Assembly (NCBI GenBank): GCA_903832295.1
Contig: CAILAZ010000309.1
Location: 1-64,000, forward strand
DNA length: 64,000 nt
Direction of reading: 5' to 3'
Source: an uncultured Acidobacteriota bacterium
GTDB taxonomy: Bacteria; Acidobacteriota; Terriglobia; Terriglobales; Acidobacteriaceae
Shown here: one piece after another, positions 1 to 64,000 of the stretch
Numbering within the stretch: position 1 is the first letter of the stretch
Layout of the letters: every line of letters starts with the position of its first letter
Program-made: the position numbers and the translations under genes
The notes under the pieces: generated by a model
What the model was told of the DNA's origin: nothing
What the model saw: only the letters and a program-made list of their open reading frames with translations
The model's database searches: none

Positions 1-1276
1 CGGTCTTGTCGCTCACCACAAGCGCCCAGCGCCCGTAATCCATCCAGGGCAACGTGCCCACCTGTGAATATTGTGCGGTCGCGTCCACCCAGAGTTCCGG
101 CTCCTTGCCGGATGCCGGTATGTAGGCGATGGCATGGTTGAAGATTCCCATGCCGGGCAATTCCGTGTTTACATCGCGCCCCTGCCCCGCGTCCAGAAGC
201 GCCAGGTTGGCGGGGATTCCAGCCGCGCGCAGCATGGCCACCAGCAGGGCCGCCTTATCCTTGCAGTCGCCGTACTTGCGCTTCAGCGTCTCGGAGGGCA
301 ACTGCGGAATCAGGCTCGACTCGCCGAACTCAATCCCCGTATAGCGCACGTTCTTGTGCGCTGCGGCAACAATGCGGCGGATGCGCTCCAGACGGCTTCC
401 ATCCTTGACGTTGATCGTCGGCAGCAGTTCCTGCACCTCGGAGGCCTTCAGCTTTTCTTCTGAGAGCCGCGCATACTCCGCGGCCAGTTCGTGCCATGAA
501 CTGCCGGTCGAGAATTCAAGCTGCGGATAATCCACAACGTCCGGGGGCAGGTTGGGGAAATGCTGCTGCAACGCCGCCTGCGGACCATTCTCAATCGTGA
601 TCGTCTCCACGCCATTCTCGGTGGCCTTTGTCACCACGGCGTCCGGCATCAGTTGCAACTGGTAATGGAATACAACCGAAACCGGATGCGTGATGACAAT
701 GTGAGTTCTGTTGACCGGGGCAGACCATGCCAGCCGCCAGCGCTCCACGTTTCCTGCGGCAAACATCGGGGCTGTGTCGCGCGTCACAACCTCTTCTTCC
801 ACAATCGCGCCAATTGCGACGGCAGGCAGCGGACCGCCATACTTGCGCTGATCGCTGTACGTCTCCGGCACATTGGAGTGCACCGCCACGTCATTCAGCG
901 TCTTGCTGTCAAGCCAGTGCTCCGTTCCCTCTGCGGTAATCACGCGCCCGCGAATCTCTGGCCTGGACTGGTGCCAGGCCTTCCAGTACCCGCTGCTCTC
1001 CGCCCATCCTTCCACGCCCTTCTGCGTCTCCACCCGGTAGATTAGGTGGCGCGTCTGCACCGCCTTGCCGCTCTCGTCAAACTGGAAGCGCAGGTCGTTG
1101 ATCAGCACCGTGGCGTCGGTGTGCTTCTCCGCTTTCACCGTCTGCGCCGCCTGGCGCAGCGCCGCCGCATCCGCCGAAAAAGCCGCGCCGCTCCAAATGT
1201 CAGTGGCACTCAGGGGATTGGCAGCGAGAAGCAGAATAATGCCGAGAAGTCTGCGTACAGGCAGGCAGGATCGCAC
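1..1276 (-). CDS. DUF3857/transglutaminase-like domain protein (N-terminal part; gene runs off the left window edge)
   Basis: Not in the ORF track. Manual translation from GTG at 1276 (GGAGG RBS upstream) gives an open frame to base 1 that closely parallels the 1391..5542 protein (VRSCLPVRRLLGIILLLAANPLSATDIW..., ...RKYGDCKDKAALLVAMLRAAGIPANLALLDAG...). Confidence 0.88.
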   Translation of the reverse strand, partial: MRSCLPVRRLLGIILLLAANPLSATDIWSGAAFSADAAALRQAAQTVKAEKHTDATVLINDLRFQFDESGKAVQTRHLIYRVETQKGVEGWAESSGYWKAWHQSRPEIRGRVITAEGTEHWLDSKTLNDVAVHSNVPETYSDQRKYGGPLPAVAIGAIVEEEVVTRDTAPMFAAGNVERWRLAWSAPVNRTHIVITHPVSVVFHYQLQLMPDAVVTKATENGVETITIENGPQAALQQHFPNLPPDVVDYPQLEFSTGSSWHELAAEYARLSEEKLKASEVQELLPTINVKDGSRLERIRRIVAAAHKNVRYTGIEFGESSLIPQLPSETLKRKYGDCKDKAALLVAMLRAAGIPANLALLDAGQGRDVNTELPGMGIFNHAIAYIPASGKEPELWVDATAQYSQVGTLPWMDYGRWALVVSDKT

Positions 1277-1390
1277 GATGAATTCCTCCGCGTTCTGAGT
1301 AGAGAATAATTTTGCTCCAACCCTGGGGGGAAGGAAAGCAAATTGACCGCCACGGAAGCCTCTGTCGCAGAAGCTCCCATGGAGGGTTGG

Positions 1391-4300
1391 TTACTGGCCG
1401 GCAGGCTTGGTCGTGCTCTTTGCCAGCGCACGCACGGCACTCAGTCGCTGTTGCGCATAAGCCCAGGTATCGGCAGGATCTTCGTTCTTTGGCTTCTCTA
1501 CCCGGGCATACATCTTCTCAGCCGCGTCCATCACGCCATACTGTTCGGCGATCATTGCCAGTCCAAACCAGACGGACGATCCCGGTTCCTCGTCGCCCTG
1601 GAGTTCCATGACTTTCAACAGCAGGCTGCGCGCCTGGTTGGGTTTTCCTGCTGCTGCGTACACGCAAGCCAGCGTATGCATGACGGCCCAGTTGTTCTTC
1701 GCCCGCTCGTTGGCTTTCACCGTGATGTCAATCGTCTCCTGGGAGATTGGCCCCGCCAAAGGCAGTGCGTGCCAGCCATATAGATTCATGTCGTTGGCCG
1801 TGCCTTCTCCCTTGTCGATGATTGCCTTCACAATCTCGCGCGACTTCTCAAACTGTCCCCGGCGTCCGGCCAGCGTCGCCAGCATCCGGACATAGTCCAG
1901 TTCGTCGGGATGCTCCTTGATCCGCGCCTGGATCAGCGCCTCGCATGCGTCATAGCGCTTCAATCCGGTGCATGCGGCCACCACGAATTGAAACGCTCGC
2001 AGGGAGGTCGGCTCGGCCTTGGCCAGCTCCTCAGCCAGCGGAAGCATCTCCAACCAGCGCTCCTGCTGCCAGTACGCATACACCATCGTCATCGCAAGCT
2101 GATTGCGCTCGGCGTCACTCTTTGCGCTCTGCCGGGCCGCCATCAGCCATTGAATATGCGGCGATTTCACGTCTCTCGACGAAAGCAACACGATCGCGGC
2201 CGTACGCATGGCGGAGTCATCCGCCGGCTGTCCTTTGGTCCAGAAATGCGGGAAGTTCGGACCACCCAGCGGATCATCTCCGCCGCCCTGGTGCACAGCC
2301 TCGCGTGCCCGGTCCAGCCATTTTCTTGCCGCCTCCGGCTTGTGTTGCTCCAGTGCCTCCAAGGCGAGCGTCCCCATGTGATCCATCTGCGGAGAGCCAG
2401 CCATTGAGAACGCCAGCACCTTGCAGCGCGCCCCTTCGCGCACCACGTACACGGTTTGGGGCTTCGCGCCTGGGCTCTCCACAATCACCTTGTAGCCCAA
2501 CACCTCGTCCCCATCCACGCTGAAGTGCATGTTGGAGGCCGCGATGTCAGCAATCGTGGTGAGCGGCAGTGACCCGCCCAGCGCCACGGTCAGCTTTGTC
2601 ATCATCTGCTGAAATTGCTTTTCCGCAGCCACATCCGAGTTCTCCAGCGTTCCCGTCGTCAGCTCGTTGAATTCCGCGTAAGTCAGCTTCCCGCTCAACA
2701 TGGCGCCGTAGAGCCGCCGCACTACGCTCGCTGGATCGCCCGCATCGAATTTCAGATTCTCGTAGCGTTGCGTTTTGCTGAAGCGCGCCGCATTCTGTGA
2801 CAGTTCGCTCTCGTTGCTCTGTCCCTTGGCCCCCTCCGACATCAGCGCTCCGGCCTCCGCGTACTTGCGCACCCGGATGAGCACCGCGGTCGCATTCGTC
2901 AGAGCCTTCACCCGCGCCGCATCGTCGGTCGTCATCTGCAAGGACCGCTTCAGCGCCGCGTCCGTGCCATCGGTGAGCGCAATCGCCCCCAGCATCAGTC
3001 CGTTGCGTCCCTCGCTGGCCGGCAGTGTGGCAACATATTCCAGCACGCCCTTGTAGTCGTTCGCATACCACAGGTCGTACAGAACGTTGTCCTCGTAGCC
3101 GCGGAAATATTCCTCGTCCTGCCTTTGCAACTCGCGCAGTTGGCTCACGGCTTCTTTCAGCGGAGCCTTCTCGCCGTAGCGCACGCCGTCGGCGTCATAC
3201 TCCAGCAGCAGCGCCAGGTTCACCCGCGTAAGCTTGTCCTTCGGATCGAGCACCAGCGATTTGCGATACGCCGCAACCGCGCCTGGATAGTCCATGCCCT
3301 TCTTTTCGAGCCTGCCAATCAGATCGTATTTCAGCACTCGGCCCAGGTTGCTGTAGGCCTGCGCCGAATCCGGCTCCAGCTTCACTGCCTCCTGCGCAAC
3401 GGTGCGGGCCTCTTCTCCCAGCCCCGCCGTCAGCAGCGCGTCGGAGAGCTGTATCTTGTGCAGCGCTTCTTTAGGGTGCAGCGTGACCAGTTCGCGATAA
3501 GCCGCCAGCCCTTCTCTGATCTTTCCGGCCGCAATCAGCGCATGCCCCACGTGGTCAAACGTAATCAGGATGGAGTCCGCTCCCGCCAACTTTAGCACAG
3601 CGTCGCGCAGCGCTCTTCCCTGCTCCGCCGTCAGCCGCGATGTTGTGTTCTCCGCCCTCAGCACTGCTTCTACCATAGTGCCTTCGGCGTTTGCAGAGTA
3701 CTTCTGCGTAAAGCTGATTACATTCACCTTCTCGTTTTTGTCAGAGGGCAACGCCCGCAGCTTGAAGCCCGGCGGCGCTACAATCCGGTAGTGCCACTCG
3801 TAGGTGAATGGTGTGATCGCCCAGTCCGCCGTCCGCTCCTTCGGTTTCTCGGCGTCGTCACCTTCTGCTTTCTTCGGTTCTTCTTTCGTCTTGAAGTATT
3901 TTGGCAGGCCTCCGAAGAGCGAATCCACACTCCAGATCGCCATCACCGCCGAGGTCAGATCCGTGCTGCCGCGCCTTCCCTTCGTTACCATCTTGATGGA
4001 GCCGGGTTTGTCCAGGTCTGCAAGTTCTCCATGCTCCAGCGAAATCAGCGACTCCGCTGCATACGCGCTCTTCACGTAGCTTTCGCTGTTCTCCTTCACC
4101 TGCTTGCTGTCTCCGCTGTAATACTCGCGGAAGTCGGCTTCATGCGGACCAAGCTGATCGCTGGTCTCGGTGATGGTGGCCATTCCGAACTCCGCCATCA
4201 CAAACTCGCGCACCTCTCTCTGCACGTTCTTATCCGCGGTCAGCTCCGGAATCTTCTTCAACTGCGCAGTGTTCTCACTGATCACCAGCGCCTGCCGTCC

Positions 4301-5542
4301 GTAGTCCATCCAGGGCAGAGTGCCCACCTGCGAATACTGCGCGGTCGCATCTACCCAAAGCTCGGGTTCCGTGCCGATTGCGGGAACATAGACGATGGCA
4401 TGGTCAAACATCCCCATCCCGGGCAGCCCCGGATTCACATCCTGTCCCGGCCCGGTATCGAGCAAGGCCAGGTTGGCTGCAATCCCTGCGCCTCGCAGCA
4501 TCGCCACCAGCAAAGAAGCCTTGTCCTTGCAGTCGCCGTACTTGCGCTTCAGCGTCTCTGAAGGTACCTGCGGAATCAGGCTGGACTCGCCGAACTCAAT
4601 CCCCGTGTAGCGGACATTCTTGTGCAGTGCCGCCACGATCCGCCGGATCTTCCCATTCCGATTCGCGTCCTTCAGGTTGATCTTTCCAAGCAATCCCGCC
4701 GCCTCCGACGGCCGCAGCTTGTCTTCGGACAGAGCGGCATAGGCGGCAGCAACTTTCTGCCATGACTCTGCGGTTGAAAACTCCAGCTCTGGATACAGCA
4801 CCACATCCGAGGGAACGCTCTCGGAGCGCTCCGTGAATCCGGCCAGCCTTCCCTGTTCGATCGTGATCGTCTCCACGCCGTCGCGCGTGAACTTTGCGAC
4901 CACGGCCTCTGGCATCATCTGCAACTGGTAGCACAGCGCCAACGACTCCGGATGGCTGATGACATAACGCGTTCTGTTCACCGGGACGCTCCAGCCCGCA
5001 TTCAACCTGTGCACCTGGCCTGCGGCAAACATGGGAGCCGTGTCTCGCGTGACTACCTCTTCCTCGACAATTGCGCCTACCGCGACAGCAGGCAGCGGTC
5101 CGCCAAACTTGCGCTCATCACTGTAAACCTCAGGATCGCTCTCGCGCGCGGCCACGTCATTCAGTGTCTTCGCGTCCAACCAGTGCTCCGTGCCCTCGGC
5201 AGTAATCACCCTGGCGCGAATCTCCGGCTTGGACTGGTACCAGGCCTTCCAATATCCGCTGCTCTCCGCCCAGTTCTCCACACCCTCCTGGGTTTCCACC
5301 CGGTAGATCAGGTGGCGCGTCTCCACCATCCGCCCGCTCGCATCAAGCGTGAAGCGCTGGTCGTTGAGAAGCACAGTGGCTTCACTGTGCCTGTCGGCCT
5401 TCACCGCGTCGGCAGCCAATCGCAGGGCTGCTGCATCCACGGAAAACGCCGCGCTGTTCCATATCTCCGTCGCGCTCAACTGCATGGCAAAAAAGAACAG
5501 ACCAATTCCGATGAGCCTCCGGAGAGGCAGACGAGATCGCAC
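1391..5542 (-). CDS. DUF3857 and transglutaminase-like domain protein with TPR-like C-terminal region
   Basis: 1383 aa ORF with GTG start and GGAGG RBS; transglutaminase core RKYGDCKDKASLLVAMLRGAGI; TPR-like helices in the C-terminal half. Confidence 0.88.
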   Translation of the reverse strand: MRSRLPLRRLIGIGLFFFAMQLSATEIWNSAAFSVDAAALRLAADAVKADRHSEATVLLNDQRFTLDASGRMVETRHLIYRVETQEGVENWAESSGYWKAWYQSKPEIRARVITAEGTEHWLDAKTLNDVAARESDPEVYSDERKFGGPLPAVAVGAIVEEEVVTRDTAPMFAAGQVHRLNAGWSVPVNRTRYVISHPESLALCYQLQMMPEAVVAKFTRDGVETITIEQGRLAGFTERSESVPSDVVLYPELEFSTAESWQKVAAAYAALSEDKLRPSEAAGLLGKINLKDANRNGKIRRIVAALHKNVRYTGIEFGESSLIPQVPSETLKRKYGDCKDKASLLVAMLRGAGIAANLALLDTGPGQDVNPGLPGMGMFDHAIVYVPAIGTEPELWVDATAQYSQVGTLPWMDYGRQALVISENTAQLKKIPELTADKNVQREVREFVMAEFGMATITETSDQLGPHEADFREYYSGDSKQVKENSESYVKSAYAAESLISLEHGELADLDKPGSIKMVTKGRRGSTDLTSAVMAIWSVDSLFGGLPKYFKTKEEPKKAEGDDAEKPKERTADWAITPFTYEWHYRIVAPPGFKLRALPSDKNEKVNVISFTQKYSANAEGTMVEAVLRAENTTSRLTAEQGRALRDAVLKLAGADSILITFDHVGHALIAAGKIREGLAAYRELVTLHPKEALHKIQLSDALLTAGLGEEARTVAQEAVKLEPDSAQAYSNLGRVLKYDLIGRLEKKGMDYPGAVAAYRKSLVLDPKDKLTRVNLALLLEYDADGVRYGEKAPLKEAVSQLRELQRQDEEYFRGYEDNVLYDLWYANDYKGVLEYVATLPASEGRNGLMLGAIALTDGTDAALKRSLQMTTDDAARVKALTNATAVLIRVRKYAEAGALMSEGAKGQSNESELSQNAARFSKTQRYENLKFDAGDPASVVRRLYGAMLSGKLTYAEFNELTTGTLENSDVAAEKQFQQMMTKLTVALGGSLPLTTIADIAASNMHFSVDGDEVLGYKVIVESPGAKPQTVYVVREGARCKVLAFSMAGSPQMDHMGTLALEALEQHKPEAARKWLDRAREAVHQGGGDDPLGGPNFPHFWTKGQPADDSAMRTAAIVLLSSRDVKSPHIQWLMAARQSAKSDAERNQLAMTMVYAYWQQERWLEMLPLAEELAKAEPTSLRAFQFVVAACTGLKRYDACEALIQARIKEHPDELDYVRMLATLAGRRGQFEKSREIVKAIIDKGEGTANDMNLYGWHALPLAGPISQETIDITVKANERAKNNWAVMHTLACVYAAAGKPNQARSLLLKVMELQGDEEPGSSVWFGLAMIAEQYGVMDAAEKMYARVEKPKNEDPADTWAYAQQRLSAVRALAKSTTKPAGQ

Positions 5543-5722
5543 GATGAATCCTCCGAGTACTGGTGCCTAATTTTTACGCTAATCGCAGGGGGAAGAAAAG
5601 CGAGAGAAATGCCCCAGGCGATTCCCTCTCAGTGGAACCGCTGAGTCCCCACGATCAAAACCAGTCGCGCCTATTCGGAATTCGCAATTGCAAGTTGCTC
5701 ATTCCCCGCCTATCCTTTCCCG

Positions 5723-6643
5723 ATGGAAAGTTGGACACCGGAAAACCGTTGGAGTCGCAACCATTCGCCCAAGACTCGCTCGAATATCGCCTTGCTGGTG
5801 ATTTCTGCTGCCCTGCTCGCGCTCTGCATGTCCTGCAACAAACCGCTTCCGGCGGAGTCCGTCCAGCTTGTCGCTTCCACTCCGTCCGTCACCATTACCG
5901 ATGTTCGCTTCCCCACCACGGCCATCGGAGGACTGCTCTGGTATCGCGCCATCGTCCCGGCCGTTTCTCCCGGCGAGCGCCTTCCTGTCCTGTACCTGCT
6001 GCGCGGAAGCAACAGCGATCCGGCCGAGGTGCAGCAACGCTCAGGAGCCGTCGAGCTCGCCATCGCCTCGCGCCTCATCGTCATTCTGCCAGAGGCCGGG
6101 TACTCCTACTACACCAACGCCAAGCACCGCCGCCACGCCCGCTGGGAAGACGCAATCGCTCTCGACCTTCCGCGCGACGTCGAATCACGCTTCCCCGTCT
6201 TGCCGGGCCGCGCCCACCGGGGCATCGCCGGAATCTCCATGGGAGGCTATGGAGCCGTCAAGCTCAGTCTGAAGCATCCAGACCTCTACGCCTTCGCCGC
6301 CAACATGAGCGGCTCGCTCGATATCACCCGGCGGCCAACGAGCCTGAAACGCTGGGGCCAGTCGTGGATGATCTGGACCACCTTCGGACTGACCCAGGCG
6401 GAGCGCAACAAGGAAGATGTGTTTGAGTTGATCGACCAGGCCGCCAGCGTGGACAACATCCAGTGGTTCGAGTCCTGCGGAATGGCCGATCCGCTGTATG
6501 ACGTTAACGCCCGCTTCCTCCATCACCTGCATCAGCACGGAGTCGTTCTGGACGGGATCTCTTCGCCTGGCTTCCACGATTGGGAAACCTGGGGCGCCAC
6601 CATGCCGGCCATGTTCCACGCCGCAGGAGAAGCGCTGCGATAA
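5723..6643 (+). CDS. putative esterase (alpha/beta hydrolase, esterase D-like), possible lipoprotein
   Basis: 306 aa ORF; nucleophile-elbow motif GISMGGYGA; N-terminal hydrophobic stretch ending LCMSC resembles a lipobox. Confidence 0.75.
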   Translation: MESWTPENRWSRNHSPKTRSNIALLVISAALLALCMSCNKPLPAESVQLVASTPSVTITDVRFPTTAIGGLLWYRAIVPAVSPGERLPVLYLLRGSNSDPAEVQQRSGAVELAIASRLIVILPEAGYSYYTNAKHRRHARWEDAIALDLPRDVESRFPVLPGRAHRGIAGISMGGYGAVKLSLKHPDLYAFAANMSGSLDITRRPTSLKRWGQSWMIWTTFGLTQAERNKEDVFELIDQAASVDNIQWFESCGMADPLYDVNARFLHHLHQHGVVLDGISSPGFHDWETWGATMPAMFHAAGEALR

Positions 6644-6701
6644 CAGTGCGCTCTCACATGAGAACAGCAGCGACAAGCGAAGTGTGCGTTGCCTGGAGGA
6701 G

Positions 6702-7268
6702 TTAATCGCCAGCAATCTTCTTTGGGCGAGGTTCCGATTTCAGCGCGGTGTGTTCCACCCGGATCAGCTTGTCAGTATCGAAATCGCGGGCTTCCAACTC
6801 TTCGGTGATCTCGCGATACTGCGCTTCGCTCATCTGCGGAGTGCGGCTCAGAATCCAGAGGTACTTGCGTCCGGGCTCGCTGACCACTGCGTATTCGTAA
6901 TCCTTGCCGAGTGCGATTACCCAGTAGTTGCCGAAGAACGGCCAGAAGAAAGTGACTCTAAGCCTGGCGTTGGTGCGCGGGTCAGCGACCTTTGCCCAGC
7001 CCCTTGCCTGCTTGGACTGGCCGTTGCGGATCGTGGTGTTGATCACGCTGATCTTGCCGTCAGGGCGCAGTGCGTATTCGGCCGTGGTGTCGCGGTCGCC
7101 CTGCTTCTCAAAGCGATTCGCGAAGCGAGCAATTTCATACCAGCGGCCAAGGTAGCGCGGGAGTTCGACGCGGGGAACGGTTTGCAGTGCGGGCGCGGTT
7201 CCAGCAACGGCATACACAGCGGTGGAGGCCACCGCCGCACTGAGCAGCAACCAGGTGCGTTTCGTCAT
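6702..7268 (-). CDS. blc: lipocalin family protein (Blc-like)
   Basis: ORF trimmed to MTKRTWLLL signal peptide; LGRWYEIARFANRFE and WILSRTPQMSEAQY motifs typical of bacterial lipocalins. Confidence 0.85.
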   Translation of the reverse strand: MTKRTWLLLSAAVASTAVYAVAGTAPALQTVPRVELPRYLGRWYEIARFANRFEKQGDRDTTAEYALRPDGKISVINTTIRNGQSKQARGWAKVADPRTNARLRVTFFWPFFGNYWVIALGKDYEYAVVSEPGRKYLWILSRTPQMSEAQYREITEELEARDFDTDKLIRVEHTALKSEPRPKKIAGD

Positions 7269-7312
7269 TCTGAACAAGTTGGATGTTCCTTCCGCGCGGC
7301 GCGTGGCCCGCG

Positions 7313-8746
7313 CTAACTGATCTCTGCTTTGGCCATGTATTTGGCCGTGTCCACGTTCCAGTGAAGCTGCTGCACAATCTGCTGCCGAAGGGCCTCGGCG
7401 GAGTCGGGTTCGCCGTGGACGATGTGCGTGCTTTGCGGAGTGCGGTGGAAAGTGCGAAGCCACTCGAGCAACTCGTCCACGTCCGCGTGATCGCTGAACT
7501 GTTCGAGCGCGGCGACCTGGGCGCGGACGGGAACGATCTCGCCGAATATTTTGACCTCATGCGCGCCCTCCTTGATCTGGCGGCCACGGGTTCCAACGGC
7601 CTGGTAGCCGATGAAGAGCACGAGGTTGCGCGGGTCTGGCAGGCGCTGGATGAGGTGATGCTGAATGCGTCCGCCCATGCACATTCCGTTGGAGGAAACG
7701 ATGACGGATGGGTAGTGATTTTCATTGATGCGCTTGGATTCCTGCGCGGTGCTGGCGAAGTGGAAGCCGGGCCACTGGAGGGGCGAACCGTGGCGCGCGA
7801 TCATCTCGCGGGTCCCGGCGCTGAACTCCTCGGAGTGCTTGAGAAATATCTGCACGGCGTGAATGCCCATGGGCGAATCAGCAAAGACAGGGATGCGCGG
7901 AATGCGGTTCTGCTCCATGAGTTCCTTGAGAAGGAAGAGGAACTTCTGAGTGCGCTCGACGGCGAATGCGGGAACGACGATGCTGCCTCCGCGCTGGACG
8001 GTGGCGTTGATGAGCGAGGCCATTTCAGGGAGCACGTCGTCGTGCGGATGATGGCGGTTTCCGTAGGTGGATTCCATGACGAGCACGTCGGGCGATTCGC
8101 CCTCGGTGGGTCCGGAGTGCACGACTTTGCCGGGTGCGATGGTGCTGTTGCGAACGCGGCCGATGTCTCCGGTGAAGAGCAGAGTGCGGGGCGCGCCGCT
8201 GTTGGCAAGGGTGATTTCCGCCATGGCCGCGCCGAGGATGTGAGCGGAGCGCACGAAGCGGAAACGCAGGCCGGGAGCGAGTTCGACGGTCTCTGCGAAG
8301 GGCACGGCGCGGAAGCGGGAGAGCGATTGCTGCGCCTCTTGCATGGTGTAGAGCGGCAGGGCGGGAGAGTGCTTGGAACTCTTCTGCTTGTTGTGAAATG
8401 CGGCGTCTTCTTCCTGCAGGTAGCCGGAGTCCGGAAGGATGATGCCGCACAGGTCCACCGTGGCGGGAGTGGCGTAAACAGTGCCCTGGAAGCCTTCCTT
8501 GCAGAGGCGAGGAATCCAGCCACAGTGGTCGAGGTGAGCGTGAGTGAGGATGACGGCGTTGACCTCACGGGCGGGGATGGGAAGGTCAGCCCAGTTCTTG
8601 AGGCGCCACTCTTTTTGTCCCTGGAAGAGGCCGCAATCGACAAGGAGTTTGTAGCCGCTGTTTTCGCGGTCATCAGGGGCGGTGTTGAGCAGATGCTTGG
8701 AGCCGGTGACGGTGCCTGCGGCGCCGAGGAACTGGATGTAGCTCAC
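7313..8746 (-). CDS. metallo-beta-lactamase fold, beta-CASP RNase-like protein
   Basis: Start trimmed to GTG at 8746 (GGGGGAG RBS), VSYIQFLGAAGTVTGSKH; motif LTHAHLDHCGWIP; C-terminal SDHADVDELLEWL region. Confidence 0.85.
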   Translation of the reverse strand: MSYIQFLGAAGTVTGSKHLLNTAPDDRENSGYKLLVDCGLFQGQKEWRLKNWADLPIPAREVNAVILTHAHLDHCGWIPRLCKEGFQGTVYATPATVDLCGIILPDSGYLQEEDAAFHNKQKSSKHSPALPLYTMQEAQQSLSRFRAVPFAETVELAPGLRFRFVRSAHILGAAMAEITLANSGAPRTLLFTGDIGRVRNSTIAPGKVVHSGPTEGESPDVLVMESTYGNRHHPHDDVLPEMASLINATVQRGGSIVVPAFAVERTQKFLFLLKELMEQNRIPRIPVFADSPMGIHAVQIFLKHSEEFSAGTREMIARHGSPLQWPGFHFASTAQESKRINENHYPSVIVSSNGMCMGGRIQHHLIQRLPDPRNLVLFIGYQAVGTRGRQIKEGAHEVKIFGEIVPVRAQVAALEQFSDHADVDELLEWLRTFHRTPQSTHIVHGEPDSAEALRQQIVQQLHWNVDTAKYMAKAEIS

Positions 8747-9358
8747 GGTTCTCCCCCTTGGCTGAAGATTGGATGGAACGAAAGGACGACCAATAAACAT
8801 AGGCCTCGGAGAGGATTTGTTCAATGCTGCAAGGGTCAGGTTGTCAAGTACGGACTCGCCCGCGACTGAGTATTCACGCAGGGGAGATGCTTGTTACGGC
8901 TGCATCCCTCTAGTTTCAGAATACCAAGTTTAAGGGGGGAAACCCTCACCTGGAAAAAGCTGGATTTGGTTTGGAATGAGGGAGTTGCAAAATAGAGGGG
9001 GTTGACAAAAATGGCGAGAAAACAAGGAAACGAGGTATTTGCACCGGAAGTGGTGCAAAAACGGGGAAAGGATTGGCGATCGGGTTCATCGTTGAAAAGG
9101 CTGTGTTAACGGATTCGGGCAATGGTTGAGGGAGGTCCGAAAGGATTGACTTTGCGGTTATAGGAAATGCGCGGGGGCGATTGCGCGGGCGGCAATGGTG
9201 GCGCAGGCGGTGGTTTTGCACAGGGGAAGAGGGGTGGGCCGAAGTGGGAAATCCACAGAATTATTGACTGCGGGGTGAGGGGATTTTGGGTGTGTTGTAT
9301 CCCACTGGACACGGCCATGGTGTGTTGCCGTGCTCATCCTTCACGACGCACTCACCGC

Positions 9359-11152
9359 TTAGTGCAGAGGTCCGGGGACGACGGGCGCGGTGCTGGGGCG
9401 CGGAGTGGGCGGTTCGGTGATGGGCGGGGACTTGACTGGAGAGACGGTGACGGGCGAGATGTTGTCACGGCGTTCGGACTCAGGGATGCTGCCGTCGTTC
9501 ACCTCGGCCTCGCTGGGCGTGGACTCGAAGGGGATCCGGATGATGCCCTTGCCGTGGGCGGGGACGATGACGCGGACGGAGGACTCACCGCCGCGGGAAC
9601 GGATGGCGACGGGCACCTCGCACCATGCGTCTCCCAGATTTTCAATGGTGATGGCGGTGACGGTCTGCTGGCCGAGGGTCTGGCGGACGTAGGCGGATTC
9701 GACGCGGAGTTGCGGGAGGCCCCGGTCGCGATAAACCCAGTCGTCAAAAAAGGTCTCAAGATCGCGCCGGGGGGTGAGCTGTTTTTCGATGAGGCGCTGC
9801 ATGTACGCGGAGTCGCGGTCATCGGTGGCGCGGTATTGTGCGAGCGCGGCCTGCAAGGGGCGGTCTCCGAGAATATCGCGCAGCATCCACCAGACGTATG
9901 CGGCCTTGGTGCGAAAGAACATCTCATCCGAGGTGGTGATGAGGGGCTGCAATCCGATGGCGGGAGGCTGTGAGGAAGCGGCATCGGCGGCAGGGGCGTG
10001 GGATTGCAGTTCCGCGAGGGAGAGGGCGTGGGAGAACTGGCCAAGATAGGCGACGGCGGCGCGTCGGCCGGACTGACGCTCGCGGATGAGAGCCTGGGCG
10101 AAGCCGGCAAGGCCTTCGCGAATCCAAGGGCGGGACGACTCCAGCATGGAGTGGACAACGGGGCGCGCGAGAGCGACCTCGGCAGCGGCGTGGGGCACGG
10201 CACGCATGGGGACGAAGTAGAACGGTCCGGCGTCGTAGGGCAGAGCTTCCGGATCGGTAAGTTCGACGAGAACGACCTTGCTGCCCGGGGTTCCGAACCA
10301 TTCCTCGAGGGGAGGAATGACGGTTTCCGCAGCGGCCATGTAATCGCGGGCGAAATTGGTGTGGGCCGCGCTGTAGTAGGCAAGGACGCGGGGACGGTCC
10401 GTGGTTTGGGCGGGATCGTTGAGGAGAACGATGACGGGGTCAACGTCACGGAATTCCGTGGTGAGCTGGTCGGCGGATTTGGATTCAGACCCGTTGGTGA
10501 TGAAAGCGGAGGAAGGCTCATCGCCTTCCGGCGGGGCGAGGCGCGAGAGTTGGATGTGGAGGACGGAGGTGCGTTCCCGCTCGCGCCAGTTGCGGAGTGC
10601 CTCAAAGAGTTCGTTGCCCTGAGCTAGATTGGCAGCGTCGATGGAGACCGGGTACCAGACGACGAAGCCGACGCCGCGGAGGGCGGTGAAATTATCCCCG
10701 ATCTGATCCCAGTCACTACGGCGGGCGATGGCGGCAGGGGTACCGATACGCTCGAGGCGGGTGGTGTCTTTTTGAATGGCGCCGGAGTAGCGGATATTGA
10801 GACGGATGGATGCGCCGGGGGCGAGGGGCTGCTCGAATTTGACGATGGCCTCACTGAGTGCTCCGGTGTGGTCGATGTCACTGGTGTAGTCCTGGGAGAG
10901 CCACTCGACCTGTGAGCCTTCGGCGAGGATAGCGAGCCAACGGAGAGAGCTGGAGAGCTGGAGGACGGCTTCGCGCTGGGCGATCCTGGAATCATTGCGC
11001 AACTCGACCGCGCCCTCGGCGGCGAGGGAGTGCTGATGGGGATCGAGGGTGAGCCGCAGATCGTAGCGGGTAAAGGTGAGGGCGTTGCGATCCAGGGCGG
11101 CAGCGGGGAGCGCAAGGAGAGCAAGTAAGGCAAGGACGAGGAGACGCCGCAA
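9359..11152 (-). CDS. M1 aminopeptidase-like protein with degenerate active site
   Basis: Signal peptide MRRLLVLALLALLALPAAA; M1-type N-terminal beta domain; catalytic region reads LARPVVHSMLESSRPWIREGLAGF, without HExxH. Confidence 0.7.
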   Translation of the reverse strand: MRRLLVLALLALLALPAAALDRNALTFTRYDLRLTLDPHQHSLAAEGAVELRNDSRIAQREAVLQLSSSLRWLAILAEGSQVEWLSQDYTSDIDHTGALSEAIVKFEQPLAPGASIRLNIRYSGAIQKDTTRLERIGTPAAIARRSDWDQIGDNFTALRGVGFVVWYPVSIDAANLAQGNELFEALRNWRERERTSVLHIQLSRLAPPEGDEPSSAFITNGSESKSADQLTTEFRDVDPVIVLLNDPAQTTDRPRVLAYYSAAHTNFARDYMAAAETVIPPLEEWFGTPGSKVVLVELTDPEALPYDAGPFYFVPMRAVPHAAAEVALARPVVHSMLESSRPWIREGLAGFAQALIRERQSGRRAAVAYLGQFSHALSLAELQSHAPAADAASSQPPAIGLQPLITTSDEMFFRTKAAYVWWMLRDILGDRPLQAALAQYRATDDRDSAYMQRLIEKQLTPRRDLETFFDDWVYRDRGLPQLRVESAYVRQTLGQQTVTAITIENLGDAWCEVPVAIRSRGGESSVRVIVPAHGKGIIRIPFESTPSEAEVNDGSIPESERRDNISPVTVSPVKSPPITEPPTPRPSTAPVVPGPLH

Positions 11153-11155
11153 ACG

Positions 11156-11935
11156 CTACTCCTCTTTCCGCTTCTTGGCGGGTTTCTTGATGGCGGACTT
11201 TTGCGCGTTGCGGCGCTGGCGCTGGACTTCATACATGACGATGCCTCCGGCGACAGAGACGTTGAGGGACGAGATTGCGCCCATCATGGGGATGGAGACG
11301 AGCATGTCGCACTTGCGGCGGACGAGGTCGTGGAGGCCCTTGCCTTCGGCTCCCATGACGATGGCACAGTTCATGTTGTAGTCAAGCTCGTCGTAGGTTT
11401 TGTCGCCCCGCTCGTCGAGTCCGACGACCCAGACGTTCTCGGATTTGAGTTCATCGAGAGTGCGGGCGATGTTGACGACGCGGGCGACGGGGAGGTGCTC
11501 ACTGGCTCCGGCAGAGGCTTTGACGACGGTTCCGGTGATTCCGGCGGCGCGGCGCTCGGGGATGACAACGCCATCGACGCCAGCACCATCGGCAGAGCGG
11601 ATGAGTGCTCCGAGATTGTGGGGATCTTCGACGCCATCGAGGACGAGGAGGAAGGAGTATTGGCCGAGCTTGTTCTCGAGGAGTTCCTCGACGCCGGTGT
11701 ATTCCTTGCGCGAGGTGATGGCCATGACACCCTGATGGGTGTTGGTGCGGGTCTCGCGATCGATGTCTTCACGGGGAACGAAGCGAACGCTTATGCCCTG
11801 CTCGCGGCAGTCATCGAGAATCTTCTGGAGACGGTTGTCGGTGCGGTCACGGGAGACCGCTACATAGTCAAAGCGGCGGCCACCGCGCTTGAGTGCTTCG
11901 CCAATGGCATGAATGCCGTAGATAACTTCGCTCAT
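11156..11935 (-). CDS. rlmB: 23S rRNA (guanosine-2'-O-)-methyltransferase RlmB (SpoU/TrmH family)
   Basis: YGIHAIGEALKRG, DPHNLGALIRSADGAG and IPMMGAISSLNVSVAGGIVMYE motifs. Confidence 0.92.
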   Translation of the reverse strand: MSEVIYGIHAIGEALKRGGRRFDYVAVSRDRTDNRLQKILDDCREQGISVRFVPREDIDRETRTNTHQGVMAITSRKEYTGVEELLENKLGQYSFLLVLDGVEDPHNLGALIRSADGAGVDGVVIPERRAAGITGTVVKASAGASEHLPVARVVNIARTLDELKSENVWVVGLDERGDKTYDELDYNMNCAIVMGAEGKGLHDLVRRKCDMLVSIPMMGAISSLNVSVAGGIVMYEVQRQRRNAQKSAIKKPAKKRKEE

Positions 11936-12048
11936 AACCTATCTAGTGTACGGTATGGGGGCTTAGCTTCCGTTGCAAAAATGAGACACCGCGCTTTCTC
12001 CGCATCCTTTGGCGTTCTATACTCGTCTGTACTGTTGAGGACGCGCCA

Positions 12049-12822
12049 ATGTCACTATCGGTCATCATCGTGGACGATGAACAGCTAGCCCGCGACGAAC
12101 TGTCGTATCTGCTGCGCGATGTGGAGGACCTGGACATTATTGGCCAGGGGAAGAATGGGCTGGAAGCGGTGACGCTGATCAAGGAAAACTCGCCGGACTT
12201 GGTTTTCCTGGACGTGCAGATGCCGGGGCTGGATGGCTTCGGGGTGATCAAGAAGCTGGTGGAGAAGAAGATTCCGCTGCCGAAGATTGTGTTTTCGACG
12301 GCGTTTGACCAGTACGCGGTGAAGGCGTTTGAGGTGAGCGCGCTGGATTACCTGCTGAAGCCGTTTGAGAAGAAGCGGGTGCTGCAGGCGATTGAGAAGG
12401 CGCGGAAGACACAGGACTCCGATGTGCCGCCGAACGAGAAGCTGGACACGCTGGTGAAGCTGCTGGAAGAACAGAAGACGCAGACGACGACGAAGGTTCT
12501 GCTGAAGGCGAACAACCGGCTGTTTTTGGTGGACCAGAAGGAAATCTGCTTTGCGTCGATTGAGGACGGGGTGATTACGGTGGTGGCGCAGAACATGGAA
12601 GGACAGTCGAACTGCAGGACGCTGGAAGAGCTGCTGGCGTCGCTGGATTCGAAGCTGTTCTGGCGGGCGCACCGGTCGTACCTGGTGAACATCAACCGGA
12701 TTAAGGAAGTGGTTCCGTGGTTCAAGAGCAGCTACCAGATCCGGATGGACGACAAGAAGCAGACAGAGATTCCGGTGAGCCGGGCGCAGACGCGACGGCT
12801 GCGGGAGTTGTTCGGGCTGTGA
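12049..12822 (+). CDS. LytTR-family response regulator
   Basis: Receiver domain VIIVDDEQLARDEL...VFLDVQMPGLDG...DYLLKPF; LytTR DNA-binding domain FWRAHRSYLVNINRIKEV. Confidence 0.93.
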   Translation: MSLSVIIVDDEQLARDELSYLLRDVEDLDIIGQGKNGLEAVTLIKENSPDLVFLDVQMPGLDGFGVIKKLVEKKIPLPKIVFSTAFDQYAVKAFEVSALDYLLKPFEKKRVLQAIEKARKTQDSDVPPNEKLDTLVKLLEEQKTQTTTKVLLKANNRLFLVDQKEICFASIEDGVITVVAQNMEGQSNCRTLEELLASLDSKLFWRAHRSYLVNINRIKEVVPWFKSSYQIRMDDKKQTEIPVSRAQTRRLRELFGL

Positions 12823-12851
12823 GCGGCAGGACTGTATAATCGGGGGAATTT

Positions 12852-13097
12852 ATGAAAGCCTACGTGTACGTTTCGATGAAGAAGAGCGTCCTTGATCCGC
12901 AGGGCAAAACGATTCAGGGTGCGTTGACGAAGATGGGATACAAGGGCGTTGCCGACGTGCGGCAGGGCAAGTACTTTGAGCTCTCGCTGGACGGCACGCT
13001 GGACCACGACGCGGCGCGCAAGGAAGTGGAGCGCATGGCGAGCGAAGTCCTGACGAATCCTGTGATTGAGGAATTCCACTACAAGCTTGAGGACTAG
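12852..13097 (+). CDS. purS: phosphoribosylformylglycinamidine synthase subunit PurS
   Basis: 81 aa; VSMKKSVLDPQGKTIQGALTKMGYKGVADVRQGKYFEL is PurS-like; RBS GGGGGA. Confidence 0.88.
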   Translation: MKAYVYVSMKKSVLDPQGKTIQGALTKMGYKGVADVRQGKYFELSLDGTLDHDAARKEVERMASEVLTNPVIEEFHYKLED

Positions 13098-13120
13098 CTG
13101 AAATTGCAGCGCGCAACACA

Positions 13121-13142
13121 ACCCGCCACGGCGGGTTTCTTC
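13121..13142 (+). terminator. rho-independent terminator after purS
   Basis: ACCCGCC-ac-GGCGGGT followed by TTTCTTCT. Confidence 0.7.
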
Positions 13143-13181
13143 TGATATTACCAACGGCTTTTTTTATTCGGGGAGTGGCTC

Positions 13182-15056
13182 ATGTGCGGAATTGTTGGCT
13201 ACGTAGGCAAGAAGCAGGTTGTTCCGGTCATTATTGATGGATTGCGGCGGCTTGAATATCGCGGCTATGATTCGGCGGGAATTGCGGTTGCCGGCGGAGA
13301 AAGCGGACTGCAGATCCGGCGCGCGGAAGGCAAGCTGCGCAACCTGGAAGAAGTCATCCGGCATAACCCGATTGATGGAACCTACGGCATTGGGCACACG
13401 CGCTGGGCTACGCACGGACGGCCAAGCGAGGAGAACGCGCATCCGCACCGCGACTGCAGCGGAACCATCGTGGTGGTACACAACGGGATTGTGGAGAACT
13501 ACCTTGCGCTGAAGAAGCAACTGCGCGAGGAAGGCCACAGCTACAAGACCGAGACGGACACGGAAGTGATCGCGCACCTGATCGAGAAATATTTCCTGCT
13601 GGAAAATCCCGACAAAAAGATTTCGCTGGAAGAGGCCGTGCGAATGACGGTGAAGCGGCTGAGCGGAGTGTTTGCGATGTCGGTGATCTGCAGCAGCGAG
13701 CCGAACAAGATTATTGCGGCGCGCAACGGGCCTCCGGCGGTGATCGGGCTGGGCAAGGATGAGTATTTTGTGGCGAGCGACGTGCCGGCGATTCTGTATC
13801 ACACGCGGGATTTGTTTTTCCTGGGAGACGGCGACCTGGCGGTGCTGACGCCGGCGGGGGTGACGCTGACGGACTTCGACGGCAAGCCGGTGCAGCGCGA
13901 GGTGCAGCACATTACGTGGGATCCGATCATGGCGGAGAAGGGCGGCTTCAAGCACTTCATGCTCAAGGAAATCTATGAGCAGCCGCGAGCGGTTCGGGAT
14001 ACGGCGATGGGGCGGGTTTCGTTCGACACGGGCAAGGTGTTCCTGGACCAGATGGATGTGTCCGACGAGGAGTTCCGCACGCTGCGCAAGCTGAATATTG
14101 CGGCCTGCGGAACGAGCTGGCACGCGGGGCTGGCGGGCAAATACATGATCGAGCGGCTGGCGCGGGTTCCGGTGGAAGTGGATTATGCGAGCGAGTTCCG
14201 GTATCGCAATCCGCTGATTGGGCCGGACGAGATGACGATGGTGATCACGCAGTCTGGCGAGACGGCGGACACGATTGCGGCGCAACGGGAATCAAAGCTG
14301 AAGGGCGCCAAGACGATTGCCATCTGCAACGTGGTGGGCGCAATGATTGCGCGCGAAGCGGATGGGACAATTTATACGCACGCGGGGCCGGAGATCGGCG
14401 TGGCTTCGACGAAGGCGTTTACGGCGCAACTGGTGGCGCTGTTTCTGTTTGCGCTGCGGCTGGGGCAGATACGCGGCACGGTAACGGATGAAGAGTCCGT
14501 GAAGCTGACACAGGAACTGGCCAAGCTGCCGGGTCTGCTGGAAGGCGTGCTGGCCAGAGATGAAGAATTGGAAGAGCTGGCGAAGACCTACCAACGGGTG
14601 CAGGACTTCCTGTTCCTGGGACGCGGCATCCACTTCCCGATTGCGCTGGAAGGGGCGCTGAAGCTGAAGGAAATCTCCTACATTCACGCCGAAGGCTATG
14701 CGGCAGGGGAGATGAAACACGGGCCGAATGCGCTGATCGACGAAGACCTTCCGGTGGTGATTATTGCCACGCAGGACAAGAACGATCCGGGTTCCGTGCT
14801 GCGGTATGAGAAGACGATTTCAAATCTGAAGGAAGTGAAGGCGCGCTCAGGCCGGGTGATTGCAATCGCGACCGAGGGCGACGAGGATATCCGCGAGGCC
14901 GCCGACCACGTGGTGTTTATTCCACACGCACCGGAACTGCTGCTGCCGATCCTGGAGATTGTGCCGCTGCAACTGCTGGCGTACCACATTGCCGTGCGAA
15001 GAGGGTGCGACGTGGATCAGCCTCGGAATTTGGCGAAGTCAGTGACGGTGGAGTAG
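13182..15056 (+). CDS. glmS: glutamine--fructose-6-phosphate aminotransferase (isomerizing)
   Basis: [33 protein letters not shown] glutaminase start; SIS domains; C-terminus NLAKSVTVE. Confidence 0.97.
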
Positions 15057-15095
15057 AGGTTCGGCTTCCGATCGCACAAAAAACAGCAGCAAATT

Positions 15096-15128
15096 AGACG
15101 CACGCGGGGGCTCACCTCGCGTGCGTCT
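15096..15128. terminator. hairpin between convergent glmS and the beta-propeller gene
   Basis: AGACGCACGCG...CGCGTGCGTCT, 11 bp perfect stem. Confidence 0.6.
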
Positions 15129-15157
15129 GGTTTCGGCTCCCTTTCTCTCGCATGATG

Positions 15158-16234
15158 TCAGCGGTGCGCAACCTCCTCCACGTGCAGGCTGGAGATATCC
15201 ATAAGCCACAAGGTCAGGGTGTGCGGTCCGGCAACGGCGTCGCGACTGGAGGAGAAGAGCAACCAGTGACCATCCGGCGAAATTACTGGAAACCCATTGA
15301 AGGCCTTGCGGTAGGTGAGCTGTACCTGCTCAGAGCTGTTCAGGTCGCCGAGGAATATCTGGTAGCTGCCCTGGATGGAGCGCACAAAGACATAGTGGTG
15401 TCCGTCGGGCGCGGGATAAGGCGACCAGTTCATGCCATCGTCGTTGGTGATCTTCTTTAGATCGCTGCCATCGTCGTTGATGGTAAACAAAGACATCGGC
15501 AGTGGATGCTTATTGGCCTTCTGGTCTTCGACCTTCCATGCGCGGAAGAGAATCTTGCTGCTGTGGGGAAAGTAGAAGGCGCCGCCCGGCTCCCAGCCAT
15601 CGAGGTGCGTGACCTGGGTAACCTGGCTGCCATCGGGTTTGGCGCGCCAGAGGTCCAGTTTTCCCTCTGCCTGATGGCCGTAGAGGATGTACTTTCCGTC
15701 AGGGCGCACGGAGACCTCGGCGTCATAGTTGGTGTTGCTGGTCAACCTGCGAACATCGCTGCCATCGAGATTCGAGGTGTAGATCTCGGCGCCCTGAGGA
15801 TAGTTGTTGGGGTCAGAGTAATTTCCCTTGGGAAGCTCCGGATGGTCGCGCGTCGAGGTCCAGATGATGCGCTTGCCGTCGGGAAAATAGTAGGAGCAGG
15901 CGTCCTCACCGCGGTCGTTTATGCGGCGAATATTGCTGCCATCGAGATTCAAGGTATAGACGTGATAGCTCTCATCACCCTGGCGCTTGGCGTTTCCGAT
16001 GATGCTCCGGCCATCGGGGGAGAAGTAGAACTCCGCCGCCGGACCGATGTTGGGAATAAAGTGCACGGGGAGTTCCTGCGGGGCGCTCTCCGCGGGGGAT
16101 GGGGCAGAGGCCGGGGCCGTTGCCTGAGCCCGGCCGCCCGTGGAGAGGCTGGCGGCAAGCATCGCCGCCAGCACCACGCGTGACATCCAGTACTGCGTGC
16201 TATTCCGCACTTTCGTAGCCTCTGTTGTGTTCAT
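15158..16234 (-). CDS. TolB-like PD40 beta-propeller protein
   Basis: Repeated FSPDGRSIIGN / YFPDGKRIIWTSTRD / RPDGKYILYG blades; signal peptide. Confidence 0.85.
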   Translation of the reverse strand: MNTTEATKVRNSTQYWMSRVVLAAMLAASLSTGGRAQATAPASAPSPAESAPQELPVHFIPNIGPAAEFYFSPDGRSIIGNAKRQGDESYHVYTLNLDGSNIRRINDRGEDACSYYFPDGKRIIWTSTRDHPELPKGNYSDPNNYPQGAEIYTSNLDGSDVRRLTSNTNYDAEVSVRPDGKYILYGHQAEGKLDLWRAKPDGSQVTQVTHLDGWEPGGAFYFPHSSKILFRAWKVEDQKANKHPLPMSLFTINDDGSDLKKITNDDGMNWSPYPAPDGHHYVFVRSIQGSYQIFLGDLNSSEQVQLTYRKAFNGFPVISPDGHWLLFSSSRDAVAGPHTLTLWLMDISSLHVEEVAHR

Positions 16235-16258
16235 GGATTTCCTCGTCTTTTCTCAGGC

Positions 16259-19200
16259 CTAGAAGGTAATTTTGAGCGACAGTTGTGCGTTGAAGGGCTC
16301 GCCCGGACCGATGCCGGGGAGGCCAAACTGGGAGCCGTTAGTGTAGCCGATGGGAAAGCCCATGCTGAAGCCGGGAACGGCGATGATGCCGTTGGCTCCG
16401 GTGAACAGAGGGGCTCCGAGGTTGACGCGGTTGAAGATGTTGAACAGGTCCGCCCGAAGTTGGGCATGGACGCGTTCTGAGATTGCTGTTTCCTTGGAGA
16501 GATTCAAATCAACGTCGGCGAAACCAGGTCCGAAGAGCTGGTTGCGGCGCGTGGTTCCCCATGAGCCAAATGAGCTGGTGAAGGAATTGGCGTTGAACCA
16601 GTAAACCGGCTTGTGATTGACAACCGAGTGGGAGATGCCAGCGTAGGGATTGGCGATCTGGGTTGCACGGTCGGTGATTTCGGCGGTGCCACTGGGATCG
16701 ACGTAGTTGTTGACGGTGAAGGGCTGCCCGGATCGGATGCTGAGCAGGCTGCTGACCCGCCAGCCTTTGCTGAGCCGTCCCAGAGCAGGCAAGAACGCGG
16801 GCACGTCATAGGAGAGGAAAGCGGTGAAGTTGTTCCGCTGATCGAAGTCGCTGTTGCCGTACTCGCCGCGCCGGTTCGTGCTGTCCTGGGGAAGAAGCAA
16901 GAAGCTGCCGTAGTCCAGCGTATGCGCCCAGGTATAAGCGAACTGGGAAGTTACGCCGTGCCAGGATTGCGTTTTGAGCGTAGCCTGCAGTGAATTGTAG
17001 TTGGAGGTGCCGCCACTGGAGAGTTCGTTGATGAAGGTGTAGTTGGGATATTTCGAATAGAACGGGCGAGTGGTGTTGTAATCGGCCGCGTAATACTCGC
17101 TGCCCAGCGCCGCCTGGTTGATGTCATTGATCAACAGCAGATGCCGTCCCAGGCTGCCTACGTAGGCAATCTCGGCGAGGGCGGCTTTGCCCAGTCCATG
17201 CTGGATACCCAGCCGGTAGTTGAGCAGGCGGGGCGTGGTGAGGTGCTGGCTGACGGCGAAGAGGCTGATTGCGCTGTTCGGGGTGGCGCTGGCGAAGACA
17301 TTCGAGCCATTCGTGGGAAGCGCCGAGGTGCCACCGTTGTTGTAAAGATTGAGGGTCTGCACCTGGTTGTTTCCCACCGGATTATCCTGTGCGCCGCTGG
17401 CTCCGCCGTTGGCGAGGTTGCCGTCAGCGAGGAACGACGCGGCACTGACGGTATCAAAGGCGAGACCGATCGAGCCCCGGATGGCAGTGTTGGAGTCATG
17501 GAAGGGGCGGAGAGCAAAACCAAAATTCGGGGCGAAGTTCGTCTTTACTCCCGGGTAAAGCGTCCTGATGTCTTTTCCGGCGACCAGCAGGCCGCGCTGC
17601 GGATCAAAGGTTGTGAGATTCTGGTTTCCATTCTGCACCGGCTGATTGTAGCCATAGCGCAAGCCGAAAGTGAGACTCAACCGGCGCGTCGCCTGAAAGC
17701 GATCCTGCCCGAAGAAAGAGAAACCATTGCTGCTAAGCCAACGGGTAGGATCTCCGTGAACGAGCTTGGCGTTGCTGTAATATCCGGCAAGAAAGTCGGC
17801 GAGGGATTGCAGGTAGGGGTCGGTGACGGTTGAGAGCTGCGGATTGGTCCACGGACCCTGGTCTCCATAGAAGTTGAACACGCCGCGCTGATTGTTGTGA
17901 TAGAACGCATGGATCTTGTTGTATCGGAACTCACCGCCGAAGCGCAGTTCGTGGCGGCCGACGCCGTAGGTCACGGTGTCCGTCAGGTGCCAGCTCAGGT
18001 CGCGGCGGCCAGAATAGGGATTGATGCCGATGGGATCAAAGAGCGAGTTGCCGGTGCCGTCATTACCGATATTGATGCGAGGCGCGCCGGCGAGTTGCGG
18101 ATCGGTGACGCCGGTATTGAGTCCCAGTGCCGCCGGACTGTAACTGGTGTTGGCGTCGGCCTCGGTCTGCTGGAAGAAGTTAATACCCAGCAGGAGTTGA
18201 TTGGCGGCCCGGTCCGAGAGTGTGGAGTTCTGTACCAGCGCCCAGTTCTGCACCCGCATGGGCGAGGACTCGAAATAGGGTGAGAGGAAGGAAGAAGTGG
18301 GCGCCGTCTGGTGGCCCTGCGCGATGAAAGCACGGAGGCTAAGCCGCTCGCGCTCGCTCAATGTGTGCTCAATCCTGACGATTGCGTTGTTGCTGTAGCC
18401 GGTCTCCGTGCCTGGGTTGGAGTAGTTGCCCGGGCTTGCCGGGCCGTTGAGCGCGGAGGACGGCCAGAGGTTGGCGAGCAGCTTGGCCGATACCGGGTTC
18501 TGGACTACCGGGGCGTAGGTGCCGTACTTGCCTCCCGGATTGTTGAGCACATCGAGAGCGGCGGCCTGGTAGCCCTTGGGACCAGCGGAGGGTTCGGTAA
18601 CCACCACCGGATTCGTGAGATTGAAATTCTGGCGCTCATAGCTGGCGAAGTAGAAAGTACGGTTCTTGAAGATAGGTCCGCCAATGGTGAAGCCGAGTTG
18701 CTGGTTGCGCAGCTTGTTCTTGTGGACGATGTAATTGCCGCTGGCATCCGCGGCGCCGAATACCGGGTCAGCGGCCAGTGCCTCATGCCGCAAGTAGTAG
18801 TAGGCCGAGCCGTGCAGCTGGTTGGTGCCCGACTTCAAGGCAAGATTCACGGTGGGGCCGGGGTTGCGGCTGGTCTCGGCGCCGCCCTGGGTGAGAATTG
18901 AGAACTCTTCAACGGAATCCAGCGGCAGCAGCACACCGGGAATTCCATAGACGCCGCCCTGGTTGACCGCCGAAGTGTTGATCCACAGGTCGTTGTTATC
19001 GGCACCCTCAATCTGCCAGTTTGTCTGCGAGGCCTGCGAACCATTGATGGCGCTCATGAAGCCGACTCCATAGCCGGAGTAACCGGGAGTAAGCGTGAGC
19101 AACTGGGTGAAGTCGCGGCCGTTGAGAGGCACGTTCTGTACCATCTGGGGCAGCAACACATCCACATCAGAGGACGCCGAGGTGTCCACTGCGAGGGCCG

Positions 19201-19591
19201 CCGCCGTGACGTTTACCTTCTCAGCCACGGCATGCACCGTGAGCTTGAGCGCGAGGGGGTAAGCGCTGCCCGCGCTGACTTCGATGCGCTGAACCGTCAG
19301 CGGATCAAAACCAGCATGGGACACGGTAAGCGCGTAGCTGCCCAGCGGCAGATCCAACAGGGAGAACTCGCCGGCAGTGGTGGTCTGGGTGGAGTAGCTC
19401 TGCCCGGTGGATGCACTGACAGCTTTGACCTCGGTGCCGCTCAACAACGCTCCGGAGGCGTCCTCCACGTGGCCACGAATGCCTCCGCGGAATGTCTGGG
19501 CCTCAACAGGGAGGCTGGCAAATAGAAGGAAGGTGGCGGCCAAGAAAACGCTCAGGCCCAACGACAAGGACTTCAGGGTACGGGAATACAT
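16259..19591 (-). CDS. TonB-dependent receptor, Oar-like, with carboxypeptidase-regulatory-like N-terminal domain
   Basis: Start trimmed to MYSRTLKSLSLG signal peptide; GGIRGHVEDASGALLSGTEVKAV domain; plug NVPLNGRDFTQLLTLTPG; beta-barrel C-terminus. Confidence 0.92.
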   Translation of the reverse strand: MYSRTLKSLSLGLSVFLAATFLLFASLPVEAQTFRGGIRGHVEDASGALLSGTEVKAVSASTGQSYSTQTTTAGEFSLLDLPLGSYALTVSHAGFDPLTVQRIEVSAGSAYPLALKLTVHAVAEKVNVTAAALAVDTSASSDVDVLLPQMVQNVPLNGRDFTQLLTLTPGYSGYGVGFMSAINGSQASQTNWQIEGADNNDLWINTSAVNQGGVYGIPGVLLPLDSVEEFSILTQGGAETSRNPGPTVNLALKSGTNQLHGSAYYYLRHEALAADPVFGAADASGNYIVHKNKLRNQQLGFTIGGPIFKNRTFYFASYERQNFNLTNPVVVTEPSAGPKGYQAAALDVLNNPGGKYGTYAPVVQNPVSAKLLANLWPSSALNGPASPGNYSNPGTETGYSNNAIVRIEHTLSERERLSLRAFIAQGHQTAPTSSFLSPYFESSPMRVQNWALVQNSTLSDRAANQLLLGINFFQQTEADANTSYSPAALGLNTGVTDPQLAGAPRINIGNDGTGNSLFDPIGINPYSGRRDLSWHLTDTVTYGVGRHELRFGGEFRYNKIHAFYHNNQRGVFNFYGDQGPWTNPQLSTVTDPYLQSLADFLAGYYSNAKLVHGDPTRWLSSNGFSFFGQDRFQATRRLSLTFGLRYGYNQPVQNGNQNLTTFDPQRGLLVAGKDIRTLYPGVKTNFAPNFGFALRPFHDSNTAIRGSIGLAFDTVSAASFLADGNLANGGASGAQDNPVGNNQVQTLNLYNNGGTSALPTNGSNVFASATPNSAISLFAVSQHLTTPRLLNYRLGIQHGLGKAALAEIAYVGSLGRHLLLINDINQAALGSEYYAADYNTTRPFYSKYPNYTFINELSSGGTSNYNSLQATLKTQSWHGVTSQFAYTWAHTLDYGSFLLLPQDSTNRRGEYGNSDFDQRNNFTAFLSYDVPAFLPALGRLSKGWRVSSLLSIRSGQPFTVNNYVDPSGTAEITDRATQIANPYAGISHSVVNHKPVYWFNANSFTSSFGSWGTTRRNQLFGPGFADVDLNLSKETAISERVHAQLRADLFNIFNRVNLGAPLFTGANGIIAVPGFSMGFPIGYTNGSQFGLPGIGPGEPFNAQLSLKITF

Positions 19592-19693
19592 GGCTCTTTT
19601 CTCTCTCATGTGCAATCTGTTTGAGGAACTTCCAATGGGCAGAAGCGGCTTGCGTTCGCCTCCCTTCCCGCCGTTGCGACGGGCAAAAAGCAG

Positions 19694-19722
19694 AAGGCCC
19701 ACGATGGGTGCTCGTGGGCCTT
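19694..19722 (-). terminator. attenuator hairpin in the leader of the TonB receptor gene
   Basis: On the minus strand AAGGCCCACGA-gcaccca-TCGTGGGCCTT (11 bp perfect stem) followed by CTGCTTTTTG. Confidence 0.8.
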
Positions 19723-19746
19723 GCTGAACTCGGAGATGGAATTACT

Positions 19747-19839
19747 CTATGGAGTAACTCGGACTCTGGCGGCAAGCGCGCACGCACCCAGGGTGGGCTG
19801 CATACAACAACAGATCGCGGCTTGCGAAATCGCCTTCAT
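19747..19839 (-). CDS. predicted Cys-rich leader peptide, MKAISQAAICCCMQPTLGACALAARVRVTP
   Basis: 30-codon ORF with TGT TGT TGT ATG; promoter-like TTGACA-18-TACTCT places the start site at or near the ATG; followed by hairpin 19694-19722; leader segment 19784-19790 complementary to the hairpin loop. Confidence 0.65.
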   Translation of the reverse strand: MKAISQAAICCCMQPTLGACALAARVRVTP

Positions 19840-19942
19840 GTAGAGCGAGAGTAACTGGAAAGCAAAATTTCTGTCAACTTGAAATTGCGGCTTCACTGAT
19901 TTTTCACTTGTGCAGCGCTGGAAAGTTCGCTAGAGTGAGTGC

Positions 19943-20023
19943 ATGATTTTCTCCTCCACCATGGCCTGTTGTTGCGCGAGCATGTGTATGTGCATGCGCG
20001 ACGGCTCTGGCATGGGGAGATAA
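19943..20023 (+). CDS. predicted Cys/Met-rich leader peptide, MIFSSTMACCCASMCMCMRDGSGMGR
   Basis: 26-codon ORF with TGT TGT TGC and ATG-TGT-ATG-TGC-ATG; promoter-like TTGTGC-17-TAGAGT ends 6 nt before ATG; followed by terminator 20053-20086 with a complementary leader segment. Confidence 0.7.
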   Translation: MIFSSTMACCCASMCMCMRDGSGMGR

Positions 20024-20052
20024 TCGACAGCTTTCAGTAATAAGTTTTGTCG

Positions 20053-20086
20053 AACCCACTGCCAGAGCGCAGTGGGTTTTTGTTTT
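20053..20086 (+). terminator. attenuator/terminator immediately upstream of tRNA-Cys
   Basis: AACCCACTGC-cagagc-GCAGTGGGTT followed by TTTGTTTT; 10 bp perfect stem. Confidence 0.85.
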
Positions 20087-20088
20087 AG

Positions 20089-20164
20089 GCACGGGTGGCG
20101 AAGCGGCTAACGCGGCGGACTGCAAATCCGTTATTCATGGGTTCAAATCCCATCCCGTGCTCCA
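20089..20164 (+). tRNA. tRNA-Cys (anticodon GCA at 20122-20124), CCA encoded
   Basis: Acceptor GCACGGG/CCCGTGC, discriminator T then CCA; anticodon arm GGACTGCAAATCC; T-arm ATGGGTTCAAATCCCAT. Confidence 0.93.
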
Positions 20165-20186
20165 GCATCCGCAAGGACGTAAGACG

Positions 20187-20291
20187 ATGACGACCACGCC
20201 CAATTCGACGATGACCGGCACGGCCACCATGGCCATGTGCATGTGTATGCGTCACGGTATCCCTGGCGTGGGCGGAGAATCCGGAGAGTAA
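20187..20291 (+). CDS. predicted Cys/Met-rich leader peptide, MTTTPNSTMTGTATMAMCMCMRHGIPGVGGESGE
   Basis: 34-codon ORF 22 nt after tRNA-Cys; shares MCMCMR[D/H]G with the upstream leader using different synonymous codons; followed by terminator hairpin 20319-20347 with a complementary leader segment. Confidence 0.68.
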   Translation: MTTTPNSTMTGTATMAMCMCMRHGIPGVGGESGE

Positions 20292-20318
20292 AGCAGCAAC
20301 ATCCGGTTCGATTTTCCG

Positions 20319-20354
20319 AAGGCCCACGCCGAACAAGCGTGGGCCTTCCCTTTT
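20319..20354 (+). terminator. attenuator hairpin upstream of ORF 20378..20710
   Basis: AAGGCCCACGC-cgaacaa-GCGTGGGCCTT then CCCTTTT; 11 bp perfect stem. Confidence 0.78.
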
Positions 20355-20377
20355 GGCGCAGTACAGGAGCAACGACG

Positions 20378-20710
20378 ATGAAACAGCAAGCGCATTCGCA
20401 ACCGCAAACCAAAACCCTGACGCACATCTACGTCCGCGACGCACAGCAGGGCTTTGTGCGCCCCTGCTGGGCCAGCGGCCCGGAGCTGTATTGCGGCATG
20501 TGCATGCGGGGTGTGGTGCGGGCGGAGCTCGGTGCGACCTGCCCGGTGTGCAGCAGCACGGTGGAGCGCATTCTGGAAGTTACCGAAGGGGGTACGCCGA
20601 AGTTCACACGCCAACGACGTGAGTGTTCCATCCGCGTGGGTGCGGCGCGGCAGGAGGAACGACAGGCTGTGCTGTTGAACTTCAGGGCTTCGCAGCGGGG
20701 GCTTGCATAA
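20378..20710 (+). CDS. small zinc-ribbon-like hypothetical protein
   Basis: Trimmed from ORF 20237..20710 to ATG with AGGAGC RBS; YCGMCMRGVVRAELGATCPVCSS CxxC pairs. Confidence 0.55.
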   Translation: MKQQAHSQPQTKTLTHIYVRDAQQGFVRPCWASGPELYCGMCMRGVVRAELGATCPVCSSTVERILEVTEGGTPKFTRQRRECSIRVGAARQEERQAVLLNFRASQRGLA

Positions 20711-20730
20711 GCCTTTCTTCTGCGAACGGG

Positions 20731-20756
20731 TCGGGGGCAGAGTGCGCTGCCCCCGA
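20731..20756. terminator. bidirectional hairpin between convergent genes
   Basis: TCGGGGGCAG-agtgcg-CTGCCCCCGA, 10 bp perfect stem. Confidence 0.65.
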
Positions 20757-20781
20757 GCCTTCGACGCAGCCGTGATGCGGC

Positions 20782-21132
20782 CTAGGCGGCCATCATCATC
20801 TTTGCAGTCATCGAACAGGACTCGGCGCAGCGTCGGCACATTTCCGCGCAACGCATCATCATCGGATTGTCGCTCATGCCTTCGCACATCATCGCGCAGG
20901 CGCTGCACATCTCGGCGCACATCATGCACATCTTGCCGCCCATGGGAGACATGCGCATCATCATGTTTGCGCACATCTGGCACATCTCCATGCAGTCCAT
21001 GAGCATGGACATCTTCTTCATGTCCATCATGCCCATCTTCATGCACTGCATCATGGCTTCCATGCACATTGCCATGCAGCTGCGACAATCCTCCATACAT
21101 CGACGCATGTCCATTGACATTTCCATTTCCAT
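20782..21132 (-). CDS. hyper Met/Cys-rich four-helix-bundle copper-binding protein (DUF326/Csp-like)
   Basis: 116 aa with 42 Met and 17 Cys by manual count; repeated CxxxC and CxxC patterns (MRRCMEDCRSCMAMC...RCAEMCRRCAESC); RBS AGGAGA. Confidence 0.8.
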   Translation of the reverse strand: MEMEMSMDMRRCMEDCRSCMAMCMEAMMQCMKMGMMDMKKMSMLMDCMEMCQMCANMMMRMSPMGGKMCMMCAEMCSACAMMCEGMSDNPMMMRCAEMCRRCAESCSMTAKMMMAA

Positions 21133-21256
21133 TGCTGTTCTCCTGTATTAAGTTCGGGACTTGCCCGTCATGGGTTGACGTCGCTCCGGGTGGCACCACC
21201 CAATCCCAGAGCTCCCGAGTGCGCGGGAGTTCATTGTAACTCGAATGGGCCAGGGG

Positions 21257-21288
21257 AAAAAAGCCCGGTATCTTTGCGAACACCGGGC
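21257..21288 (-). terminator. rho-independent terminator of the trans-sulfuration operon
   Basis: Minus strand GCCCGGT...ACCGGGC followed by TTTTTT. Confidence 0.8.
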
Positions 21289-21314
21289 GGAGAGGCACTG
21301 GCGGGTAAGCCCGT

Positions 21315-22475
21315 TTATTTGGCGGCGAACGAGAGCGCGTGGCTGGCGGCGGCGGTGAGCGCCTGATCGAGGTCGGCAATGAGGTCTCCGCTGTCTTCAA
21401 TGCCTACGGAGATACGCACAAGTTCCGGCGGCAGTACGCGCGTGGCGGCGATCTCCGGGGGCACGCTGGCGTGCGACATGGCGGCCGGGAGGCTGATGGT
21501 TGAGTGAACGCTTCCAAAGCTGACGCAGATCTGGAACATCTTTGCATTCTCGGCAATTGCCTTTGCGGCCTCCGTGGAGTGCGCCGTAAAGCTCAATACC
21601 GATCCCGCCCCGCTGGCCTGGCTGCGCTGCAACGGGGAGTGGGTGAGCCCGGGATAGAAGACATGGCCGACTCGCGCATCGGCGGCGAGGAATTCCGCAA
21701 TCGCCTGGGCGTTGCGCTGCTGCGCATCCAGGCGGAGCTTCAGGGTCTTGAGTCCGCGTTGCAATAGAAAGCAGTCAAAAGGCGCCAGCGCATTGCCCTC
21801 GGCGTTTTGCAGGAAGGCGATGTCGCCGCCAAGTTTCTCATCCCGAACGACCACCATGCCGCCGGTGACATCGGCATGCCCGCAGAGGAATTTTGTCGCG
21901 GAGTGGAGGACGACGTCGGCACCCAACTCCAAGGGACGCTGGAGGTAAGGCGACATGAGGGAGTTATCCACCACAAGCAGCGCACCATTGGCATGCGCCA
22001 GCGCAGCGAGGGCGCGGAGGTCCAGTACGCGCAGCAGTGGGTTGGTGGGGGACTCGGCATAGATGATGCGGGTGCGCGGCGTGATCTTCGCCGCAAAAGT
22101 CTCGAGGTCTCCGGCATCGGCGTAATGTGCGGTAATTCCGCTGCGCTCGAGCACGCGGGTAAAGAGACGGCAGGTGCCGCCATAGAGATCGCTGTCTGCG
22201 AGAATTTCATCCCCGGCGCGCAGGGTGCGCGCCACGGCAGTAATGGCCGCCATGCCGCTGGCGAAGGCAAAGCCACGCTGGCCGCCTTCCAGCTTTGCCA
22301 CGAGTTCCTCAAGAACCTTGCGGGTGGGATTACCACTCCGCGAGTAATCGAAGTCGCCGAAGCTATCGGCGTGCTCCTGCTCAAAGGTCGCCGTCTGGTA
22401 GATGGGCGTGGCCGTGGGACGGTAGGGGTCGCCGGGGGCGGCCTGATGCTGCACGAGCTGACTAGCGAACTTCAC
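21315..22475 (-). CDS. trans-sulfuration PLP-dependent enzyme (cystathionine gamma-synthase/lyase family)
   Basis: GTG start at 22475 overlapping the previous stop, AGGAGG RBS; PLP lysine motif HSATKFLCGHADVTGG. Confidence 0.88.
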   Translation of the reverse strand: MKFASQLVQHQAAPGDPYRPTATPIYQTATFEQEHADSFGDFDYSRSGNPTRKVLEELVAKLEGGQRGFAFASGMAAITAVARTLRAGDEILADSDLYGGTCRLFTRVLERSGITAHYADAGDLETFAAKITPRTRIIYAESPTNPLLRVLDLRALAALAHANGALLVVDNSLMSPYLQRPLELGADVVLHSATKFLCGHADVTGGMVVVRDEKLGGDIAFLQNAEGNALAPFDCFLLQRGLKTLKLRLDAQQRNAQAIAEFLAADARVGHVFYPGLTHSPLQRSQASGAGSVLSFTAHSTEAAKAIAENAKMFQICVSFGSVHSTISLPAAMSHASVPPEIAATRVLPPELVRISVGIEDSGDLIADLDQALTAAASHALSFAAK

Positions 22476-23673
22476 TGGCGGCCTCCTGAGCGCGTTGGGC
22501 GCAAGACAGAGCGCAACCCGCGGCGGCAAAGGCCTGCGCGAGATCGGCGATGATGTCGGCGGGCGACTCCAGCCCGACGGAAATGCGGATGAGTCCCTCG
22601 GAAATTCCGAGAGCCGCGCGCGTCTCCGCACCGAGGTCGGCGTGAGTGGTGGAGGCCGGATGGGTGATCAATGTCTCCAGCCCTCCCAGGCTTTCGGCGC
22701 GCGAGCAGAGCTGGACCGAGTTGAGCACAGCGATGGCGGTCTCAAAGGGAGCGTCGAGTTCAAAGCTCAACATGCCACCGGCGGCGCGCTGCTGTCGCAA
22801 CGCAAGCTCGTGCTGGGGAAAGCTCCGCAGGCCCGGGTAGTAGACGCGGGCAACCGACGGTTGCGACTCGAGCCACTCGGCGATCTGCTGCGCGTTCTCG
22901 CAGTGGAGGCGCAGCCTGGCAGGGAGCGTCTTGATGCCCTGAAGGGTGAGCCACGCCTCGAAGGGCGCCTGTATGGAGCCGAGCGTCTTGCGAATCAAAC
23001 GGAAGCGCTCCGCAAGCTCCGGGTTTTGCGTAGCCAGCGATCCGCCGACGGTGGCGTTATGTCCGTCCATGTACTTGGTAGTGGAGAGGACGCTGATATC
23101 CGCACCCAGTTCCAACGGGCGCTGGAGCGCGGGAGTCAGGAAGGTGTTATCCACGGCGAGCAAGAGTCCGTGACGGCGCGTAATTTCAGCAACCGCGGCA
23201 ATGTCTGTGAGGGTGAGGATGGGATTGGCCGGAGACTCGATGAAGACGATGCGCGTCTGCGGGGTGATTGCCGCTTGCACGTTCGCGGCCTCGGAGGTGT
23301 CCACAAAACTGGCGGTGACGCCGAAGGGCTCAAGGATTTCGCGGAAGAGACGGATGGTGCCGCCGTAGAGCACCTTGGAGAGGATGGCGTGGTCGCCGGC
23401 CTTGAGGAGGGAGAAGAACAGCGTGCTCTCTGCTGCCAGACCGGTGCGGAAACACACTGCCGGCGGCGTACCCTCGAGTGCGCCGATGGCCCGCTCGAGC
23501 GCATCTACCGTGGGGTTGGAGACGCGCGAGTAGCTGAAACCCTTATCTACACCGACGGCATCGTGAACGAAGGTGCCCGTCTGGTAGAGCGGGAAGAGCA
23601 GCGAACTGGCGTGCGAATCCAGCGAGCGTCCGCCGTGAATAGCAAGGGTGGCAATGTCGTGCGGGGAAGCCAT
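22462..23673 (-). CDS. trans-sulfuration PLP-dependent enzyme (cystathionine gamma-synthase/beta-lyase family)
   Basis: LAIHGGRSLD..., PLP lysine motif LSTTKYMDGHNATVGG, VYYPGL. Confidence 0.88.
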   Translation of the reverse strand: MASPHDIATLAIHGGRSLDSHASSLLFPLYQTGTFVHDAVGVDKGFSYSRVSNPTVDALERAIGALEGTPPAVCFRTGLAAESTLFFSLLKAGDHAILSKVLYGGTIRLFREILEPFGVTASFVDTSEAANVQAAITPQTRIVFIESPANPILTLTDIAAVAEITRRHGLLLAVDNTFLTPALQRPLELGADISVLSTTKYMDGHNATVGGSLATQNPELAERFRLIRKTLGSIQAPFEAWLTLQGIKTLPARLRLHCENAQQIAEWLESQPSVARVYYPGLRSFPQHELALRQQRAAGGMLSFELDAPFETAIAVLNSVQLCSRAESLGGLETLITHPASTTHADLGAETRAALGISEGLIRISVGLESPADIIADLAQAFAAAGCALSCAQRAQEAASEVR

Positions 23674-23712
23674 TTGTTCTCTCCTGGCAGGTGAGTGGTT
23701 TATGTCCTAAAA

Positions 23713-23745
23713 CAAATTTGCCGTCTTGAGAGTCCCCCAGACGGC
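23713..23745 (-). terminator. predicted attenuator hairpin upstream of the trans-sulfuration operon
   Basis: Minus strand GCCGTCT-(12 nt)-AGACGGC followed by AAATTTGTTTT; the 5' arm is complementary to the leader ORF. Confidence 0.6.
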
Positions 23746-23770
23746 TGCCAGAAAAGAGTTGTGCGATTAC

Positions 23771-23848
23771 TCAAACACTCCGTGCTGGACGACCACCGCC
23801 TGGGGGGCACATGGCCATACGCATTCGAGAGTTGTTGAGCATCGTCAT
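23771..23848 (-). CDS. predicted Met-rich leader peptide, MTMLNNSRMRMAMCPPGGGRPARSV
   Basis: 25-codon ORF with ATG-CGT-ATG-GCC-ATG-TGC; RBS-like AGGAAA; promoter-like TTGGCA-16-TATGAT upstream; followed by hairpin 23720-23745. Confidence 0.6.
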   Translation of the reverse strand: MTMLNNSRMRMAMCPPGGGRPARSV

Positions 23849-24004
23849 CTAGAGTTTCCTATCACTGAAAACGGATAGAGGATCATAGCATGGAAAGTCA
23901 CGTTGCCAAACCCCCCGATCAAGATTCGCGAGTTTTTCATCGTTGCGCCAAGGGACAGGCGCCCCTCGCTTCAGTGGGCGCAAGGGGCGATGGTGACACA
24001 ACAA

Positions 24005-24026
24005 AGTCCCCGCCGTGGCGGGGACT
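24005..24026 (-). terminator. rho-independent terminator of the NHL/Ig-like surface protein gene
   Basis: AGTCCCCGCC-ac-GGCGGGGACT followed by TTGTTGTG on the minus strand. Confidence 0.65.
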
Positions 24027-24043
24027 CTGCTGCGTGGACCGGA

Positions 24044-27000
24044 TTACTGCGCGGTGTAGATGTAGTCGTGGTATTGCCAGACTCCATTGCTGCGACTGAA
24101 GAGCCGGACGTAAACGGGCTTGCCAGTTGCGGGAATGGAAGGAACGGTCGCCGTAGTGGAAGTGATGACGCCCGAGTTGTAGAGATTGACCGCACCCTTG
24201 CCGGAGGTTCCGACCTGCAACTGATAACCACCGTTGATGCCAACACCCGGGGTCCAGGTGAATTGCACGGCGGTGGTTCCCAGGACCGAGCCTGGAGCAG
24301 GCGTGAGCATCTCGGCAGCAGTGATGGTTCCGGCCTCGGTGTAGAGGTAGTCGATGAACGACCACACGCCGTTGATCTTCGAGAAGAGGCGGACATAGAC
24401 AGGAACCGCGTTTCCAGGAAGGGTGGGGATGGTGGCCGTGGTAGCGGCGATGATGCCCGAGCTATACAGATTGCTCGAACCCGCGCCGTTGGTGCCGGCG
24501 ATCAGTTGATAGCCGCCGTTCACTCCTACGCCCTGATTCCATGTGAATACGACATCCGTGGTTCCCAGCTTGGTGCCGGGAGTGGGAGACTGCATGGCGG
24601 CAGGAGTGGGAGTGCCGGCTTCGGTATAGGTGTAATCGACAGACTGCCATGCGCCGCCAATCTTGGAGAGAAGGCGCACATAGACAGGGAAAGCACTGAC
24701 GGGAATTCCATTTACGAGTGCCGATGTTGCCGCAATGGTACCCGATCTAAACAGATCGCTTGAACCCGCGCCCGTGGTACCAACGAGCAACTGGTAGCCT
24801 CCGCTGACGCCAACACCGCTGTTCCAGGTGAAGGTCACGCTCGCTCCGCTGAGCGCGGTGCCGGGAGTGGGAGACTGCATGGCGGCAGGAGCGGGAGTGC
24901 CCGATTCGGTGTACGTGTAGTCAAGGAACGACCACACGCCGTTGATCTTGGAGAAGAGCCGGGCATAGACGGTTTGGGCATCCGCAGGGATGTAGGGTAC
25001 GGCTACCGATGTGGCCTTGATTACACCGGAGACGAAGAGGTTGCTGGAGCCCGCTCCGGTGGTTCCGAGAAGAAGCTGATAGGCAGCGACTCCGCTGCCG
25101 GGAGACCAGTTGAAGGTAACGGGGGAATCAGGCAGAACACCGCTGGGCACCGGAGAGATCATCTCCGCCGCGCTGGGGCTGCCGGTTTCGGTGTAGGTGA
25201 AGTCGATGTTCGTCCAGAGTGCATTGACGCGCCAGAAGAGCCGGGCGTAGATGGTCTGGCCGGCGGTGGGGACGGAGACCGTCGCCGAGGTTGCGGTGGT
25301 GCGACCGGAATCATAAATGTCATTGAGCCCGATGCCGGTTCCGAGATAGAGCATGTAGCTATTCGCGGTCTTGCCTGCGTCCCATGCAAAGGTGACGGTA
25401 GAGTCGGACAGCGAGGAACCTGCGCTGGGACTGATGAAGGGATTGACGGTAAAGGAGACACTGACCGGAGGGGCCGCGAGGGTGTTGCCGTCACCGGGCT
25501 GAGTTGCGGTGACTGTGACCAGGCCGGCTCCGTTGATGTAGAGGGTGCTTCCGCTGATGGAGGCTGGACCGGAGACCGAGTAAGACACCGGCAAACCGGA
25601 CGATGCACCGGCGGTCAACACGATGGGAGACACCGGATAGGTCTGCGCACCCGGGTTGGGGAAGGTGATGGTCTGCGGCAACGAGTTCACCGTAAGGGTC
25701 CCGTTGATGTAGGTGATGGTGTAAGTATCCAGACCATTTCCCACAGCCGCGCTGGGAACGATGTCATAGGTGCCGACAGGGGCCGAGGGATCGGCACCCG
25801 TGCTGCTCAAGGTCACGCCGGTGACGCTGTCGCCGTCGGCAAGGCCAATGTAGGTGAATTCCGTCCCGGCGAATGTGAGAGTGTCGCCATAGGTCTTGGC
25901 GACGCTGTTGGCGGTGATCTTCAGGGCCTTCCTTTGCACGGTCAACGTGGTGCTGGCCGTGGCGCTGGTCAGGAAGTTGTTCCCGGCATAGTCATAGGTA
26001 ACGGTGTAAGAGGCTGTGACGGCCGGAAGGGTAAGAGTGTCAAAGGAGATTGAGAAGTTTCCGCCGGAGAGGTTCGCCAGCACCGGCGTTCCATTGATGG
26101 TGATCGTTACGGTCTCTCCGTCCCCGGGCAGCAGACCTGAGGCAGTCAGCGATCCCGAGAGCGTTACGGGCAGCCCGTAATTGACGGTCTGAGAGGACAG
26201 GCCACTGAAGGAAGGTGTTGGAGTCCAAGTGGTCGATTTGCGAATGCGATTGGTCCTCTGGTCAGTGATGTAGAGATTGTCCATCGCATCAAGCACCACG
26301 GCGGAAGGCGGCGCGCTGAGCCTTGCGCTGGTGGCCGGGCACCCATCGCCGACAGAGTCTGTCTGATAGCTGCATAAAGCAGCAAGCCATGAGCCGGCCA
26401 CGGTGGAGACGATCTGGGTATTTGCATCGACCTCGCGTACCAGTCCAAAGTCGAAGGCACCGCTATACCCGTCTGTGAGATAGAGGTCATTCAAGCTATC
26501 CAACGCGATGCCGTTCGCATAGATCATTACCTCGGTGGCGAGGCAACCGTCGCCGAAGTTGTCGATCACCGCACTACAGTGACTGTTGCCTCCACCGGCG
26601 ACAACAGAGACGGCCTTGGTGTTCGCATCCACTTTGTGAACCAGCGAGTACTCGGTGTAATAGATATTGTTTGCCGCATCGACCACTAACGCCGTTGGAT
26701 ACGTTGTGGACACCACCGAGTAGATGTATCCCGGAGTGCGTCCGCCGCAGTACGGGCCGCCCCCTGATCCGCAAATTACACGAATCTGGCCGACACCCGA
26801 GTCGGCGATGAATATGTTCCCAAGCGCATCTACAGCGAGGGAAGACGGCCCAAATACGCCGCCTCCGGAGAAGGAATGCAGACTAATCTGCCTCTGGAAT
26901 AGCAGGGCACGGGTTGCGGGACAGCCATTTCCGGAAGTATCCGTGGCGCCGGGGCAGACGTCGTAGTTGCCTCCGCCAACCCAGGAGATTTTCTGGGTCA

Positions 27001-29056
27001 CCGCATCCACCTTGTAAAGCGCTGAGGCGGCCCAATCTCCGAGGTATAGATTTCCGGCGCTGTCAATCGCCACATTCATCATTACGCCCAGCGGAGTGCT
27101 GGTAGCCGGGCGCACGGTGAAATTGTAGTAGCCGCGATTGCCGTTGCCCGCCACGGTGTAGATGTAGCCAGCGGTTTTGTCGGCGCAGAATGGGCCGCTG
27201 TTCACCGTGCAGATTACGCGGATACGGTAATTGTTGGTGTCAGCAATGAAGACGTTGCCATAGCTGTTGACGGCGGCCTGGCCGGGATAGTTGACTTGCG
27301 CCCAAGTTGCGGGGAAGCCATCGCCGTTGTAGCCGGCATTTCCGTTGCCGGCCAGGGTGCTCATGATGCCGGTCTGGGAGTGCTGCCCGGCAATTACGGT
27401 CTGAGTGGCGGTGATGGACAACAGCCCTGCGCTGGATGCCGAGTAGGTGTAGGAGCCAGCGGTGTTCAGGGGCGTGGCAGACAAGTTAAAGCTGGCATAG
27501 CCGTTGACGGCGTTGGTTGCGTAGTCCTGCGAATACGCGTTGGGTCCGGTGACAGAGAGCGATACGGAGGCGGATGAACCGGTGACTGCCGAGCCAGAGG
27601 CGTCAAGGATTGCGACGACAACGATGCCGGCGTTTGCGCCTGCCCGGACGGTGGGGTTTGGGGCGGTCGTAAACTTGAGACCGGCAGCGACATTGGCCGA
27701 GCACGATGCCGTGCTGCCACCATTTGCGCCTGAGCAACTCCAGCTCCAAGTCTTAGAGGAGAGGCTTACGGACGAGGGAAATCCGGACGAGCATAGAGAA
27801 TCGGTGGGTGCGGATTGGAACGCGCCTCCGTTGGACGCGCCGCAAATTCCATTTGACTTGAATGAGCTGGCACCACCGAGCTTCACGATTGCGTTGTTTG
27901 TAATGTCGGTGACATAGGCGTTTCCCGCTCCATCGACCGCGATCTTGCGGGGCGACCAGGAAGAGATGCCGGGATCCAGCAGCATCTGGGTTCCGCCAGA
28001 GAGCAACACAACGATGTTCCCGAAGCTGTCCACGATGTAAACCGACCCGGCTCCATCGACTGCGATTCCGGTAGCCGATGACAAGACCGATCCGCCGCCA
28101 CTGATACCGGTCCAGACCTTGGTCCGGGCCGCGCCGCGTGTCACCTTCCAGACGTAGCCTGCGGAGATGCATCCGGGGAACGCGTTGCAGGGATGATTGT
28201 CGCCGACATAGAGACTGCCGGCGGCGTCCATGGCGATTGGGCCGACGTAGGCAAACTGGGAAGCGACGGTGGTCTGGCTACCATCAGGCGCAACCTGCAG
28301 AATGGTCTCGGTGGTGGAATCTGAGATGTAGAGGTTTCCGGCTCCATCGACGGCCACGGAAACGGGATAGAGGTCAGCCGGGGCATTGACCTTTGTCATC
28401 TGTCCGCCGGCAACTTTCCAGACGCAGTTGGCACCGGGGTCGGCGATGTAGATGGCTCCTGCGCCATCGACGGCCGCGGCGACCGCAGAGGTCAATCCGG
28501 TGGCGACAGGCACCACTCCGACAAAGTCAGGGGAGATCCTCCAGAGAGCGCCAACATCGGCGACGTAGATGTAGCCCGCGGCATCGACGGCAATGCCCAT
28601 GGGACGAAATGAAATGCCCGCCGAGGTGGCGACGGGTGGAATCGCCGGCAGGGCTCCGCTGCCCGAACCTTGTATATAAGTGGTGGCAAGAGGCGTTCCA
28701 CCAAGGTCGCTGAGGACGACAGCGCCCATGCGCAGCCCAGGATAGGCCGGAGTGAAGGAAAGAGTCAGGGTGCAGGTGTCATTGGACGCATAGGTTCCGG
28801 CGACACAGGTCCCGCCGGCCATGGTGAAATCCAACGAGCTATAGCCCTGGGTGAGCACCTGGGGGGTAGCAATGGTGACGGGCGAGGCGAAAACATAAGT
28901 GAAGGTAGCAGTTGCGGACTGGCCGACGGTCTGAGTGCCGAAATCCGGTGCCCCGGATTGCAAGGCTACTTGTGCCGAAAGAGGCAGGAGGGCAAAAAAG
29001 ACGAAGAGGATGAATCGGCAGGCCTTAGCCGCAAACCGAGAGCTGGAAGAGCTCAT
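24044..29056 (-). CDS. large secreted NHL-repeat / Ig-like (MBG-type) surface protein with C-terminal tandem repeats
   Basis: 1670 aa with signal peptide; NHL-like DAAGNLYIADS blades; MBG-like KITANSVAKTYGDTLTF; five ~95-aa C-terminal repeats. Confidence 0.88.
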   Translation of the reverse strand: MSSSSSRFAAKACRFILFVFFALLPLSAQVALQSGAPDFGTQTVGQSATATFTYVFASPVTIATPQVLTQGYSSLDFTMAGGTCVAGTYASNDTCTLTLSFTPAYPGLRMGAVVLSDLGGTPLATTYIQGSGSGALPAIPPVATSAGISFRPMGIAVDAAGYIYVADVGALWRISPDFVGVVPVATGLTSAVAAAVDGAGAIYIADPGANCVWKVAGGQMTKVNAPADLYPVSVAVDGAGNLYISDSTTETILQVAPDGSQTTVASQFAYVGPIAMDAAGSLYVGDNHPCNAFPGCISAGYVWKVTRGAARTKVWTGISGGGSVLSSATGIAVDGAGSVYIVDSFGNIVVLLSGGTQMLLDPGISSWSPRKIAVDGAGNAYVTDITNNAIVKLGGASSFKSNGICGASNGGAFQSAPTDSLCSSGFPSSVSLSSKTWSWSCSGANGGSTASCSANVAAGLKFTTAPNPTVRAGANAGIVVVAILDASGSAVTGSSASVSLSVTGPNAYSQDYATNAVNGYASFNLSATPLNTAGSYTYSASSAGLLSITATQTVIAGQHSQTGIMSTLAGNGNAGYNGDGFPATWAQVNYPGQAAVNSYGNVFIADTNNYRIRVICTVNSGPFCADKTAGYIYTVAGNGNRGYYNFTVRPATSTPLGVMMNVAIDSAGNLYLGDWAASALYKVDAVTQKISWVGGGNYDVCPGATDTSGNGCPATRALLFQRQISLHSFSGGGVFGPSSLAVDALGNIFIADSGVGQIRVICGSGGGPYCGGRTPGYIYSVVSTTYPTALVVDAANNIYYTEYSLVHKVDANTKAVSVVAGGGNSHCSAVIDNFGDGCLATEVMIYANGIALDSLNDLYLTDGYSGAFDFGLVREVDANTQIVSTVAGSWLAALCSYQTDSVGDGCPATSARLSAPPSAVVLDAMDNLYITDQRTNRIRKSTTWTPTPSFSGLSSQTVNYGLPVTLSGSLTASGLLPGDGETVTITINGTPVLANLSGGNFSISFDTLTLPAVTASYTVTYDYAGNNFLTSATASTTLTVQRKALKITANSVAKTYGDTLTFAGTEFTYIGLADGDSVTGVTLSSTGADPSAPVGTYDIVPSAAVGNGLDTYTITYINGTLTVNSLPQTITFPNPGAQTYPVSPIVLTAGASSGLPVSYSVSGPASISGSTLYINGAGLVTVTATQPGDGNTLAAPPVSVSFTVNPFISPSAGSSLSDSTVTFAWDAGKTANSYMLYLGTGIGLNDIYDSGRTTATSATVSVPTAGQTIYARLFWRVNALWTNIDFTYTETGSPSAAEMISPVPSGVLPDSPVTFNWSPGSGVAAYQLLLGTTGAGSSNLFVSGVIKATSVAVPYIPADAQTVYARLFSKINGVWSFLDYTYTESGTPAPAAMQSPTPGTALSGASVTFTWNSGVGVSGGYQLLVGTTGAGSSDLFRSGTIAATSALVNGIPVSAFPVYVRLLSKIGGAWQSVDYTYTEAGTPTPAAMQSPTPGTKLGTTDVVFTWNQGVGVNGGYQLIAGTNGAGSSNLYSSGIIAATTATIPTLPGNAVPVYVRLFSKINGVWSFIDYLYTEAGTITAAEMLTPAPGSVLGTTAVQFTWTPGVGINGGYQLQVGTSGKGAVNLYNSGVITSTTATVPSIPATGKPVYVRLFSRSNGVWQYHDYIYTAQ
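24050..25440 (-). repeat. five in-frame tandem coding repeats of ~95 codons
   Basis: Repeating SPTPGT.L...V.FTWN.GVG..GGYQL..GT.GAGSSNL..SG.I.AT.A..P.......VYVRLFSKINGVW...DYTYTEAGTP. Confidence 0.85.
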
Positions 29057-29747
29057 GTTTTGTCCGCTTTCTGAGCCCTGGGTGGAAGGGCTACGACTCG
29101 GTGTTCACACCTAGGCGGAGGCAGTTACGGATCACATGCTCGGCGATAGAGCGCAGTGCCGATACCCACCGGACCAGAGAGCGAATTTATTGAGAGTCGC
29201 TGAACGTTACTAGGCACCGGGGGAGAAGACAAGCAGTTTCCACGATGGCCGATACGTGGGGGTTCCAATACGGGAAATGCTGTAGCTCGCGATGGATGGC
29301 TTTCTGACGGTTACTCGAATTGGGCCTAATGAGATGGCAGATTCTTGCCACTCATTCTGAAAACAGACATTCCTCCCCGCTTGTTTCGAAAAATGGTGGT
29401 ATTGTGAATGCGTTGATTCTGGACTATGCGGGGGGAACTGAGTAGAAACGCGCGGCGCGGGCTGGCAATAAATATCTTTTTATTTATCGATGTACGGAAG
29501 TAGTCCTTAACGTCTTCATAGCAACTGCCGCATTTCGCTTCCACCACTCTTCCACGTAATGGGGACCGTCTTTCTTTGAGGCGGCCGCCGGTCCAATCAC
29601 GGAGGCACTCGTGAGAGTAGTCGGTGGCGACCCATGGCGTTTCTATGCCTGCGCGCTTTGGCAGGCATTCGTGTTTATTCCTGCGGGTTCAACATGCCTG
29701 GAAAGTAACAGGAGATCTTCAGAGCCTGTGCGCTCGCTGGGGAGGGC

Positions 29748-32700
29748 ATGATGCCTACACCCGGCGCACTTGTCCCCTGGGCTTTGTGGCCTCTGCTGTG
29801 TGGCATGGGTCTGGAATTGATGGGAGCGAAGCTGCTCTCGTCGCGATGGAAAGGCGCGCTCGCATTTCTGTGCTGCCTGGGGAGTCTTGCGGCGGTGCTC
29901 GGAACGTATCCGGGCGTCCGCGACGGATCTGCGATACATCTTCAACTGGGAGCCTGGGATGGTCCACTTGCACTGGTGCTGCATGTGGACGCACTGAGCC
30001 TGCTGTTTGCCTTTATGGCGACCGGGATCGGCACCCTGGTGCTGCTTTACTCCATTGACTACATGGCCGAAGAGGTTTCCGCGACACGGTTCTATTGCAT
30101 CATCCTGGCGTTTATCGCCGGGCTGGTGGTGCTGGTCTATAGCGCAAACCTGCTGATCTTCTACCTTGGCTGGGAACTGGTTGGCCTGTGTTCGTTCAGC
30201 CTTGTGGGCTTCTGGTACACGAATCCCGAGGCGGTGAAGGGAGCGCGCAAGGTTCTGCTGATGACGCACCTTGCGGGCTACGGGCTGCTGGCGGCGATTC
30301 TCGTTATTTATGCCCGAACGGGCAGCACGCTGTGGACCGATCCGGCGGTTGGAAAGTCGATGGGAAGCGGACTGTTTGTGCTGATGCTGATCGCGCTGGC
30401 CGCGAAATCAGTGCAGTTCCCTCTTCATACATGGATTCCCGAGGCGATGGCGGCTCCCACTCCGGTGAGCGCGCTGCTGCACGCGGCGTGCTACGTGAAG
30501 GCAGGGGTTTACCTGGCAGCACGCATGCACAGTTTTGCGGCGTGGCCCGCTTCGTGGAGCTTCATCATGCTGTGGGTGGGGACGGTGACGATGCTGGTGG
30601 GCGTGCTGTACGCGCTGGTGCAGACAGACCTGAAACGTCTGCTGGCATTCAGCACGGTGAGCCAGATCGGCTACATGATTACCGGCATTGGCCTGGGAAG
30701 CCCGCTGGGAATTGCCGCCGGACTGCTGCATTGCGTGAACCACGGATTTTTCAAGAGCACGCTGTTCCTGGCAGCCGGATCGGTGCAGCACGCCGCGGGT
30801 ACGAGGGACATGAACAAACTGGGCGGACTCGCCTCCAGAATGCCGCGAACGACGCTGGTGTGGATGATCAGCATTGGCAGCATGATGGGAATTCCGCTGA
30901 TGAGCGGCTTCGCGAGCAAGTGGCTGGTCTATACGGCGGCGCTCCAGAAGGGGATGGTGATTCCCGCGCTGGCCGCCTGGATTGCGAGCATCGGCACGGT
31001 GTTCATCGGAGTGAAGGCGACGAGCGCCGTGTTCCTGGGCGATACGACAGAGCAGACAAAGAACGCGCACGAATCGCCGGCGACGATGACGACCGGCATG
31101 ATGTTGCTGACGGCAGTGACGATCATTCTGGGGATTGCGCCGCAGTTTGCGATCCGGTACCTGATCAACCCGGTTCTGGCTTCGTTTGGAATGCCTGCTG
31201 CGATTGGCGTTTCGTGGTTTGGAATGACGGACGCAATGGGGAGCTGGGCAACTTCGATGGGGCTTGTGATGGCAGTGGTTTCGGCTGTCATCGGCGGCAT
31301 TGTGTACCTTGCGGTCGTGCGTCCGGCGCGGCATGTGGTTTCAGGCGGCGTGCTTGCGGGCGCAGGTGGCGGAGCCTTCACAGGCGGCGAGCCGATGCGC
31401 GGGTCCGCGGAATTGCAGGCAGTCGATTTCTCCGAGGTATTCAAGCGGCAGTGGGCTCCGATTCTGCGAGCATTCGACGTCGATGCGTTCTACAAAGGAT
31501 TCTGGCGGCTGGTGCTGAACTTCTCGACACGGATGCAACGCGCACTCTCCTGGCTGGAAACGCACGCGGTGGTGACGCTGGCTGGTTGCGCGGTTGTCGT
31601 CCTGCTGTCGGTGTTCCGGGCAGTTCCGAATGCTTCGCTTGCAGCGAGCGGAGAGGGAATTCCAACGCTGATTGGCGTATGCAGCGCATTCGCCTTCCTG
31701 GCACTGGTGCTTACGGCATTGAGCAGCAAGACGACCCGCAAGCTGGCGGGACTGATGTTCCTCTCCGGAGCCCCGGCGATTCTAGGGCTGATGGTGGAAT
31801 CCGGGGTCCTGAGGATGATTCTGCTGGAGGCATCTTCGTTCCTCGCGCTGCTGCTGATCTGGAAGAGCGCAAAGACGAAATCGGCGAAGTGGACATTTCT
31901 TGCGGTCGTTGCGGCTTCGGCGGCGACGCTGGTTCCAGGCTTGCTGCTGCTGGAACACGGACATGCGGACCTGGCACGAACACTGCTGATCGTTGGGTTC
32001 TTCCTGAAGCTGGGACTGGTTCCGTTCTTCCTGTGGCTGCCGAAAATTGCGGAGCAGGTTCCGGCACTGGTGCTGGGACTGGTGGTTTGTGTGCTGGATA
32101 TTGCCGCCTTCGGAGAACTCTGCGCGGTGGCAAAAGCGGCACCCTGGGTGCTGGAACCGAAGAGCCTGTGGCTGGGCGTAGCGGCGGCCTCAGCACTGGC
32201 GGCCGCACTGTTGATGCTCTCACAGCGCGACATGAAACGCCTGCTGGCGCTCTCAACGGTGGAAGACATGGGCTTCCTCTGTTTTGGACTGGCGTCAGCG
32301 ACGGTAATTGGATTTGAAGGCGCGGTGATTGGGGTGGCAACACACGCAGTTGCGAAGGCGTTGCTATTCCTCTCCATCAGCTCTCCGGAAGCGAACGGAG
32401 AGTTGCGAGCCAAGTGCCGGGGACTGGCGTCGCGTTACCCGGTGAGCGCCGCAGGCTTCCTGATTGGGATGCTGGCGGTGCTTGGCATTCCTCCCACGAT
32501 CGGGTTCGCGGGACGGTGGCGAATTTACGAAACAGCGGCACAGTTGGGAACGCCCTGGCTGGTGATGCTGATAGCGTCCTCGATGCTTGCGCTGATTGCA
32601 TACGTCCGCGCACTGACGGGAACGTGGTGGGGAATGTCATCTGCGGAAGCGGGCGTTGATTGTGCGGAGCCTGTGGAAACAGGGATCGCAAAGACACTCA

Positions 32701-32777
32701 TTGTGGTAATGGCGGCATTGCTGGTAATTGCCGGGACGTGGCCCTCTGGGGTCGATTTTCTGCGGGGGATCCGATGA
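29748..32777 (+). CDS. proton-pumping antiporter-like subunit (two NuoL/HyfB-type modules fused) of a group-4 hydrogenase
   Basis: 1009 aa; first module LYSIDYMAEE...HTWIPEAMAAPTPVSALLHAACYVKAG; second module GLVPFFLWLPKIAEQVPALVLGLVV...QRDMKRLLALSTVEDMG. Confidence 0.88.
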   Translation: MMPTPGALVPWALWPLLCGMGLELMGAKLLSSRWKGALAFLCCLGSLAAVLGTYPGVRDGSAIHLQLGAWDGPLALVLHVDALSLLFAFMATGIGTLVLLYSIDYMAEEVSATRFYCIILAFIAGLVVLVYSANLLIFYLGWELVGLCSFSLVGFWYTNPEAVKGARKVLLMTHLAGYGLLAAILVIYARTGSTLWTDPAVGKSMGSGLFVLMLIALAAKSVQFPLHTWIPEAMAAPTPVSALLHAACYVKAGVYLAARMHSFAAWPASWSFIMLWVGTVTMLVGVLYALVQTDLKRLLAFSTVSQIGYMITGIGLGSPLGIAAGLLHCVNHGFFKSTLFLAAGSVQHAAGTRDMNKLGGLASRMPRTTLVWMISIGSMMGIPLMSGFASKWLVYTAALQKGMVIPALAAWIASIGTVFIGVKATSAVFLGDTTEQTKNAHESPATMTTGMMLLTAVTIILGIAPQFAIRYLINPVLASFGMPAAIGVSWFGMTDAMGSWATSMGLVMAVVSAVIGGIVYLAVVRPARHVVSGGVLAGAGGGAFTGGEPMRGSAELQAVDFSEVFKRQWAPILRAFDVDAFYKGFWRLVLNFSTRMQRALSWLETHAVVTLAGCAVVVLLSVFRAVPNASLAASGEGIPTLIGVCSAFAFLALVLTALSSKTTRKLAGLMFLSGAPAILGLMVESGVLRMILLEASSFLALLLIWKSAKTKSAKWTFLAVVAASAATLVPGLLLLEHGHADLARTLLIVGFFLKLGLVPFFLWLPKIAEQVPALVLGLVVCVLDIAAFGELCAVAKAAPWVLEPKSLWLGVAAASALAAALLMLSQRDMKRLLALSTVEDMGFLCFGLASATVIGFEGAVIGVATHAVAKALLFLSISSPEANGELRAKCRGLASRYPVSAAGFLIGMLAVLGIPPTIGFAGRWRIYETAAQLGTPWLVMLIASSMLALIAYVRALTGTWWGMSSAEAGVDCAEPVETGIAKTLIVVMAALLVIAGTWPSGVDFLRGIR

Positions 32778-33304
32778 AATTGCTTGAGGACTTGCTGAAT
32801 CACTGCCGCCAGAAAAGCCCCTGGCTGTTTCATATGAACTCCGGCAGCTGCAATGGCTGCGATATCGAACTGGTTGCCAGCATTGCACCGCGCTATGACG
32901 TAGAACAACTGGGTATCCACCTGGAAGGCAGCCCGCGCCACGCCGATATTCTGTGCATCTCCGGCCCGGTGACGCATAACACTTTGAATGCGGTGAAGGC
33001 GGTCTATGGGCAGGTACCGCATCCGAAAGCGGTGGTCGGACTTGGCTCCTGCGCCGCGTCCTGCAACGTGTTTGCGGGCAGCCGGACGGTGGTAGGGCCG
33101 CTGCACCTCCACGTCCCGGTTGATGTCTATGTGCCGGGTTGCCCGCCGCGTCCTGACGCCATCATTGAAGGCATTGCGAAAGCTGCCGAGTTGCTCAGCC
33201 ATCCGGAACGGAAGCAGATTTCGGAGGCGGAGATCAAGGCTGCGTCGGCTGCCGGGTGCCAGTGTGACGGCGCTCCCGCAGAAGGAGAGACGCCGTGCAA
33301 GTAA
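32774..33304 (+). CDS. group-4 [NiFe] hydrogenase small subunit (NuoB/HycG/EchC-like)
   Basis: MNSGSCNGCDIELVA, VGLGSCAASCNVF and VYVPGCPPRPDAI Fe-S motifs; start overlaps the upstream stop. Confidence 0.93.
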   Translation: MKLLEDLLNHCRQKSPWLFHMNSGSCNGCDIELVASIAPRYDVEQLGIHLEGSPRHADILCISGPVTHNTLNAVKAVYGQVPHPKAVVGLGSCAASCNVFAGSRTVVGPLHLHVPVDVYVPGCPPRPDAIIEGIAKAAELLSHPERKQISEAEIKAASAAGCQCDGAPAEGETPCK

Positions 33305-34212
33305 CAACTGCGATTCTTCGGCTGCTGGTATTCCCTGGACTCCTGTTTGCCATCCCGGCGGCCTGGTTCTTCCTGTACGTGGAGCGAAAGACGATTGCGC
33401 GGATGCAACGGCGCATTGGACCTCCATTGCTTCAGCCGTTTTACGATTTTGTAAAGCTGCTGGGAAAAGAGTCGCCGCGCTATACCGGCATCGAGAGCCT
33501 GATGATGAAGGCATGGCCGGCGCTCTCCGTGGCCGTGCTGCTGGCGGCGCTGGCACTGATTCCGATCTTTCCGGCGAAGGGCGGCTTTTCCGGCGACCTG
33601 ATTCTGCTGATTACGCTGCTGGAGCTGCCTTCGATGTTCTACATGCTGGCGGGCTTCACTTCACGTTCGATTTACGGGAAGGTGGGTTCGATGCGCGAAG
33701 CTTCCCTGAGCCTGTCGAGCAATCTCCTTTTTCTGACCGCAGTGATGATGATTGCGGTGACATCGCATACATTCCAGCTCTCAGAGCTGGCGATGCCGGC
33801 AGCGTCTCCGGCGAGATGGCTGGGGCTGGCTGCAATCATCCTCTGCATCCCAGCAAAGCTGCGGCTGAATCCGTTCTCCACTTCGAGCGCGGAGCAGGAG
33901 ATCTATGCCGGACCGCTGACCGAATACAGCGGGAGCGACCTGGCGCTGTGGGAACTTGCCCACGGACTGGAGTGGCTGGCGCTTTCCGGCTTTGTCGTTT
34001 CGATGTCATTTCCACGAACCGGCTTCCGGCTTGTGGACGCGGGAATCTTCGCGTTTCTGTGCATTGCACTGGTGATTCTGCTGGCGACCGTCGCGGCAGC
34101 TACCGCGCGCTTCACCATCGACCGCTCGGTGCGCTTCTACTGGCGCTGGAGTGTGACGCTGGCAGTCGTCTTTCTGGTAACGGCAGTCGTACTCAGGGGG
34201 GTCGCATCATGA
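33295..34212 (+). CDS. hydrogenase membrane subunit (NuoH/HyfC/EchB-like)
   Basis: VERKTIARMQRRIGPPLLQPFYDFVKLLGKE motif; GTG start overlapping the upstream gene. Confidence 0.93.
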   Translation: MQVTTAILRLLVFPGLLFAIPAAWFFLYVERKTIARMQRRIGPPLLQPFYDFVKLLGKESPRYTGIESLMMKAWPALSVAVLLAALALIPIFPAKGGFSGDLILLITLLELPSMFYMLAGFTSRSIYGKVGSMREASLSLSSNLLFLTAVMMIAVTSHTFQLSELAMPAASPARWLGLAAIILCIPAKLRLNPFSTSSAEQEIYAGPLTEYSGSDLALWELAHGLEWLALSGFVVSMSFPRTGFRLVDAGIFAFLCIALVILLATVAAATARFTIDRSVRFYWRWSVTLAVVFLVTAVVLRGVAS

Positions 34213-34652
34213 AAAGCATCCTTCGTCTTCTTATGCAAAATCTTCGTGACGGCAGCATCACGCTTCCCTACCCGGAAAGGCCGGCGATCCAGAGCAACTT
34301 CCGCGGGATGGTGCAGAACGAACCCGAAGAGTGCACGGGGTGCGGCTTGTGCGCCTATGTGTGCACCTCCAGCGCGATTACTGTGCTGCGCGTTCTGGAC
34401 GGATTCCAATGGAACTACGACCCAGGACAATGCACATTCTGCGCGCGCTGCACGCAGCGCTGCCCCAAGCATGCGCTGACAATGGAAGGTACCCGTCCGC
34501 CGGTTTATCAACTGCGCGGCGCATTGCGGCAATCCCACGACGTTAAGAAAAAGAAGAAACCGGCGGGAACTCCCATCGGTCCGCTGCCGATTGAGGCGGC
34601 TGGGTCGAAGGACATGGTTGCAGGCATTGGCGAGCAAGGAGAAGTGAGATGA
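34209..34652 (+). CDS. 4Fe-4S ferredoxin-type hydrogenase subunit (NuoI/HycF/EchF-like)
   Basis: CTGCGLCAYVCTSSAI and CTFCARCTQRCPKHAL. Confidence 0.9.
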   Translation: MKSILRLLMQNLRDGSITLPYPERPAIQSNFRGMVQNEPEECTGCGLCAYVCTSSAITVLRVLDGFQWNYDPGQCTFCARCTQRCPKHALTMEGTRPPVYQLRGALRQSHDVKKKKKPAGTPIGPLPIEAAGSKDMVAGIGEQGEVR

Positions 34653-35086
34653 GCGAGAGCGCAACCATGTTCAAGAGAGAGCCGCGGTTTGACGCGCAGC
34701 TGCTGGAGTTACGCGAGGAAGACGGTTGGCAGCAGAAGAACGGCGCGTGGTGGATTGCGCCGCAGATGCTGGATGCGCGCGCCATGGCCCGGCTGATGGT
34801 TCCGGTTGCCCGTCTGATGACGGTGGCTTCCAGAGTGTGCGATGGCGGAGAGACACATCTTGATTATCACTGGGACCTGAATGGCGTGATCCTGACTTTT
34901 TCCGCGCAAACGAGCGAGAACAAGTTTGCGAGCATCAGCGACCTTTGCCCCGCCGCGGACTGGGTGGAACGCGAAATCCACGAGTACTTTGCTGTGGATT
35001 TCACCGGACGCGACAATACCAAACCGCTGATGTTGAGACCCGGCCTGGAAGCCGGCCTGAACCGCACCCAGGATGGAAAACTATGA
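34649..35086 (+). CDS. NuoC-like (30 kDa) hydrogenase subunit (EchD-like)
   Basis: SISDLCPAADWVEREIHEYFAVDFTGR motif; overlaps neighbours. Confidence 0.85.
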   Translation: MSESATMFKREPRFDAQLLELREEDGWQQKNGAWWIAPQMLDARAMARLMVPVARLMTVASRVCDGGETHLDYHWDLNGVILTFSAQTSENKFASISDLCPAADWVEREIHEYFAVDFTGRDNTKPLMLRPGLEAGLNRTQDGKL

Positions 35087-36168
35087 GCTACCGAATTCCG
35101 ATTGGACCTTTCCATCCGGCACTGGAGGAACCTTACGAACTTGAACTGGTTTGCGAAGGCGAGACCGTGCGCGAGGCCGAGCTGCATGTGGGCTTCAATT
35201 TCCGCAACATCGAGCACCTGGCCGAAAGCCGCAATTACCAGCAGGCGATCTCACTGGTTGAGCGCGTTTGCGGGATCTGCTCGAACGTGCACTCGATGAC
35301 GTTTTGCCTTACGGTGGAGCGGTTGCTCGGGCTGCAAGTCCCCGAACGCGCGCAGTACATTCGGGTAGCGATGGGCGAGCTGGAGCGGTTGCATTCGCAC
35401 ATTTTGTGGGCGGGAATCGCGGCGAAGCTCATTGGTTTCAAGACGATGTTCATGAGCTGCTTTGCGATGCGCGAGAAGGTGATGGATACGCTGGAGATGA
35501 TCTCTGGCAACCGCGTGAACTACGGCATGAACTGCTTCGGCGGCGTGGTGCGCGACATCCATGACAAGGAAACGATCCTGGGCGTAGTAAACGCGATTGA
35601 GAAGGAACTTGTGAGCTCAATCATCCCGGTGTTCACAACCAACTCCACGGTACGGGACCGCTGCGCTGATATTGGCGTGCTGACCAATGAACAGGCAAAA
35701 GCAATGGGCATCGTAGGTCCTCTCGCACGCGCTTCCGGTGTGAACCAGGATCTCCGACGCGATGCGGCTTACCTGGTCTATGACCGGCTGGAGTTCGAAG
35801 TGCCGGTGCAAACAGCTGGAGATGTGCGCGCCAGGCTGGTGGTGCGGGCCCTGGAGTTGATTGAGAGTTGCCGCATCCTGCGGCAGGTAATGCGGGATAT
35901 TCCGGAAGGTCCGATTGCGGTGTCGTCCGGCGCGCCCCGGCTGAAGGTGCCTGCGGGGACGGCAGTGGCGCGTATCGAAGCTCCACGCGGAGAGGTGTTC
36001 TACTCGGTTACTTCGAATGGGACAGATAAACCCGAGCGGGTGAAAGTTCGGACGCCGACGTTTGCCAACATGCCTTCCATGCAGTGGGCACTGATTGGCG
36101 CCCAGCTGGCGGATGCTCCGCTGATTCAGGCCTCGATTGACCCCTGCTACTCGTGCACGGATCGTTGA
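35083..36168 (+). CDS. group-4 [NiFe] hydrogenase large subunit (NuoD/HycE/EchE-like)
   Basis: MSYRIPIGPFHPALEEP; L1 RVCGICSNVHS and L2 DPCYSCTDR with all four Cys ligands; protein ends right after L2. Confidence 0.93.
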   Translation: MSYRIPIGPFHPALEEPYELELVCEGETVREAELHVGFNFRNIEHLAESRNYQQAISLVERVCGICSNVHSMTFCLTVERLLGLQVPERAQYIRVAMGELERLHSHILWAGIAAKLIGFKTMFMSCFAMREKVMDTLEMISGNRVNYGMNCFGGVVRDIHDKETILGVVNAIEKELVSSIIPVFTTNSTVRDRCADIGVLTNEQAKAMGIVGPLARASGVNQDLRRDAAYLVYDRLEFEVPVQTAGDVRARLVVRALELIESCRILRQVMRDIPEGPIAVSSGAPRLKVPAGTAVARIEAPRGEVFYSVTSNGTDKPERVKVRTPTFANMPSMQWALIGAQLADAPLIQASIDPCYSCTDR

Positions 36169-36198
36169 GGCGGGGTTGGAATGAATTGACTGAAATAG

Positions 36199-36230
36199 AA
36201 CAGGGATGGGCTCTTCCGCTCATCCCTGTT
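36199..36230. terminator. bidirectional terminator between hydrogenase operon and GntR regulator
   Basis: AACAGGGATGgGC...GCtCATCCCTGTT stem. Confidence 0.7.
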
Positions 36231-36963
36231 TCAGATGCTGGCTCTCAAAGAGAACATTGTAGCCGCGCTGGAAAAGCTGGAGATGAATGCGCATGGCCTC
36301 GCGGGCCTTTGCGGGGTTGCGCTGCTTTAATGCCTCGAGAATCTTAACGTGACCGCGAAGGGCAATCTCCAAGCCCTCTTCGAGAAGCAGACTCTTGGTG
36401 ATGAGTTCCATCGACTGCTCACGGATGCTGGACAAAATCCCATTCAGCACGTCATTTTTGGCGGCGCTGCCGATACAGACGTGAAATGAGAGATCGAGCT
36501 TTGAGAATTCGATCGCGTCGCGGACAAACTCCTTCATCTGCTCGACCAGGATCTCCATCTGCTGAAGTTCTGCCGCGGAAATCCGCTCGGCGCATAGAGC
36601 GACAACTTCGGTTTCAAGGAATAGCCGGGCCTCGACGAATTCACGCAGCGCCTTCTCATCGGCCAGCAATCCACCCCTGAGCCAGGAACCGGTGAGATAG
36701 GCGGATGGTTGCTCTGCTACAAAACTTCCGCCGCCGGCGCGGACACGGATGACTCCGATGAATGCCAGCGAGGCCAGCGCCTCACGCAGACTGGAGCGTC
36801 CGACGTTGAATGCCTTGCACAGTTCAGCCTCAGAGGGAAGCTTCTCTCCGGGCTGCCACGCCCCTTCAGCAATGCAAGCAGCAAGTTTTTTCGCCACTTG
36901 TTCGCTTAAGGTGACTCGGGACAGCGTATCCAAGTTCAACAACTTAGAGTTAGTCGCATCCAC
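36220..36963 (-). CDS. FadR/LldR-type GntR transcriptional regulator (FCD domain)
   Basis: wHTH GEKLPSEAELCKAFNVGRSSLREALASLAFIGVIRVRAGGGSFV; helical C-terminal domain. Confidence 0.9.
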   Translation of the reverse strand: MDATNSKLLNLDTLSRVTLSEQVAKKLAACIAEGAWQPGEKLPSEAELCKAFNVGRSSLREALASLAFIGVIRVRAGGGSFVAEQPSAYLTGSWLRGGLLADEKALREFVEARLFLETEVVALCAERISAAELQQMEILVEQMKEFVRDAIEFSKLDLSFHVCIGSAAKNDVLNGILSSIREQSMELITKSLLLEEGLEIALRGHVKILEALKQRNPAKAREAMRIHLQLFQRGYNVLFESQHLKQG

Positions 36964-37010
36964 GAACTAAGCATAGGGAAAAAGAAAGTTGCGGTCAATC
37001 GGATTTGCTA

Positions 37011-37040
37011 CTTGTCTGACAAGCTGACCTGCTGTATTGT
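37011..37040 (+). promoter_or_regulatory. lactate operon promoter with a GntR-type operator overlapping the -35
   Basis: CTTGTC-T-GACAAG palindrome (37011-37023), fits TnGTnnnACnA; TTGTCT-17 nt-TATTGT. Confidence 0.65.
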
Positions 37041-37146
37041 CTTTCCACTCAAAGCCACTGAGTAACGCGCCCGAAACGGAGCGCGAAGGGAAAAAGGGTC
37101 AGAATACTGCCGACCCAATCCTGATGGCCCTCGACGGAGGTTCTAC

Positions 37147-38997
37147 TTGAGCTCCCACACTGTTTCCGCAGCTAGCGCTAACAAGGTTCCAACGCCTTCA
37201 CAGCCTAGCCCGAACTACTTGATATCCGCACTGGTTGTTGCCGCGGGAGTAATCGCCGCGGTGATTATCTTGAGACTGCCTTCGCTGGGAGGAGCCTGGC
37301 AGCAGAATTACGATCCAACGGGACACTGGTTTCTGTCCACGTTGATTGCCGCTATTCCGATCGTGGTGTTGCTGGGTACGCTGGCGCTGGGTCACATCAA
37401 GGCGCACTACGCAGCCCTGGCCGGGCTGGCAGCGGCTCTACTTACGGCAATTTTCGGATTCCACATGCCGACACAACTGGCCGCCGCCACGGCGGTGTAC
37501 GGCGCAGGCTACGGCCTGTTTCCAATCGGCTGGATTGTGCTGAACGTGATCTTCATGTACCAACTGACGGTGGAGTCAGGGCGATTCACCGTGCTGCAAC
37601 ATAGCTTGACGGGGATCACCAAGGACCGCCGGTTGCAGTTGCTGCTGATTGCATTCTGCTTTGGCGCATTCTTCGAGGGTGCAGCCGGGTTTGGAACGCC
37701 TGTGGCAGTAACGGCTGCACTGCTGATTGGACTCGGATTCAAGCCGCTTCAGGCTTCTGGGTTGTCGCTGATCGCAAACACGGCCCCGGTGGCATTCGGG
37801 GCGCTGGGCACGCCGATCATCGCACTTGCGAAGGTGACTGGGTTTAGCGAGGTGATTCTCTCGGCGATGGCCGGACGTATCCTGACGCCGTTCTGCATCC
37901 TGGTTCCCTTCTGGCTGGTGTGGGCGTTTGCAGGGTTCAAGGGCATGGTTGAAGTGTGGCCGGCGATTCTGGTTGCGGGTGTCACGTTTGCAATCCCGCA
38001 GTTGCTGGTCTCAAATCTGCATGGCCCGTGGGTGGTGAACGTTGTGGCTTCGGTGGTTTCCATGATGTGCCTGATTGGATTCCTCCTGATCTGGAAGCCG
38101 AAGAGGATATGGAAATTCGAGGGACAAGAGGAAGAGGAGCAGGCTGAACTGGCGCGCGGAGAAATCAAGCAGACGTATTCGCGGAAAGAGATCACGCAGG
38201 CCTGGGTTCCGTGGGTGATTCTGAGCGTAATCGTATTTGTGTGGGGTACGCAGACCGGCAAGCTGTGGATGAACACGCCGGAGAAGATATTCCCCTCGAC
38301 TGCAAGCTGGTCCACAAAGCCCAGTGAAATCACCAATCCTCAATTCAAGGTAGCAGTGCTGCACAACATGGTGGAGCGAGTTCAGCCGGTGGTTCCGAAG
38401 CCGACAAAAGAGCCGGCAGTTTACGGACTGAACTGGGTGAGCGCCACGGGAACGGGAATTCTACTGGCGGCAATTCTCTCCGGGCTCATCATGGGGCAGG
38501 GACCGGGCAAGATTTTCTCAATTTTCCTGAAGACTGTAGTGAAGGTGCGATTCTCACTGCTGACGATTGCGGCCATGCTGGGGATTGGCATGCTGACGCG
38601 CTACTCCGGGCTGGACGCCACACTGGGGCTTGCGTTTGCGCGTACGGGCCATCTGTATCCATTCTTTGGCACGCTGCTGGGTTGGATGGGCGTGGCGGTT
38701 ACGGGCTCGGATACATCGTCAAACGTACTGTTTGGCAGCTTGCAGAAGATCACCGCACAGCAGATCGGCGTTTCTCCGGTGCTGATGTCAGCGGCGAACA
38801 CGACGGGCGGGGTTATGGGCAAGATGATCGATGCGCAGAGCATCGTGGTGGCCTCGACCGCGACGCAATGGTATGGGCACGAAGGCGACATTCTGCGTTA
38901 CGTCTTCCTGCACTCGCTGGCGTTGGCTGCGCTGGTGGGCGCTCTCATTTTCATGATGGCGTATGTGTATCCGTTTACCCAGCTGGTGGTTCACTAA
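37147..38997 (+). CDS. lctP: L-lactate permease (LctP family)
   Basis: TTG start with GGAGG RBS; AAGFGTPVAVTAALLIGLGFKPLQASGLSLIANTAPVAFGALGTPI; GSDTSSNVLFG. Confidence 0.94.
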   Translation: MSSHTVSAASANKVPTPSQPSPNYLISALVVAAGVIAAVIILRLPSLGGAWQQNYDPTGHWFLSTLIAAIPIVVLLGTLALGHIKAHYAALAGLAAALLTAIFGFHMPTQLAAATAVYGAGYGLFPIGWIVLNVIFMYQLTVESGRFTVLQHSLTGITKDRRLQLLLIAFCFGAFFEGAAGFGTPVAVTAALLIGLGFKPLQASGLSLIANTAPVAFGALGTPIIALAKVTGFSEVILSAMAGRILTPFCILVPFWLVWAFAGFKGMVEVWPAILVAGVTFAIPQLLVSNLHGPWVVNVVASVVSMMCLIGFLLIWKPKRIWKFEGQEEEEQAELARGEIKQTYSRKEITQAWVPWVILSVIVFVWGTQTGKLWMNTPEKIFPSTASWSTKPSEITNPQFKVAVLHNMVERVQPVVPKPTKEPAVYGLNWVSATGTGILLAAILSGLIMGQGPGKIFSIFLKTVVKVRFSLLTIAAMLGIGMLTRYSGLDATLGLAFARTGHLYPFFGTLLGWMGVAVTGSDTSSNVLFGSLQKITAQQIGVSPVLMSAANTTGGVMGKMIDAQSIVVASTATQWYGHEGDILRYVFLHSLALAALVGALIFMMAYVYPFTQLVVH

Positions 38998-39054
38998 ACA
39001 CGCGTTAGAAGTGCATGGCGGACGGCTAAGGCCGTCCGCCAATAGAAGGAAATT

Positions 39055-39633
39055 ATGAACGCAATTCTGGAATCGTCACAGGTTTTCGAATCTTTCAGAA
39101 CGCGCGCTGAAGCGGTGAGCGCCCAGGTGGAACGCGTTGCAACAAGCGAGCTGGCACTGGAGCTGATTATCAGCAAATTGCATCTCGAGGGTGTGCGAGA
39201 CGAGGCCCATTGCTACGCGGTGTGGGCCGAGTGTCCAATGATAGGCACCCCGGAGAAGAAGCGGCTGGAGGCCGCGGTGCCGGGCCTGAAATTTGATGTG
39301 ACACGTGAACTGGCGGCGGATGCAAAGGTGGGAGTGAGCCAGATGGACTGGGCGCTGGCCAATACAGGCACGCTTGTGCAGAGGGCGGATGAGGTGGATC
39401 GGCGGCTGGTATCGACCCTGCCCCTGCTGCACATAGCGCTGGTGGCAACGGCGGCCCTTCTTCCCGATCTTCCCTCGGTGCTGGCGAGAATCGACCCGGC
39501 GAAGTCAAAGTACTTCTCATTTATCACGGGACCGAGCCGCACGGCAGACATCGAACGAGTGTTGACAATTGGAGTGCACGGCCCGGAACGGCTCCTGATT
39601 GTGCTTGTGGACGACCTGGAGGTGACGGCGTGA
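39055..39633 (+). CDS. lutC: LUD-domain lactate utilization protein LutC
   Basis: 192 aa LUD domain; GVSQMDWALANTGTL, FITGPSRTADIERVLTIGVHGPERL. Confidence 0.9.
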   Translation: MNAILESSQVFESFRTRAEAVSAQVERVATSELALELIISKLHLEGVRDEAHCYAVWAECPMIGTPEKKRLEAAVPGLKFDVTRELAADAKVGVSQMDWALANTGTLVQRADEVDRRLVSTLPLLHIALVATAALLPDLPSVLARIDPAKSKYFSFITGPSRTADIERVLTIGVHGPERLLIVLVDDLEVTA

Positions 39634-41762
39634 AACAGGAATTCAAGCAATCCATACTCGATGCGCTGGCAAACCCGAATCTGACTGGAGCGCTGGGGAA
39701 TTTCTCGGTGGCGTACCGCGCAGGGCGGGCCAAGGCTTACGAGGGCGTTGATTTTGAGGCGCTCCGCGATCAGATTGCAGAAATCAAGTCTTCCGCGTCC
39801 TCGCAATTCGATGTGCTGGCAGAACGGTTTTCGCAAGCGGCAGAGGCACAGGGGACAAAGGTATTCCGCACGAATGATCCGCAAGCGGTGAAGGACTACA
39901 TTCTCCGGCTGGCGCAGGATCGTGGAGTAAAGAGGATCGCCAAGTCAAAGTCGATGGCGACCGAGGAGATTCATCTTAACAAGCACCTGGAAAAGGCTGG
40001 CATCGATGTGCAGGAAACTGATCTCGGCGAGTGGATTATCCAGCTTGCAGGCCAGACGCCCTCGCACATGGTAATGCCCGCCATTCACATGACCAAGGAA
40101 GAGGTCGCCGACGTTTTCAGCAACAAGGTGGAAGATGGGCAGAAGCCGGATATTCCGAAACTGGTGAAATTCGCGCGAGGCAAGCTCCGCCCGATGTTTC
40201 TAAGTGCCGAGATGGGAATCAGCGGCGCCAACATTGCGGTAGCGGAAACAGGCAGCATCGTCATCGTGACCAATGAAGGCAACGCCAGACTGGTGACTAC
40301 ACTGCCGAAGATTCATGTGGCGATTGTGGGACTGGAGAAGCTGGTGGAGCATTTCCAGGACATCGCGCCGATTCTGATTGCACTCCCCAAGAGCGCTACC
40401 GCGCAACTGCTGACCAGCTACGTTTCCATCATCAGCGGGCCGGTACCGAACACGGACGGCTCAGCCAAAGAGTTGCACGTGATCCTGATGGACAACCGGC
40501 GCAATGAGATGTCGCACGATCCCCGTTTCAAGCAGGCCCTGCAATGCATCCGGTGTGCATCCTGCCTGAACGTCTGCCCGGTGTTCAGGCTGGTGGGCGG
40601 GCATGTGTTCGGCAAGGTGTACACGGGTGGCATTGGCACGATCCTTACGGCGTGGTTCAGTGCGCTCAAGGAATCCGACGAAATCCAGAGCCTTTGTATC
40701 CAATGCGGCAATTGCAAAGACGTGTGCCCCGGCAAGATCGATATCCCGGACCTGATTCTGGAGTTGCGACGCCGACTTGCCGTGGAACAGGGGCAGCCCT
40801 TGATACAGAAGGCGATCTTCTCAGTGGTCAACAACCGGAGGCTGTTCCATACCATGATGCGGGCTGCATCGATTGGGCAGAAGCCGTTTGCAAAGCAGGG
40901 ATTCATCCGCCATCTGCCGCTTTTCCTGAGCAACATGACGGAGAACCGTTCACTGCCTGCGATTGCCGATGTTCCATTCCGTGACCGAATCAAGCAGATC
41001 GAGCAGCCCAAGTGCACGGAGAAGGCCGCGTTCTACGGAGGGTGCCTGATCGACTTCGCGTACCCAGGGATGGGCGAGTCCGTGGTAAAGGTGCTGAACA
41101 AGGCGGGCATCGAGGTAATCTTTCCCGAGGGCCAGACCTGCTGCGGCGCTCCGGCGCGATACAGCGGAGCTTACGAAGTTGCCGCGCAGAACGGAGCCGA
41201 CAACATCAAGGCGCTGCTGGGAGAGGATGTGGACTATATCGTTTCGGCGTGCCCCACATGCACGGTAGCGCTGAAGCACGACTTCATCGCCAACCTGGAA
41301 TCCGTGGGGCGCACGGAGGAACTCCCGGCGGCACGACGGCTGGCGGAAAAGGTGGTGGATTTTTCCACGCTTGCCAGCCAGTTGGTGGAGCAGGGCAGGC
41401 TGAAGTTCAAGGCGGGCATTGAGCCGATGAAATTTACGTACCACGACTCATGCCACTTCAAGCGCACGCTGCACGCCGACCAGACTCCGCGCAAGCTGAT
41501 GAAGCAGGCGGGATACGAAGTGGTTGAGATGGAAGAGGCTGACATGTGCTGCGGAATGGGCGGCTCCTACTCGATCAAGCTCCCCGAGATTTCGGCCCCG
41601 ATTCTCGAACGCAAACTGGTGAACATTGAAAAGACGGGAGTGCCGCTGCTGCTGATCGACTGCCCGGGGTGCGTGATGCAGATCGGTGGAGGCCTGGACA
41701 AGCGTGCTTCCAACATCAAGGTGGAGCACACGGCACAGCGACTGGCAGAGTGCCTTGAATAG
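39630..41762 (+). CDS. LutB-LutA fusion: LUD domain + 2x[4Fe-4S] + CCG-domain iron-sulfur oxidoreductase
   Basis: 710 aa; LUD ...AVAETGSIVIVTNEGNARL; CIRCASCLNVCP and CIQCGNCKDVCP; CCG motifs AFYGGCLIDFAYP...TCCGAP, ADMCCGMGGSY. Confidence 0.9.
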   Translation: MKQEFKQSILDALANPNLTGALGNFSVAYRAGRAKAYEGVDFEALRDQIAEIKSSASSQFDVLAERFSQAAEAQGTKVFRTNDPQAVKDYILRLAQDRGVKRIAKSKSMATEEIHLNKHLEKAGIDVQETDLGEWIIQLAGQTPSHMVMPAIHMTKEEVADVFSNKVEDGQKPDIPKLVKFARGKLRPMFLSAEMGISGANIAVAETGSIVIVTNEGNARLVTTLPKIHVAIVGLEKLVEHFQDIAPILIALPKSATAQLLTSYVSIISGPVPNTDGSAKELHVILMDNRRNEMSHDPRFKQALQCIRCASCLNVCPVFRLVGGHVFGKVYTGGIGTILTAWFSALKESDEIQSLCIQCGNCKDVCPGKIDIPDLILELRRRLAVEQGQPLIQKAIFSVVNNRRLFHTMMRAASIGQKPFAKQGFIRHLPLFLSNMTENRSLPAIADVPFRDRIKQIEQPKCTEKAAFYGGCLIDFAYPGMGESVVKVLNKAGIEVIFPEGQTCCGAPARYSGAYEVAAQNGADNIKALLGEDVDYIVSACPTCTVALKHDFIANLESVGRTEELPAARRLAEKVVDFSTLASQLVEQGRLKFKAGIEPMKFTYHDSCHFKRTLHADQTPRKLMKQAGYEVVEMEEADMCCGMGGSYSIKLPEISAPILERKLVNIEKTGVPLLLIDCPGCVMQIGGGLDKRASNIKVEHTAQRLAECLE

Positions 41763-41784
41763 CAGTAACCGGTGAATCACTTCA

Positions 41785-41813
41785 GCCCGCACAGATTCTG
41801 TGCGGGCCTTTTT
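41785..41813 (+). terminator. rho-independent terminator of the lactate operon
   Basis: GCCCGCACAG-at-tCTGTGCGGGC followed by CTTTTTC. Confidence 0.85.
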
Positions 41814-41825
41814 CGGTTGGCGAGT

Positions 41826-43115
41826 CTATCCGCAAGACTGAAGTTCCTTGCCCCTGGTCTCAGGAAGCATCAGCACCGAGATGATCATGACCGCATAAGC
41901 CAAGGCAGCGAATACGGCGATTGCCCGGCCGAGGGTGAGGCGAACGCTGAGGTAGCCAACCAGGGTTGGAAACAGCGCTCCGACTCCGCGGCCGATGTTG
42001 TAGGAGAAACCCTGTCCGGAGCCGCGCACGCGGCTAGGAAACAGCTCGGTGAAATATGCGCCAAAGGGACTGAAGGAGCCGGACGCAAAGAATCCGAGCG
42101 GGAAACCCAGTACCACGACGAAGCCATTGCCAATGGGCATAGAGGTGTAGGCGGTGACGGTGAGGGCGCAGCAGGCGGCAAAGAGAATCAAGGACTTCTT
42201 TCGTCCAAGCGCGTCGGAAAGATACGCTCCGGTGAGATACCCGCAGAAGGAGCCGCCGATGATGACGATCATATAGGCCCCGGTGTTGAGCACCGAGAGG
42301 TGGCGCACCGTCTTGAGATAGGTGGGCAGCCAGGTGGTGATGGCGTAGTAGCCTCCCTGTGCTCCCACACTCAGGGCCGATGCCATCACGGTGGTCTTCA
42401 GCAGTGACGGAGAGAATATCTCGAGAAAGCGTAAACTGCCGCCCTCGGATGCGAGTTCGCGGCGGGTACGAAGATAGACCTCGGGCTCAGGGACATAACG
42501 GCGAATGTAGAACACCAGCAACGCGGGGAGAATTCCGATCCAGAACATCGCGCGCCAGGCAAGGTTCGGCGGGAGCCAGGAGAACATTGCGACAGAACAG
42601 ATGGCGGCAATTCCCCACCCTATGGCCCAGCCTCCCTGAACGGTGCCAACGGCTTTGCCGCGGTGTTCAGCGCGAATGGTTTCCCCCATCAACACTGAGC
42701 CAACGGCCCATTCTCCACCGAAGCCCAATCCCTGGAGGCCTCGAACGATGAGCAACTGCCAGAAGTTGGTGGTGAATCCGCTGAGGAAGGTAAACACCGC
42801 GAACCAGAGAATCGTCCACTGTAAAACACGGGTACGTCCGAATCGATCTGCGAGCAGTCCCGCGAGCCATCCTCCCACTGCGGAAATGAGCAGAGCCGCA
42901 GTTCCGAGCATTCCAGCTTCCCCCTTGGTGATGTGCCAGGCGGCAATCAAGCTGGGAATGACAAAGCTGTACACCATTACGTCCATACCGTCGAGCGCCC
43001 AACCTCCGAAGGTTGCGACGAAGGTACTCCGCTCGGAACGGGTCAACTCGGTGAACCACGCATTCGGCGCGTGCGCTCTGGTTGAGGCCGGTGTTGCCTT
43101 GGAAGGAGTGCCCAT
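41826..43115 (-). CDS. MFS transporter
   Basis: GWALDGMDVMVYSFVIPSLIAAW, GLLADRFGRTRVL, GLGFGGEWAVGSVLMGE. Confidence 0.88.
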   Translation of the reverse strand: MGTPSKATPASTRAHAPNAWFTELTRSERSTFVATFGGWALDGMDVMVYSFVIPSLIAAWHITKGEAGMLGTAALLISAVGGWLAGLLADRFGRTRVLQWTILWFAVFTFLSGFTTNFWQLLIVRGLQGLGFGGEWAVGSVLMGETIRAEHRGKAVGTVQGGWAIGWGIAAICSVAMFSWLPPNLAWRAMFWIGILPALLVFYIRRYVPEPEVYLRTRRELASEGGSLRFLEIFSPSLLKTTVMASALSVGAQGGYYAITTWLPTYLKTVRHLSVLNTGAYMIVIIGGSFCGYLTGAYLSDALGRKKSLILFAACCALTVTAYTSMPIGNGFVVVLGFPLGFFASGSFSPFGAYFTELFPSRVRGSGQGFSYNIGRGVGALFPTLVGYLSVRLTLGRAIAVFAALAYAVMIISVLMLPETRGKELQSCG

Positions 43116-43150
43116 AAACTTCTCCTGTCTAGGAATGTGATGAAAGCAAA

Positions 43151-43912
43151 TCAGCGCCCAAACGTCTTGAGCGTTACGCCGTCCTTATCGAGCTTGTGCT
43201 TTATGGCCTTGATCATTGCAAGCGCGCCCGCAGTGTCTCCGTGCACACAGATTGTTTCCGCTTGAATCGGTATCCCGGTCCCGTCAATGGCCAGGACTGT
43301 TCGATTGCGCACCATGTTCAAGACTCTTTGCGCGATGAAGTCAACATCCTGAAGGACTGCTCCCGCCTGAGTCCGGGGCACCAACCCGCCACTCCGGGTG
43401 TATGCACGGTCCGCAAACACCTCCTGCACGAAGGGCAGGCCTGCAGCCTGTGCCGCGGCGACCATGGCTGAACCACTGAGGCACACCATGATCAACTCCG
43501 GGTCCACGGCCTTGATGGCTTGCGCAATTGCAGTTGCAACCGACGGGTTCTCCGCAGCCTTGTTATACAGCGCACCGTGGGCTTTTACATGATGGAGGCG
43601 TACGCCTGCGCGCCTGCAAAACGCCCAGAGTGCACCGACCTGATAAGTGACGTCGGCGGAAACTTCCTCGGCCGACACATTGATCTCCCGGCGACCGAAG
43701 CCGACCAAGTCAGGATAGGAAGGATGTGCTCCAACGGCTACTCCGCACTGAACAGCGAGTCTGACCGTCTGCCACATTCTTGCCGGGTTGGAAGCATGAA
43801 AGCCACAGGCCACATTTGCGGAGGTGATGAGTGGCATGACCTGCTCGTCGATGCCGCAATCGTAAACCCCGAAACCTTCTCCCATATCGCAGTTCAGATC
43901 AATCGATAACAT
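43151..43912 (-). CDS. pxpA: 5-oxoprolinase subunit PxpA (LamB/YcsF family)
   Basis: IDLNCDMGEGFGVY, SANVACGFHASNP, VGAHPSYPDLVGFGRR, VKAHGALYNKA. Confidence 0.95.
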   Translation of the reverse strand: MLSIDLNCDMGEGFGVYDCGIDEQVMPLITSANVACGFHASNPARMWQTVRLAVQCGVAVGAHPSYPDLVGFGRREINVSAEEVSADVTYQVGALWAFCRRAGVRLHHVKAHGALYNKAAENPSVATAIAQAIKAVDPELIMVCLSGSAMVAAAQAAGLPFVQEVFADRAYTRSGGLVPRTQAGAVLQDVDFIAQRVLNMVRNRTVLAIDGTGIPIQAETICVHGDTAGALAMIKAIKHKLDKDGVTLKTFGR

Positions 43913-44849
43913 GGCTGAGTCTCCGGTGAGCATCTTCATAGCAAGCCTGTTCGGCGATAAGGGCAGCAACGGCTTCTCGATCTGTGCAGATGGTGAACCT
44001 CACACGGTCGCCTGCTTTCATCTGCGCTACCTTGGGCAGATCGGGGCCGATGACTGTGGCTATCTTTGCGTATCCTCCAGTGGTCTGGCAATCGGAGGCC
44101 ATGATGATAGGCATGCCGCTGCCGGGGACCTGAACCGATCCAGGACACAGCGCGTCGGAGACGATATCCGGGCCGCTGCCGTGGGCGATGGCAGGTCCCT
44201 CCAGTAGATAACCCATGCGGTCATGCCGGGTAGAGACAACATAGGGGCTATTGAGGAAGGTCAGCATCCCCTCGTCGGTAAAATGGTCATTTTGAGGGCC
44301 AAGCATGGCGCGCAATTGAAGATCACTTTCATAGGCTGGAACAAGGGACGATGGAAGTTCTGTGCGAGAGCTGCGGGAACATTCAGACGGAGCGATGGAG
44401 AGGACATCCCCACTTTTCAGAGCTCTACCTTCATACCCTCCAAGATGAGCACGCAAGAATGTGGAACGGCTTCCCATGATCTCCGGCACGTCGATTCCCC
44501 CTCGAAAAGCGACGTAGGACCGGCAACCAGTTACCGCGCATCGGAAAGCAAGCTCACTGCCGGGAGCAACGTAAAGAGCCGACCAGTTGGGGATGCGGGC
44601 TCCATCCAACTGGGCCTGCATTTCTGCGCCGCAAATTGCAACGTAAACCCTGGCGGAGAATCTGAAACGGGCCCCGCGCATTGTCATTTCCACGACAGCA
44701 GCGTTGCGCGGATTGCCCGCGAGGATATTGGCCATCGTGAATGCATAACGGTCCATGGCACCGGAAAGCGGCATTCCGAAAGCGCGATACCCGGAACGCC
44801 CATGATCCTGCACGGTACTCAAGATTCCGGGATCAATGACTGTGAGCAC
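43899..44849 (-). CDS. pxpC: 5-oxoprolinase subunit PxpC (carboxyltransferase family)
   Basis: VIDPGILSTVQDHGRSGYRAFGMPLSGAMDRYA; DCQTTGGYAKIATV. Confidence 0.94.
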   Translation of the reverse strand: MLTVIDPGILSTVQDHGRSGYRAFGMPLSGAMDRYAFTMANILAGNPRNAAVVEMTMRGARFRFSARVYVAICGAEMQAQLDGARIPNWSALYVAPGSELAFRCAVTGCRSYVAFRGGIDVPEIMGSRSTFLRAHLGGYEGRALKSGDVLSIAPSECSRSSRTELPSSLVPAYESDLQLRAMLGPQNDHFTDEGMLTFLNSPYVVSTRHDRMGYLLEGPAIAHGSGPDIVSDALCPGSVQVPGSGMPIIMASDCQTTGGYAKIATVIGPDLPKVAQMKAGDRVRFTICTDREAVAALIAEQACYEDAHRRLSHVID

Positions 44850-45588
44850 GGTTCTCGCCTCGGGCTGAAACGGTCATGAGCGGAGCGTAGGTACCTGAAT
44901 CAACCTGCTCCCTGATGGAGATGTATTCATCTTCAGAAATGGGTGCAAATTGAAGGTAGTCTCCGGCCGCAAAGAGAAATGGGCTTGGGGCGAGCGGGCG
45001 GAAGATGGTCACCGGGGTGCGCCCGATCAGTTGCCATCCGCCGGGGCTCTCCACAGGATAGATTCCGGTCTGCCGAGCGGCAATGCCAACCGATCCGGCC
45101 GCGATCTTCACCCGGGGCACAGCGAGCCGGGGCGCAGCAATGCGCTCTGGAAGACCGCCGAGATAGGGAAAACCGGGCATGAATCCGAGCATATAGACGA
45201 GGTATGGCAAAGAGGAATGAAGCGCGATCACCTCCTGCGCTGTTATGCCATTGTGCCGTGCAACAAACTCGAGATCGGGACCGAATTCGCCACCGTAACA
45301 CACGGGGATTGTAATGGTTCTCCTGGTTTCGTTTACTCCCGCGGGTTCGGGGCTCTCCAATAACTCCGCAACCCTCTGCTGGAGGGCTTGCCAGCTGATG
45401 ACGGCGGGATCGAAGTAGATCATGAGGGAGCGATAGGTGGGAACAACCTCGAGGATACGCGTCGGCATTTGGGCCATCAGAGTGCCGGCAAGGCGATGGA
45501 CCCGTGCATTCACCACGGGATCTATCTCGTCGCCGAACTCAACGACCAATCCTTGCTCGCCTGCTTCGAGTATGCGAATCGGCTTCAT
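44833..45588 (-). CDS. pxpB: 5-oxoprolinase subunit PxpB
   Basis: VCYGGEFGPDLEFVARHNGIT, GFMPGFPYLGGLPERIAAPRLAVPRVKIAAGSVGIAARQTGIYP. Confidence 0.94.
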   Translation of the reverse strand: MKPIRILEAGEQGLVVEFGDEIDPVVNARVHRLAGTLMAQMPTRILEVVPTYRSLMIYFDPAVISWQALQQRVAELLESPEPAGVNETRRTITIPVCYGGEFGPDLEFVARHNGITAQEVIALHSSLPYLVYMLGFMPGFPYLGGLPERIAAPRLAVPRVKIAAGSVGIAARQTGIYPVESPGGWQLIGRTPVTIFRPLAPSPFLFAAGDYLQFAPISEDEYISIREQVDSGTYAPLMTVSARGENRAHSH

Positions 45589-45719
45589 CGTCTCCCCGGA
45601 GAGACCGTTGCGTGATCCGGCTATTATGCCACCCCGCTTCCGGGACAACCAATCGGCAAGCCAGGTTCGCTAGACGCGAGACCGCTGCTTCCATGCATAT
45701 TGCGCGGAAGCGGAACGGT

Positions 45720-46763
45720 TCAGAGGGAAGAGGAAATTCGGGAGCCGGGTCCGGAACCAACGAAACGCCCGAGGCGTCCGATTCGCATGCGAAGGCAATG
45801 ATTACACTGGGTGGCGTTCTCATCGACACAGGCCTTGCCGGGATAGATTTCGTACATCTGGCGATAAGGGGCGGGCGTGAGGATGGGCATGAAAACATTC
45901 CCGCCGCTTTCCAGTCCATGTTCGCGCCCGTCGGTGGTGTTGATGGTGGCGAGGGCGGTGGTCGCGGGCAAGTTGGCTTGCGGACAGACGATACGGGTGA
46001 GAGCAACGGTCTTCAGGACCATCAATTCGGTGCTGGGAACCTGATCCTCCGCGGCGCTGGGGGTGGCGGGATCTCCGAGGGGCGTTTGAGGATGAGCAAG
46101 AAATGGACCGATACCGACCATGTCGAGATCGAGTTGCCCAAAGAGGCCGATATCGCAAGCCAGCATCTCGCAGGTCTGCCCGGGGATTCCGACCATGACG
46201 CCGCTTCCGACTTCGTAGCCAATCTGCCGCATGAAACGCAACTGTCCGATGCGATCACTAGGCGTGGCTCCCCGCAGGGGATGAATGCGGGCGTAGAGTT
46301 CTGGATCCGAGGTCTCAAAGCGGAGCAGGTAACGATCTGCTCCGGCCTGCCGCCACAGACGCAGTTCGTCGGGAAGGCGCTCACCAAGGCTGAGGGTGAC
46401 GGCGAGTGGGGTTTCGCTCTTGATGACGCGAACTACTTCGGCAATCCATTCCGGCGCGAGGCCGAAGTCTTCACCGGCCTGCAAGACCACAGTTCCGAAG
46501 CCGAGGAGCACTGCCTGGCGAGCACACTGAAGAATCTCCTCCCGGCTCATGCGATAGCGCGGGATGGCGCGTGCAGCGCGCAATCCACAGTAGAGACACT
46601 GGCGCACGCAGTGGTTGGAGATTTCAATGAGTCCGCGCAGGTGAACCGCGTCGCCCACATGAGTGCGACGAGTTGCATCGGCCCGGGCAAAGAGCTGCTC
46701 CAACGCTGCCGAATCGGGCTGGCGCAGCCACTGAAGAATCTCTGGGTGGGTCAACCCTGGCAC
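45720..46763 (-). CDS. hydE: [FeFe] hydrogenase maturase, radical SAM HydE
   Basis: CVRQCLYCGLRAARAIPRYRMS radical SAM Cys motif; next to HydG. Confidence 0.9.
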   Translation of the reverse strand: MPGLTHPEILQWLRQPDSAALEQLFARADATRRTHVGDAVHLRGLIEISNHCVRQCLYCGLRAARAIPRYRMSREEILQCARQAVLLGFGTVVLQAGEDFGLAPEWIAEVVRVIKSETPLAVTLSLGERLPDELRLWRQAGADRYLLRFETSDPELYARIHPLRGATPSDRIGQLRFMRQIGYEVGSGVMVGIPGQTCEMLACDIGLFGQLDLDMVGIGPFLAHPQTPLGDPATPSAAEDQVPSTELMVLKTVALTRIVCPQANLPATTALATINTTDGREHGLESGGNVFMPILTPAPYRQMYEIYPGKACVDENATQCNHCLRMRIGRLGRFVGSGPGSRISSSL

Positions 46764-46784
46764 TGGATGAAGTTCCTCCGCTGG

Positions 46785-48209
46785 CTACACGAACACATCA
46801 CGCTTGCCTTTGCGCACAGCATCGATCATCGGGGTAGCGATTCGCCTCTGCTTGTCATCCATGGTCGCAACCTGATGGAGGATGTGCAGCTCCCCTGCCT
46901 GACGGGTGGCTGGAGAAGCATAGTCCTCCAGGTATTCGGTGAAAGTGGCGAGCGCGTTGGGCTCGCAGTGATACTTGATCGCTCCGGGCTTGGCGATGTC
47001 CATGAAGTCGGAACCGGTGCGTCCGGTGCGGTAGCAGGCAGTGCAGAAAGAGGGAGTGAAACCCATCTCCGCGATTTCGCGGACGACCTCATCGACAGGG
47101 CGAATGTCTCCTACGGCAAACTGGCTGCTATGGAAGTCGCCCTGCGAGCGGGCGTAGCCGCCGGGATCGGTTCGGCTGCCGGCGGAAGTTTGTGAAATGC
47201 CGAGTTGGAAGCTCTGGTGGCGGATTGCGGACGACTCGCGGGTGGACATGATCAGGCCTGTGTAAGGAACGGCAAGGCGCAGGATCGCAGTCAACTTGAG
47301 GAAGTCGGGGTCGCTCACCGTGTACGGGGTTGTGGCAGTAAAGTCGGTTCCCGATGCGGGTTCGAGGCGGGGAACGCTGATGGTGTGCGGCCCACACCCA
47401 AAACGCTGCTCAAGGTGCTGTGCGTGCTGAAGCATCGCCAGCAACTCAAAGCGCCAATCGTAGATGCCGAGCAGAGCCCCAATGCCGACATCGTCAATTC
47501 CTGCCTCCATGGCACGGTCCATAACGGTGGCTCGCCAGTCGAAATCGCGCTTACGGCCCTGAAGATGGACACGGGCATAGGTTTCACGATGGTAGGTTTC
47601 CTGAAAGCACTGATATGTGCCGATGCCGGTGGCCTTGAGGTCACGAAAATCCGAGACGGAAAGAGGCGCGACGTTGACGTTTACGCGGCGAATTTCACCA
47701 TTGCCGGAGCGGGTTGCATACACGGTTTCCACGGCCGAGTGGACGTACTTCAGACTGTTGTGGTCCGGGTAGGACTCTCCGGCGACAACGAGAATACGCT
47801 TGTGTCCCTGCTCGATGATGACCCTGGTCTCGGCGGCAATTTCTTCCTGGGAGAGAACGCGGCGATGCAACTCACGATTGCTGGCTCGATATGCGCAATA
47901 GGTGCACTCATTGGCGCAAAGATTGCTGATGTAAAGTGGCGCGAACAAAACCAGGCGTGATCCGTAAATCTCCTGCTTGATGGAGCGGGCAGCGGCAAAC
48001 AACTCACTCATGAGCTCAGGATCGTCCACGGCTACAAGGGCGGTGGTCTCGTTGAAGCTTAACCCCTGCATGGCTTTTGCTTTGTCCAGAATGGCCCGAA
48101 TGCGCGCGGGTTCAGGACGAGCACGTTCCCTGAGACAATCGAAGATGACCTGTTCGTTGATGTAGGTGGCAATTCCCGCAGCTTCAGACACTAATAAATC
48201 TCCTACCAT
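46785..48209 (-). CDS. hydG: [FeFe] hydrogenase maturase, tyrosine lyase HydG
   Basis: Trimmed to MVGDLLVSEAAG; CANECTYCAYRASN radical SAM motif; C-terminal FCTACYRTGRTG...CEPNALATFTEYLEDY. Confidence 0.94.
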   Translation of the reverse strand: MVGDLLVSEAAGIATYINEQVIFDCLRERARPEPARIRAILDKAKAMQGLSFNETTALVAVDDPELMSELFAAARSIKQEIYGSRLVLFAPLYISNLCANECTYCAYRASNRELHRRVLSQEEIAAETRVIIEQGHKRILVVAGESYPDHNSLKYVHSAVETVYATRSGNGEIRRVNVNVAPLSVSDFRDLKATGIGTYQCFQETYHRETYARVHLQGRKRDFDWRATVMDRAMEAGIDDVGIGALLGIYDWRFELLAMLQHAQHLEQRFGCGPHTISVPRLEPASGTDFTATTPYTVSDPDFLKLTAILRLAVPYTGLIMSTRESSAIRHQSFQLGISQTSAGSRTDPGGYARSQGDFHSSQFAVGDIRPVDEVVREIAEMGFTPSFCTACYRTGRTGSDFMDIAKPGAIKYHCEPNALATFTEYLEDYASPATRQAGELHILHQVATMDDKQRRIATPMIDAVRKGKRDVFV

Positions 48210-48239
48210 ACGAATAAACCCAATCCGGCGATAGGTGCG

Positions 48240-48253
48240 GTGATTTGGATCAC
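48240..48253. promoter_or_regulatory. candidate FNR/CRP-family dyad between hydG and aspA
   Basis: GTGAT-TTGG-ATCAC perfect inverted repeat with N4 spacer in the divergent intergenic region. Confidence 0.5.
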
Positions 48254-48333
48254 TCGCGGGCTTACTCCGGACTTGGCGGTTTGGACACAATGGATAGACA
48301 ATTGACTGCATGGAGATGGATCGAGGGCAAAGC

Positions 48334-49797
48334 ATGACCCAGCCGCAACGCATGGAAGCCGACGATCTAGGCCAGCGAGCGCTCCCCATTGAGGCGCTGT
48401 TTGGAATCCACACTGCACGTGCGATCGAGAATTTCACCCTGGCGGGGCGTCCGGTCCATGGAGCGCTGGCCCGCGCCTTTGGCGACGTAAAACTCAGTTG
48501 CGCGCTGACAAATCGCGCATTGGGATCGTGGGCAGATGATGCCGCCAAGGGCGATGCGATTGAGCGCGCCTGCCGCGACCTGGGTGAGGGGCTGCTCGAC
48601 GCCCACATTGTGGTGGACGCTTTGCAGGGCGGGGCCGGCACCAGCACAAACATGAACGTGAACGAGGTTGTGGCGAACCGTGCACTGGAGTTGCTGGGGG
48701 AAGCGCACGGCAATTACGACCGGGTTTCACCGCTCAACGATGTCAACCTGCATCAATCCACAAACGATACCTACCCGACGGCGCTGAAACTGGCGGCGAT
48801 CCGATTGCTGCACAAACTGGAAGCGCAAGTGATCTCTCTGCAGGAGTCTTTCCAGAGGGCAGAAAAGCGCTTTGCGCACATTGTGAAAGTGGGCCGGACT
48901 CAGTACCAGGACGCTGTGCTGACCACTCTTGGCCGCGAGATGGGCGCGTATGCGGAGGCGATCAATCGGGACCGATGGCGTATTTACAAGTGCGAGGAAC
49001 GGTTGCGGGTCGTGAACCTGGGTGGAACTGCGATTGGCACCGGACTGGCTGCGCCGCGTGAGTTTATCTTTGGCGCCGTGGAGCAGTTGCGCTCACTGAC
49101 GGGGATCGGGTTTGCCCGCGCGGAGAACCTGGTGGAGGCAACGCAGAATACAGACGTCTATGTCGAAGTCTCGGGAATCCTGAAGGCACACGCCGTCAGC
49201 CTGCTGAAGATCTGCTCGGACCTGCGACTGCTCTCCTCCGGTCCAGATGCGGGGTTGGGCGAGATTCGTCTGCCTGCAAGGCAGGCGGGCTCGTCGATTA
49301 TGCCTGGCAAGGTGAATCCTGTGATTCCCGAAGCCGTCAGCCAAGCGGCCATGTTGGCAATTGGAAATGACGGAGTAATCACCGCTGCCTGCGCCGCAGG
49401 CAGCCTGGAACTCAATGCGTTCCTGCCGTTAATCGCACACTGTCTGCTTGGAAACATAGACCTGTTGACGGGAGCATGTGACATCTTGAGCCGTCATTGC
49501 GTGGAGGGGATTGAGGCAGACGAGGCCAGATGCCGCGCTCACGTGGAGAATTCCACGGCGGCCGCAACGGCGCTGCTTCCTGTGCTGGGATACAGCCGGG
49601 CTGCAGAAGCTGTCCGGATTTCGAGATCAGAGGGCAGAACATTGCGCGCAGTAGTCACGGAGAACGAATGGATGAGCGCGGGAGCTTTCGACGCATGCAT
49701 CAGCCCAGAAGCGGTCTGCCGACTGGGTTCGCCGCGCGCGGCGGTGGAAGTGCCGGTTACTGCTCGCCTGTCTCCTGAGAAGGGCCGGTCGAAATGA
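48334..49797 (+). CDS. aspA: aspartate ammonia-lyase
   Basis: GGAGTSTNMNVNEVVANRALE, NLHQSTNDTYPTALKLA, GSSIMPGKVNPVIPE. Confidence 0.92.
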   Translation: MTQPQRMEADDLGQRALPIEALFGIHTARAIENFTLAGRPVHGALARAFGDVKLSCALTNRALGSWADDAAKGDAIERACRDLGEGLLDAHIVVDALQGGAGTSTNMNVNEVVANRALELLGEAHGNYDRVSPLNDVNLHQSTNDTYPTALKLAAIRLLHKLEAQVISLQESFQRAEKRFAHIVKVGRTQYQDAVLTTLGREMGAYAEAINRDRWRIYKCEERLRVVNLGGTAIGTGLAAPREFIFGAVEQLRSLTGIGFARAENLVEATQNTDVYVEVSGILKAHAVSLLKICSDLRLLSSGPDAGLGEIRLPARQAGSSIMPGKVNPVIPEAVSQAAMLAIGNDGVITAACAAGSLELNAFLPLIAHCLLGNIDLLTGACDILSRHCVEGIEADEARCRAHVENSTAAATALLPVLGYSRAAEAVRISRSEGRTLRAVVTENEWMSAGAFDACISPEAVCRLGSPRAAVEVPVTARLSPEKGRSK

Positions 49798-51038
49798 GTT
49801 CCACAGCAAAGGGCTTGCGGTTGCATATCGGATTGTTCGGACGGCGGAACGTTGGCAAATCGAGTCTATTGAACGCCATCACCCGGCAATCGGTATCGAT
49901 CGTCTCTCCAATTGCCGGGACGACGACGGATCCTGTCGAGAAGCCAATGGAGCTGCTTCCGCTCGGTCCTGTGTTGTTCATCGATACGGCAGGAATCGAC
50001 GAAGAAGGTGCCCTGGGAGCTTTGCGCGTTGGAAAGACACGACAGGTTTTCGAGCGAACCGAGGTGGCAATTCTGGTAGCGGAACCCGGTATCTGGGGCA
50101 GGTTCGAGGAGGAACTTGTCGCTGAGTTTTCTGCGCGGCAGACGCCGGTGATCGTTGTGTTCAATAAAGTCGATCTTGCTGCGGCAGACGACACGGTTGT
50201 GGAGCGGTTGCGTGCGGCACAATTATGCGTGGTTATGGCCTCAGCAATTACCGGACAGGGTCTCGCGGAACTGAGGCGGGCGCTGCTGGATCTGGCACCC
50301 CCGGATTTCATTGATTCGCCATCCATTGTTGGCGACCTGGTTGGCCCGGGCGAAATGGTTGTGCTGGTGGTTCCCATCGACAAAGAGGCTCCGAAGGGAC
50401 GACTGATTTTGCCTCAGGTTCAGACGATCCGCGACCTGCTGGACAGCGATGCCATCTGCATGGTGGTGAAGGAACGTGAGCTTCGCACCGCGCTTGCACG
50501 CCTGAATACACCACCCAGGCTGGTGGTGACCGATTCGCAGGCTTTTCTGAAAGTTGCCGCAGACACGCCAAAGGAGGTCGCGCTGACCAGTTTCTCCATT
50601 CTGATGGCGCGTTTCAAAGGCAATCTGACTGCACAGGTAGAGGGCACGCTTGCCATCGAGAAGCTGCGCTCCGGGGACCGTATTCTGGTAGCGGAGGCGT
50701 GTACGCATCATCCCATTGGCGAAGACATTGGGCGGGTGAAGATTCCCCGCTGGCTGGCGCAGTACACTGGTGCCAAGCTGGATTTCGTTTCCATGCAAGG
50801 GCTTGATTTTCCTGATGATCTGAGCAGTTACAAGCTGGTGATCCACTGTGGAGCCTGCATGTGGAATCGACGGCAGATGCTTAGCCGCATCCTGCAGTGC
50901 AAACAGGCTGGCGTTCCTATTACCAACTACGGGCTGACGATCGCCTACAGTCTGGGGATTTTCGGACGCGCGCTGGAGCCGTTCCCGGCGGCTTTGGCGC
51001 TTTATCAGGAACTGGAAGGTCCGCCTCCAAGAGCATGA
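49794..51038 (+). CDS. hydF: [FeFe] hydrogenase maturase GTPase HydF
   Basis: GLFGRRNVGKSSLLNAI P-loop, DTAGIDEEG; C-terminal ACTHHPIGEDIGRVKIPRWL and HCGACMWNRRQM. Confidence 0.95.
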   Translation: MSSTAKGLRLHIGLFGRRNVGKSSLLNAITRQSVSIVSPIAGTTTDPVEKPMELLPLGPVLFIDTAGIDEEGALGALRVGKTRQVFERTEVAILVAEPGIWGRFEEELVAEFSARQTPVIVVFNKVDLAAADDTVVERLRAAQLCVVMASAITGQGLAELRRALLDLAPPDFIDSPSIVGDLVGPGEMVVLVVPIDKEAPKGRLILPQVQTIRDLLDSDAICMVVKERELRTALARLNTPPRLVVTDSQAFLKVAADTPKEVALTSFSILMARFKGNLTAQVEGTLAIEKLRSGDRILVAEACTHHPIGEDIGRVKIPRWLAQYTGAKLDFVSMQGLDFPDDLSSYKLVIHCGACMWNRRQMLSRILQCKQAGVPITNYGLTIAYSLGIFGRALEPFPAALALYQELEGPPPRA

Positions 51039-51083
51039 ATCTATGTGCTTTACCTTCCTTTTGTAGCATGGTCATAAGCTCTC

Positions 51084-51097
51084 GTGACAGCCATCAC
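51084..51097. promoter_or_regulatory. candidate FNR/CRP-family imperfect dyad upstream of the [FeFe] hydrogenase genes
   Basis: GTGAC-AGCC-ATCAC, same 14-nt geometry as 48240-48253, one mismatch. Confidence 0.35.
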
Positions 51098-51271
51098 TGG
51101 CCACCGTGTGGGGTTGCCGTAGTATTCAGGCGGGCAGGATGCTCGTGACGCCGCACTCTGGCGGACCCTTGGTGCGGATGCGATTACGGAAGTGCGCATT
51201 TGCCCAACTGATTGCGAGTCGAGATTTTGCAGGGCGAACACTGGGAACCGGCCGGCAACGGCCTGGGGACC

Positions 51272-53281
51272 ATGAAAGAGAACACCATGGCCCGTCTTTA
51301 TTATGGAGTCTGGAACGGCTTGGTTCTAGACAATCGCGGCAGAAGCGCTGCGAGCGATCCTTTTTCCGAATTTGAGCGGTTTGGAGACTTCAACGAAGGA
51401 AACCCTATTCGCGCATTTTTCGGCGATTTGGGCTTTCTTGTTTTTGACCCAAAAGTGAGTCTTGTGGACGCTTTCTGGCGTTACCTGGACGAGGCGGCCA
51501 AACAGTCTTGCGGCAGATGCACGCCATGCCGAATGGGAACTGTGCTGGTGCGTGACTCGCTGGACCGGTTGCGCAAGGGGATGGTGCCGCAACTTGATTT
51601 CGAAGGTATTCGTGCCCTGGCGCAGCAGATGACAGAGACCTCGCTGTGCGGTCTTGGCCAGACCTGCGCCAAGGCGCTGCTGGGGGCGCTCGATCATTTC
51701 CGCGACCGACTTGAGGCCGAGGTCGCGACCCTCCGGGTTCCCGAGCAGAATGGCATGACGTACATGACGGCGCCATGCATCCAGGCCTGCCCTTCCAAGA
51801 TCAACGTGCCTCGCTACATTGACTACATCCGTGATGGAAAGCCAGAGCACTCCCTGGGAGTGATTCTGCAGAAGTACCCGATGGCCGCCACCTGCGGCCG
51901 GGTCTGCGTAAGATTCTGCGAGATGGCATGCAGGCGCAACCTGGTAGATCAGGCGGTGAGCATCAAGACGCTCAAGCGCTATGTCGCCGATCACCAGAAG
52001 GGAAAGCGGGAACTCCGTTTTAATGAAGACCTGATAGCCCATCCGTTGCCGGAAGATATGCGGGTCGCAGTAGTAGGAGCCGGACCGGCCGGAGTGTCTT
52101 GTGCCTATCACCTTCTACTCCGCGGCTATCACGTGGATATTCTGGAAGCCGGCGGCACAGCCGGTGGCATGGCGGCCATTGGAATTCCCGCCTATCGGCT
52201 TCCCAAAGATGTATTAAAATCCGAGACCGATATTATTACCGCACTCGGCGGGCGCTTCCTCTTCAAACAGGCTCTTGGACGAGAATATTCCGTGGATGAC
52301 CTGTTCCAGCGCGGCTACAAAGCAGTGTTCCTTGCGCTGGGATGCCAGCAGGGCACACGCTTGGGTGTGAAGGATGAGGATCCCACGCTTGCAGGCTATG
52401 AGGCGGGTATCGGATTCCTGCTGAAGGTTCACGACCACATTGCGGGGATCAAGATCACCAGATTGTCAGGCGAGGTTGTGGTGGTTGGCGGCGGAAACGT
52501 AGCAATGGATTGCGTGCGCTCCGCCCTGCGAATGGGTGCGGAAAAAGTGCACCTGGTGTATCGCCGCACCCGCGAGGACATGCCCGCCGACGAGGAAGAA
52601 ATCAAAGCAGCCGAAGAGGAAGGAGCAATTTTCCACTTTCTTTCCAATCCCGCAGCGGTGAAGTCCGAGGATGGCCGGGTGATTGGACTGGAACTGGTGA
52701 AGATGCGCTCGACCGATGCCGACGCGCAAGGAAGGCGCAACGTGCAGGCCATCCCTGGCACCGAACACTTTATGCCCTGCACGACACTGATTGCTGCCAT
52801 AGGACAGCAAGTACAAAGCGGTGTGATCCAATCTGGCGACGGAGTGACGATGAACCGCTGGAACTGCGTTGACGCCCAACCGATTAACCTGATGACATCA
52901 CGCCCGGGCGTCTTCGCCGGCGGTGACTGCGCATCCGGCCCCTCGACGTTGATTCATGCAATGGCAAACGGACTCCAGGCAGCGCGCTCGATTGACGACT
53001 GGATACAACTTGGGCAGGTACGCTTCTCGCCACGAGTGCGAATGCGACGAATCCTGAATGAACACAAGATGCTGAACTCTGATTGCGTTGATATTCCGGT
53101 GAAGTTGGAGTACCGCGTGCACCACCCGGAGTTGGACCCCGAAGTGCGCAAGTACATGTTCGAAGAAGTGGAACGTACGATCAGCCCTGAGGAGGCTTAT
53201 CACGAGGCCAAGCGCTGCATGCGCTGTTACCGGATCTACTCGGTCATCACCGAGCATCCCATTCCGGAAGGGGCGTCATAG
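51272..53281 (+). CDS. fusion of NuoF C-terminal [4Fe-4S] domain with GltD-like FAD/NAD(P)H oxidoreductase; [FeFe] hydrogenase partner
   Basis: SCGRCTPCRMGTVLVRDSLDR...TSLCGLGQ (NuoF Fe-S); CIQACPSKINVPRYIDYIRDG, VGAGPAGVSCAYHLLLRGYHVDILEA, VVVGGGNVAMDCVRSALRMGA (GltD-like). Confidence 0.92.
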   Translation: MKENTMARLYYGVWNGLVLDNRGRSAASDPFSEFERFGDFNEGNPIRAFFGDLGFLVFDPKVSLVDAFWRYLDEAAKQSCGRCTPCRMGTVLVRDSLDRLRKGMVPQLDFEGIRALAQQMTETSLCGLGQTCAKALLGALDHFRDRLEAEVATLRVPEQNGMTYMTAPCIQACPSKINVPRYIDYIRDGKPEHSLGVILQKYPMAATCGRVCVRFCEMACRRNLVDQAVSIKTLKRYVADHQKGKRELRFNEDLIAHPLPEDMRVAVVGAGPAGVSCAYHLLLRGYHVDILEAGGTAGGMAAIGIPAYRLPKDVLKSETDIITALGGRFLFKQALGREYSVDDLFQRGYKAVFLALGCQQGTRLGVKDEDPTLAGYEAGIGFLLKVHDHIAGIKITRLSGEVVVVGGGNVAMDCVRSALRMGAEKVHLVYRRTREDMPADEEEIKAAEEEGAIFHFLSNPAAVKSEDGRVIGLELVKMRSTDADAQGRRNVQAIPGTEHFMPCTTLIAAIGQQVQSGVIQSGDGVTMNRWNCVDAQPINLMTSRPGVFAGGDCASGPSTLIHAMANGLQAARSIDDWIQLGQVRFSPRVRMRRILNEHKMLNSDCVDIPVKLEYRVHHPELDPEVRKYMFEEVERTISPEEAYHEAKRCMRCYRIYSVITEHPIPEGAS

Positions 53282-53283
53282 CC

Positions 53284-55116
53284 ATGAATTCCTATACCGT
53301 CGAACCCTCTGCGCTGATAAAGGCCTCCATCAACGGACAAGCGGTTACCGCCGAAGCAAATGAGACGATTCTGAGTTGCGCACGGCGGCATCAGATACAC
53401 ATTCCCACGTTATGCGAGATGCAGGATATTGACCATGCGCCCGGTACGTGCAGGGTGTGCCTCGTCGAGATCCATATGCCTGGCCGCGAACAACCCCAGA
53501 CCGTTACCAGTTGCAATACCCCGGTACATGATGGAATGGAGATTCAGACCCGCACGCCTCGGATCCGCGAGATGCAGCGGTTGCAGGTGGAACTTCTGTT
53601 GGCTGACCACAACCAGGACTGCGCCACCTGCGTTCGCCATGGAAACTGTGAATTGCAGGACGTGTGTCAGTTTGTTGGACTCCAGTCAAACCGCTTCTTT
53701 GATCCAGTTCGCGTGGCTTCAAGGAAGGTGGACCGCACCTCGCCCGCGCTGATCCGCGACATGACCAAGTGCATCCGATGCCAACGTTGTGTTGCACTCT
53801 GCCGCGACGGACAGGGAGTGGACGCACTGGTGATTACCGGGACCGGGCAGGACACCGCTGTGGGATTGCATTATGGGCCATCGCAGAAGGATTCCACTTG
53901 TGTCACCTGCGGACAGTGCGTGCTGGTGTGCCCGACCGGAGCGCTGGGCGCGCGCGATGAGACCGACGCAGCTCTCGATATGCTGTATGACCCAGAGATC
54001 ATCACGGTGTTTCAGTTTGCGCCCGCTGTGCGTGTTGGCTTCGGCGAAGAATTCGGAATGCCCCCGGGAAGCAACGTTGAAGGAGAGATCATCAGCGCGT
54101 TGCGCCAGATGGGCGCAGACATCGTGCTCGACACGAACTTTGCCGCCGATGTCGTGATCATGGAGGAGAGCACTGAGTTGCTGCGGCATCTCTCGGCCAA
54201 CCGGCGTCCGACCTTTACTTCGTGCTGCCCGGCGTGGATTAACTTCGCCGAGCGCCACTATCCCGATATCCTGCCATTGCTGTCGTCAACCAAGTCTCCG
54301 CAGCAGTGCCTAGGGAAGATTGCCAAGACGTATCTACCCGAACGCATGGGCCTTGATCCTGCGCGAATCCGCGTCATCTCAATCATGCCCTGCACCGCGA
54401 AGAAGGATGAACGGGTGCGCGGACAACTCGCCGAGAACGGCGTGCCCGAGGTGGATCTGGTGTTGACCACCCGCGAATTTGCGCGGCTGTTGAAACGCCA
54501 GGGGATCAATCTTGCCACGCTCGAAAAATCCACATTCGACAATCCCTACATGACGAACTATTCGGGTGCGGGCGCAATCTTCGGGACCACTGGCGGCGTG
54601 ATGGAAGCGGCAGTGCGAACCATGTACAAGACCGTAACCGGCAAGGAACTGGATCAGATGGAGCTGACGCAACTGCGCGGCTTCGAGGGAATCCGGTCAG
54701 CCACGGTGCAGGTTGGCGACCTTGAAGTAAAGGTGGCCATGTGCCACGGGCTGAAGTCGGCGCGCGAAATCGTTGAGGCCGTCCGCGCCGGAACTGTTGA
54801 TTTTGACTTCATCGAGATCATGGCCTGTCCTGGAGGGTGCGTGGACGGAGGCGGCACTCTGCGATCCAAGAAGGCGTATCGTCCGTTCGCAGCGAAACGA
54901 CGCGAGACCATGTTCGCCATCGACCGGAATGCAAAAATCCGCCAATCGCATAACAATCCGCAGGTGAAGGCACTCTACGAAAACTTCCTGGAGCACCCTT
55001 ATTCGGAAAAAGCTCACCACTTGCTCCATACGTACTACACAGATCGCCACATCAACATGGTGCGGACGGTGAAGGAAATCTGGAACGAGATTACGATGAG
55101 CACGATGGTGTACTGA
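53284..55116 (+). CDS. hydA: [FeFe] hydrogenase catalytic subunit with NuoG-like N-terminal Fe-S domains
   Basis: 2Fe-2S, His-Cys3 and 2x4Fe-4S motifs; H-cluster L1 TSCCPAW, L2 MPCTAKKDE, L3 MACPGGCVDGGG. Confidence 0.96.
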   Translation: MNSYTVEPSALIKASINGQAVTAEANETILSCARRHQIHIPTLCEMQDIDHAPGTCRVCLVEIHMPGREQPQTVTSCNTPVHDGMEIQTRTPRIREMQRLQVELLLADHNQDCATCVRHGNCELQDVCQFVGLQSNRFFDPVRVASRKVDRTSPALIRDMTKCIRCQRCVALCRDGQGVDALVITGTGQDTAVGLHYGPSQKDSTCVTCGQCVLVCPTGALGARDETDAALDMLYDPEIITVFQFAPAVRVGFGEEFGMPPGSNVEGEIISALRQMGADIVLDTNFAADVVIMEESTELLRHLSANRRPTFTSCCPAWINFAERHYPDILPLLSSTKSPQQCLGKIAKTYLPERMGLDPARIRVISIMPCTAKKDERVRGQLAENGVPEVDLVLTTREFARLLKRQGINLATLEKSTFDNPYMTNYSGAGAIFGTTGGVMEAAVRTMYKTVTGKELDQMELTQLRGFEGIRSATVQVGDLEVKVAMCHGLKSAREIVEAVRAGTVDFDFIEIMACPGGCVDGGGTLRSKKAYRPFAAKRRETMFAIDRNAKIRQSHNNPQVKALYENFLEHPYSEKAHHLLHTYYTDRHINMVRTVKEIWNEITMSTMVY

Positions 55117-55138
55117 CAAAGGGAAGAACTATCTTCAT

Positions 55139-55169
55139 AAAAGGAGGCCATGAAAAATGGCTTCCTTTT
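55139..55169 (+). terminator. terminator after hydA
   Basis: AAAAGGAGGCCAT-gaaaa-ATGGCTTCCTTTT, 13 bp stem with one G-U. Confidence 0.8.
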
Positions 55170-55219
55170 ATGTTTGGAACTGGCCAACACAACTTCTCGC
55201 AATTATGCGACATTGAGAT

Positions 55220-56143
55220 ATGGCACAGGTTCCAAGCCGGCGACAATTTGCTGCGGGATATGGCGCCTGCGCGCTCGCAAGTTGCTTGTGGGGAACCGGT
55301 TTCTACTTCGGAAAGATCGCGCTGACGCAGATGAGCGTGGCGCACATGGTGCTCTACCGATTTCTGTTTGCCTGCGTAGCCTTGCTGCCCCTGGTGTGGA
55401 GACATCCGGCACGGTTCGGCGCGAGTGAGTGGCGGGTGCTGATCCTGGCATCGTTTCTGGGCGTACCCGTGCAGTTTCTGGTTCAGTTCTATGGGCTTTC
55501 GCTGACCACGGTTTCCCATGCCTCCATGATGGTGGGAACGATGCCGGTGCTGCTGGCGGTTGCTGCCTCGCTGTTCGCTCATGAACGGCTGGACGTGATG
55601 GGATGGATGGCGCTGGGCGCCTCCACGCTCGGAGTTGGCCTGATCGCGCTGGGGGGAACTCCGGCGATTTCGGATGGACGCGGGCCAAGTGTGGCGGGCG
55701 ATTTGCTGGTGGTGCTTTCCCTAGTGATTGCGCTTGGCTGGATTCTGCTGAACAAACGTCTGCTGGAGAAGCATCCACCCGTGGTGGTTACCGCCTATGG
55801 GCTGCTGAGCGGAGCGGCGATGCTGGCGGTGGTGGTTCTCACGACGCGCGGGGCACCGCCGGTTTACAGCGTGAGTGGACGAGCATGGATGGCTCTTGCA
55901 GCAAGCGGAGTGCTTTGCACTGCATGCACTACGTTGCTGTGGAATTGGGGAATTCAGCGGGTGCCGGCTTCTCGCGCTGGGGTGTTCCTGAACCTCGAAC
56001 CTGCTGTTGGTTCCATCCTTGGCATTCAATTGCTTGGGGACCGGCTAGGACCTTTCGCGTGGATCGGAGGAGGGCTGATCGTGGCTGCTGCGGCAACGCT
56101 GACAACACGCGGCCACACGGAGGTTGCCGCCATTCTGGAATAG
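55220..56143 (+). CDS. EamA/DMT-family transporter
   Basis: Ten hydrophobic segments, duplicated EamA pattern (LASCLWGTGFYFGKIAL; SRAGVFLNLEPAVGSILGIQLLGDRLG). Confidence 0.88.
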   Translation: MAQVPSRRQFAAGYGACALASCLWGTGFYFGKIALTQMSVAHMVLYRFLFACVALLPLVWRHPARFGASEWRVLILASFLGVPVQFLVQFYGLSLTTVSHASMMVGTMPVLLAVAASLFAHERLDVMGWMALGASTLGVGLIALGGTPAISDGRGPSVAGDLLVVLSLVIALGWILLNKRLLEKHPPVVVTAYGLLSGAAMLAVVVLTTRGAPPVYSVSGRAWMALAASGVLCTACTTLLWNWGIQRVPASRAGVFLNLEPAVGSILGIQLLGDRLGPFAWIGGGLIVAAAATLTTRGHTEVAAILE

Positions 56144-56258
56144 TCCAAGTCATGCACGACCACCTACTTCATCCAGGGATCTTCCGGTATTCCCGGGACG
56201 CTTCACACCAAGCCCCCCACTCAGCCACAACCTGTCCGATCCAGAGGTCCTTGGAGGA

Positions 56259-57263
56259 TTATTCCTCTTCGCCTGTGGCGTGGGTCTGAACCGCCATCGC
56301 CCGGATAAATTTCCAAGCGCTTCGTACGATTTCATCCAACTCAGGATGTTCTGGGCGCCAGCCGAGTTCAGACCGAATTTTCTCGGAACTTGCAACCAGC
56401 GTTGCAGGGTCACCTGGGCGTCGCGGCTTCATTACTTCTGGAATAGGATGACCGGTCACCCGCCGCGCGCACTCGATGACTTCCCGTACGCTGAAGCCTT
56501 TGCCGCTGCCGAGGTTATAGATCAGTTGCAAGGGCTCCTGGGCAGAGCGTAGAGCGTCGAGTGCAAGCAGGTGTGCGCTTGCGAGGTCAGACACATGTAC
56601 ATAGTCGCGCACACAGGTTCCGTCAGGCGTATCGTAATCACCGCCAAAGATGTTAATGAAACTCCGTCTTCCGCTCGCTACCTGAAGCACCAGTGGAATC
56701 AGATGTGATTCCGGATCATGCTGCTCACCAAGCGTCCTGGTTGCGCCCGCAGCGTTGAAATAACGCAGGCTCGCATAAGAGAGTCCATGGATGCGATGGA
56801 ACCACGCGAGCATCTGTTCCACCATCAGCTTCGATTCGCCGTAAGCATTTGTCGGCAGAAGGGCGTCATTCTCTCGAATGGGAATGCGCCCGGGATTTCC
56901 GTAAAGCGCAGCCGTAGATGAGAACACAAAACGGCTCACGTGATGAGCGAGCATCGCCTCCAGCAGCGTGAGGGCATTTGCCGTGTTGTTGCGAAAAAAC
57001 TTCGCCGGATCGTGCATGGATTCGCCAGCCTCGATCCACGCAGCAAAATGCATTACTGCCGCAGGTTGATGCTCTCGAAAGGCATCGTCAAGCACGGCGC
57101 GGTCACCCACGTCTCCGATTACGAACTTGGCCGCCGGGGGGATCGCATCGCGATGCCCTTTACTCAGGTTGTCATAAACTACAACCTCGTGCCCCGCAGC
57201 CACAAGTTGCGCCGCGACGATGCCGCCGATGTACCCCGCACCGCCTGTGACAAGAACCTTCAT
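56259..57263 (-). CDS. galE: UDP-glucose 4-epimerase
   Basis: MKVLVTGGAGYIGGIVAAQL; YGESKLMVEQML; RYFNAAGA; DGTCVRDYVHVSDLA. Confidence 0.94.
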   Translation of the reverse strand: MKVLVTGGAGYIGGIVAAQLVAAGHEVVVYDNLSKGHRDAIPPAAKFVIGDVGDRAVLDDAFREHQPAAVMHFAAWIEAGESMHDPAKFFRNNTANALTLLEAMLAHHVSRFVFSSTAALYGNPGRIPIRENDALLPTNAYGESKLMVEQMLAWFHRIHGLSYASLRYFNAAGATRTLGEQHDPESHLIPLVLQVASGRRSFINIFGGDYDTPDGTCVRDYVHVSDLASAHLLALDALRSAQEPLQLIYNLGSGKGFSVREVIECARRVTGHPIPEVMKPRRPGDPATLVASSEKIRSELGWRPEHPELDEIVRSAWKFIRAMAVQTHATGEEE

Positions 57264-57270
57264 ATGCGTG

Positions 57271-59016
57271 CTAATACCGCCAACTGGTCAGGTCCGCACC
57301 CGCGGGAGCCGTCTTCGCAATTCGATCTAATATCTTATCCAGGTACATGGTGTTGTAATGCAGCCGAGTGAGATAGTTGGGACGCGACGGATCTCCATTC
57401 CAGCAGTGCTCCGCGCGGTCTCCATACTTCACCTCCCCGTCATAGGGCGGGTTGGTGGTGCTCTTCAGAAAATCCTCCATCTTATAGACAGCATCGTTCA
57501 AGAAATAGGTGTCGGCACTTCCGCAGTAAAGATGCAATTTCCCGCGCAGCTTCGGACCAAGCACCGACCAGTTCTTCTCGAGAATTGCCCGCAGATCGTA
57601 ATGTTCTCTCCAATAATCAGCAACCTCGTGGTTGATCGCACCCGTGCGCTTGTCGAAGATGGGCTTGGGATAACCGTCTTCTCCCACGGGTGAATAGACC
57701 GCCTGCCAGATGTCAAACTGTTCGCCAGAACGCCCGTGGCTGCCCAATGCAAGCTCGTATGCGTTGTTCTCCTCAAGGGTCAGTGTCGTGTGTCCCAGGT
57801 AGTCGCGCATGGCCGGTTGTGCCACCCGCTTGTGCGCACCCTCAATGAAGAATGCGTTCTTGTCGTGGTACAGATCAATCACCTCGTAGGAACTGAAGTC
57901 CACCGGGTCAGGACAAGCGCCAAAAGCCCCGTTGTAGTGATCGGGATAAAATATCTGTACCGCGAGAGCTTCCCAGCCCCCGGTGGATCCACCGTACATG
58001 AATCGCGCCCAGCCTGCTCCGATCGCCCGGAATTGCTTCTCGACCGCAGGCATCAACTCAGTTTCAATTGCGTCGCCGTAGGGACCGAGATTGGCCGAAT
58101 TCACTGCGTAAGAATCGTCGTAGTAGGGATTTGCATGCTGCACCTTAACGACCAGGAAGCGGGGAAACCCCGGTGATATCCACTGCTGGTAGTTCTTGTA
58201 GGACTCCTCCTGCTGAATCCTGTTGTAGCCCGAGATATGGAAACGCTCGCTATAATCCGGCTTCAGATTCGGATCAGGCGGTTCCGTACGGAAGTCGCTG
58301 AACTCACTCACAAAGTGGTCATGCGAGAGCAGTAAAGGAAAGTGCGCCTCGGGATGCGTGTCAAATCCTTCGGGCACCAGCACCAGCGCGGAGAGATACA
58401 TCGGCCGTCCCCAGAACTTGGTAAGCAACTGGCTCTGGATGCGGATGCGGCGAACGTACTTCGTGTCTTTCGGCTCGGGGATGGGCGGGATCACACGATC
58501 CAGCGCTACTTTGAAGGATGTGCTGCCTTTACCGATCACGACCTTCTCAGGCTTGCTGTAAAGGTTCCCTGGTGCGAGATTCCAGTGCTGGCCTTCACCC
58601 CGGTCCATCGGAAGCCTGACGGTCTTGCCGTCAGAACGGTGAAAGGTCTCATACACATGAAGTACCGCCTGCATGTAGTACTCGCCCGGAGGCAGATCGC
58701 GCAAACTGCGAACCGGGTATCCATCCGCTCGCTCATCGACAACTACCGGCTGCCCCGGCTGGAGTCCTTCGACATCCACACCAAAGATGAGCTGTGAGGC
58801 TGGAGTGTCGTCGATCTGATTGCGAGGTTCATCTCCGGGATCGGTCGAGAGCAGCAGATACATGCGGCCATCGAGCGCGCGGGCACTGCTGCTGACGGGA
58901 AAGCTGATCGAGAATTTTGCGAAGTTGTCCGGTTCCGACTGTGCGAAAGCCAAAGCGGACACCGTCAGAGCAGAAGCAAACAGCATGCGAAGGAAGAACC
59001 GTGCGCCTGAGGCCAT
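57271..59016 (-). CDS. secreted putative esterase (alpha/beta hydrolase fold)
   Basis: Signal peptide; FMYGGSTGGWEALAVQIFYPDHYNGAFGACPDPVDFSSYE. Confidence 0.7.
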   Translation of the reverse strand: MASGARFFLRMLFASALTVSALAFAQSEPDNFAKFSISFPVSSSARALDGRMYLLLSTDPGDEPRNQIDDTPASQLIFGVDVEGLQPGQPVVVDERADGYPVRSLRDLPPGEYYMQAVLHVYETFHRSDGKTVRLPMDRGEGQHWNLAPGNLYSKPEKVVIGKGSTSFKVALDRVIPPIPEPKDTKYVRRIRIQSQLLTKFWGRPMYLSALVLVPEGFDTHPEAHFPLLLSHDHFVSEFSDFRTEPPDPNLKPDYSERFHISGYNRIQQEESYKNYQQWISPGFPRFLVVKVQHANPYYDDSYAVNSANLGPYGDAIETELMPAVEKQFRAIGAGWARFMYGGSTGGWEALAVQIFYPDHYNGAFGACPDPVDFSSYEVIDLYHDKNAFFIEGAHKRVAQPAMRDYLGHTTLTLEENNAYELALGSHGRSGEQFDIWQAVYSPVGEDGYPKPIFDKRTGAINHEVADYWREHYDLRAILEKNWSVLGPKLRGKLHLYCGSADTYFLNDAVYKMEDFLKSTTNPPYDGEVKYGDRAEHCWNGDPSRPNYLTRLHYNTMYLDKILDRIAKTAPAGADLTSWRY

Positions 59017-59212
59017 GCGATAGTCTAACTCTCCTGAGCGGAAGTTTGTTCACCACTTTTCAGCGGTGCACGCCGTCGTACCCAGCTCCAAAATTTCCTG
59101 GGACAGCCCTGCTCATCTGGCACCTCCCAGCCTCTCTCCGGGCATCCCAACCAATCTCCACGGACATTTCGAGCAGTCAATCCAATCAACCAGCAGTATG
59201 AGGAGATTCTCA

Positions 59213-60073
59213 ATGCCTTACATCAGCGTTGGCGAGGAAAATTCAGGCAAGATCGATTTGTATTATGAGGACCACGGCAAAGGAAACCCAGTAGTCTTAA
59301 TCCACGGGTGGCCGTTGAGCGGCGCCTCCTGGGAAAGGCAGTTGCCGGCTCTGCTGGAGGCTGGCCATCGGGTCATCACCTATGATCGGAGGGGTTTTGG
59401 CCGATCCAGTCAGCCCTCCCGCGGCTACGACTATGACACGCTTGCCACAGATCTGAATGCGCTCATGTCACGGCTCGAGTTGAGAGATGCCACTCTGATT
59501 GGCTTTTCCATGGGCGGAGGCGAGGTGGCCCGTTACCTTGGAACTCACGGCAAGCAGCGTGTGCACTCAGCGGTATTCATTTCCGCAATCCCACCTTTTC
59601 TACTGAAAACCAGCGACAACCCGGAAGGAGTGGACAAGTCAGTTTTTGAGGGAATCAGAAAGGGACTCTCCGCCGACCGTCCGGCATTCCTCGCGCAGTT
59701 CCTGGCGGATTTCTACAATGTGGACACATTGGGTGGGAAGCAAATATCGCAGCAGGCGGTGCAGGCAAGCTGGAACATCGCTGCCATGGCCTCACCAATC
59801 GGCACTCTCGAGTGTGTCCAATCCTGGCTCACTGATTTCCGGAAGGACCTCCAGAGCATTCAAGTTCCCACTCTCGTACTTCATGGAGATGCCGACCGCA
59901 TACTTCCCATTGCCTCCACAGGAAAACGAACGCCAGAGTTCGTTAAAGGAAGCAAATTGGTTGTTATCCAGGGAGGACCCCACGGGCTCACCTGGACACA
60001 TGCCAACCAGGTGAATCAGGCTTTACTCGATTTCCTTCAGCAGAACAAGGCCGCACGGAAGGACGCCGCCTGA
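59213..60073 (+). CDS. alpha/beta hydrolase, non-heme haloperoxidase-like
   Basis: Trimmed to MPYISVGEENSG (GAGGAG RBS); VVLIHGWPLSGASWERQ, TYDRRGFGRSSQP, GFSMGGGEVARYL. Confidence 0.9.
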   Translation: MPYISVGEENSGKIDLYYEDHGKGNPVVLIHGWPLSGASWERQLPALLEAGHRVITYDRRGFGRSSQPSRGYDYDTLATDLNALMSRLELRDATLIGFSMGGGEVARYLGTHGKQRVHSAVFISAIPPFLLKTSDNPEGVDKSVFEGIRKGLSADRPAFLAQFLADFYNVDTLGGKQISQQAVQASWNIAAMASPIGTLECVQSWLTDFRKDLQSIQVPTLVLHGDADRILPIASTGKRTPEFVKGSKLVVIQGGPHGLTWTHANQVNQALLDFLQQNKAARKDAA

Positions 60074-60321
60074 CGCTGGCTCTAAGGTGGTGTGGCGTCG
60101 GTTCACCTTTTCCACCTAAGGTATTCCTCGGGAAAGACCTTAGTCCTAAGACACTGCGAAGGTCCAGCGCACTCCCCTGCTTGCGGTATTTTTCGCTACA
60201 CAGGCAACCGAGTGCGCTTATTTGCGTCAATCGCCGCCTTGCTCTGTGATATAACCGTCGGACTTTATCTCACCGCAGCGGCAGTTGAAGCGGAGAGTTT
60301 CGATTGGTTTCAGGAGGATAT

Positions 60322-62151
60322 GTGGCCACACCGAGCGGCGCTAACGAAAGACCGTCCAAGCCCAACTTACCTGCGAAATCCGAAAGCTGGGTCACCGTCA
60401 TCGTCCTCACGGTTGTTGCTGCGGGAGCAGCAGCCTGGTTGCTGAATACGAACCACGTCACCTCACCATGGCAGCAGAATTACGATCCCGTCGGACACTG
60501 GTTGCTCTCCGCGCTCGTTGCGGCGCTCCCTGTCATCGTGCTCCTTGGAAGCCTTGCTCTCGGACACGTCAAGGCGCACTATGCTGCCCTTGCGGGTCTG
60601 GCCACCGCGCTTTTGACCGCAATCCTGGGCTTCCACATGCCCGCGAGGCTGGCCCTTACCACTGCCGTTTACGGTGCAGGCTACGGGTTATTTCCCATTG
60701 GCTGGATCGTGCTCAACGTGATCTTCATGTATCAACTCACGGTTGAGTCCGGACGATTCAAGGTGCTCCAGCACAGCCTGACTGGCATCACCCAGGACCG
60801 CCGCCTCCAGTTGTTGTTGATCGCGTTCTGCTTCGGAGCCTTCTTCGAGGGCGCGGCAGGTTTTGGAACACCGGTCGCTGTCACCGCTGCCCTGCTCATC
60901 GGACTCGGCTTCAAACCGCTTCAAGCCTCCGGTCTTTCTCTCATCGCCAACACTGCCCCCGTTGCTTTCGGAGCTCTGGGCACCCCGATCATCGCACTTG
61001 CCAAAGTGACCGGATTCAGCGAAGTAGTACTCGCCGCCATGACCGGGCGCATCCTCGCTCCCTTCTGCATCATCGTTCCCTTCTGGCTGATCTGGGCATT
61101 CGTCGGATTCAAGGGGATGGTCGAGGTTTGGCCCGCAATCCTGGTGGCTGGAGTCTCATTCGCCGTGCCGCAGTTGCTGGTTTCCAATATGCACGGCCCA
61201 TGGTTGGTGAACGTGATCTCCGCCGTCATTTCTATGATCTGCCTTATCGGATTCCTGCTGGTCTGGCATCCAAAGAAAATCTGGACATTCGCGGATGAGA
61301 CCAGCAAGAGCGCCAGGGCGGACCACGGCTACAGCCGCGCCGATATCTCTCGTGCCTGGGTGCCATGGATCATTCTCAGCGTGATTGTATTCACCTGGGG
61401 AACACAGACCGGCAAGCTCTGGATGAATACACCAGAGAAAGTCATTCCTTCCACCTCAACATGGAATCCAAAGCCGAGCCAGATTACCAACCCGCAGTTT
61501 CCGGTCGCCGGACTTCACAACAATGTCGAGCGCGTCCCTCCCGTGGTGCTGAAGCCAACCAAAGAGCCTGCCGTATTCCAGCTCAACTGGGTGAGCGCAA
61601 CCGGAACGGGCATTCTGCTTTCGGCTGTTCTGTCAGGACTTGTGATGGGGGTATCCTTCAGCGGGATCTTCCGGATCTACCTGAACACAATCCACAAAGT
61701 GCGCTTCTCTCTCCTGACCATTGCTGCAATGCTTGCCGTCGGCATGCTGACCCGCTACAGCGGGCTGGATGCCACCATGGGGCTGGCGTTCGCCAAGACC
61801 GGGCAGTTCTATCCCTTCTTTGGCACCATGCTGGGCTGGCTTGGAGTGGCACTCACCGGCTCTGACACCTCTTCCAATGTGCTGTTCGGCAGTCTGCAGA
61901 AGATCTCCGCGCAGCAGGTGGGCGTCTCACCCATTCTGATGTCTGCCGCCAACAGCACCGGCGGAGTGATGGGCAAGATGATCGACGCCCAGAGTATCGT
62001 CGTGGCATCCACTGCAACCCAGTGGTACGGCCACGAGGGCGATATTCTGCGTTATGTATTTCTGCACAGCCTTGTACTGGCCGCGCTGGTCGGCGTTTAC
62101 GTCTATCTACTCGCCTACATTCCCCCTTTCACGCAGCTCGTAGTGCATTAA
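60322..62151 (+). CDS. lctP: L-lactate permease family transporter (second paralog)
   Basis: GTG start after CAGGAGGATAT; protein very similar to 37147..38997 over most of its length. Confidence 0.93.
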   Translation: MATPSGANERPSKPNLPAKSESWVTVIVLTVVAAGAAAWLLNTNHVTSPWQQNYDPVGHWLLSALVAALPVIVLLGSLALGHVKAHYAALAGLATALLTAILGFHMPARLALTTAVYGAGYGLFPIGWIVLNVIFMYQLTVESGRFKVLQHSLTGITQDRRLQLLLIAFCFGAFFEGAAGFGTPVAVTAALLIGLGFKPLQASGLSLIANTAPVAFGALGTPIIALAKVTGFSEVVLAAMTGRILAPFCIIVPFWLIWAFVGFKGMVEVWPAILVAGVSFAVPQLLVSNMHGPWLVNVISAVISMICLIGFLLVWHPKKIWTFADETSKSARADHGYSRADISRAWVPWIILSVIVFTWGTQTGKLWMNTPEKVIPSTSTWNPKPSQITNPQFPVAGLHNNVERVPPVVLKPTKEPAVFQLNWVSATGTGILLSAVLSGLVMGVSFSGIFRIYLNTIHKVRFSLLTIAAMLAVGMLTRYSGLDATMGLAFAKTGQFYPFFGTMLGWLGVALTGSDTSSNVLFGSLQKISAQQVGVSPILMSAANSTGGVMGKMIDAQSIVVASTATQWYGHEGDILRYVFLHSLVLAALVGVYVYLLAYIPPFTQLVVH

Positions 62152-62211
62152 CCTGTTACACGGGGCGGCCATGATTCTTCCTGGCCGCCTCATCTTTCCA
62201 GGAGCAATCAT

Positions 62212-64000
62212 ATGGCGGTAACTGCTGTGGCACGCCCTTCCTACTCACCTGAACAACTGAACACCATGCTGGCCCAGATTCTGGATGAGCGCCGCATCCT
62301 GATGCGCCCCATCGATCTCATCGCCTACGCTTCCGACGCCGGCTTCTACAGGCTCATCCCTAAAGCGGTAGTGCAGGCAGCCAGCGAGCAGGAAGTGGAG
62401 CGCCTCTTTCGTTTCAGCCATACTCATTCCATTCCCATCACTTTTCGGGCTGCGGGCACCAGCCTTTCCGGTCAGTCCATCTCCGATGGTTTGCTCGTCG
62501 AGGTCACGCGCAATTTCCGCGACCTCCAGGTGCTCGAGAACGGCCGTCGCATTCGCGTTCAACCAGGGGCGATTGGCACCAGCGCCAACCGCGCACTTCT
62601 CCCTTATGGAGTGAAGATCGGTCCGGACCCTGCGTCCATTGCGACCTGCACTCTCGGAGGAATTCTCTCCAACAATTCCAGCGGAATGTGTTGCGGCGTG
62701 GAGCAGAATGCCTACCACACCCTGGCTTCGCTCCGCTTCCTGCTGCCGTCGGGCACCTCCATTGACACCGCCGCCCCCGATGCCGACCAGCAATTCTTCG
62801 CGAAAGAACCCGCCCTCGCCCGCGGCGTTCTCGAGCTGAAGGCAAGAATTGAGCGCGACCCGGTTCTGGCCGAACGCGTGCGCCGCAAGTATCGAACCAA
62901 GAACACCACCGGGTATGGCATCAACGCCTTCCTGGATTTCGAGCGTGCTGTGGACATCTTTGCCCACCTGCTCATTGGTTCGGAAGGCACCCTGGCCTTC
63001 ATCTCCGAGGCGGTGCTCAATACCGTGCCGGAGCTTCCGGTAAAATACACCGGGCTGCTGCTCTTCCCTGATCTCTACGCCGCGTCCGAATCGATCGTTC
63101 CCCTGCGCCAGGCCGGAGCCAAGGCGCTGGAAATCATGGATCGGGCTTCCCTGCGTTCCGTTGAAAATCAAGCCGGTACTCCTCCAATCATCAAGACCTT
63201 GGCGGACGGCGCTGCCGGATTGCTCGTCGAGTTCCAGTCCGCATCAGAGTCTGGTCGCGCGGAGCTTGAGGCCCTCGCTGCTGAATCCACTTCGAGCCTT
63301 ATGCTGCTTGAACCCGCACAATTCACTCACTCGGCCGCCGCCCAGGCTGCGCTCTGGAAGATCCGTGCCGGCATGTTCCCTTCCGTTGGCTCGGTTCGCA
63401 AGAGCGGAACCACGGTCATCATCGAAGATGTTGCCTTCCCGATCGAGCACCTCGCCCCCGCGGCACAGGAGTTGAATGGACTCTTCCAACGCCACGAGTA
63501 TGACAACGCCATCATTTTCGGCCACGCTAAGGACGGGAATCTCCACTTTGTCATCACCCAGTCCTTCAACGATCAGCGTGCCATCGACCAGTACTCGCAC
63601 TTCATTGATGACGTCGTCGAACTGGTCGTCCATAGATTTGATGGTGCCCTCAAGGCCGAACACGGCACCGGGCGCAACATGGCTCCTTTCGTCGAGACCG
63701 AGTGGGGCGCGGAAGCCTACGAGATCATGCGTCAGGTCAAGTCGCTGGCCGATCCCACTGGTCTGCTCAATCCCGGCGTCATCATCAACTCCGACCCGCT
63801 GGCTCACCTGCACAACCTCAAGCAGTTGCCTACCGTCGAACCCGAAATCGACAAGTGCATCGAGTGTGGTTACTGCGAGCCGCGCTGTCCCAGCCGCGAT
63901 CTCACTCTCACTCCGCGCCAGCGCATCGTCGTGCGTCGCGAGATGACGCGCCAGCAACAACTCGGCGGCAGCGCAATGCTCACGCAGCTCGAGAGCGACT
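62212..64000 (+). CDS. D-lactate dehydrogenase, FAD-linked with Fe-S domain (Dld-II-like), truncated at window end
   Basis: Not in the ORF track because it runs off the end; manual translation MAVTAVARPSYSPEQLNTMLAQILDERRILMRPIDLIAYASDAGFY...TFRAAGTSLSGQSISDG...KAEHGTGRNMAPFVETEWG...CIECGYCEPRCPSRDLTLTPRQR. Confidence 0.92.
   Translation, partial: MAVTAVARPSYSPEQLNTMLAQILDERRILMRPIDLIAYASDAGFYRLIPKAVVQAASEQEVERLFRFSHTHSIPITFRAAGTSLSGQSISDGLLVEVTRNFRDLQVLENGRRIRVQPGAIGTSANRALLPYGVKIGPDPASIATCTLGGILSNNSSGMCCGVEQNAYHTLASLRFLLPSGTSIDTAAPDADQQFFAKEPALARGVLELKARIERDPVLAERVRRKYRTKNTTGYGINAFLDFERAVDIFAHLLIGSEGTLAFISEAVLNTVPELPVKYTGLLLFPDLYAASESIVPLRQAGAKALEIMDRASLRSVENQAGTPPIIKTLADGAAGLLVEFQSASESGRAELEALAAESTSSLMLLEPAQFTHSAAAQAALWKIRAGMFPSVGSVRKSGTTVIIEDVAFPIEHLAPAAQELNGLFQRHEYDNAIIFGHAKDGNLHFVITQSFNDQRAIDQYSHFIDDVVELVVHRFDGALKAEHGTGRNMAPFVETEWGAEAYEIMRQVKSLADPTGLLNPGVIINSDPLAHLHNLKQLPTVEPEIDKCIECGYCEPRCPSRDLTLTPRQRIVVRREMTRQQQLGGSAMLTQLESD

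Follow-up and report, generated by a model that had tools for sequence, protein, structure and literature searches.

Why should the gene for an outer-membrane receptor be preceded by a very short reading frame with three consecutive cysteine codons, and what might such an arrangement sense? The question was raised by an initial annotation of the window, the stretch of 64,000 nucleotides from a soil acidobacterium analyzed here, in which a poly-Cys leader and attenuator were proposed in front of a TonB-dependent receptor operon. The features concerned are as follows.

15158–16234, minus strand: PD40 β-propeller protein, downstream in the receptor operon (domain match) and still adjacent 3′ in the four closest receptor orthologues
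16259–19591, minus strand: Oar-like TonB-dependent receptor (CarboxypepD_reg plus OMP_b-brl_4 barrel)
19694–19722, minus strand: terminator 1, AAGGCCCACGAGCACCCATCGTGGGCCTT, followed by a T-rich tail (terminator scan)
19747–19839, minus strand: leader peptide 1, MKAISQAAICCCMQPTLGACALAARVRVTP, 30 amino acids (ATG at 19839, stop at 19749–19747)
19773–19791, minus strand: antiterminator strand 1, complementary to terminator 1 (loop and 5′ arm)
19804–19812, minus strand: TGT TGT TGT, predicted stall codons of leader 1 (pairing gain maximal at codons 11–13)
19848–19853, minus strand: TACTCT, −10-like hexamer of leader 1, 18-nt spacer from TTGACA and ATG 8 nt on
19872–19877, minus strand: TTGACA, −35-like hexamer of leader 1 (sequence)

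The positions originally given for the leader, the TGT triplet, the hairpin and the receptor were all correct on the minus strand, and both hexamers are present with the 18-nt spacer described, the −10-like one 8 nt ahead of the ATG. A Shine–Dalgarno sequence was looked for 5′ of the leader 1 ATG and none was found; because of this, and because the −10-like hexamer lies only 8 nt away, a leaderless or near-leaderless mRNA is likely. A rule-based promoter scan called no promoter, the leader promoters being partial consensus matches only. Terminator 1 was among the top two terminator-like sites by strength in a scan of positions 15000–21500. The complementarity noticed earlier between TGGGTGC (19790–19784) and the terminator 1 loop, GCACCCA, was also found, and the best duplex between leader and terminator as computed with RNAduplex (leader nt 49–67) reached −20.1 kcal/mol (p = 0.008 versus shuffles), the same energy as that of the terminator 1 hairpin itself (−20.1 kcal/mol). 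In the computed fold of free leader 1, the antiterminator strand is sequestered in a hairpin by the segment adjoining the Cys codons.

For analysis of the switch geometry, a stall scan was employed, whereby a ribosome was placed at each codon, the downstream RNA was left free, and the pairing gain of the terminator 5′ half was computed over the ensemble; energies are equilibrium values, and dinucleotide shuffles served as controls. With C10, C11, C12 and M13 of leader 1 in the A site, the gain was −13.4, −16.6, −16.9 and −17.3 kcal/mol, respectively, falling to −1.6 kcal/mol with the ribosome at the stop codon (shuffles, −4.9 ± 2.3 kcal/mol; p = 0.010). The geometry of leader 1 is thus that of a classical attenuator switch, with an antiterminator that is free when the ribosome is at the Cys codons and not when it is at the stop. 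At the Cys codons the terminator is still favored by 2.6 kcal/mol, so co-transcriptional kinetics must contribute.

A divergent element on the plus strand, overlooked in the initial annotation, appears to form a second attenuator ahead of a tRNA-Cys gene, and is followed by a third leader-like element.

19908–19913, plus strand: TTGTGC, −35-like hexamer of leader 2, 17-nt spacer to TAGAGT
19931–19936, plus strand: TAGAGT, −10-like hexamer of leader 2, ATG 6 nt on
19943–20023, plus strand: leader peptide 2, MIFSSTMACCCASMCMCMRDGSGMGR, 26 amino acids, poly-Cys, divergent from leader 1
20052–20079, plus strand: terminator 2, GAACCCACTGCCAGAGCGCAGTGGGTTT plus TTGTTTT, 28 nt past the leader 2 stop
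20089–20164, plus strand: tRNA-Cys (GCA), 9 nt past terminator 2
20187–20291, plus strand: leader-like ORF 3, MTTTPNSTMTGTATMAMCMCMRHGIPGVGGESGE (less certain), its MCMCMR part similar to leader 2
20318–20348, plus strand: terminator-like hairpin 3, 26 nt past the ORF 3 stop
20378–20710, plus strand: 110-amino acid ORF past hairpin 3 with two CxxC pairs (ORF list)

For leader 2 the pairing gain was −20 to −23 kcal/mol in the Cys region, exceeding the strength of terminator 2 (−18.1 kcal/mol), and −3.3 kcal/mol at the stop (p = 0.003). Both window leaders combine three features expected of a ribosome-mediated attenuator, namely a run of the regulating codon, an intrinsic terminator between stop and gene, and a predicted stall-dependent antiterminator, the last judged on equilibrium energies. 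As there is scant room between terminator 2 and the tRNA, the latter is best explained as a read-through product. When positions 14000–25000 were searched with Rfam covariance models, the tRNA alone reached gathering score, and no T-box or other riboswitch was detected. Taken together, the sequence features make it very probable that the receptor–tRNA-Cys intergenic region (∼0.5 kb) holds two divergent cysteine-sensing transcription attenuators. For ORF 3 the pairing gain was likewise maximal at its Cys/Met codons (p = 0.007), and hairpin 3 has a weak T run; ORF 3 and hairpin 3 might form a third attenuator, a reading that is probable at best. The 110-amino acid ORF beyond it had no match in Pfam or NCBIfam.

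Could these mini-ORFs have arisen by chance, the hairpins being ordinary terminators of upstream transcripts? The leader sequences are indeed unconserved, and terminator-like hairpins overall were at least as common in shuffled as in real sequence. Against this, ATG mini-ORFs with any homo-triplet and a terminator 10–45 nt past the stop occurred at just three sites in the 64-kb window, of which two were poly-Cys, and these two leader/terminator sets share one intergenic region. Enrichment that is confined to Cys, the position and spacing of the elements, and the reverse-strand and shuffle controls argue in the same direction, leaving chance a barely credible explanation.

From this geometry we infer stalling, termination and the direction of the response as follows. 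Each attenuator would begin with a leaderless (or near-leaderless) mini-ORF bearing three consecutive Cys codons. When Cys-tRNA is ample, the ribosome would reach the stop, the antiterminator strand would be covered or paired inside the leader, and the terminator would fold 24–28 nt past the stop and halt transcription. When Cys-tRNA is scarce, the ribosome would stall at the Cys codons and mask the segment that hides the antiterminator strand; the freed strand could then pair with the terminator 5′ half, and RNA polymerase would continue, leftwards into the genes for the Oar-like receptor and its β-propeller partner and rightwards into tRNA-Cys. The tRNA would in this way be under negative feedback from its own charged form.

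The tRNA-Cys arrangement was then examined in relatives, where the genes were gathered by sequence pattern rather than by BLAST with the window tRNA; BLAST had matched few genomes because most carry a different kind of tRNA-Cys. Two kinds occur, type A (GGCGCGG...) and type B (GCACNGG...), the window gene being type B. Cys-rich leaders were found in 11 of 36 type B upstream regions (0.67 expected; none on the reverse strand) and in 1 of 49 type A regions (0.60 expected), and the majority of type B genes have no leader. One candidate (L289) was discounted as chance. Ten leaders were accepted (L001, L287, L300, L310, L312, L314, L351, L352, L369 and L373), and the order of leader, terminator and tRNA-Cys recurs in nine further genomes. 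At all ten accepted loci ARAGORN called a tRNA-Cys, and a hairpin with a T run lies between leader stop and tRNA, in nine cases of the form CCCACC...GGTGGG. Stall scans of eight of these leaders, including that of the window, gave p values of 0.003, 0.003, 0.010, 0.010, 0.013, 0.043, 0.053 and 0.136, with cases that are partly non-independent since several come from a single genus; in the leaders tested, the gain dropped sharply immediately past the Cys codons. Pattern matches to tRNA-Cys numbered five in the window genome (G000), G181, G294 and G410, and one to three in most relatives. At five loci (L288, L290, L291, L292 and L293) a type B tRNA-Cys without a leader stands right after a peroxiredoxin-like frame, named by eye.

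A search of the open-access literature found no report of leader-peptide attenuation of a tRNA gene, and we know of no such case. If the predicted control operates, the cell would set how much of a tRNA it makes by how far that tRNA is charged, which would directly explain how tRNA supply can follow demand.

Whether cysteine or sulfur is the signal was approached through the genes that such leaders precede elsewhere. Upstream of cysD in relatives, an ATG mini-ORF with a Cys doublet was found in 16 of 20 cases (2.0 in shuffles) and one with a Cys triplet in 8 of 20 (0.13 in shuffles); runs of no other amino acid were enriched there as Cys was. A function-blind pattern for leaderless mini-ORFs (TATANT, ATG, three Cys codons) returned at least 39 in-frame cases among the matches listed. 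Within these, at least 22 precede cysDNH, cysH, sulfite reductase or a sulfate ABC transporter, and at least 3 precede receptors of the Pfam family of the window receptor. Leaders in these genomes are 12–38 amino acids long, and the Cys codons are their sole conserved feature. Since the same leader type precedes sulfate-assimilation operons in relatives, cysteine or sulfur is the likely signal. The first proposal, that scarcity of cysteine induces the receptor operon by way of a leaderless peptide, draws support from the stall scan, the sulfur-operon leaders, the leaders of receptor orthologues and the enrichment of Cys runs alone. It is probable, on these comparisons, that tRNA-Cys is made on demand by leader-peptide attenuation within an Acidobacteriaceae cysteine-attenuator regulon comprising sulfate assimilation, outer-membrane receptors and tRNA. 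Single loci in this collection include an sbp-cysT-cysW sulfate ABC transporter operon after a poly-Cys leader, with a terminator 24 nt past the stop (L277); leaderless mini-ORFs with six and five Cys ahead of a β-carbonic anhydrase gene in two genomes (L255 and L257); and a CCC mini-ORF 5′ of proBA (L254).

The initial annotation had also suggested looking for Cys leaders on Oar-like receptors of related genomes. They are present, on about one in ten orthologues, and the peptides are mutually non-homologous. In the upstream regions of the orthologue group, Cys-doublet mini-ORFs were found in 17 of 91 (5.5 in shuffles) and Cys-triplet mini-ORFs in 4 of 91 (0.12 in shuffles); seven doublet labels (L044, L087, L092, L125, L127, L134 and L005) are probably chance. 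The Granulicella mallensis receptor (L077) carries the leader MNSVSLLVSVYSECCHAYAWARDCVR and a terminator. The three nearest orthologues (L031, L032 and L061) have no Cys leader, and within the window genome a CC/CCC ATG leader was found on the window receptor alone among the 21 same-Pfam receptors examined, and on none of the other 20. When 87 receptors were placed on a tree, the leader label was scattered, with clustering no greater than shuffled, which leaves a single origin unsupported; as the leaders are also unrelated apart from their Cys codons, repeated gain and loss appears to have occurred. Genes adjoining the leader-bearing receptors included no common sulfur gene.

A stall-scan profile similar to that of leader 1 (p = 0.003–0.18) was obtained for three receptor orthologues (L033, L052 and L054) and three sulfur-gene leaders (L172, L174 and L176), single-case p values being modest and the cases partly related. 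In six of the seven leaders formed by these and the window receptor leader, the terminator starts 23–28 nt past the leader stop; across leaders the spacing is 22–43 nt, mostly 22–29. The RNAduplex antiterminator test, which considers a single best duplex in too narrow a region, was significant for the window leader alone. The near-constant distance from stop to terminator in the window, tRNA and several sulfur cases bears on a second alternative, that the leaders work on translation or via Rho, as proposed in mycobacteria, and that the hairpins are not the switch. Such a mode would suit the actinobacterial poly-Cys leaders, which were predicted from their Cys codons before cys operons and have no evident intrinsic terminators (PMC1262725), as well as the receptor leaders L004/L102, L124 and L131, at which no intrinsic terminator was found. 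A scan likewise found no simple intrinsic terminator at the Acidobacteriaceae cysDNH operons that lie behind leaderless leaders with up to five consecutive Cys (L260, L262–L273, L275 and L169); there the switch may involve Rho or another fold. For the window, this alternative is quite unlikely, given that antiterminator pairing is centered on the Cys codons in the stall scans and that a tRNA offers no ribosome-binding site on which such control could act.

Attenuation by intrinsic termination, the preferred reading, has several known relatives. Control of amino-acid operons by leader-peptide attenuation is textbook knowledge, and the elements described here share with the trp, his and ilv attenuators their leader codons, a stall-dependent antiterminator and a terminator past the stop; they differ in the use of cysteine, the predicted leaderless start and the tRNA target. 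T-box riboswitches also set expression by tRNA charging, but bind the tRNA directly without need of a leader peptide, and none was matched at the locus by Rfam. In mycobacteria, Cys-codon leaders occur as leaderless ORFs (PMC4633059); poly-Cys leaders there are described as cysteine-responsive in a passage of PMC9031893 citing Canestrari et al. (2020), and the case is termed translation attenuation where PMC13236596 cites the same work. The leaders described here resemble these in the Cys run, the sulfur genes downstream and a mini-ORF that is probably leaderless. They differ in belonging to another phylum, in that an intrinsic terminator and antiterminator can be drawn, and in the range of their targets, which takes in a tRNA gene as well as a TonB-dependent receptor; the window leaders themselves serve the receptor and tRNA-Cys, those before sulfur genes being in relatives. 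As noted in 2010, almost none of the attenuators of Acidobacteria had an assigned function (PMC2965389). Poly-Cys leaders, known from Actinobacteria, would now extend to the phylum Acidobacteriota with intrinsic terminators. Such attenuation of a receptor and a tRNA gene in another phylum is probably real, the tRNA case being the novel part.

A precedent at a TonB-dependent transporter is CruR, a small upstream ORF before Bordetella bfrG; its product is a copper-sensing DUF2946 protein that carries a distal RAPP arrest motif, and termination there is Rho-dependent (PMC9426467). By analogy, the Cys-rich leaders could sense copper or thiol state via the nascent peptide rather than Cys-tRNA supply, since here too a Cys-bearing small peptide stands ahead of a TonB-dependent receptor, and a small, Met/Cys-rich, copper-storage-like protein that matches DUF326 weakly is encoded nearby (20785–21132, minus strand). 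The window leaders, at 30 and 26 amino acids, nonetheless have no DUF2946, CXXC or RAPP arrest motif, and several Cys leaders have intrinsic terminators. With leaders of this type also preceding cysDNH, sulfite reductase, sulfate transporter and tRNA-Cys genes, none of them copper-related, copper or thiol sensing is highly unlikely, and sensing of Cys-tRNA supply is retained.

What the receptor itself transports was considered last. Acidobacteriota have dozens of TonB-dependent receptors per genome, with, to our knowledge, almost no substrates assigned. A Cys leader would be a readable label for those receptors that the cell treats as sulfur-acquisition genes, and would make substrate assignment testable. 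The window genome is a fragmented assembly (94.6% complete), and three genus-mates are 98, 99 and 100% complete. PAPS_reduct, which covers CysD and CysH, had no match in the window genome or the genus-mates of 98 and 99%, and one weak match only in the third; the sulfite/nitrite reductase domain and Sat-type ATP sulfurylase were absent from all four. With PAPS/APS reductase, CysD, ATP sulfurylase and sulfite reductase missing, sulfate assimilation seems to be beyond the genus, a setting that would suit an outer-membrane receptor which scavenges reduced sulfur under cysteine control. The earlier suggestion of a sulfur source as substrate is strengthened to that extent, although no neighboring gene names the compound. 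The receptor could instead serve protein export, with cysteine regulation for another reason: Oar of Myxococcus xanthus is required for secretion of the PopC protease (PMC6434023), and the operon partner is a secreted-looking β-propeller protein. Induction by cysteine scarcity is, by contrast, what would be expected of uptake, and the remainder of the leader regulon is concerned with sulfur acquisition; export is accordingly the less likely function, albeit one that deserves some weight, and the receptor is tentatively regarded as a sulfur-scavenging uptake protein. Two Cys_Met_Meta_PP enzymes are also encoded near the receptor locus.

Follow-up and report, generated by a model that had tools for sequence, protein, structure and literature searches.

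How is a tRNA gene expressed when the T-run of an intrinsic terminator ends only 2 nt before it, behind a short ORF rich in cysteine codons? This question is raised by the only tRNA gene in the window (the whole 64,000-nt stretch of DNA that was analysed), a tRNA-Cys at 20089-20164, which the initial annotation had read as the target of an attenuator built on its own codons. We find that the locus very probably controls a tRNA gene through ribosome-mediated transcription attenuation of the trp type, a reading made from sequence in the absence of expression data. A re-reading of the window reproduces to the base the positions and sequences first given for the leader, terminator and tRNA-Cys, and the parts of this unit are as follows.

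19908..19936, + strand: candidate promoter, TTGTGC-17 nt-TAGAGT, a sequence match and inferred
19943..20023, + strand: leader ORF 1, MIFSSTMACCCASMCMCMRDGSGMGR, 26 aa, with 5 Cys codons (codons 9, 10, 11, 15 and 17) and counterparts in 17 other loci
20004..20016, + strand: putative antiterminator strand inside leader ORF 1, GCTCTGGCATGGG, which pairs with 20055-20068
20053..20086, + strand: intrinsic terminator 1, hairpin 20053-20078 AACCCACTGC/CAGAGC/GCAGTGGGTT with T-rich tail TTTGTTTT
20089..20164, + strand: type-2 tRNA-Cys(GCA), the regulated gene in the proposed switch (RF00005 match, 66.4 bits)

The end of leader ORF 1 is followed after 29 nt by the strong, T-tailed hairpin. The gap of 2 nt between its tail and the tRNA leaves no room for another promoter in the window, in agreement with the earlier point that there is almost no promoter space between 20078 and 20089. 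ORFs in which a stretch of 8 residues includes 4 or more Cys lie within 300 nt upstream of 75 of 6000 random window positions (1.25%) and of one of the 30 tRNA genes of the same genome, that one being the window tRNA-Cys. The leader peptides of the window have no Pfam match, and an Rfam search of the window returns no family except tRNA above threshold, with no match to the T-box model. The candidate promoter, from which on sequence grounds the transcript would begin at the leader ATG or right beside it, is not significant on its own in a sigma-70 scan or by consensus scoring; the consensus-like TTGACA-17/18-TAGTCT or TAGAGT precedes the leader ORF in at least 6 relatives, and the window promoter is weaker than these.

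We propose that RNA polymerase starts just upstream of leader ORF 1 and that the fate of the transcript is set by a translating ribosome. With charged Cys-tRNA plentiful, the ribosome would reach the stop codon and cover 20004-20016, the terminator hairpin at 20053-20078 would form, and transcription would end before the tRNA. With charged Cys-tRNA scarce, the ribosome would stall within the Cys codons, 10-18 codons ahead of the stop, leaving the antiterminator strand free to pair with the 5' arm and loop of the terminator; with the terminator blocked, polymerase would read into the type-2 tRNA-Cys, which ordinary tRNA processing would excise, and the added tRNA-Cys would end the stalling, which makes the feedback negative. 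The same logic would be repeated at 20187-20354, ahead of the gene for the small CxxC protein at 20378. Either too little cysteine or too little tRNA-Cys can lower the level of charged Cys-tRNA, and since only the latter is cured by tRNA synthesis, we infer that the circuit is better understood as feedback on the supply of tRNA-Cys than as an answer to scarce cysteine alone; against it, uncharged tRNA made in true cysteine starvation would not help translation. Translation of the leader, stalling, readthrough, processing, the physiological response and charging of the type-2 tRNA are all inferred. An attenuator of this kind should have a leader enriched in codons of one amino acid and an intrinsic terminator between leader and gene, both of which are present in 18 loci; an antiterminator that excludes the terminator and is exposed on stalling, which holds in silico (clearly in the window, and significantly for the set average); and a regulated gene in the pathway of the sensed amino acid, here tRNA-Cys.

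The proposed regulated gene is not the ordinary tRNA-Cys. The genome to which the window belongs (4.9 Mb in 351 contigs) has three tRNA-Cys(GCA) genes, two canonical and one divergent type 2, that of the window; the canonical form reads GGCGCGG...CCGCGCC and type 2 GCACSGG...CCSGTGC. The body of the type-2 tRNA is about equally similar to the genome's own tRNA-Leu(UAA/CAA) and to its own canonical tRNA-Cys, leaving a derivation of type 2 from tRNA-Leu possible. Read from sequence, type 2 has a canonical 7/5 cloverleaf, a short variable loop, U73 and an encoded CCA. The CysRS identity elements GCA and U73 are thus kept, from which charging is inferred, while the 7/5 cloverleaf, short variable loop and U73 do not fit a selC* tRNA-Cys or allo-tRNA, in which the arms of the 12-bp acceptor domain are 8/4 or 9/3 and, in selC*, the variable arm is long (PMC7609411). 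Type-2 tRNA-Cys is widespread within the Acidobacteriaceae, and no real type-2 tRNA was found in the other sampled families of the class, where the pattern matches are not tRNAs. Many type-2 genes of the family (g51 and others) have no leader, so the leader is not essential to the tRNA. The genome has one clear CysRS gene (best match L195), weaker matches being partial and resembling other synthetases, and a Cys leader at this CysRS gene was rejected, with no Cys-rich ORF upstream. In a Terracidiphilus MAG (L145) the anticodon arm of the type-2 tRNA is damaged, with a run of A, which may reflect a decayed gene or a homopolymer error.

We find the same arrangement in relatives with a scan that is blind to cysteine. 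Roughly 85,000 genomes were scanned for a terminator tail followed within ~65 nt by a type-2 tRNA start, using a pattern without Cys codons. The scan returns 13 stretches, 12 of which are real type-2 tRNA-Cys loci (L145 included), all Acidobacteriaceae-like, and a short Cys-rich ORF (4-7 Cys codons) stands just upstream in all 12; the thirteenth, in a Rhodobacter record, is a chance match and not a tRNA. These 12 loci are related and do not represent 12 independent events, though they span several genera. The order Cys-rich ORF, T-tailed hairpin, type-2 tRNA-Cys is also present in other genera of the family, and named records with the unit include Acidicapsa dinghuensis and Terracidiphilus gabretensis. 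With duplicates between the scan and a genome search removed, 18 leader-tRNA loci remain, the window and 17 others. The synteny of leader, terminator and tRNA-Cys that had been put forward as a check thus holds at 17 loci beyond the window, all from other species. Ordinary (type-1) tRNA-Cys loci have a Cys-rich ORF upstream in 0 of 29 cases across the phylum, and none of those of the family exceeds 2 Cys in 8 residues upstream, ruling out the leader as a general property of tRNA-Cys. In a long-spaced class of units about 40-80 nt separates the terminator from the tRNA, a gap in which a promoter could hide. One acidobacterial leader-tRNA unit (L144) is in a record titled Rhodanobacteraceae, probably a misnamed MAG or contig.

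The 18 leaders are 15-41 residues long with 4-7 Cys codons each, and use both codons (54 UGU, 41 UGC). The peptides have diverged almost completely save for the Cys codons, the spacing of which varies among loci (CCC, CLCCGC, CCCCC, CMCRCLC, CCLCCC), and MCMCMR was rejected as a conserved peptide motif, its pattern matching in the family at about background level. What is kept across loci is the clustering of Cys, the ~10 codons that separate cluster and stop (in nearly all 18 loci the main cluster ends some 7-13 codons ahead of it), the terminator, and pairing between the end of the ORF and the terminator 5' arm. A metal-binding peptide would keep its ligand spacing; for an attenuator, what must be kept is how far the stall site lies from the switch strand. 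The leader data show the signature of an attenuator, in that the predicted stall-to-switch distance is kept and ligand spacing is not.

The proposed antiterminator pairing is strongest in the window itself. The duplex between 20004-20016 and 20055-20068, already described in the initial annotation, holds up with -27.8 kcal/mol (GCTCTGGC opposite GCCAGAGC), equalled by none of 300 shuffles and the strongest among the 18 loci; in the palsa MAG GCGCTGGC lies opposite GCCAGTGC, and in two g30 genomes TCTTCTGGCG lies opposite CGTCAGAAGA or CGCCAGAAGA. Over the set, the duplex of ORF end and terminator 5' arm averages -18.7 kcal/mol vs -13.4 ± 0.68 kcal/mol for shuffled tails, with per-locus significance that is modest, and weak in about half of the 18 loci. 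A comparison of native and swapped leader and terminator partners does not discriminate, because GCGGG/CCCGC is common to the loci. The terminator is present in 18 of 18 aligned loci, its outer pairs invariant; 6 of the 14 consensus pairs, in the inner terminator and the Cys-codon hairpin, have both sides changed in some sequences with the pair kept.

The entire leader folds better than shuffles (z = -5.76). Folding with the bases beneath the ribosome barred from pairing gives a window P(terminator) of 0.00-0.02 when the ribosome is at Cys codons 1-4 of 5, and 0.99 when it is at the stop, and the palsa MAG and G107 show an on/off pattern like that of the window. Only about 3 of the 18 loci switch clearly in equilibrium folding, most others keeping the terminator regardless; for these remaining loci to switch, the model would need kinetic (co-transcriptional) pairing. 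With the RNA cut before the terminator 3' arm, to mimic a transcript still being made, and the ribosome on early Cys codons, the 5' arm pairs with the leader ORF in 18 of 18 loci. The modelled antiterminator step is thus well supported in the window and as a set average, and less so locus by locus. The nucleotide data alone show the parts, their recurrence and the predicted mutually exclusive structures, and the Cys-codon attenuator first suggested for this tRNA gene is strengthened by the 17 further loci, by the retention of Cys codons and pairing, and by the on/off behaviour in constrained folding, again without expression data.

A further Cys leader and terminator and a small CxxC gene come directly after the window tRNA, and a Met/Cys-rich protein is encoded on the opposite strand beyond them.

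20187..20291, + strand: leader ORF 2, MTTTPNSTMTGTATMAMCMCMRHGIPGVGGESGE, with two Cys codons and a CCC-bearing counterpart in the palsa MAG
20265..20273, + strand: putative antiterminator strand 2 at the end of leader ORF 2, GGCGTGGGC, pairing with the terminator 2 arm GCCCACGCC at -22.8 kcal/mol
20318..20354, + strand: terminator 2, GAAGGCCCACGC...GCGTGGGCCTTC CCTTTT, with a weaker U-tract than terminator 1
20378..20710, + strand: small CxxC protein gene (ORF3), without a Pfam match and with no function assigned, the proposed second regulated gene
20782..21132, - strand: Met/Cys-rich DUF326 protein (PF03860), convergent with the unit, its membership of the switch not shown

In the palsa MAG the second unit is built in the same way, with a different, CCC-bearing peptide. 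Homologues of the CxxC gene stand behind Cys leaders in three other genomes, and in G096 and G114 a Cys leader and a terminator, but no tRNA, stand in front of the homologue; homologues were found in only 9 of 150 family genomes. From these sequences a small Cys-codon regulon is likely.

The composition of the peptides and the DUF326 neighbour, which also adjoins ORF3 homologues in two other genomes, invite another reading, in which the Cys-rich peptides are metal (copper) sensors and the nascent peptide binds Cu and alters termination in the manner of CruR. Copper-sensing, Cys-containing uORFs do exist (CruR, PMC9426467), and CruR regulates downstream expression, as is proposed for the leaders described here. 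CruR is, however, an exported DUF2946 protein of 145 residues with a fixed CXXC and RAPP that acts post-transcriptionally on copper (PMC9426467), and this does not describe peptides of 15-41 residues that have no constant Cys spacing, lack RAPP in the sequences listed and, for those of the window, have no Pfam match. The leaders instead keep their geometry to the stop, their target is tRNA-Cys, and L144 and L146 have no obvious DUF326 or ORF3 gene in 900 nt downstream, so we regard copper sensing as highly unlikely.

The ORF and hairpin could also form a separate gene for a small peptide, terminator included, with the tRNA transcribed from a promoter of its own or through constitutive leak-through. 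Peptide genes commonly have terminators, and leaderless type-2 tRNAs testify that the tRNA can be expressed otherwise; set against this are the 2 nt from tail to tRNA in the window, the 12/12 co-occurrence of a Cys-rich ORF, the complementarity of the terminator arm to the ORF end across loci and the lack of peptide conservation beyond Cys, and we give this account very little weight. Both readings fit the geometry, target and recurrence less well than an attenuator does. That the attenuator is real, with ORF3 and sulfur or copper handling as its purpose and the tRNA inserted or retained by chance, would suit the ORF3 homologues behind Cys leaders without a tRNA in G096 and G114, but the nine genomes with a homologue are far too few to accompany the leader-tRNA units, and in both the window and the palsa MAG ORF3 is preceded by a separate leader and terminator, leaving this version scarcely tenable.

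Textbook attenuators of the trp/his/pheST type combine a leader ORF and a terminator in a 1:2, 2:3, 3:4 anatomy and control biosynthetic and synthetase genes (PMC1262725), and tRNA supply is usually put down to growth-rate control and the number of gene copies. The anatomy here is alike, with a tRNA gene in place of the biosynthetic or synthetase genes. The uORFC-8-2 motif, a candidate Cys-codon attenuator that precedes cysS in Rhodobacterales (PMC8632094), shares a short Cys-codon ORF, a stem holding the Cys codons, a U-tailed terminator and feedback on Cys-tRNA supply, but its target is a synthetase gene, it has two tandem Cys and it belongs to another phylum; the window unit, with its tRNA target and a CysRS gene free of Cys leaders, does not qualify as a member. 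Polycysteine leader ORFs in the cys operons of mycobacteria (Canestrari 2020, cited in PMC13236596) resemble it in a Cys-run leader peptide that senses cysteine supply and possibly in a leaderless start, and differ in targeting biosynthesis genes; among actinobacterial cys-gene leader candidates, no conserved intrinsic terminator is found upstream of Mycobacterium cys operons (PMC1262725). In T-boxes, too, tRNA charging governs terminator readthrough, but they have no leader ORF and bind uncharged tRNA directly. The open-access literature yielded no paper on attenuation of a tRNA gene, subscription papers being outside the search. The best explanation is that the mechanism is classical ribosome-mediated attenuation and that the novelty lies in the target, a gene for the tRNA that reads the sensed codons.

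We think it reasonably likely that Acidobacteriaceae possess a conditional second tRNA-Cys switched by stalling on its own codons, a closed loop that would hold the decoding capacity of one codon family at a set point and the first such case for a tRNA gene, within a small Cys-codon regulon that includes the CxxC protein at 20378. If so, a tRNA gene under its own codons provides direct translational feedback on tRNA supply, and sensing and correction of the level of a single tRNA by bacteria becomes testable in harmless, cultured strains from soil, for example Acidicapsa dinghuensis and Terracidiphilus gabretensis.

The surroundings of the second unit hold some minor features. In L152, from the same locus as L157, a CxxC homologue ~390 nt downstream of the tRNA start has an in-frame TAG at the position of the window's Tyr codon, for which a pseudogene, an assembly error and readthrough are all possible. 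The two other genomes in which a DUF326 protein adjoins an ORF3 homologue are represented by L158 and L159. Window positions 21315-23673 (- strand) encode two consecutive PLP enzymes of Cys/Met metabolism (PF01053), convergent with the unit.

Follow-up and report, generated by a model that had tools for sequence, protein, structure and literature searches.

The window analysed here comprises positions 1 to 64,000 of contig CAILAZ010000309.1 (assembly GCA_903832295.1), from an uncultured bacterium of the Acidobacteriaceae. On its plus strand, a predicted promoter is followed in order by a small open reading frame (leader 1), an intrinsic terminator, a tRNA-Cys(GCA) gene, a second small open reading frame (leader 2), a terminator hairpin, and a protein gene, ORF3 (Table 1). 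Because only 6 nt separate the -10 box from the ATG of leader 1, its transcript is probably leaderless. Exactly the same spacing occurs at L015 (L015a), L016, L017, L116, L158, and L160, where transcripts would likewise start at or near the start codon. For most leaders of this family, a -35/-10 pair can be seen immediately upstream, in many cases as TTGACA-17/18-TANNNT. No promoter of its own was seen for leader 2, which is preceded by AAGGA, a possible ribosome-binding site. Terminator 1 runs into the T tail TTGTTTTAGG, and hairpin 2 into TCCCTTTTGG, a weaker T run.

Table 1. Features of the locus and its surroundings, in window coordinates
Feature	Position	Strand	Details
TonB/Oar-type outer-membrane receptor, behind leader 3	16259-19591	-	PF25183, PF13620
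Leader 3 terminator	19694-19722	-	hairpin -20.1
Leader peptide 3, MKAISQAAICCCMQPTLGACALAARVRVTP (ICCCMQPTLGAC...)	19747-19839	-	divergent from leader 1
Predicted leader 1 promoter	19908-19936	+	TTGTGC (19908-19913), 17 nt, TAGAGT (19931-19936)
Leader peptide 1, MIFSSTMACCCASMCMCMRDGSGMGR	19943-20023	+	ATG 19943, stop 20021-20023
Region 2 of candidate attenuator 1, CTCTGGCATGGGG	20005-20017	+	complementary to terminator 5' arm
Intrinsic terminator 1	20052-20079	+	arm 3 20055-20067, arm 4 from 20070; -18.1 kcal/mol
Accessory tRNA-Cys, anticodon GCA	20089-20164	+	ARAGORN; Rfam tRNA 66.4 bits
Leader peptide 2, MTTTPNSTMTGTATMAMCMCMRHGIPGVGGESGE	20187-20291	+	ATG 20187, stop 20289-20291
Region 2 of candidate attenuator 2, GGCGTGGGC	20265-20273	+	complementary to arm 3 GCCCACGCC (20322-20330)
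Terminator hairpin 2, AGGCCCACGCC...GCGTGGGCCT	20320-20346	+	-20.0 kcal/mol
ORF3, CxxC...CxxC zinc-ribbon-like small protein	20378-20710	+	110 aa; behind candidate attenuator 2
Met/Cys-rich DUF326-repeat protein, Csp-like (four-helix copper-storage-like)	20782-21132	-	PF03860, 22.2 bits (cut-off 20.4)
Two PLP enzymes of Cys/Met metabolism, behind leader 4	22462-23673, 21315-22631	-	PF01053, E=5e-135 and 2e-130
Leader 4 terminator	23720-23745	-	duplex -25.5
Leader peptide 4, MTMLNNSRMRMAMCPPGGGRPARSV, Met-rich	23771-23848	-	conserved in relatives

The tRNA gene positioned between the two leaders is one of three tRNA-Cys genes in this genome. The canonical copy is on C264, in tandem with a tRNA-Gly gene, and another is on C235; neither has such a leader nearby, so the window copy alone is preceded by one. 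An Rfam scan of the window, which included T-box, riboswitch, and attenuator families, returned nothing above the gathering score except tRNA.

Leader 1 is rich in cysteine, with five Cys codons in 26 residues (19967-19975, 19985-19987, and 19991-19993). Only 7 of the 383 small ATG reading frames in the window encode five or more. The control codons of leader 2 are weaker, comprising two Cys codons and a Met run. Neither peptide has a Pfam match. The first-pass annotation of this DNA had read both frames as leader peptides ahead of terminators, and indeed a hairpin lies 3' of each. It had also noted that they share the octapeptide MCMCMR[D/H]G, which is exactly so: leader 1 has ATG TGT ATG TGC ATG CGC GAC GGC (19982-20005) and leader 2 has ATG TGC ATG TGT ATG CGT CAC GGT (20235-20258), with four of the eight codons differing synonymously and D/H the one replacement. 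The third-position differences in the Cys codons fit selection on codons and translation. When non-overlapping, same-strand ATG frames of 15-60 aa with starts at most 600 nt apart were compared across the window, two of 666 pairs reached identity at seven of eight residues; one is leaders 1 and 2, and the other (24429/24735) sits inside a repeat-rich gene. A count of the DNA pattern ATGTGYATGTGYATGCG over the whole 4.87 Mb genome gave two sites, both at these leaders, and none for reversed-pattern controls.

Region 2 of leader 1 can pair with CCCACTGCCAGAG, which is arm 3 of terminator 1. The predicted duplex (-21.2 kcal/mol) is far stronger than the mean of dinucleotide shuffles (-11.5), and none of 500 shuffles reaches it. 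For leader 2 the duplex is -23.4 against a shuffle mean of -16.1 (p=0.016). At L006, another leader that directly precedes a tRNA-Cys gene, the shuffles again give 0/500. Over 26 loci the combined p is 2.8e-16, a value that overstates independence because the loci are related. When arms were exchanged among 34 loci, leaders paired better with their own arms than with swapped ones (z=-7.8, 0/20000), and the arm of leader 2 was the best of the 34 for its leader. Stepwise folding gave a consistent picture at 12 of 12 loci: if a ribosome sits on the main cluster's Cys codons, arm 3 is able to pair with the leader ahead of the synthesis of arm 4; if the ribosome has reached the stop codon, this pairing is precluded. 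The probability of this early folding is only weakly better than that of shuffled sequences (reached by 26 of 300 for leader 1 and 21 of 300 for leader 2) and is not decisive alone; since it discriminates weakly, the duplex and swap tests were relied on instead. The Cys cluster ends 11 nt before region 2 in leader 1 and 18 nt before it in leader 2, spacings that suit a stalled ribosome leaving region 2 free. Inspection of minimum-energy folds showed region 2 paired with the start-codon side in all four cases viewed (leader 1, leader 2, L015, and L006).

The full layout of this locus was found in one other genome, that of the Acidobacteriaceae isolate palsa_359 (L015, which is the same as L076), where leader, terminator, tRNA-Cys, leader, hairpin, and ORF3 follow in this order. 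Its first leader is NSMCMCCCMCGRAGMG / MPVSAARNSMCMCCCMCGRAGMGN and its second is MAMGMCCCVFIGGGG / MTASTNPLINAMTQMAMGMCCCVFIGGGGIGT. The octapeptide is gone from both, while the Cys codons, the reading frame, and a near-identical first terminator (GAACCCACTGCCAG[A/T]GCGCAGTGGGTTTT) are kept. It is therefore the codon content and the RNA structure that have been conserved, and not the peptide. A search of 60 related genomes found MCMCMR[D/H]G in none of them, making the exact motif private to the window. In Acidobacterium sp. S8 (L016) and Centralia_MAG_86 (L017), the leader M[QR]FST[FL]S[PA]MCSMCMCC... stands ahead of ORF3, together with a strong terminator.

The accessory tRNA-Cys belongs to a class (GCAC[C/G]GGTGGCGAAG...) present in 17 of 64 sampled genomes of the family. 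A Cys-rich leader, such as ...PTCMCMCCCCGCAMRVHT or ...TCMCLCCCCRCCTMRVCS, lies upstream in 15 of the 17, directly in three and via a peroxiredoxin gene in twelve. If other searches beyond this survey are pooled with it, the direct arrangement of leader, terminator, and tRNA-Cys is found in seven genomes: that of the window and those of L015, L006, L085, L105, L106, and L130. In the latter six the peptides differ and the arms have changed yet remain matched, for example CTCTGGCA:TGCCAGAG in the window versus TTCTGGCG:CGTCAGAA in L006. Within the peroxiredoxin branch, GTGCGGGTG encodes a recurrent [AV]RV and also pairs with CACCCGC; some of the apparent peptide conservation in the family is thus RNA pairing. 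The order poly-Cys leader, terminator, peroxiredoxin, tRNA-Cys is seen at L115-L131, L008, L009, and L013, in many Acidobacteriaceae. At these loci the tRNA gene follows a protein gene under a candidate Cys attenuator.

Two covariance models were used, R1, built from 21 elements, and R2, from which the window, L015, and L006 were left out. R1 gives 56.4 bits for leader 1, which is in its training set, and 18.5 bits (E=2e-5) for leader 2, its second-best match in the window. With the held-out R2, leader 1 is the top match in the window at 20.7 bits (E=0.0015), a score similar to chance matches and not above the genome-scale background, and leader 2 is second at 17.2 bits (E=0.012). Outside its training set, R1 found MICCCRMCRISACCCCGKVPSGESVIVE and a terminator before the cysteine synthase gene of the window's own genome (E=9.6e-8). 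In relatives, the Cys-rich leaders that it found stand ahead of cysK, sulfite/nitrite-reductase-family, and peroxiredoxin genes, as well as those for an NMT1-like ABC substrate-binding protein and a carbonic anhydrase. Matches below about 25 bits were disregarded in these searches because many of them cover the terminator only. The leaders of cysteine synthase genes lie at G000:C157:2001-2136 on the minus strand (L133) in the window's genome and at L156 in a genome of the same genus. Those before nitrite/sulfite-reductase-family proteins (L160, L162, L164, and L170; e.g., CRCTCCCCCCCC) are also Cys-rich and followed by terminators. One attenuator-like match, L168 (G083:C9:233221-233327), was rejected as a Cys element: it precedes an acetolactate-synthase-like gene, has no Cys leader, and is probably a branched-chain amino-acid attenuator.

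Two further leaders lie on the minus strand of the window. Leader 3, likewise a Cys leader, is the window's third-best match to both R1 and R2, and its duplex (-18.4) is reached by 14 of 500 shuffles. Together with the TonB/Oar-type receptor behind it, this leader suggests Cys-controlled uptake. Leader 4 has 12 bp of complementarity to its terminator (0/500 shuffles). At least eight relatives (L173-L180) carry leaders of the form RM.MAM at the corresponding position, and leader 4 looks like a member of a Met attenuator family. In these bacteria Met-rich leader runs thus accompany Met/Cys enzymes, and the Met codons of leaders 1 and 2 might also sense Met-tRNA. Across the leader family, Met is enriched within the Cys clusters (19 of 68 non-Cys residues, although the leaders are related and these are not 19 independent events), so the mixture of Met and Cys is real.

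Leader 1 thus combines a control-codon reading frame, a terminator, antiterminator complementarity, and a target gene linked to the same amino acid. Judged from the sequence, the probability that leader 1 and the hairpin at 20052-20079 form a ribosome-mediated attenuator, which would sense charged tRNA-Cys and regulate the accessory tRNA-Cys gene, is about four in five. The earlier suggestion that the leaders act as codon sensors is accordingly the best-supported reading of them. If Cys-tRNA is plentiful, the ribosome would reach the stop codon of leader 1 and cover region 2; with region 2 masked, terminator 1 would form and the transcript would end upstream of tRNA-Cys. If Cys-tRNA is scarce, the ribosome would stall on one of the leader's five Cys codons, leaving region 2 free to pair with arm 3, and tRNA-Cys would be transcribed in the absence of the terminator. 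The reading frames and their codons, the hairpins, the complementarity, the homologues, and the target genes are seen in the sequences themselves. From these we infer that the leader is translated, that stalling on it leads to antitermination, and that transcription then passes through tRNA-Cys into leader 2. Met codons within the cluster may add Met-tRNA sensing. Leader 2 repeats the layout between tRNA-Cys and ORF3 and would be a second gate in series. That it is a related gate before ORF3 is probable, albeit held with lower confidence owing to its two Cys codons and the weaker T run. A broader reading is likely, though slightly less so than that of leader 1 itself: scarcity of charged tRNA-Cys, acting via leader stalling, would switch on a spare tRNA-Cys gene as part of a sulfur-amino-acid regulon of the Acidobacteriaceae that joins tRNA-Cys supply, peroxide defence, and Cys synthesis.

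The first-pass annotation had also raised the possibilities that the Met-Cys string binds Cu(I) or stalls the ribosome as a peptide, and neither is supported. On the former, the string would bind Cu(I) inside the ribosomal exit tunnel or upon release, alter ribosome progress and termination, and so control the Csp-like protein. Alternating Met and Cys are plausible as a Cu(I) site, a Csp-like DUF326 gene adjoins, and copper-responsive upstream reading frames are known: CruR/CutF (DUF2946), which controls metal genes through Rho or translation, works by way of a peptide that binds copper and has a C-terminal proline-rich motif (PMC9973294). The leaders described here resemble CruR/CutF in being small, Cys-containing upstream frames that would control a downstream gene. 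However, none of the other attributes just listed for CruR/CutF was seen for them, the C-terminal proline-rich motif being absent from both peptides. Moreover, the peptide is not kept at the orthologous L015 locus, homologous leaders are plain poly-Cys and precede cysK, sulfite/nitrite-reductase-family, peroxiredoxin, and tRNA-Cys genes, which are sulfur/cysteine and peroxide genes and not copper genes, and the Csp-like gene, encoded on the other strand, has an upstream region of its own. The Met-rich leader 4 ahead of Cys/Met-metabolism enzymes also favours sulfur-amino-acid codon sensing over metal binding, and a stall-release RNA architecture accounts for the data without a ligand. Metal sensing by the nascent peptide is therefore improbable.

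If the octapeptide itself were under selection, as a peptide that arrests ribosomes or a functional small protein needed by both leaders, this would explain why seven of eight residues are common to them despite four synonymous changes, and the Met enrichment of the family's Cys clusters could be read in the same way. Yet the absence of the motif from the 60 related genomes searched, and its loss at a locus that keeps the Cys codons, the frame, and the first terminator, speak against it. In addition, the flanks of the two copies are alike (CACCATGGCC upstream and CTGGC[AG]TGGG downstream), so the pair is explained by a local duplication after which third positions drifted while Cys codons were selected for. 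Such selection seems marginally less probable than metal sensing. Least probable, by a similarly narrow margin, is that ordinary terminators happen to lie beside chance reading frames, the hairpins ending upstream transcripts while the tRNA gene and ORF3 have their own promoters. Hairpins 5' of tRNA genes can simply terminate upstream genes, and the tail of the leader 2 hairpin is weak, but terminator 1 has no same-strand gene upstream, the receptor gene being on the other strand, and the pairing of Cys leader and terminator recurs, with matched arms, before homologous tRNA-Cys and Cys-biosynthesis genes.

The usual view is that growth rate controls tRNA supply in bacteria. Gating of a tRNA gene through stalling at its own codons would, if true, be a direct feedback on the demand for charged tRNA. 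A non-exhaustive search of open-access papers for attenuated tRNA genes or Cys leader peptides brought up nothing directly relevant, and no earlier account of a tRNA gene under attenuation. The apparent novelties are a tRNA gene as the attenuated target, gates in tandem, and a regulon in the Acidobacteriaceae. Relatives appear to place such a switch on genes for cysteine synthesis and peroxide detoxification as well. Short leaders like these are readily missed in annotation.

Codon-specific attenuation is textbook knowledge. In the trp, his, and leu leader-peptide attenuators, control codons set the ribosome position, which decides between a 2:3 antiterminator and a 3:4 terminator. Control codons and alternative 2:3 and 3:4 pairing are proposed here too, and the pairing of the start-codon side with region 2 recalls the classical 1:2/2:3/3:4 scheme. 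In contrast to those systems, the leaders described here would sense Cys (perhaps also Met), the product would be a tRNA and the regulated gene that of the sensed molecule itself, and there would be two gates in series. In mycobacteria, leaderless small reading frames with Cys runs reportedly make downstream genes Cys-responsive (Canestrari and colleagues, 2020). The likeness lies in the small Cys-run frames, which here too would make downstream genes Cys-responsive; unlike in mycobacteria, there is an intrinsic terminator with leader-to-arm complementarity, one target is a tRNA gene, and the phylum is Acidobacteriota. Polycysteine attenuators using Cys codons are reported for mycobacteria, as cited in PMC13236596. 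The uORFC-8-2 motif upstream of cysS, for which attenuation sensing tRNA-Cys charging has been predicted, also consists of a Cys-codon frame followed by an intrinsic terminator (PMC8632094). It has two Cys codons before the CysRS gene, whereas here Cys clusters precede tRNA-Cys, peroxiredoxin, cysK, and sulfite/nitrite-reductase-family genes.

ORF3 has no Pfam match above the cut-off. Convincing homologues were found in only three other sampled genomes, with C39, C42, C55, and C58 invariant. The Csp-like gene is convergent to ORF3, and a similar protein is convergent to it in L016 and L017; in L015 the Csp-like gene beside the ORF3 homologue is reduced to a remnant. That homologue has TAG (L015:1589-1591) where the window has TAT, encoding the Tyr before CGMCMR. 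Stop-codon recoding was considered and rejected, since with a GCA anticodon in the tRNA and a degraded Csp-like neighbour, pseudogenisation or a sequencing error is simpler. The zinc-ribbon CGMCMRG of ORF3 resembles the MCMCMR[D/H]G of the leaders, possibly by coincidence.

Follow-up and report, generated by a model that had tools for sequence, protein, structure and literature searches.

A predicted copper storage protein saturated with methionine, and the leader peptides, tRNA-Cys gene and small protein gene beside it, in an uncultured Acidobacteriota bacterium

What use might a bacterium have for a small protein that is half methionine and cysteine, and why should its gene stand beside leader peptides built on codons for the same two amino acids? 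Both questions are raised by a minus-strand ORF in the window (the whole 64,000-nt stretch of DNA analyzed here). The preliminary description had placed an ORF at 20782–21132 and counted, by hand, 42 Met and 17 Cys in its 116 residues (about 51%). The ORF is present there and the count was exact: Met and Cys make up 50.9% of the protein, with Met alone about a third of residues, and Trp, like His, is missing altogether. Among the 181 window ORFs of at least 100 aa, the next-highest Met plus Cys share is 11.2%. A Shine-Dalgarno-like AGGAG precedes the ATG, and pairwise dN/dS across this gene and two orthologs is about 0.08–0.26 (0.071/0.855, 0.302/1.145, and 0.300/2.400), indicating purifying selection; for both reasons it is considered a real gene. 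A chance or spurious ORF is ruled out by the orthologs, the purifying selection, and the fold.

Members of the RkCsp3 subgroup of Csp3 copper storage proteins are tetramers that bind Cu(I) tightly, about 17–20 per monomer. By sequence, predicted model, and structural alignment, the window protein is a genuine Csp3-type protein of the subgroup represented by RkCsp3 (Methylocystis sp. Rockwell, PDB 6zif) and NmCsp3 (Nitrosospira multiformis, PDB 3lmf). These two were its best PDB sequence matches in phmmer searches (E 6.7e-14 for 3lmf, 1.3e-13 for 6zif), and Pfam DUF326 was matched at 22.2 bits (cut-off 20.4). The NCBIfam Csp1 model TIGR04401 gave 12.8 bits where 100 are required, a cut-off missed, as expected, because the protein is a Csp3. 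The structure model, built with 14 related Csps, has a pLDDT of 95 and four helices (residues 7–33, 38–59, 65–84, and 90–115). Its top Foldseek match is 6zif (TM 0.85–0.92), and VIA-align superimposes it on 3lmf with Z 19.7 and on 6zif with Z 19.5, at an rmsd of about 1 Å over 104–106 residues; every Csp scored above Z 16, and unrelated bundles begin at Z 13.3. In the sequence alignment all 16 Cys positions of RkCsp3 (residue numbering from PMC10155185) are Cys in the window protein, and within each helix the Cys point to one face (helical wheel, vector length 0.88–0.94). The resemblance of the Cys spacing to DUF326/Csp bundles, first noticed by eye, was thus borne out, as was the expected fold: the model that had been proposed as a check is a four-helix bundle with Csps as its best structural matches. 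No Sec or Tat signal is apparent by inspection, as the protein begins MEMEMSMDMRRCMEDC and helix 1 already starts at residue 7.

RkCsp3 and NmCsp3 are a non-classical subgroup of the cytosolic Csp3s (PMC10155185). The window protein shares with them, besides fold, length, and the 16 Cys positions, the lack of a signal peptide, the lack of the classical alpha3-alpha4 His motif, and a core Met (Met58, equivalent to RkCsp3 Met60). It differs in having 42 Met instead of the ordinary handful, no His, an additional Cys (Cys54), and Leu at the Met46 position; around the core and mouth, Met stands in for His and aliphatic residues. In RkCsp3, Met46, Met60, and Met108 coordinate Cu(I) or sit at or near Cu(I) sites (PMC10155185). 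Just one of these three known ligands is conserved one-to-one, since Met46 corresponds to Leu44, with Met on both sides of it, and Met108 aligns with Thr109, with the window protein's own Met108 adjoining. The thiolate-lined four-helix bundle is also shared with Csp1 and the classical Csp3s (MtCsp3, BsCsp3, and SlCsp3; Z 17.6–19.1), but at only about 20–27% identity in the structural alignments and without their mouth Cys and His.

Ten ordinary Csp3s from the same phylum have 5–11 Met and 4–8 His. A search for Csp homologs similarly rich in Met, another check suggested at the outset, found two orthologs and one more distant protein. The orthologs, in genomes G072 and G090, are 64–65% identical to the window protein and likewise lack His (39 Met and 18 Cys in 119 aa; 40 Met and 19 Cys in 120 aa). 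With the window gene they are the only intact Met-saturated members among 398 genomes of the family, and they form a clade with tree support of 97/96. The sole Met-rich Csp found outside the family is from an actinobacterium, Candidatus Frankia meridionalis (L004:4992-5339), with 25 Met, no His, and no leader cassette. It falls outside the three-member clade, joined to it at 94/91 (not starred), although its placement and the branch length are uncertain because, as the tree program warned, these sequences depart in composition from the others in the alignment. Its Met may have been enriched independently, or the gene may have been transferred long ago. None of the three congeners examined has a Met-saturated csp, and a second Csp in the window's own genome was rejected, as the search there gave just two weak matches (E 0.12–0.2). 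Plasmid-borne copper resistance was likewise rejected; two queries matched none of 72,556 plasmids.

Table 1. Features in and around the csp cassette, in window coordinates
Feature	Position	Strand	Remarks
Leader ORF 1	19943..20023	+	MIFSSTMACCCASMCMCMRDGSGMGR; antiterminator segment 20004-20012
Intrinsic terminator 1, between leader 1 and tRNA-Cys	20052..20079	+	5' arm 20060-20068 pairs also with leader 1
Extra, divergent tRNA-Cys (GCA)	20089..20164	+	two more tRNA-Cys genes elsewhere in genome
Leader ORF 2	20187..20291	+	MTTTPNSTMTGTATMAMCMCMRHGIPGVGGESGE; antiterminator segment 20264-20273
Intrinsic terminator 2, 11-bp stem	20319..20347	+	5' arm pairs also with leader 2 (10 bp)
Small two-CxxC protein, 110 aa, conserved partner	20378..20710	+	convergent with csp
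Met-saturated Csp3-type copper storage protein (predicted)	20782..21132	-	116 aa, 42 Met and 17 Cys, no His
Terminator dividing upstream metC/metB-like genes from csp	21263..21288	-	
Cys/Met-metabolism PLP enzyme, best NCBIfam match cystathionine beta-lyase	21315..22544	-	not conserved beside orthologs
Cys/Met-metabolism PLP enzyme, best NCBIfam match cystathionine gamma-synthase	22462..23673	-	not conserved beside orthologs

On the plus strand of the window, leader ORF 1, a terminator, a tRNA-Cys gene, leader ORF 2, a second terminator, and the gene for a small two-CxxC protein follow one another, with csp tail to tail with the last of these (Table 1). Both leaders are thus on the strand opposite to csp and do not precede it. 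A csp leader of its own was rejected, none being recognized upstream when the sequence was read directly; nor was there any Rfam element in the csp 5' region (the tRNA is the sole Rfam match), a recognizable CsoR/CueR-type operator, or a promoter above the threshold of the promoter scan. An operon with the metC/metB-like genes was also rejected, given the intervening terminator and the different neighbors of the orthologs. The other flank of the window locus is an outer-membrane barrel/CarboxypepD gene. The two leaders stand in series (19943–20710), and the small protein gene may therefore sit behind two terminators and tRNA-Cys behind one; output dosage of the two would differ.

The cassette was found in three intact copies and one decayed copy. 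In G072 and G090, leader, terminator, small protein gene, and reversed csp are in the window order, without the tRNA. The arrangement is conserved in three genera with different flanking genes in each (an aldo/keto reductase and a CBM9 protein in G072, a CTP transferase in G090). No leader-and-small-protein cassette of this kind was seen at nine loci with ordinary csp genes in the family. The decayed copy, in G098, keeps leader 1, tRNA-Cys, and leader 2, but its small protein gene has a stop and only about the last 15 codons of csp are left. Directly upstream of it are genes for an OEP, a CusB-type adaptor, and a CusA/CzcA RND protein (TIGR00914, 1153 bits). The adjacency to CusA genes is seen in this decayed copy and at one related tRNA-Cys leader in another genome lacking csp (G032); in both, leader and tRNA-Cys lie directly downstream of an RND efflux operon encoding an outer-membrane factor, a CusB-like protein, and CusA/CzcA (L056:511-6521 in G098, L136:3290-9740 in G032).

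The small protein family has no Pfam match above cut-off (13 bits at best) and no structural match with E below 0.001, and only a beta-rich core of its model reaches a pLDDT of about 90. Its core, CG[IM]C[ML]R...GAxC..C, is seen in the window protein (20378–20710) and in A4 members in L030, L031, and L034; in L030 and L031 the gene follows genes opening with a VVAHP(DDE) motif like that of PIG-L deacetylases.

The genome has two other tRNA-Cys genes, and the window tRNA-Cys is unlike either. This type has matches in 79 of the 398 genomes of the family, and most of the matches have the length needed for the same tRNA. At the loci examined it is usually preceded by a leader with a run of Cys codons (MTIMPNTMPTLCCCCCCSPVWVCG is an example) and by a 1-Cys peroxiredoxin gene; this order of leader, peroxiredoxin gene, and tRNA-Cys is the commonest context (L122, L126, L128-L134). 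In G032 it follows a CusA/CzcA gene instead, and in another genome it comes after an ABC transporter ATPase/permease pair (L110:68-1487) resembling importers of taurine, sulfonate, or nitrate. To our knowledge, a tRNA gene within a Cys-attenuated operon is unusual. The interpretation in the preliminary description, which had remarked on the leaders, held in part; it had missed both the conserved cassette and the extra tRNA-Cys gene fronted by one of them.

For eight leaders (two each from the window and G098, one each from G072, G090, G032, and G096), the end of the ORF was scanned for segments able to pair with the terminator's 5' arm, with p values taken from shuffles. Seven have an alternative pairing of 7–12 bp, 5–20 nt past the last Cys codon, the exception being leader 2 of the decayed G098 copy. 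Shuffle p values are 0.0005–0.005 in five of these, with 0.005 for the first window leader (W1) and 0.0015 for the second (W2); the G072 and G090 pairings are 7 bp each, with p of 0.05 and 0.07. The paired segments are GCTCTGGCA/TGCCAGAGC in the window versus TCTTCTGGCG/CG(T/C)CAGAAGA in G032 and G096, and the proposed antiterminator/terminator pairings are supported by this tendency of both partners to change together between relatives. The leader stop codon follows at once. The antiterminator segment would stay free as long as a ribosome is held up at the Cys/Met codons, and would be covered by one that has gone on to the stop, which is the logic of classical attenuation of transcription. 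Judging by the alternative RNA pairings that can form, all seven could act as ribosome-mediated attenuators. They share with uORFC-8-2, a ribosome-mediated Cys attenuator before cysS (PMC8632094), a short ORF with Cys codons followed by alternative antiterminator/terminator stems; unlike uORFC-8-2, the window leaders precede tRNA-Cys and a small two-CxxC gene, and have alternating Met codons. Terminators at the tRNA-Cys leaders of relatives were read by eye, in two cases, and sigma-70-like spacing before some leaders lay below the promoter-scan threshold.

The leaders had been called Cys/Met-responsive from the start. They are real short ORFs with the anatomy of attenuators, and a response to amino acid supply is likely for Cys and plausible for Met. 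The plain Cys runs in the leaders of relatives suggest sensing of Cys-tRNA. Alternating Met and Cys is confined to the Met-rich cassette leaders, where a 10-residue cluster holds 3–4 Met, versus 0–2 in 18 others, without overlap (p = 9e-5, which is optimistic because the compared loci are related); those of G032 and G096 are Cys-only relatives.

For the leaders, direct sensing of Cu(I) is the chief competing explanation: a nascent MCMCM or MCSMCMCC stretch would bind Cu(I) on the ribosome and stall it, the antiterminator would open, and copper itself, in place of amino acid supply, would switch the tRNA-Cys and small-protein genes, much as with CruR and CutF. Alternating Met and Cys is the kind of ligand pattern that suits Cu(I), and it sets these leaders apart, without overlap, from the Cys-only ones of relatives, but the cluster would be deep in the exit tunnel at the time region 2 must be free. 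Copper-sensing nascent peptides are known, CruR (PMC9426467) and CutF (PMC9973294), and share with the window leaders a translated upstream ORF, a Cys motif, and a link to copper genes, to which the position of the decayed G098 cassette after CusCBA-type genes can be added. However, CruR and CutF are much longer, exported proteins of DUF2946 type that carry an arrest motif, whereas the present leaders span 26–34 aa and have intrinsic terminators, and none is an exported CxxC/CxxxC protein with a C-terminal RAPP-like or Pro-rich arrest motif. The wider group of tRNA-Cys leaders, moreover, carries CCCCCC before a peroxiredoxin gene, best explained by Cys-tRNA sensing. Direct copper sensing thus appears a somewhat unlikely explanation.

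As to the protein, the positions of its Met bear on what they might do. By helical-wheel calculation (not from coordinates), eight face the core on the Cys side, 17 flank it, nine face outward, and eight are in loops or ends. Those common to all three orthologs number 7 of 8 in the core, 12 of 17 flanking, 6 of 8 in loops, and 4 of 9 outward. At flanking positions, Met stands mostly where ordinary Csp3s have Ile, Leu, Val, or Phe, and 11 of these positions are hydrophobic in them. Met20 replaces a nearly invariant His (present in 9 of 10 ordinary Csp3s), and the helix 1–helix 2 loop, which in ordinary Csp3s carries His (GGxHA...H), now reads G-M-M-D-M-K-K-M. This is the pattern expected if thioethers, as putative Cu(I) ligands, had replaced residues of the mouth and wall.

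The Met could instead serve as an oxidation shield, with those on the surface and flanking the core scavenging oxidants and guarding the Cys core and Cu(I) clusters without being ligands. Nine outward-facing Met and eight in loops would suit such a role, and the pairing of the same tRNA-Cys with a 1-Cys peroxiredoxin in relatives gives the regulon an oxidative-stress flavor. It is the core and flanking Met, however, that are better conserved, and the simultaneous loss of the mouth His fits ligand replacement, so that a shield seems unlikely as the explanation. A sulfur amino acid reserve, also entertained in the preliminary description, in which Met and Cys would be banked when abundant and released by degradation under starvation, the Csp fold being a mere scaffold, might be read from the extreme composition, the metC/metB-like neighbors on the same strand, and the adjacent leaders resembling Cys/Met attenuators, but is very improbable because what is conserved is the metal-site residues: all 16 Cu-ligand Cys positions of RkCsp3 are retained along with the fold, selection on csp is strongly purifying, core Met are better conserved than surface Met (7/8 vs. 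4/9), which a reserve would not need, and the metC/metB-like genes are parted from csp by a terminator and are not beside the orthologs.

Probably the protein serves in the cytosol as a store or sink of Cu(I), its core made of thiolates and its walls of thioethers, and its neighbors respond to shortage of Cys- and Met-tRNA. The mixed thiolate/thioether store first suggested from the composition remains the best account of the protein, given the location of RkCsp3 Met46, Met60, and Met108 at Cu(I) sites (PMC10155185) and the full set of 16 Cys. By analogy with RkCsp3, the conserved core Cys set of the four-helix bundle would take up about 17 Cu(I). With Met in place of core-adjacent aliphatic residues, the mouth His, and many polar surface residues, Cu(I) might be captured and passed inward via thioether sites with no need for His. 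The convergent cassette would provide translation and partner functions. A shortage of Cys-tRNA (and Met-tRNA), for example during mass production of a 51% Cys/Met protein, would stall ribosomes on the leader; the segment so freed would pair with the 5' arm of the terminator, and read-through would continue into the extra tRNA-Cys and the two-CxxC protein. That csp synthesis itself causes the shortage is a further supposition, and its own dependence on Met and Cys supply, suggested in the preliminary description, is likewise conjectural. More tentatively, the cassette could be one for copper defense that senses the translational cost of its own product, in that synthesis of the sponge would drain charged Cys- and Met-tRNA, ribosomes would stall on leaders with Met/Cys codons matching its composition, and tRNA-Cys (with the two-CxxC partner) made by read-through would let the sponge be finished; this is possible, though doubtful.

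Csp3 proteins, the RkCsp3 subgroup, and Cys attenuators were already known. In the open-access literature searched, which takes in few subscription journals, no description was found of a Met-saturated, His-free Csp or of an attenuator before a tRNA-Cys gene. A tRNA-gene attenuator with codons mirroring the composition of a neighboring protein would be a supply-demand circuit undescribed in that literature. Csp biochemistry rests on thiolate chemistry plus one or a few Met. If the proposed reading is true, no Csp before this one would have had its wall lined with thioethers and its mouth free of His. With Met in place of His and aliphatic residues throughout, this natural clade offers a direct test of the role of thioethers in Cu(I) loading and release and in the Cu(I) capacity of Csps, and the cassette provides a way to test what a sulfur-saturated protein costs.

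Follow-up and report, generated by a model that had tools for sequence, protein, structure and literature searches.

Comparison with relatives and RNA folding point to a ribosome-mediated attenuator of the trp/his type upstream of the two-gene cystathionine (methionine-forming) operon of an uncultured Acidobacteriota bacterium; this leader probably senses how much methionine is available by means of tandem Met codons within a short open reading frame (ORF). It lies within the stretch of 64,000 nucleotides that was analysed (contig CAILAZ010000309.1, positions 1 to 64,000; hereafter the window), and all features below are on its minus strand unless stated otherwise. On the best reading of the data, the output of the leader would be translational and, in most lineages, also transcriptional.

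In the proposed mechanism, the ORF of a ribosome-free leader would fold as a protector hairpin, hiding a segment designated R1. With R1 hidden, segment R2 would pair with R3 to give a terminator-like hairpin, an anti-Shine-Dalgarno arm would pair with the Shine-Dalgarno sequence of the first gene, and the operon would be off. A shortage of charged Met-tRNA would stall a ribosome at the first or second of the tandem Met codons (M1, M2), where it would cover the 5′ arm of the protector and leave R1 free to capture R2; this would remove the terminator, open the Shine-Dalgarno sequence and turn the operon on. With ample methionine, translation would proceed across R1 as far as the stop codon; once the ribosome is released, the protector should form again, which would return the operon to the off state. 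We infer the response to Met-tRNA charging, the direction of this response, the behaviour after release and the effect on both termination and translation.

Operon structure and gene context

The first gene of the operon (22462..23673) encodes a PLP enzyme resembling cystathionine gamma-synthase (CGS; family match to PF01053). By sequence this protein falls into the CGS/gamma-lyase group; cystathionine gamma-lyase and methionine gamma-lyase rank beside CGS as its best relatives, so the sequence does not single out a substrate. The second gene (21315..22475) starts with GTG at position 22475, overlaps the first and encodes a cystathionine beta-lyase-like enzyme, whose best structural match is the closest solved relative, the Arabidopsis cystathionine beta-lyase 1ibj; its top NCBIfam model is likewise cystathionine beta-lyase, with a score under the model cut-off.

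The distance between the leader ORF and the CGS-like gene is 97 nt. A putative sigma-70-like promoter (23882..23909; TTGGCA-16-TATGAT, extended -10 TGC, 10 of 12 matches) precedes the leader and would place the transcription start near position 23876, so that merely about 30 nt of RNA would lie before the leader start codon. A promoter-like sequence at the equivalent place was read by eye in many relatives. At five loci (L039, L040 and L065-L067), the promoter-like sequence, also read by eye, lies so near the leader ATG that the mRNA would be leaderless.

The operon likely ends at an intrinsic terminator-like site (21263..21288; a 10-pair stem followed by TTTTTT), found by a scan that yields about equal numbers of sites in shuffled sequence. 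Past a terminator-like site, 3′ of the operon, there is an ORF (20782-21132) for a 116-aa protein of extreme Met and Cys content (MEMEMSMDMRRCMEDCRSCMAMCMEAM...), which matches DUF326 barely over the cut-off and looks like a protein of the copper-storage type. A tRNA gene (Rfam, 66.4 bits) was located on the plus strand at positions 20089-20161.

The leader ORF and its methionine codons

The leader ORF (23771..23848) has 25 codons (MTMLNNSRMRMAMCPPGGGRPARSV, followed by a stop codon) and reads ATG ACG ATG CTC AAC AAC TCT CGA ATG CGT ATG GCC ATG TGC CCC CCA GGC GGT GGT CGT CCA GCA CGG AGT GTT TGA. It thus holds the run ATG CGT ATG GCC ATG TGC, on which an earlier note on this DNA had based its suggestion of a Met-codon leader. 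The tandem Met codons (23810..23824) are M1 (23824-23822), M2 (23818-23816) and M3 (23812-23810).

The leader was found in 44 analysed copies from approximately 18 lineages. M1 is retained in 39 of the 44 copies (it is absent from five), M2 in 43 and M3 in all 44; the conservation of M2 and M3 is partly ascertained, because both sat in the search pattern (up to 2 mismatches allowed), which excluded M1. The arrangement ATG-N-ATG-GCC-ATG, where N is one codon, is maintained among the copies, and the peptide motif R-M-x-M-(A/G/S)-M is retained across lineages. The codon between M1 and M2 is variable (Y, P, F, L, S, T, R, C or H in the 44 copies). The codon following M3 also varies (Cys, Arg, Pro, Tyr or Thr), with Cys in just 19/44 copies, and Cys is therefore not the signal.

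The reading frame itself is under constraint in this set, as judged from three features: (i) of the ATG triplets situated 42 to 18 nt ahead of M2, 41 fall in the leader frame, versus 2 and 0 in the other frames, (ii) the leader frame has a start codon and stays open in 43/44 copies, which neither of the other two frames does in any copy, and (iii) the leader spacing differs among copies by multiples of three nucleotides only. On this evidence the leader ORF is coding, and not merely RNA. The comparison of the 5′ regions of the operon that the earlier note had proposed as a check thus found a conserved, coding leader in the 44 copies. Within the leader hairpin, the strand facing the Met codons is more variable than the Met strand, and the ATG triplets are retained even where they are unpaired.

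The Arg codon ahead of M1 (23825-23827) is CGA in 40/44 copies, compared with a CGA share of 3.8% among the Arg codons of four genes of the window. This codon, together with the adjoining ATG, persists where its hairpin partner does not; one idea is that a slow CGA codon times the ribosome. With its coding frame and conserved Met codons, the leader resembles trp-type attenuators, whose leader ORFs carry the codons of the regulating amino acid, here putatively Met, in tandem.

Mutually exclusive RNA helices

R1 (CCCCCAGGCGG; 23796..23806) lies within the leader ORF and is the 5′ strand of a predicted antiterminator/anti-sequestor helix. The 3′ strand of this helix, R2 (CCGTCTGGGGG; 23734..23744), doubles as the 5′ side of the R2:R3 hairpin. 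The pairing of 11 bp, including one G-U, that the earlier note had proposed between these segments was confirmed, with a free energy of -23.0 kcal/mol. It is also supported by covariation, since four of the 11 pairs are altered on both sides, and none of 500 shuffles reached the observed covariation score, pairing percentage or count of doubly changed cells.

R3 (AGACGGC, 23726-23720), together with an interrupted T-tract, constitutes a terminator-like element (23709..23726): GCCGTCT (23745-23739) and AGACGGC form a hairpin, which is followed by AAATTTGTTTT. The T-tract after this hairpin is interrupted in the window, and a consensus terminator scan of the window did not list the hairpin. The proposal that R1:R2 sequesters the 5′ arm of the GCCGTCT/AGACGGC hairpin agrees with the folds, in which R1:R2 competes with R2:R3. 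A comparable R2:R3 stem with a T-rich tail is present in most lineages, and also in g80b (GGCGGTTTT); it is absent from g51, g79, g81 and the second copy of g57. R2:R3 by itself exhibits weak lineage-specific pairing.

Two further structures, which the earlier note did not contain, were recognised. The first is a helix between an anti-Shine-Dalgarno arm (TCTTTTCTGGCAG; 23745..23757) and the Shine-Dalgarno arm 5′ of the CGS start codon (CTGCCAGGAGAGA; 23678..23690). Its pairing is lineage-specific (-17.9 kcal/mol for arms of the same lineage versus -12.9 with arms from other lineages), and the hairpin enclosing it has a z of -4.6, reached by 0/200 shuffles. The terminator-like hairpin is nested within this longer hairpin, which also sequesters the CGS Shine-Dalgarno sequence. 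Because the R2:R3 stem and its T-rich tail are missing in the four cases named above, the anti-Shine-Dalgarno helix is, among the sequences compared, more widely retained than the terminator, with the exception of g81. The output that is conserved would thus be sequestration of the CGS Shine-Dalgarno sequence no less than termination. In one relative (L036, G211:C363), approximately 50 nt containing an inverted repeat are inserted downstream of the CGCTCAG arm and ahead of the Shine-Dalgarno sequence, and the Shine-Dalgarno arm is intact.

The second structure is the protector hairpin (23762..23847; -35.1 kcal/mol, z -2.7), which comprises almost the entire leader ORF and carries R1 at its apex. 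The sequence of its outer stem varies freely, yet in 14 of 17 lineages (Wilcoxon p = 0.0007) the outer arms match their own partners. The covariation of R1:R2, the fit of the protector arms and the exclusivity observed in the folds together point to the alternative protector, antiterminator and terminator helices expected of an attenuator.

Predicted effect of ribosome position

The RNA of the window was folded both as nascent and as longer RNA; the bases that a ribosome would cover were held unpaired, and the position of the A site was varied. Without a ribosome, the fold of the window was off (probability of R2:R3 0.95, of aSD:SD, the anti-Shine-Dalgarno helix, 0.91). Placing the A site over Met 23842, 23824 or 23818 gave a predicted R1:R2 of 0.98-1.0 in nascent RNA and 0.96-0.97 in longer RNA, in which aSD:SD dropped to 0.03. 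The fold was again off when the A site held the third Met, Cys or Pro codon. Thus, in the folds, stalling at M1 and M2 leads to read-through and the off state returns from M3 onwards; in the 18 lineages folded, the on-window closes between M2 and M3. When the downstream cover of the ribosome was scanned from 8 to 16 nt in the window, M1 was on at 10-16 nt (0.44 at 8 nt) and M2 at covers not exceeding 12 nt, with 0.55 at 14 nt; no cover in this range permitted R1:R2 for a ribosome stalled on the Cys codon.

The earlier note had argued that the placement of the codons fits sensing by Met better than by the single Cys. The preference for Met over Cys stands, given the retention of the Met codons, the occurrence of Cys in fewer than half of the copies and the behaviour of the Cys stall; the part of M3, the Met codon beside R1, does not, since a ribosome at M3 would cover R1 and M3 is probably not the inducing stall site. 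That the best-conserved Met codon gives the off state when stalled counts against attenuation, and so do the need of translation initiation itself for fMet and the interrupted T-tract of the window. Two objections were rejected. That a Met-stalled ribosome hides R1, and so acts in the wrong direction, holds for M3 alone and not for M1 or M2. That an untranslated leader is always on was dismissed for the window genome once the protector hairpin was included. In several lineages (g33, g51, g57, g79 and g81), however, the ribosome-free equilibrium fold already favours R1:R2 and thus the on state, and only kinetics could then keep them off. Pausing of the ribosome at the stop codon did not block R1:R2 in a simple nascent-RNA model, and the off state at high methionine would therefore depend on re-formation of the hairpin or on steric effects.

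Search for riboswitches and known leader peptides

An Rfam scan at the gathering score found nothing over the leader, its sole match being a distant tRNA, and a scan of the region with all Rfam models to E 10 gave two sub-threshold matches to unrelated families and none to a SAM model. SAM or other known riboswitches were rejected as candidates on these two scans. A search of the window's genome gave no match to RF00162 (SAM-I), and the impression of the earlier note that no SAM riboswitch covers the region was thus borne out. The NCBIfam leader-peptide models gave no match for the leader, although such short peptides are hard to match.

SAM-I was detected in 11 of 40 genomes with the leader (ten of g51 and one of g81) and in none of the other 29, versus 25 of the 27 orthologue-bearing genomes without an intact leader. 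This anticorrelation is only suggestive and is confounded by phylogeny. In the two genomes in which the flanking gene was read (L111, L112), SAM-I precedes a threonine-synthase-like gene and not a classic met gene; SAM-I is therefore no direct replacement for the leader.

Distribution in relatives and natural losses

Orthologues in the three relatives examined first carry the same leader (MTMLLTSRMYMAMRPPGGRRPASEV, MRLFATPRMPMAMPAPGGIRPASEV and MLHLLSNSRMPMAMCTPGGVMPASGV). A 23-nt core pattern matched in 46 of 399 genomes of the family, representing 16 of 80 genera, and its reversed control gave 0 matches; a few of the matches with 2 mismatches were spurious and were set aside by gene context. 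A covariance model recovered the same set and a second copy in one genome. In the wider phylum, this model found one more convincing copy, in a member of another class (G505, L149; MTTVRQERMSMGMTGPRAGVSCDGV and stop codon), which by eye has its own R1 and R2 (CCCTCGGGCGG and CCGCTCGAGGG), terminator and anti-Shine-Dalgarno arm upstream of a CGS gene. As its contig is short and the genome incomplete, this copy may stem from contamination or transfer. Other weak matches in the phylum (G320:C1, L161; G363, L179) were rejected, as they had no leader or CGS context. A Phycisphaerae record (L162), whose CGS is 59% identical to that of the window, has no leader upstream; its CGS is as near as those of many family members, which may reflect gene transfer or a mislabelled bin.

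All copies with a readable downstream gene precede CGS, save the second copies in genus g57. In this genus the two genes are apart, and two genomes have an extra copy before the separate beta-lyase gene (L067, L178), with an R1/R2 pairing of its own in which R1 and R2 have changed in concert.

A close CGS orthologue is present in 64 genomes of the family, and the 27 without a pattern match were read directly. Five of them, all of genus g81 (L084-L088), keep the terminator-like hairpin, have lost most Met codons (e.g. RMPRAI) and have no long R1:R2 complementarity; the remaining orthologues read have no leader. This joint decay of the Met codons and of R1:R2 is as predicted by attenuation. In some genomes of g32 (L099, L104 and L105), which have no leader, a tRNA-like sequence was noted by eye directly 5′ of the CGS orthologue.

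Alternative explanations

Two readings of the leader, an arrest peptide and a metabolite riboswitch, are less likely than an attenuator. In the former, ample Met or SAM would cause the nascent R-M-x-M-A-M segment to arrest the ribosome at or just past M3, where it would cover R1 and hold the operon off; without the ligand the ribosome would pass and R1:R2 would switch the operon on. By hiding R1, the arrested ribosome would both terminate transcription and close the Shine-Dalgarno sequence. The leader would then be the bacterial counterpart of the CGS1 arrest of plants, which concerns the same enzyme family. We regard this as unlikely. The strongest argument in its favour is that M3 is the Met codon retained in every copy, and that a ribosome positioned there would cover R1 and produce the off state. 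The conservation of the peptide motif across lineages and the existence of such an arrest on the plant CGS1 mRNA (PMC8137854) point in the same direction. Against an arrest peptide speak the variation of the residue after M3 and of that between M1 and M2, and the loss of M1 in five copies. A signal in the peptide would also leave unexplained why the conserved Arg is fixed as a codon (CGA). Moreover, the protector already gives the off state without a ribosome in the window, and arrest is thus unnecessary for repression there.

A metabolite riboswitch, perhaps for SAM, in which the R1:R2 helix and the hairpin that bears R1 in its apex form a pseudoknot aptamer and the ORF is incidental, seems to us less probable still. 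The conservation of both structures, the pseudoknot-like position of R1 in the apex and the retention of the CGA ATG nucleotides even where their partners are not kept speak for an aptamer; the strictly in-frame start codon, the spacing in multiples of three, the ATG triplets that persist while the opposite strand varies, the freely varying outer stem and the absence of any match to an Rfam family speak against it. The remaining reading, a leader that senses Cys in the manner of those ahead of actinobacterial sulfur genes, is very improbable; the pathway does use cysteine and one Cys codon lies next to R1 in the window, but this codon is single and not part of a Cys run, occurs in the minority of copies noted above, never frees R1 in the window when a ribosome stalls on it, whichever footprint from 8 to 16 nt is assumed, and belongs to a peptide that matches no NCBIfam leader-peptide model. 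Attenuation at the Met codons is the reading that we prefer.

Relation to known systems

Riboswitches, T-boxes or repressors are the usual explanation for methionine control in bacteria. No demonstrated Met-codon attenuator was found in the open-access literature searched; subscription papers fell largely outside this search, so the absence is weak evidence. Like the trp, his and leu attenuators, the present leader has a short ORF with tandem codons for the end product of the pathway, a stall position that would decide the outcome and three mutually exclusive RNA states (the protector, the antiterminator R1:R2 and the terminator-like R2:R3). It differs from them in reading Met, in a protector that spans nearly the whole ORF and in an off hairpin that also sequesters the downstream Shine-Dalgarno sequence, which in some lineages is the only output.

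A leader named metL, located before metNIQ of Streptomyces lividans, was proposed from RNA-seq annotation and not experimentally tested there (PMC8079986). As in the present leader, a peptide encoded ahead of a methionine gene contains several Met codons, but metL precedes a transporter gene, encodes a different peptide (MSTTSDRTPATEATTTPGARCMCRRMCAF), has no typical terminator and shows no evident sequence similarity. A survey of Actinobacteria reported no conserved RNA structures upstream of methionine operons (PMC1262725). The Cys leader peptides before cys operons described in the same survey also constitute leader ORFs ahead of a sulfur amino-acid operon; they differ in having runs of Cys codons near the stop codon and no conserved hairpins. 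SAM-I (RF00162) likewise represents RNA control of sulfur amino-acid genes, but gives no match at the present leader. The CGS1 arrest of Arabidopsis controls the same enzyme family through a nascent peptide region, but lies within the reading frame of the enzyme itself.

Another survey states that functions are lacking for almost all attenuators predicted in Acidobacteria (PMC2965389); the present leader, if it acts as proposed, would supply one. Methionine starvation limits fMet too, and in this genome a leader without translation is predicted by the folds to be off; the switch should therefore operate only in a mild range of starvation. The single hairpin that offers both a terminator and a lock on the Shine-Dalgarno sequence, with the lock alone in some lineages, would form a natural series for the shift from transcriptional to translational attenuation. 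As the relatives keep the same design, the cell probably induces methionine synthesis when its ribosomes stall for lack of methionine.
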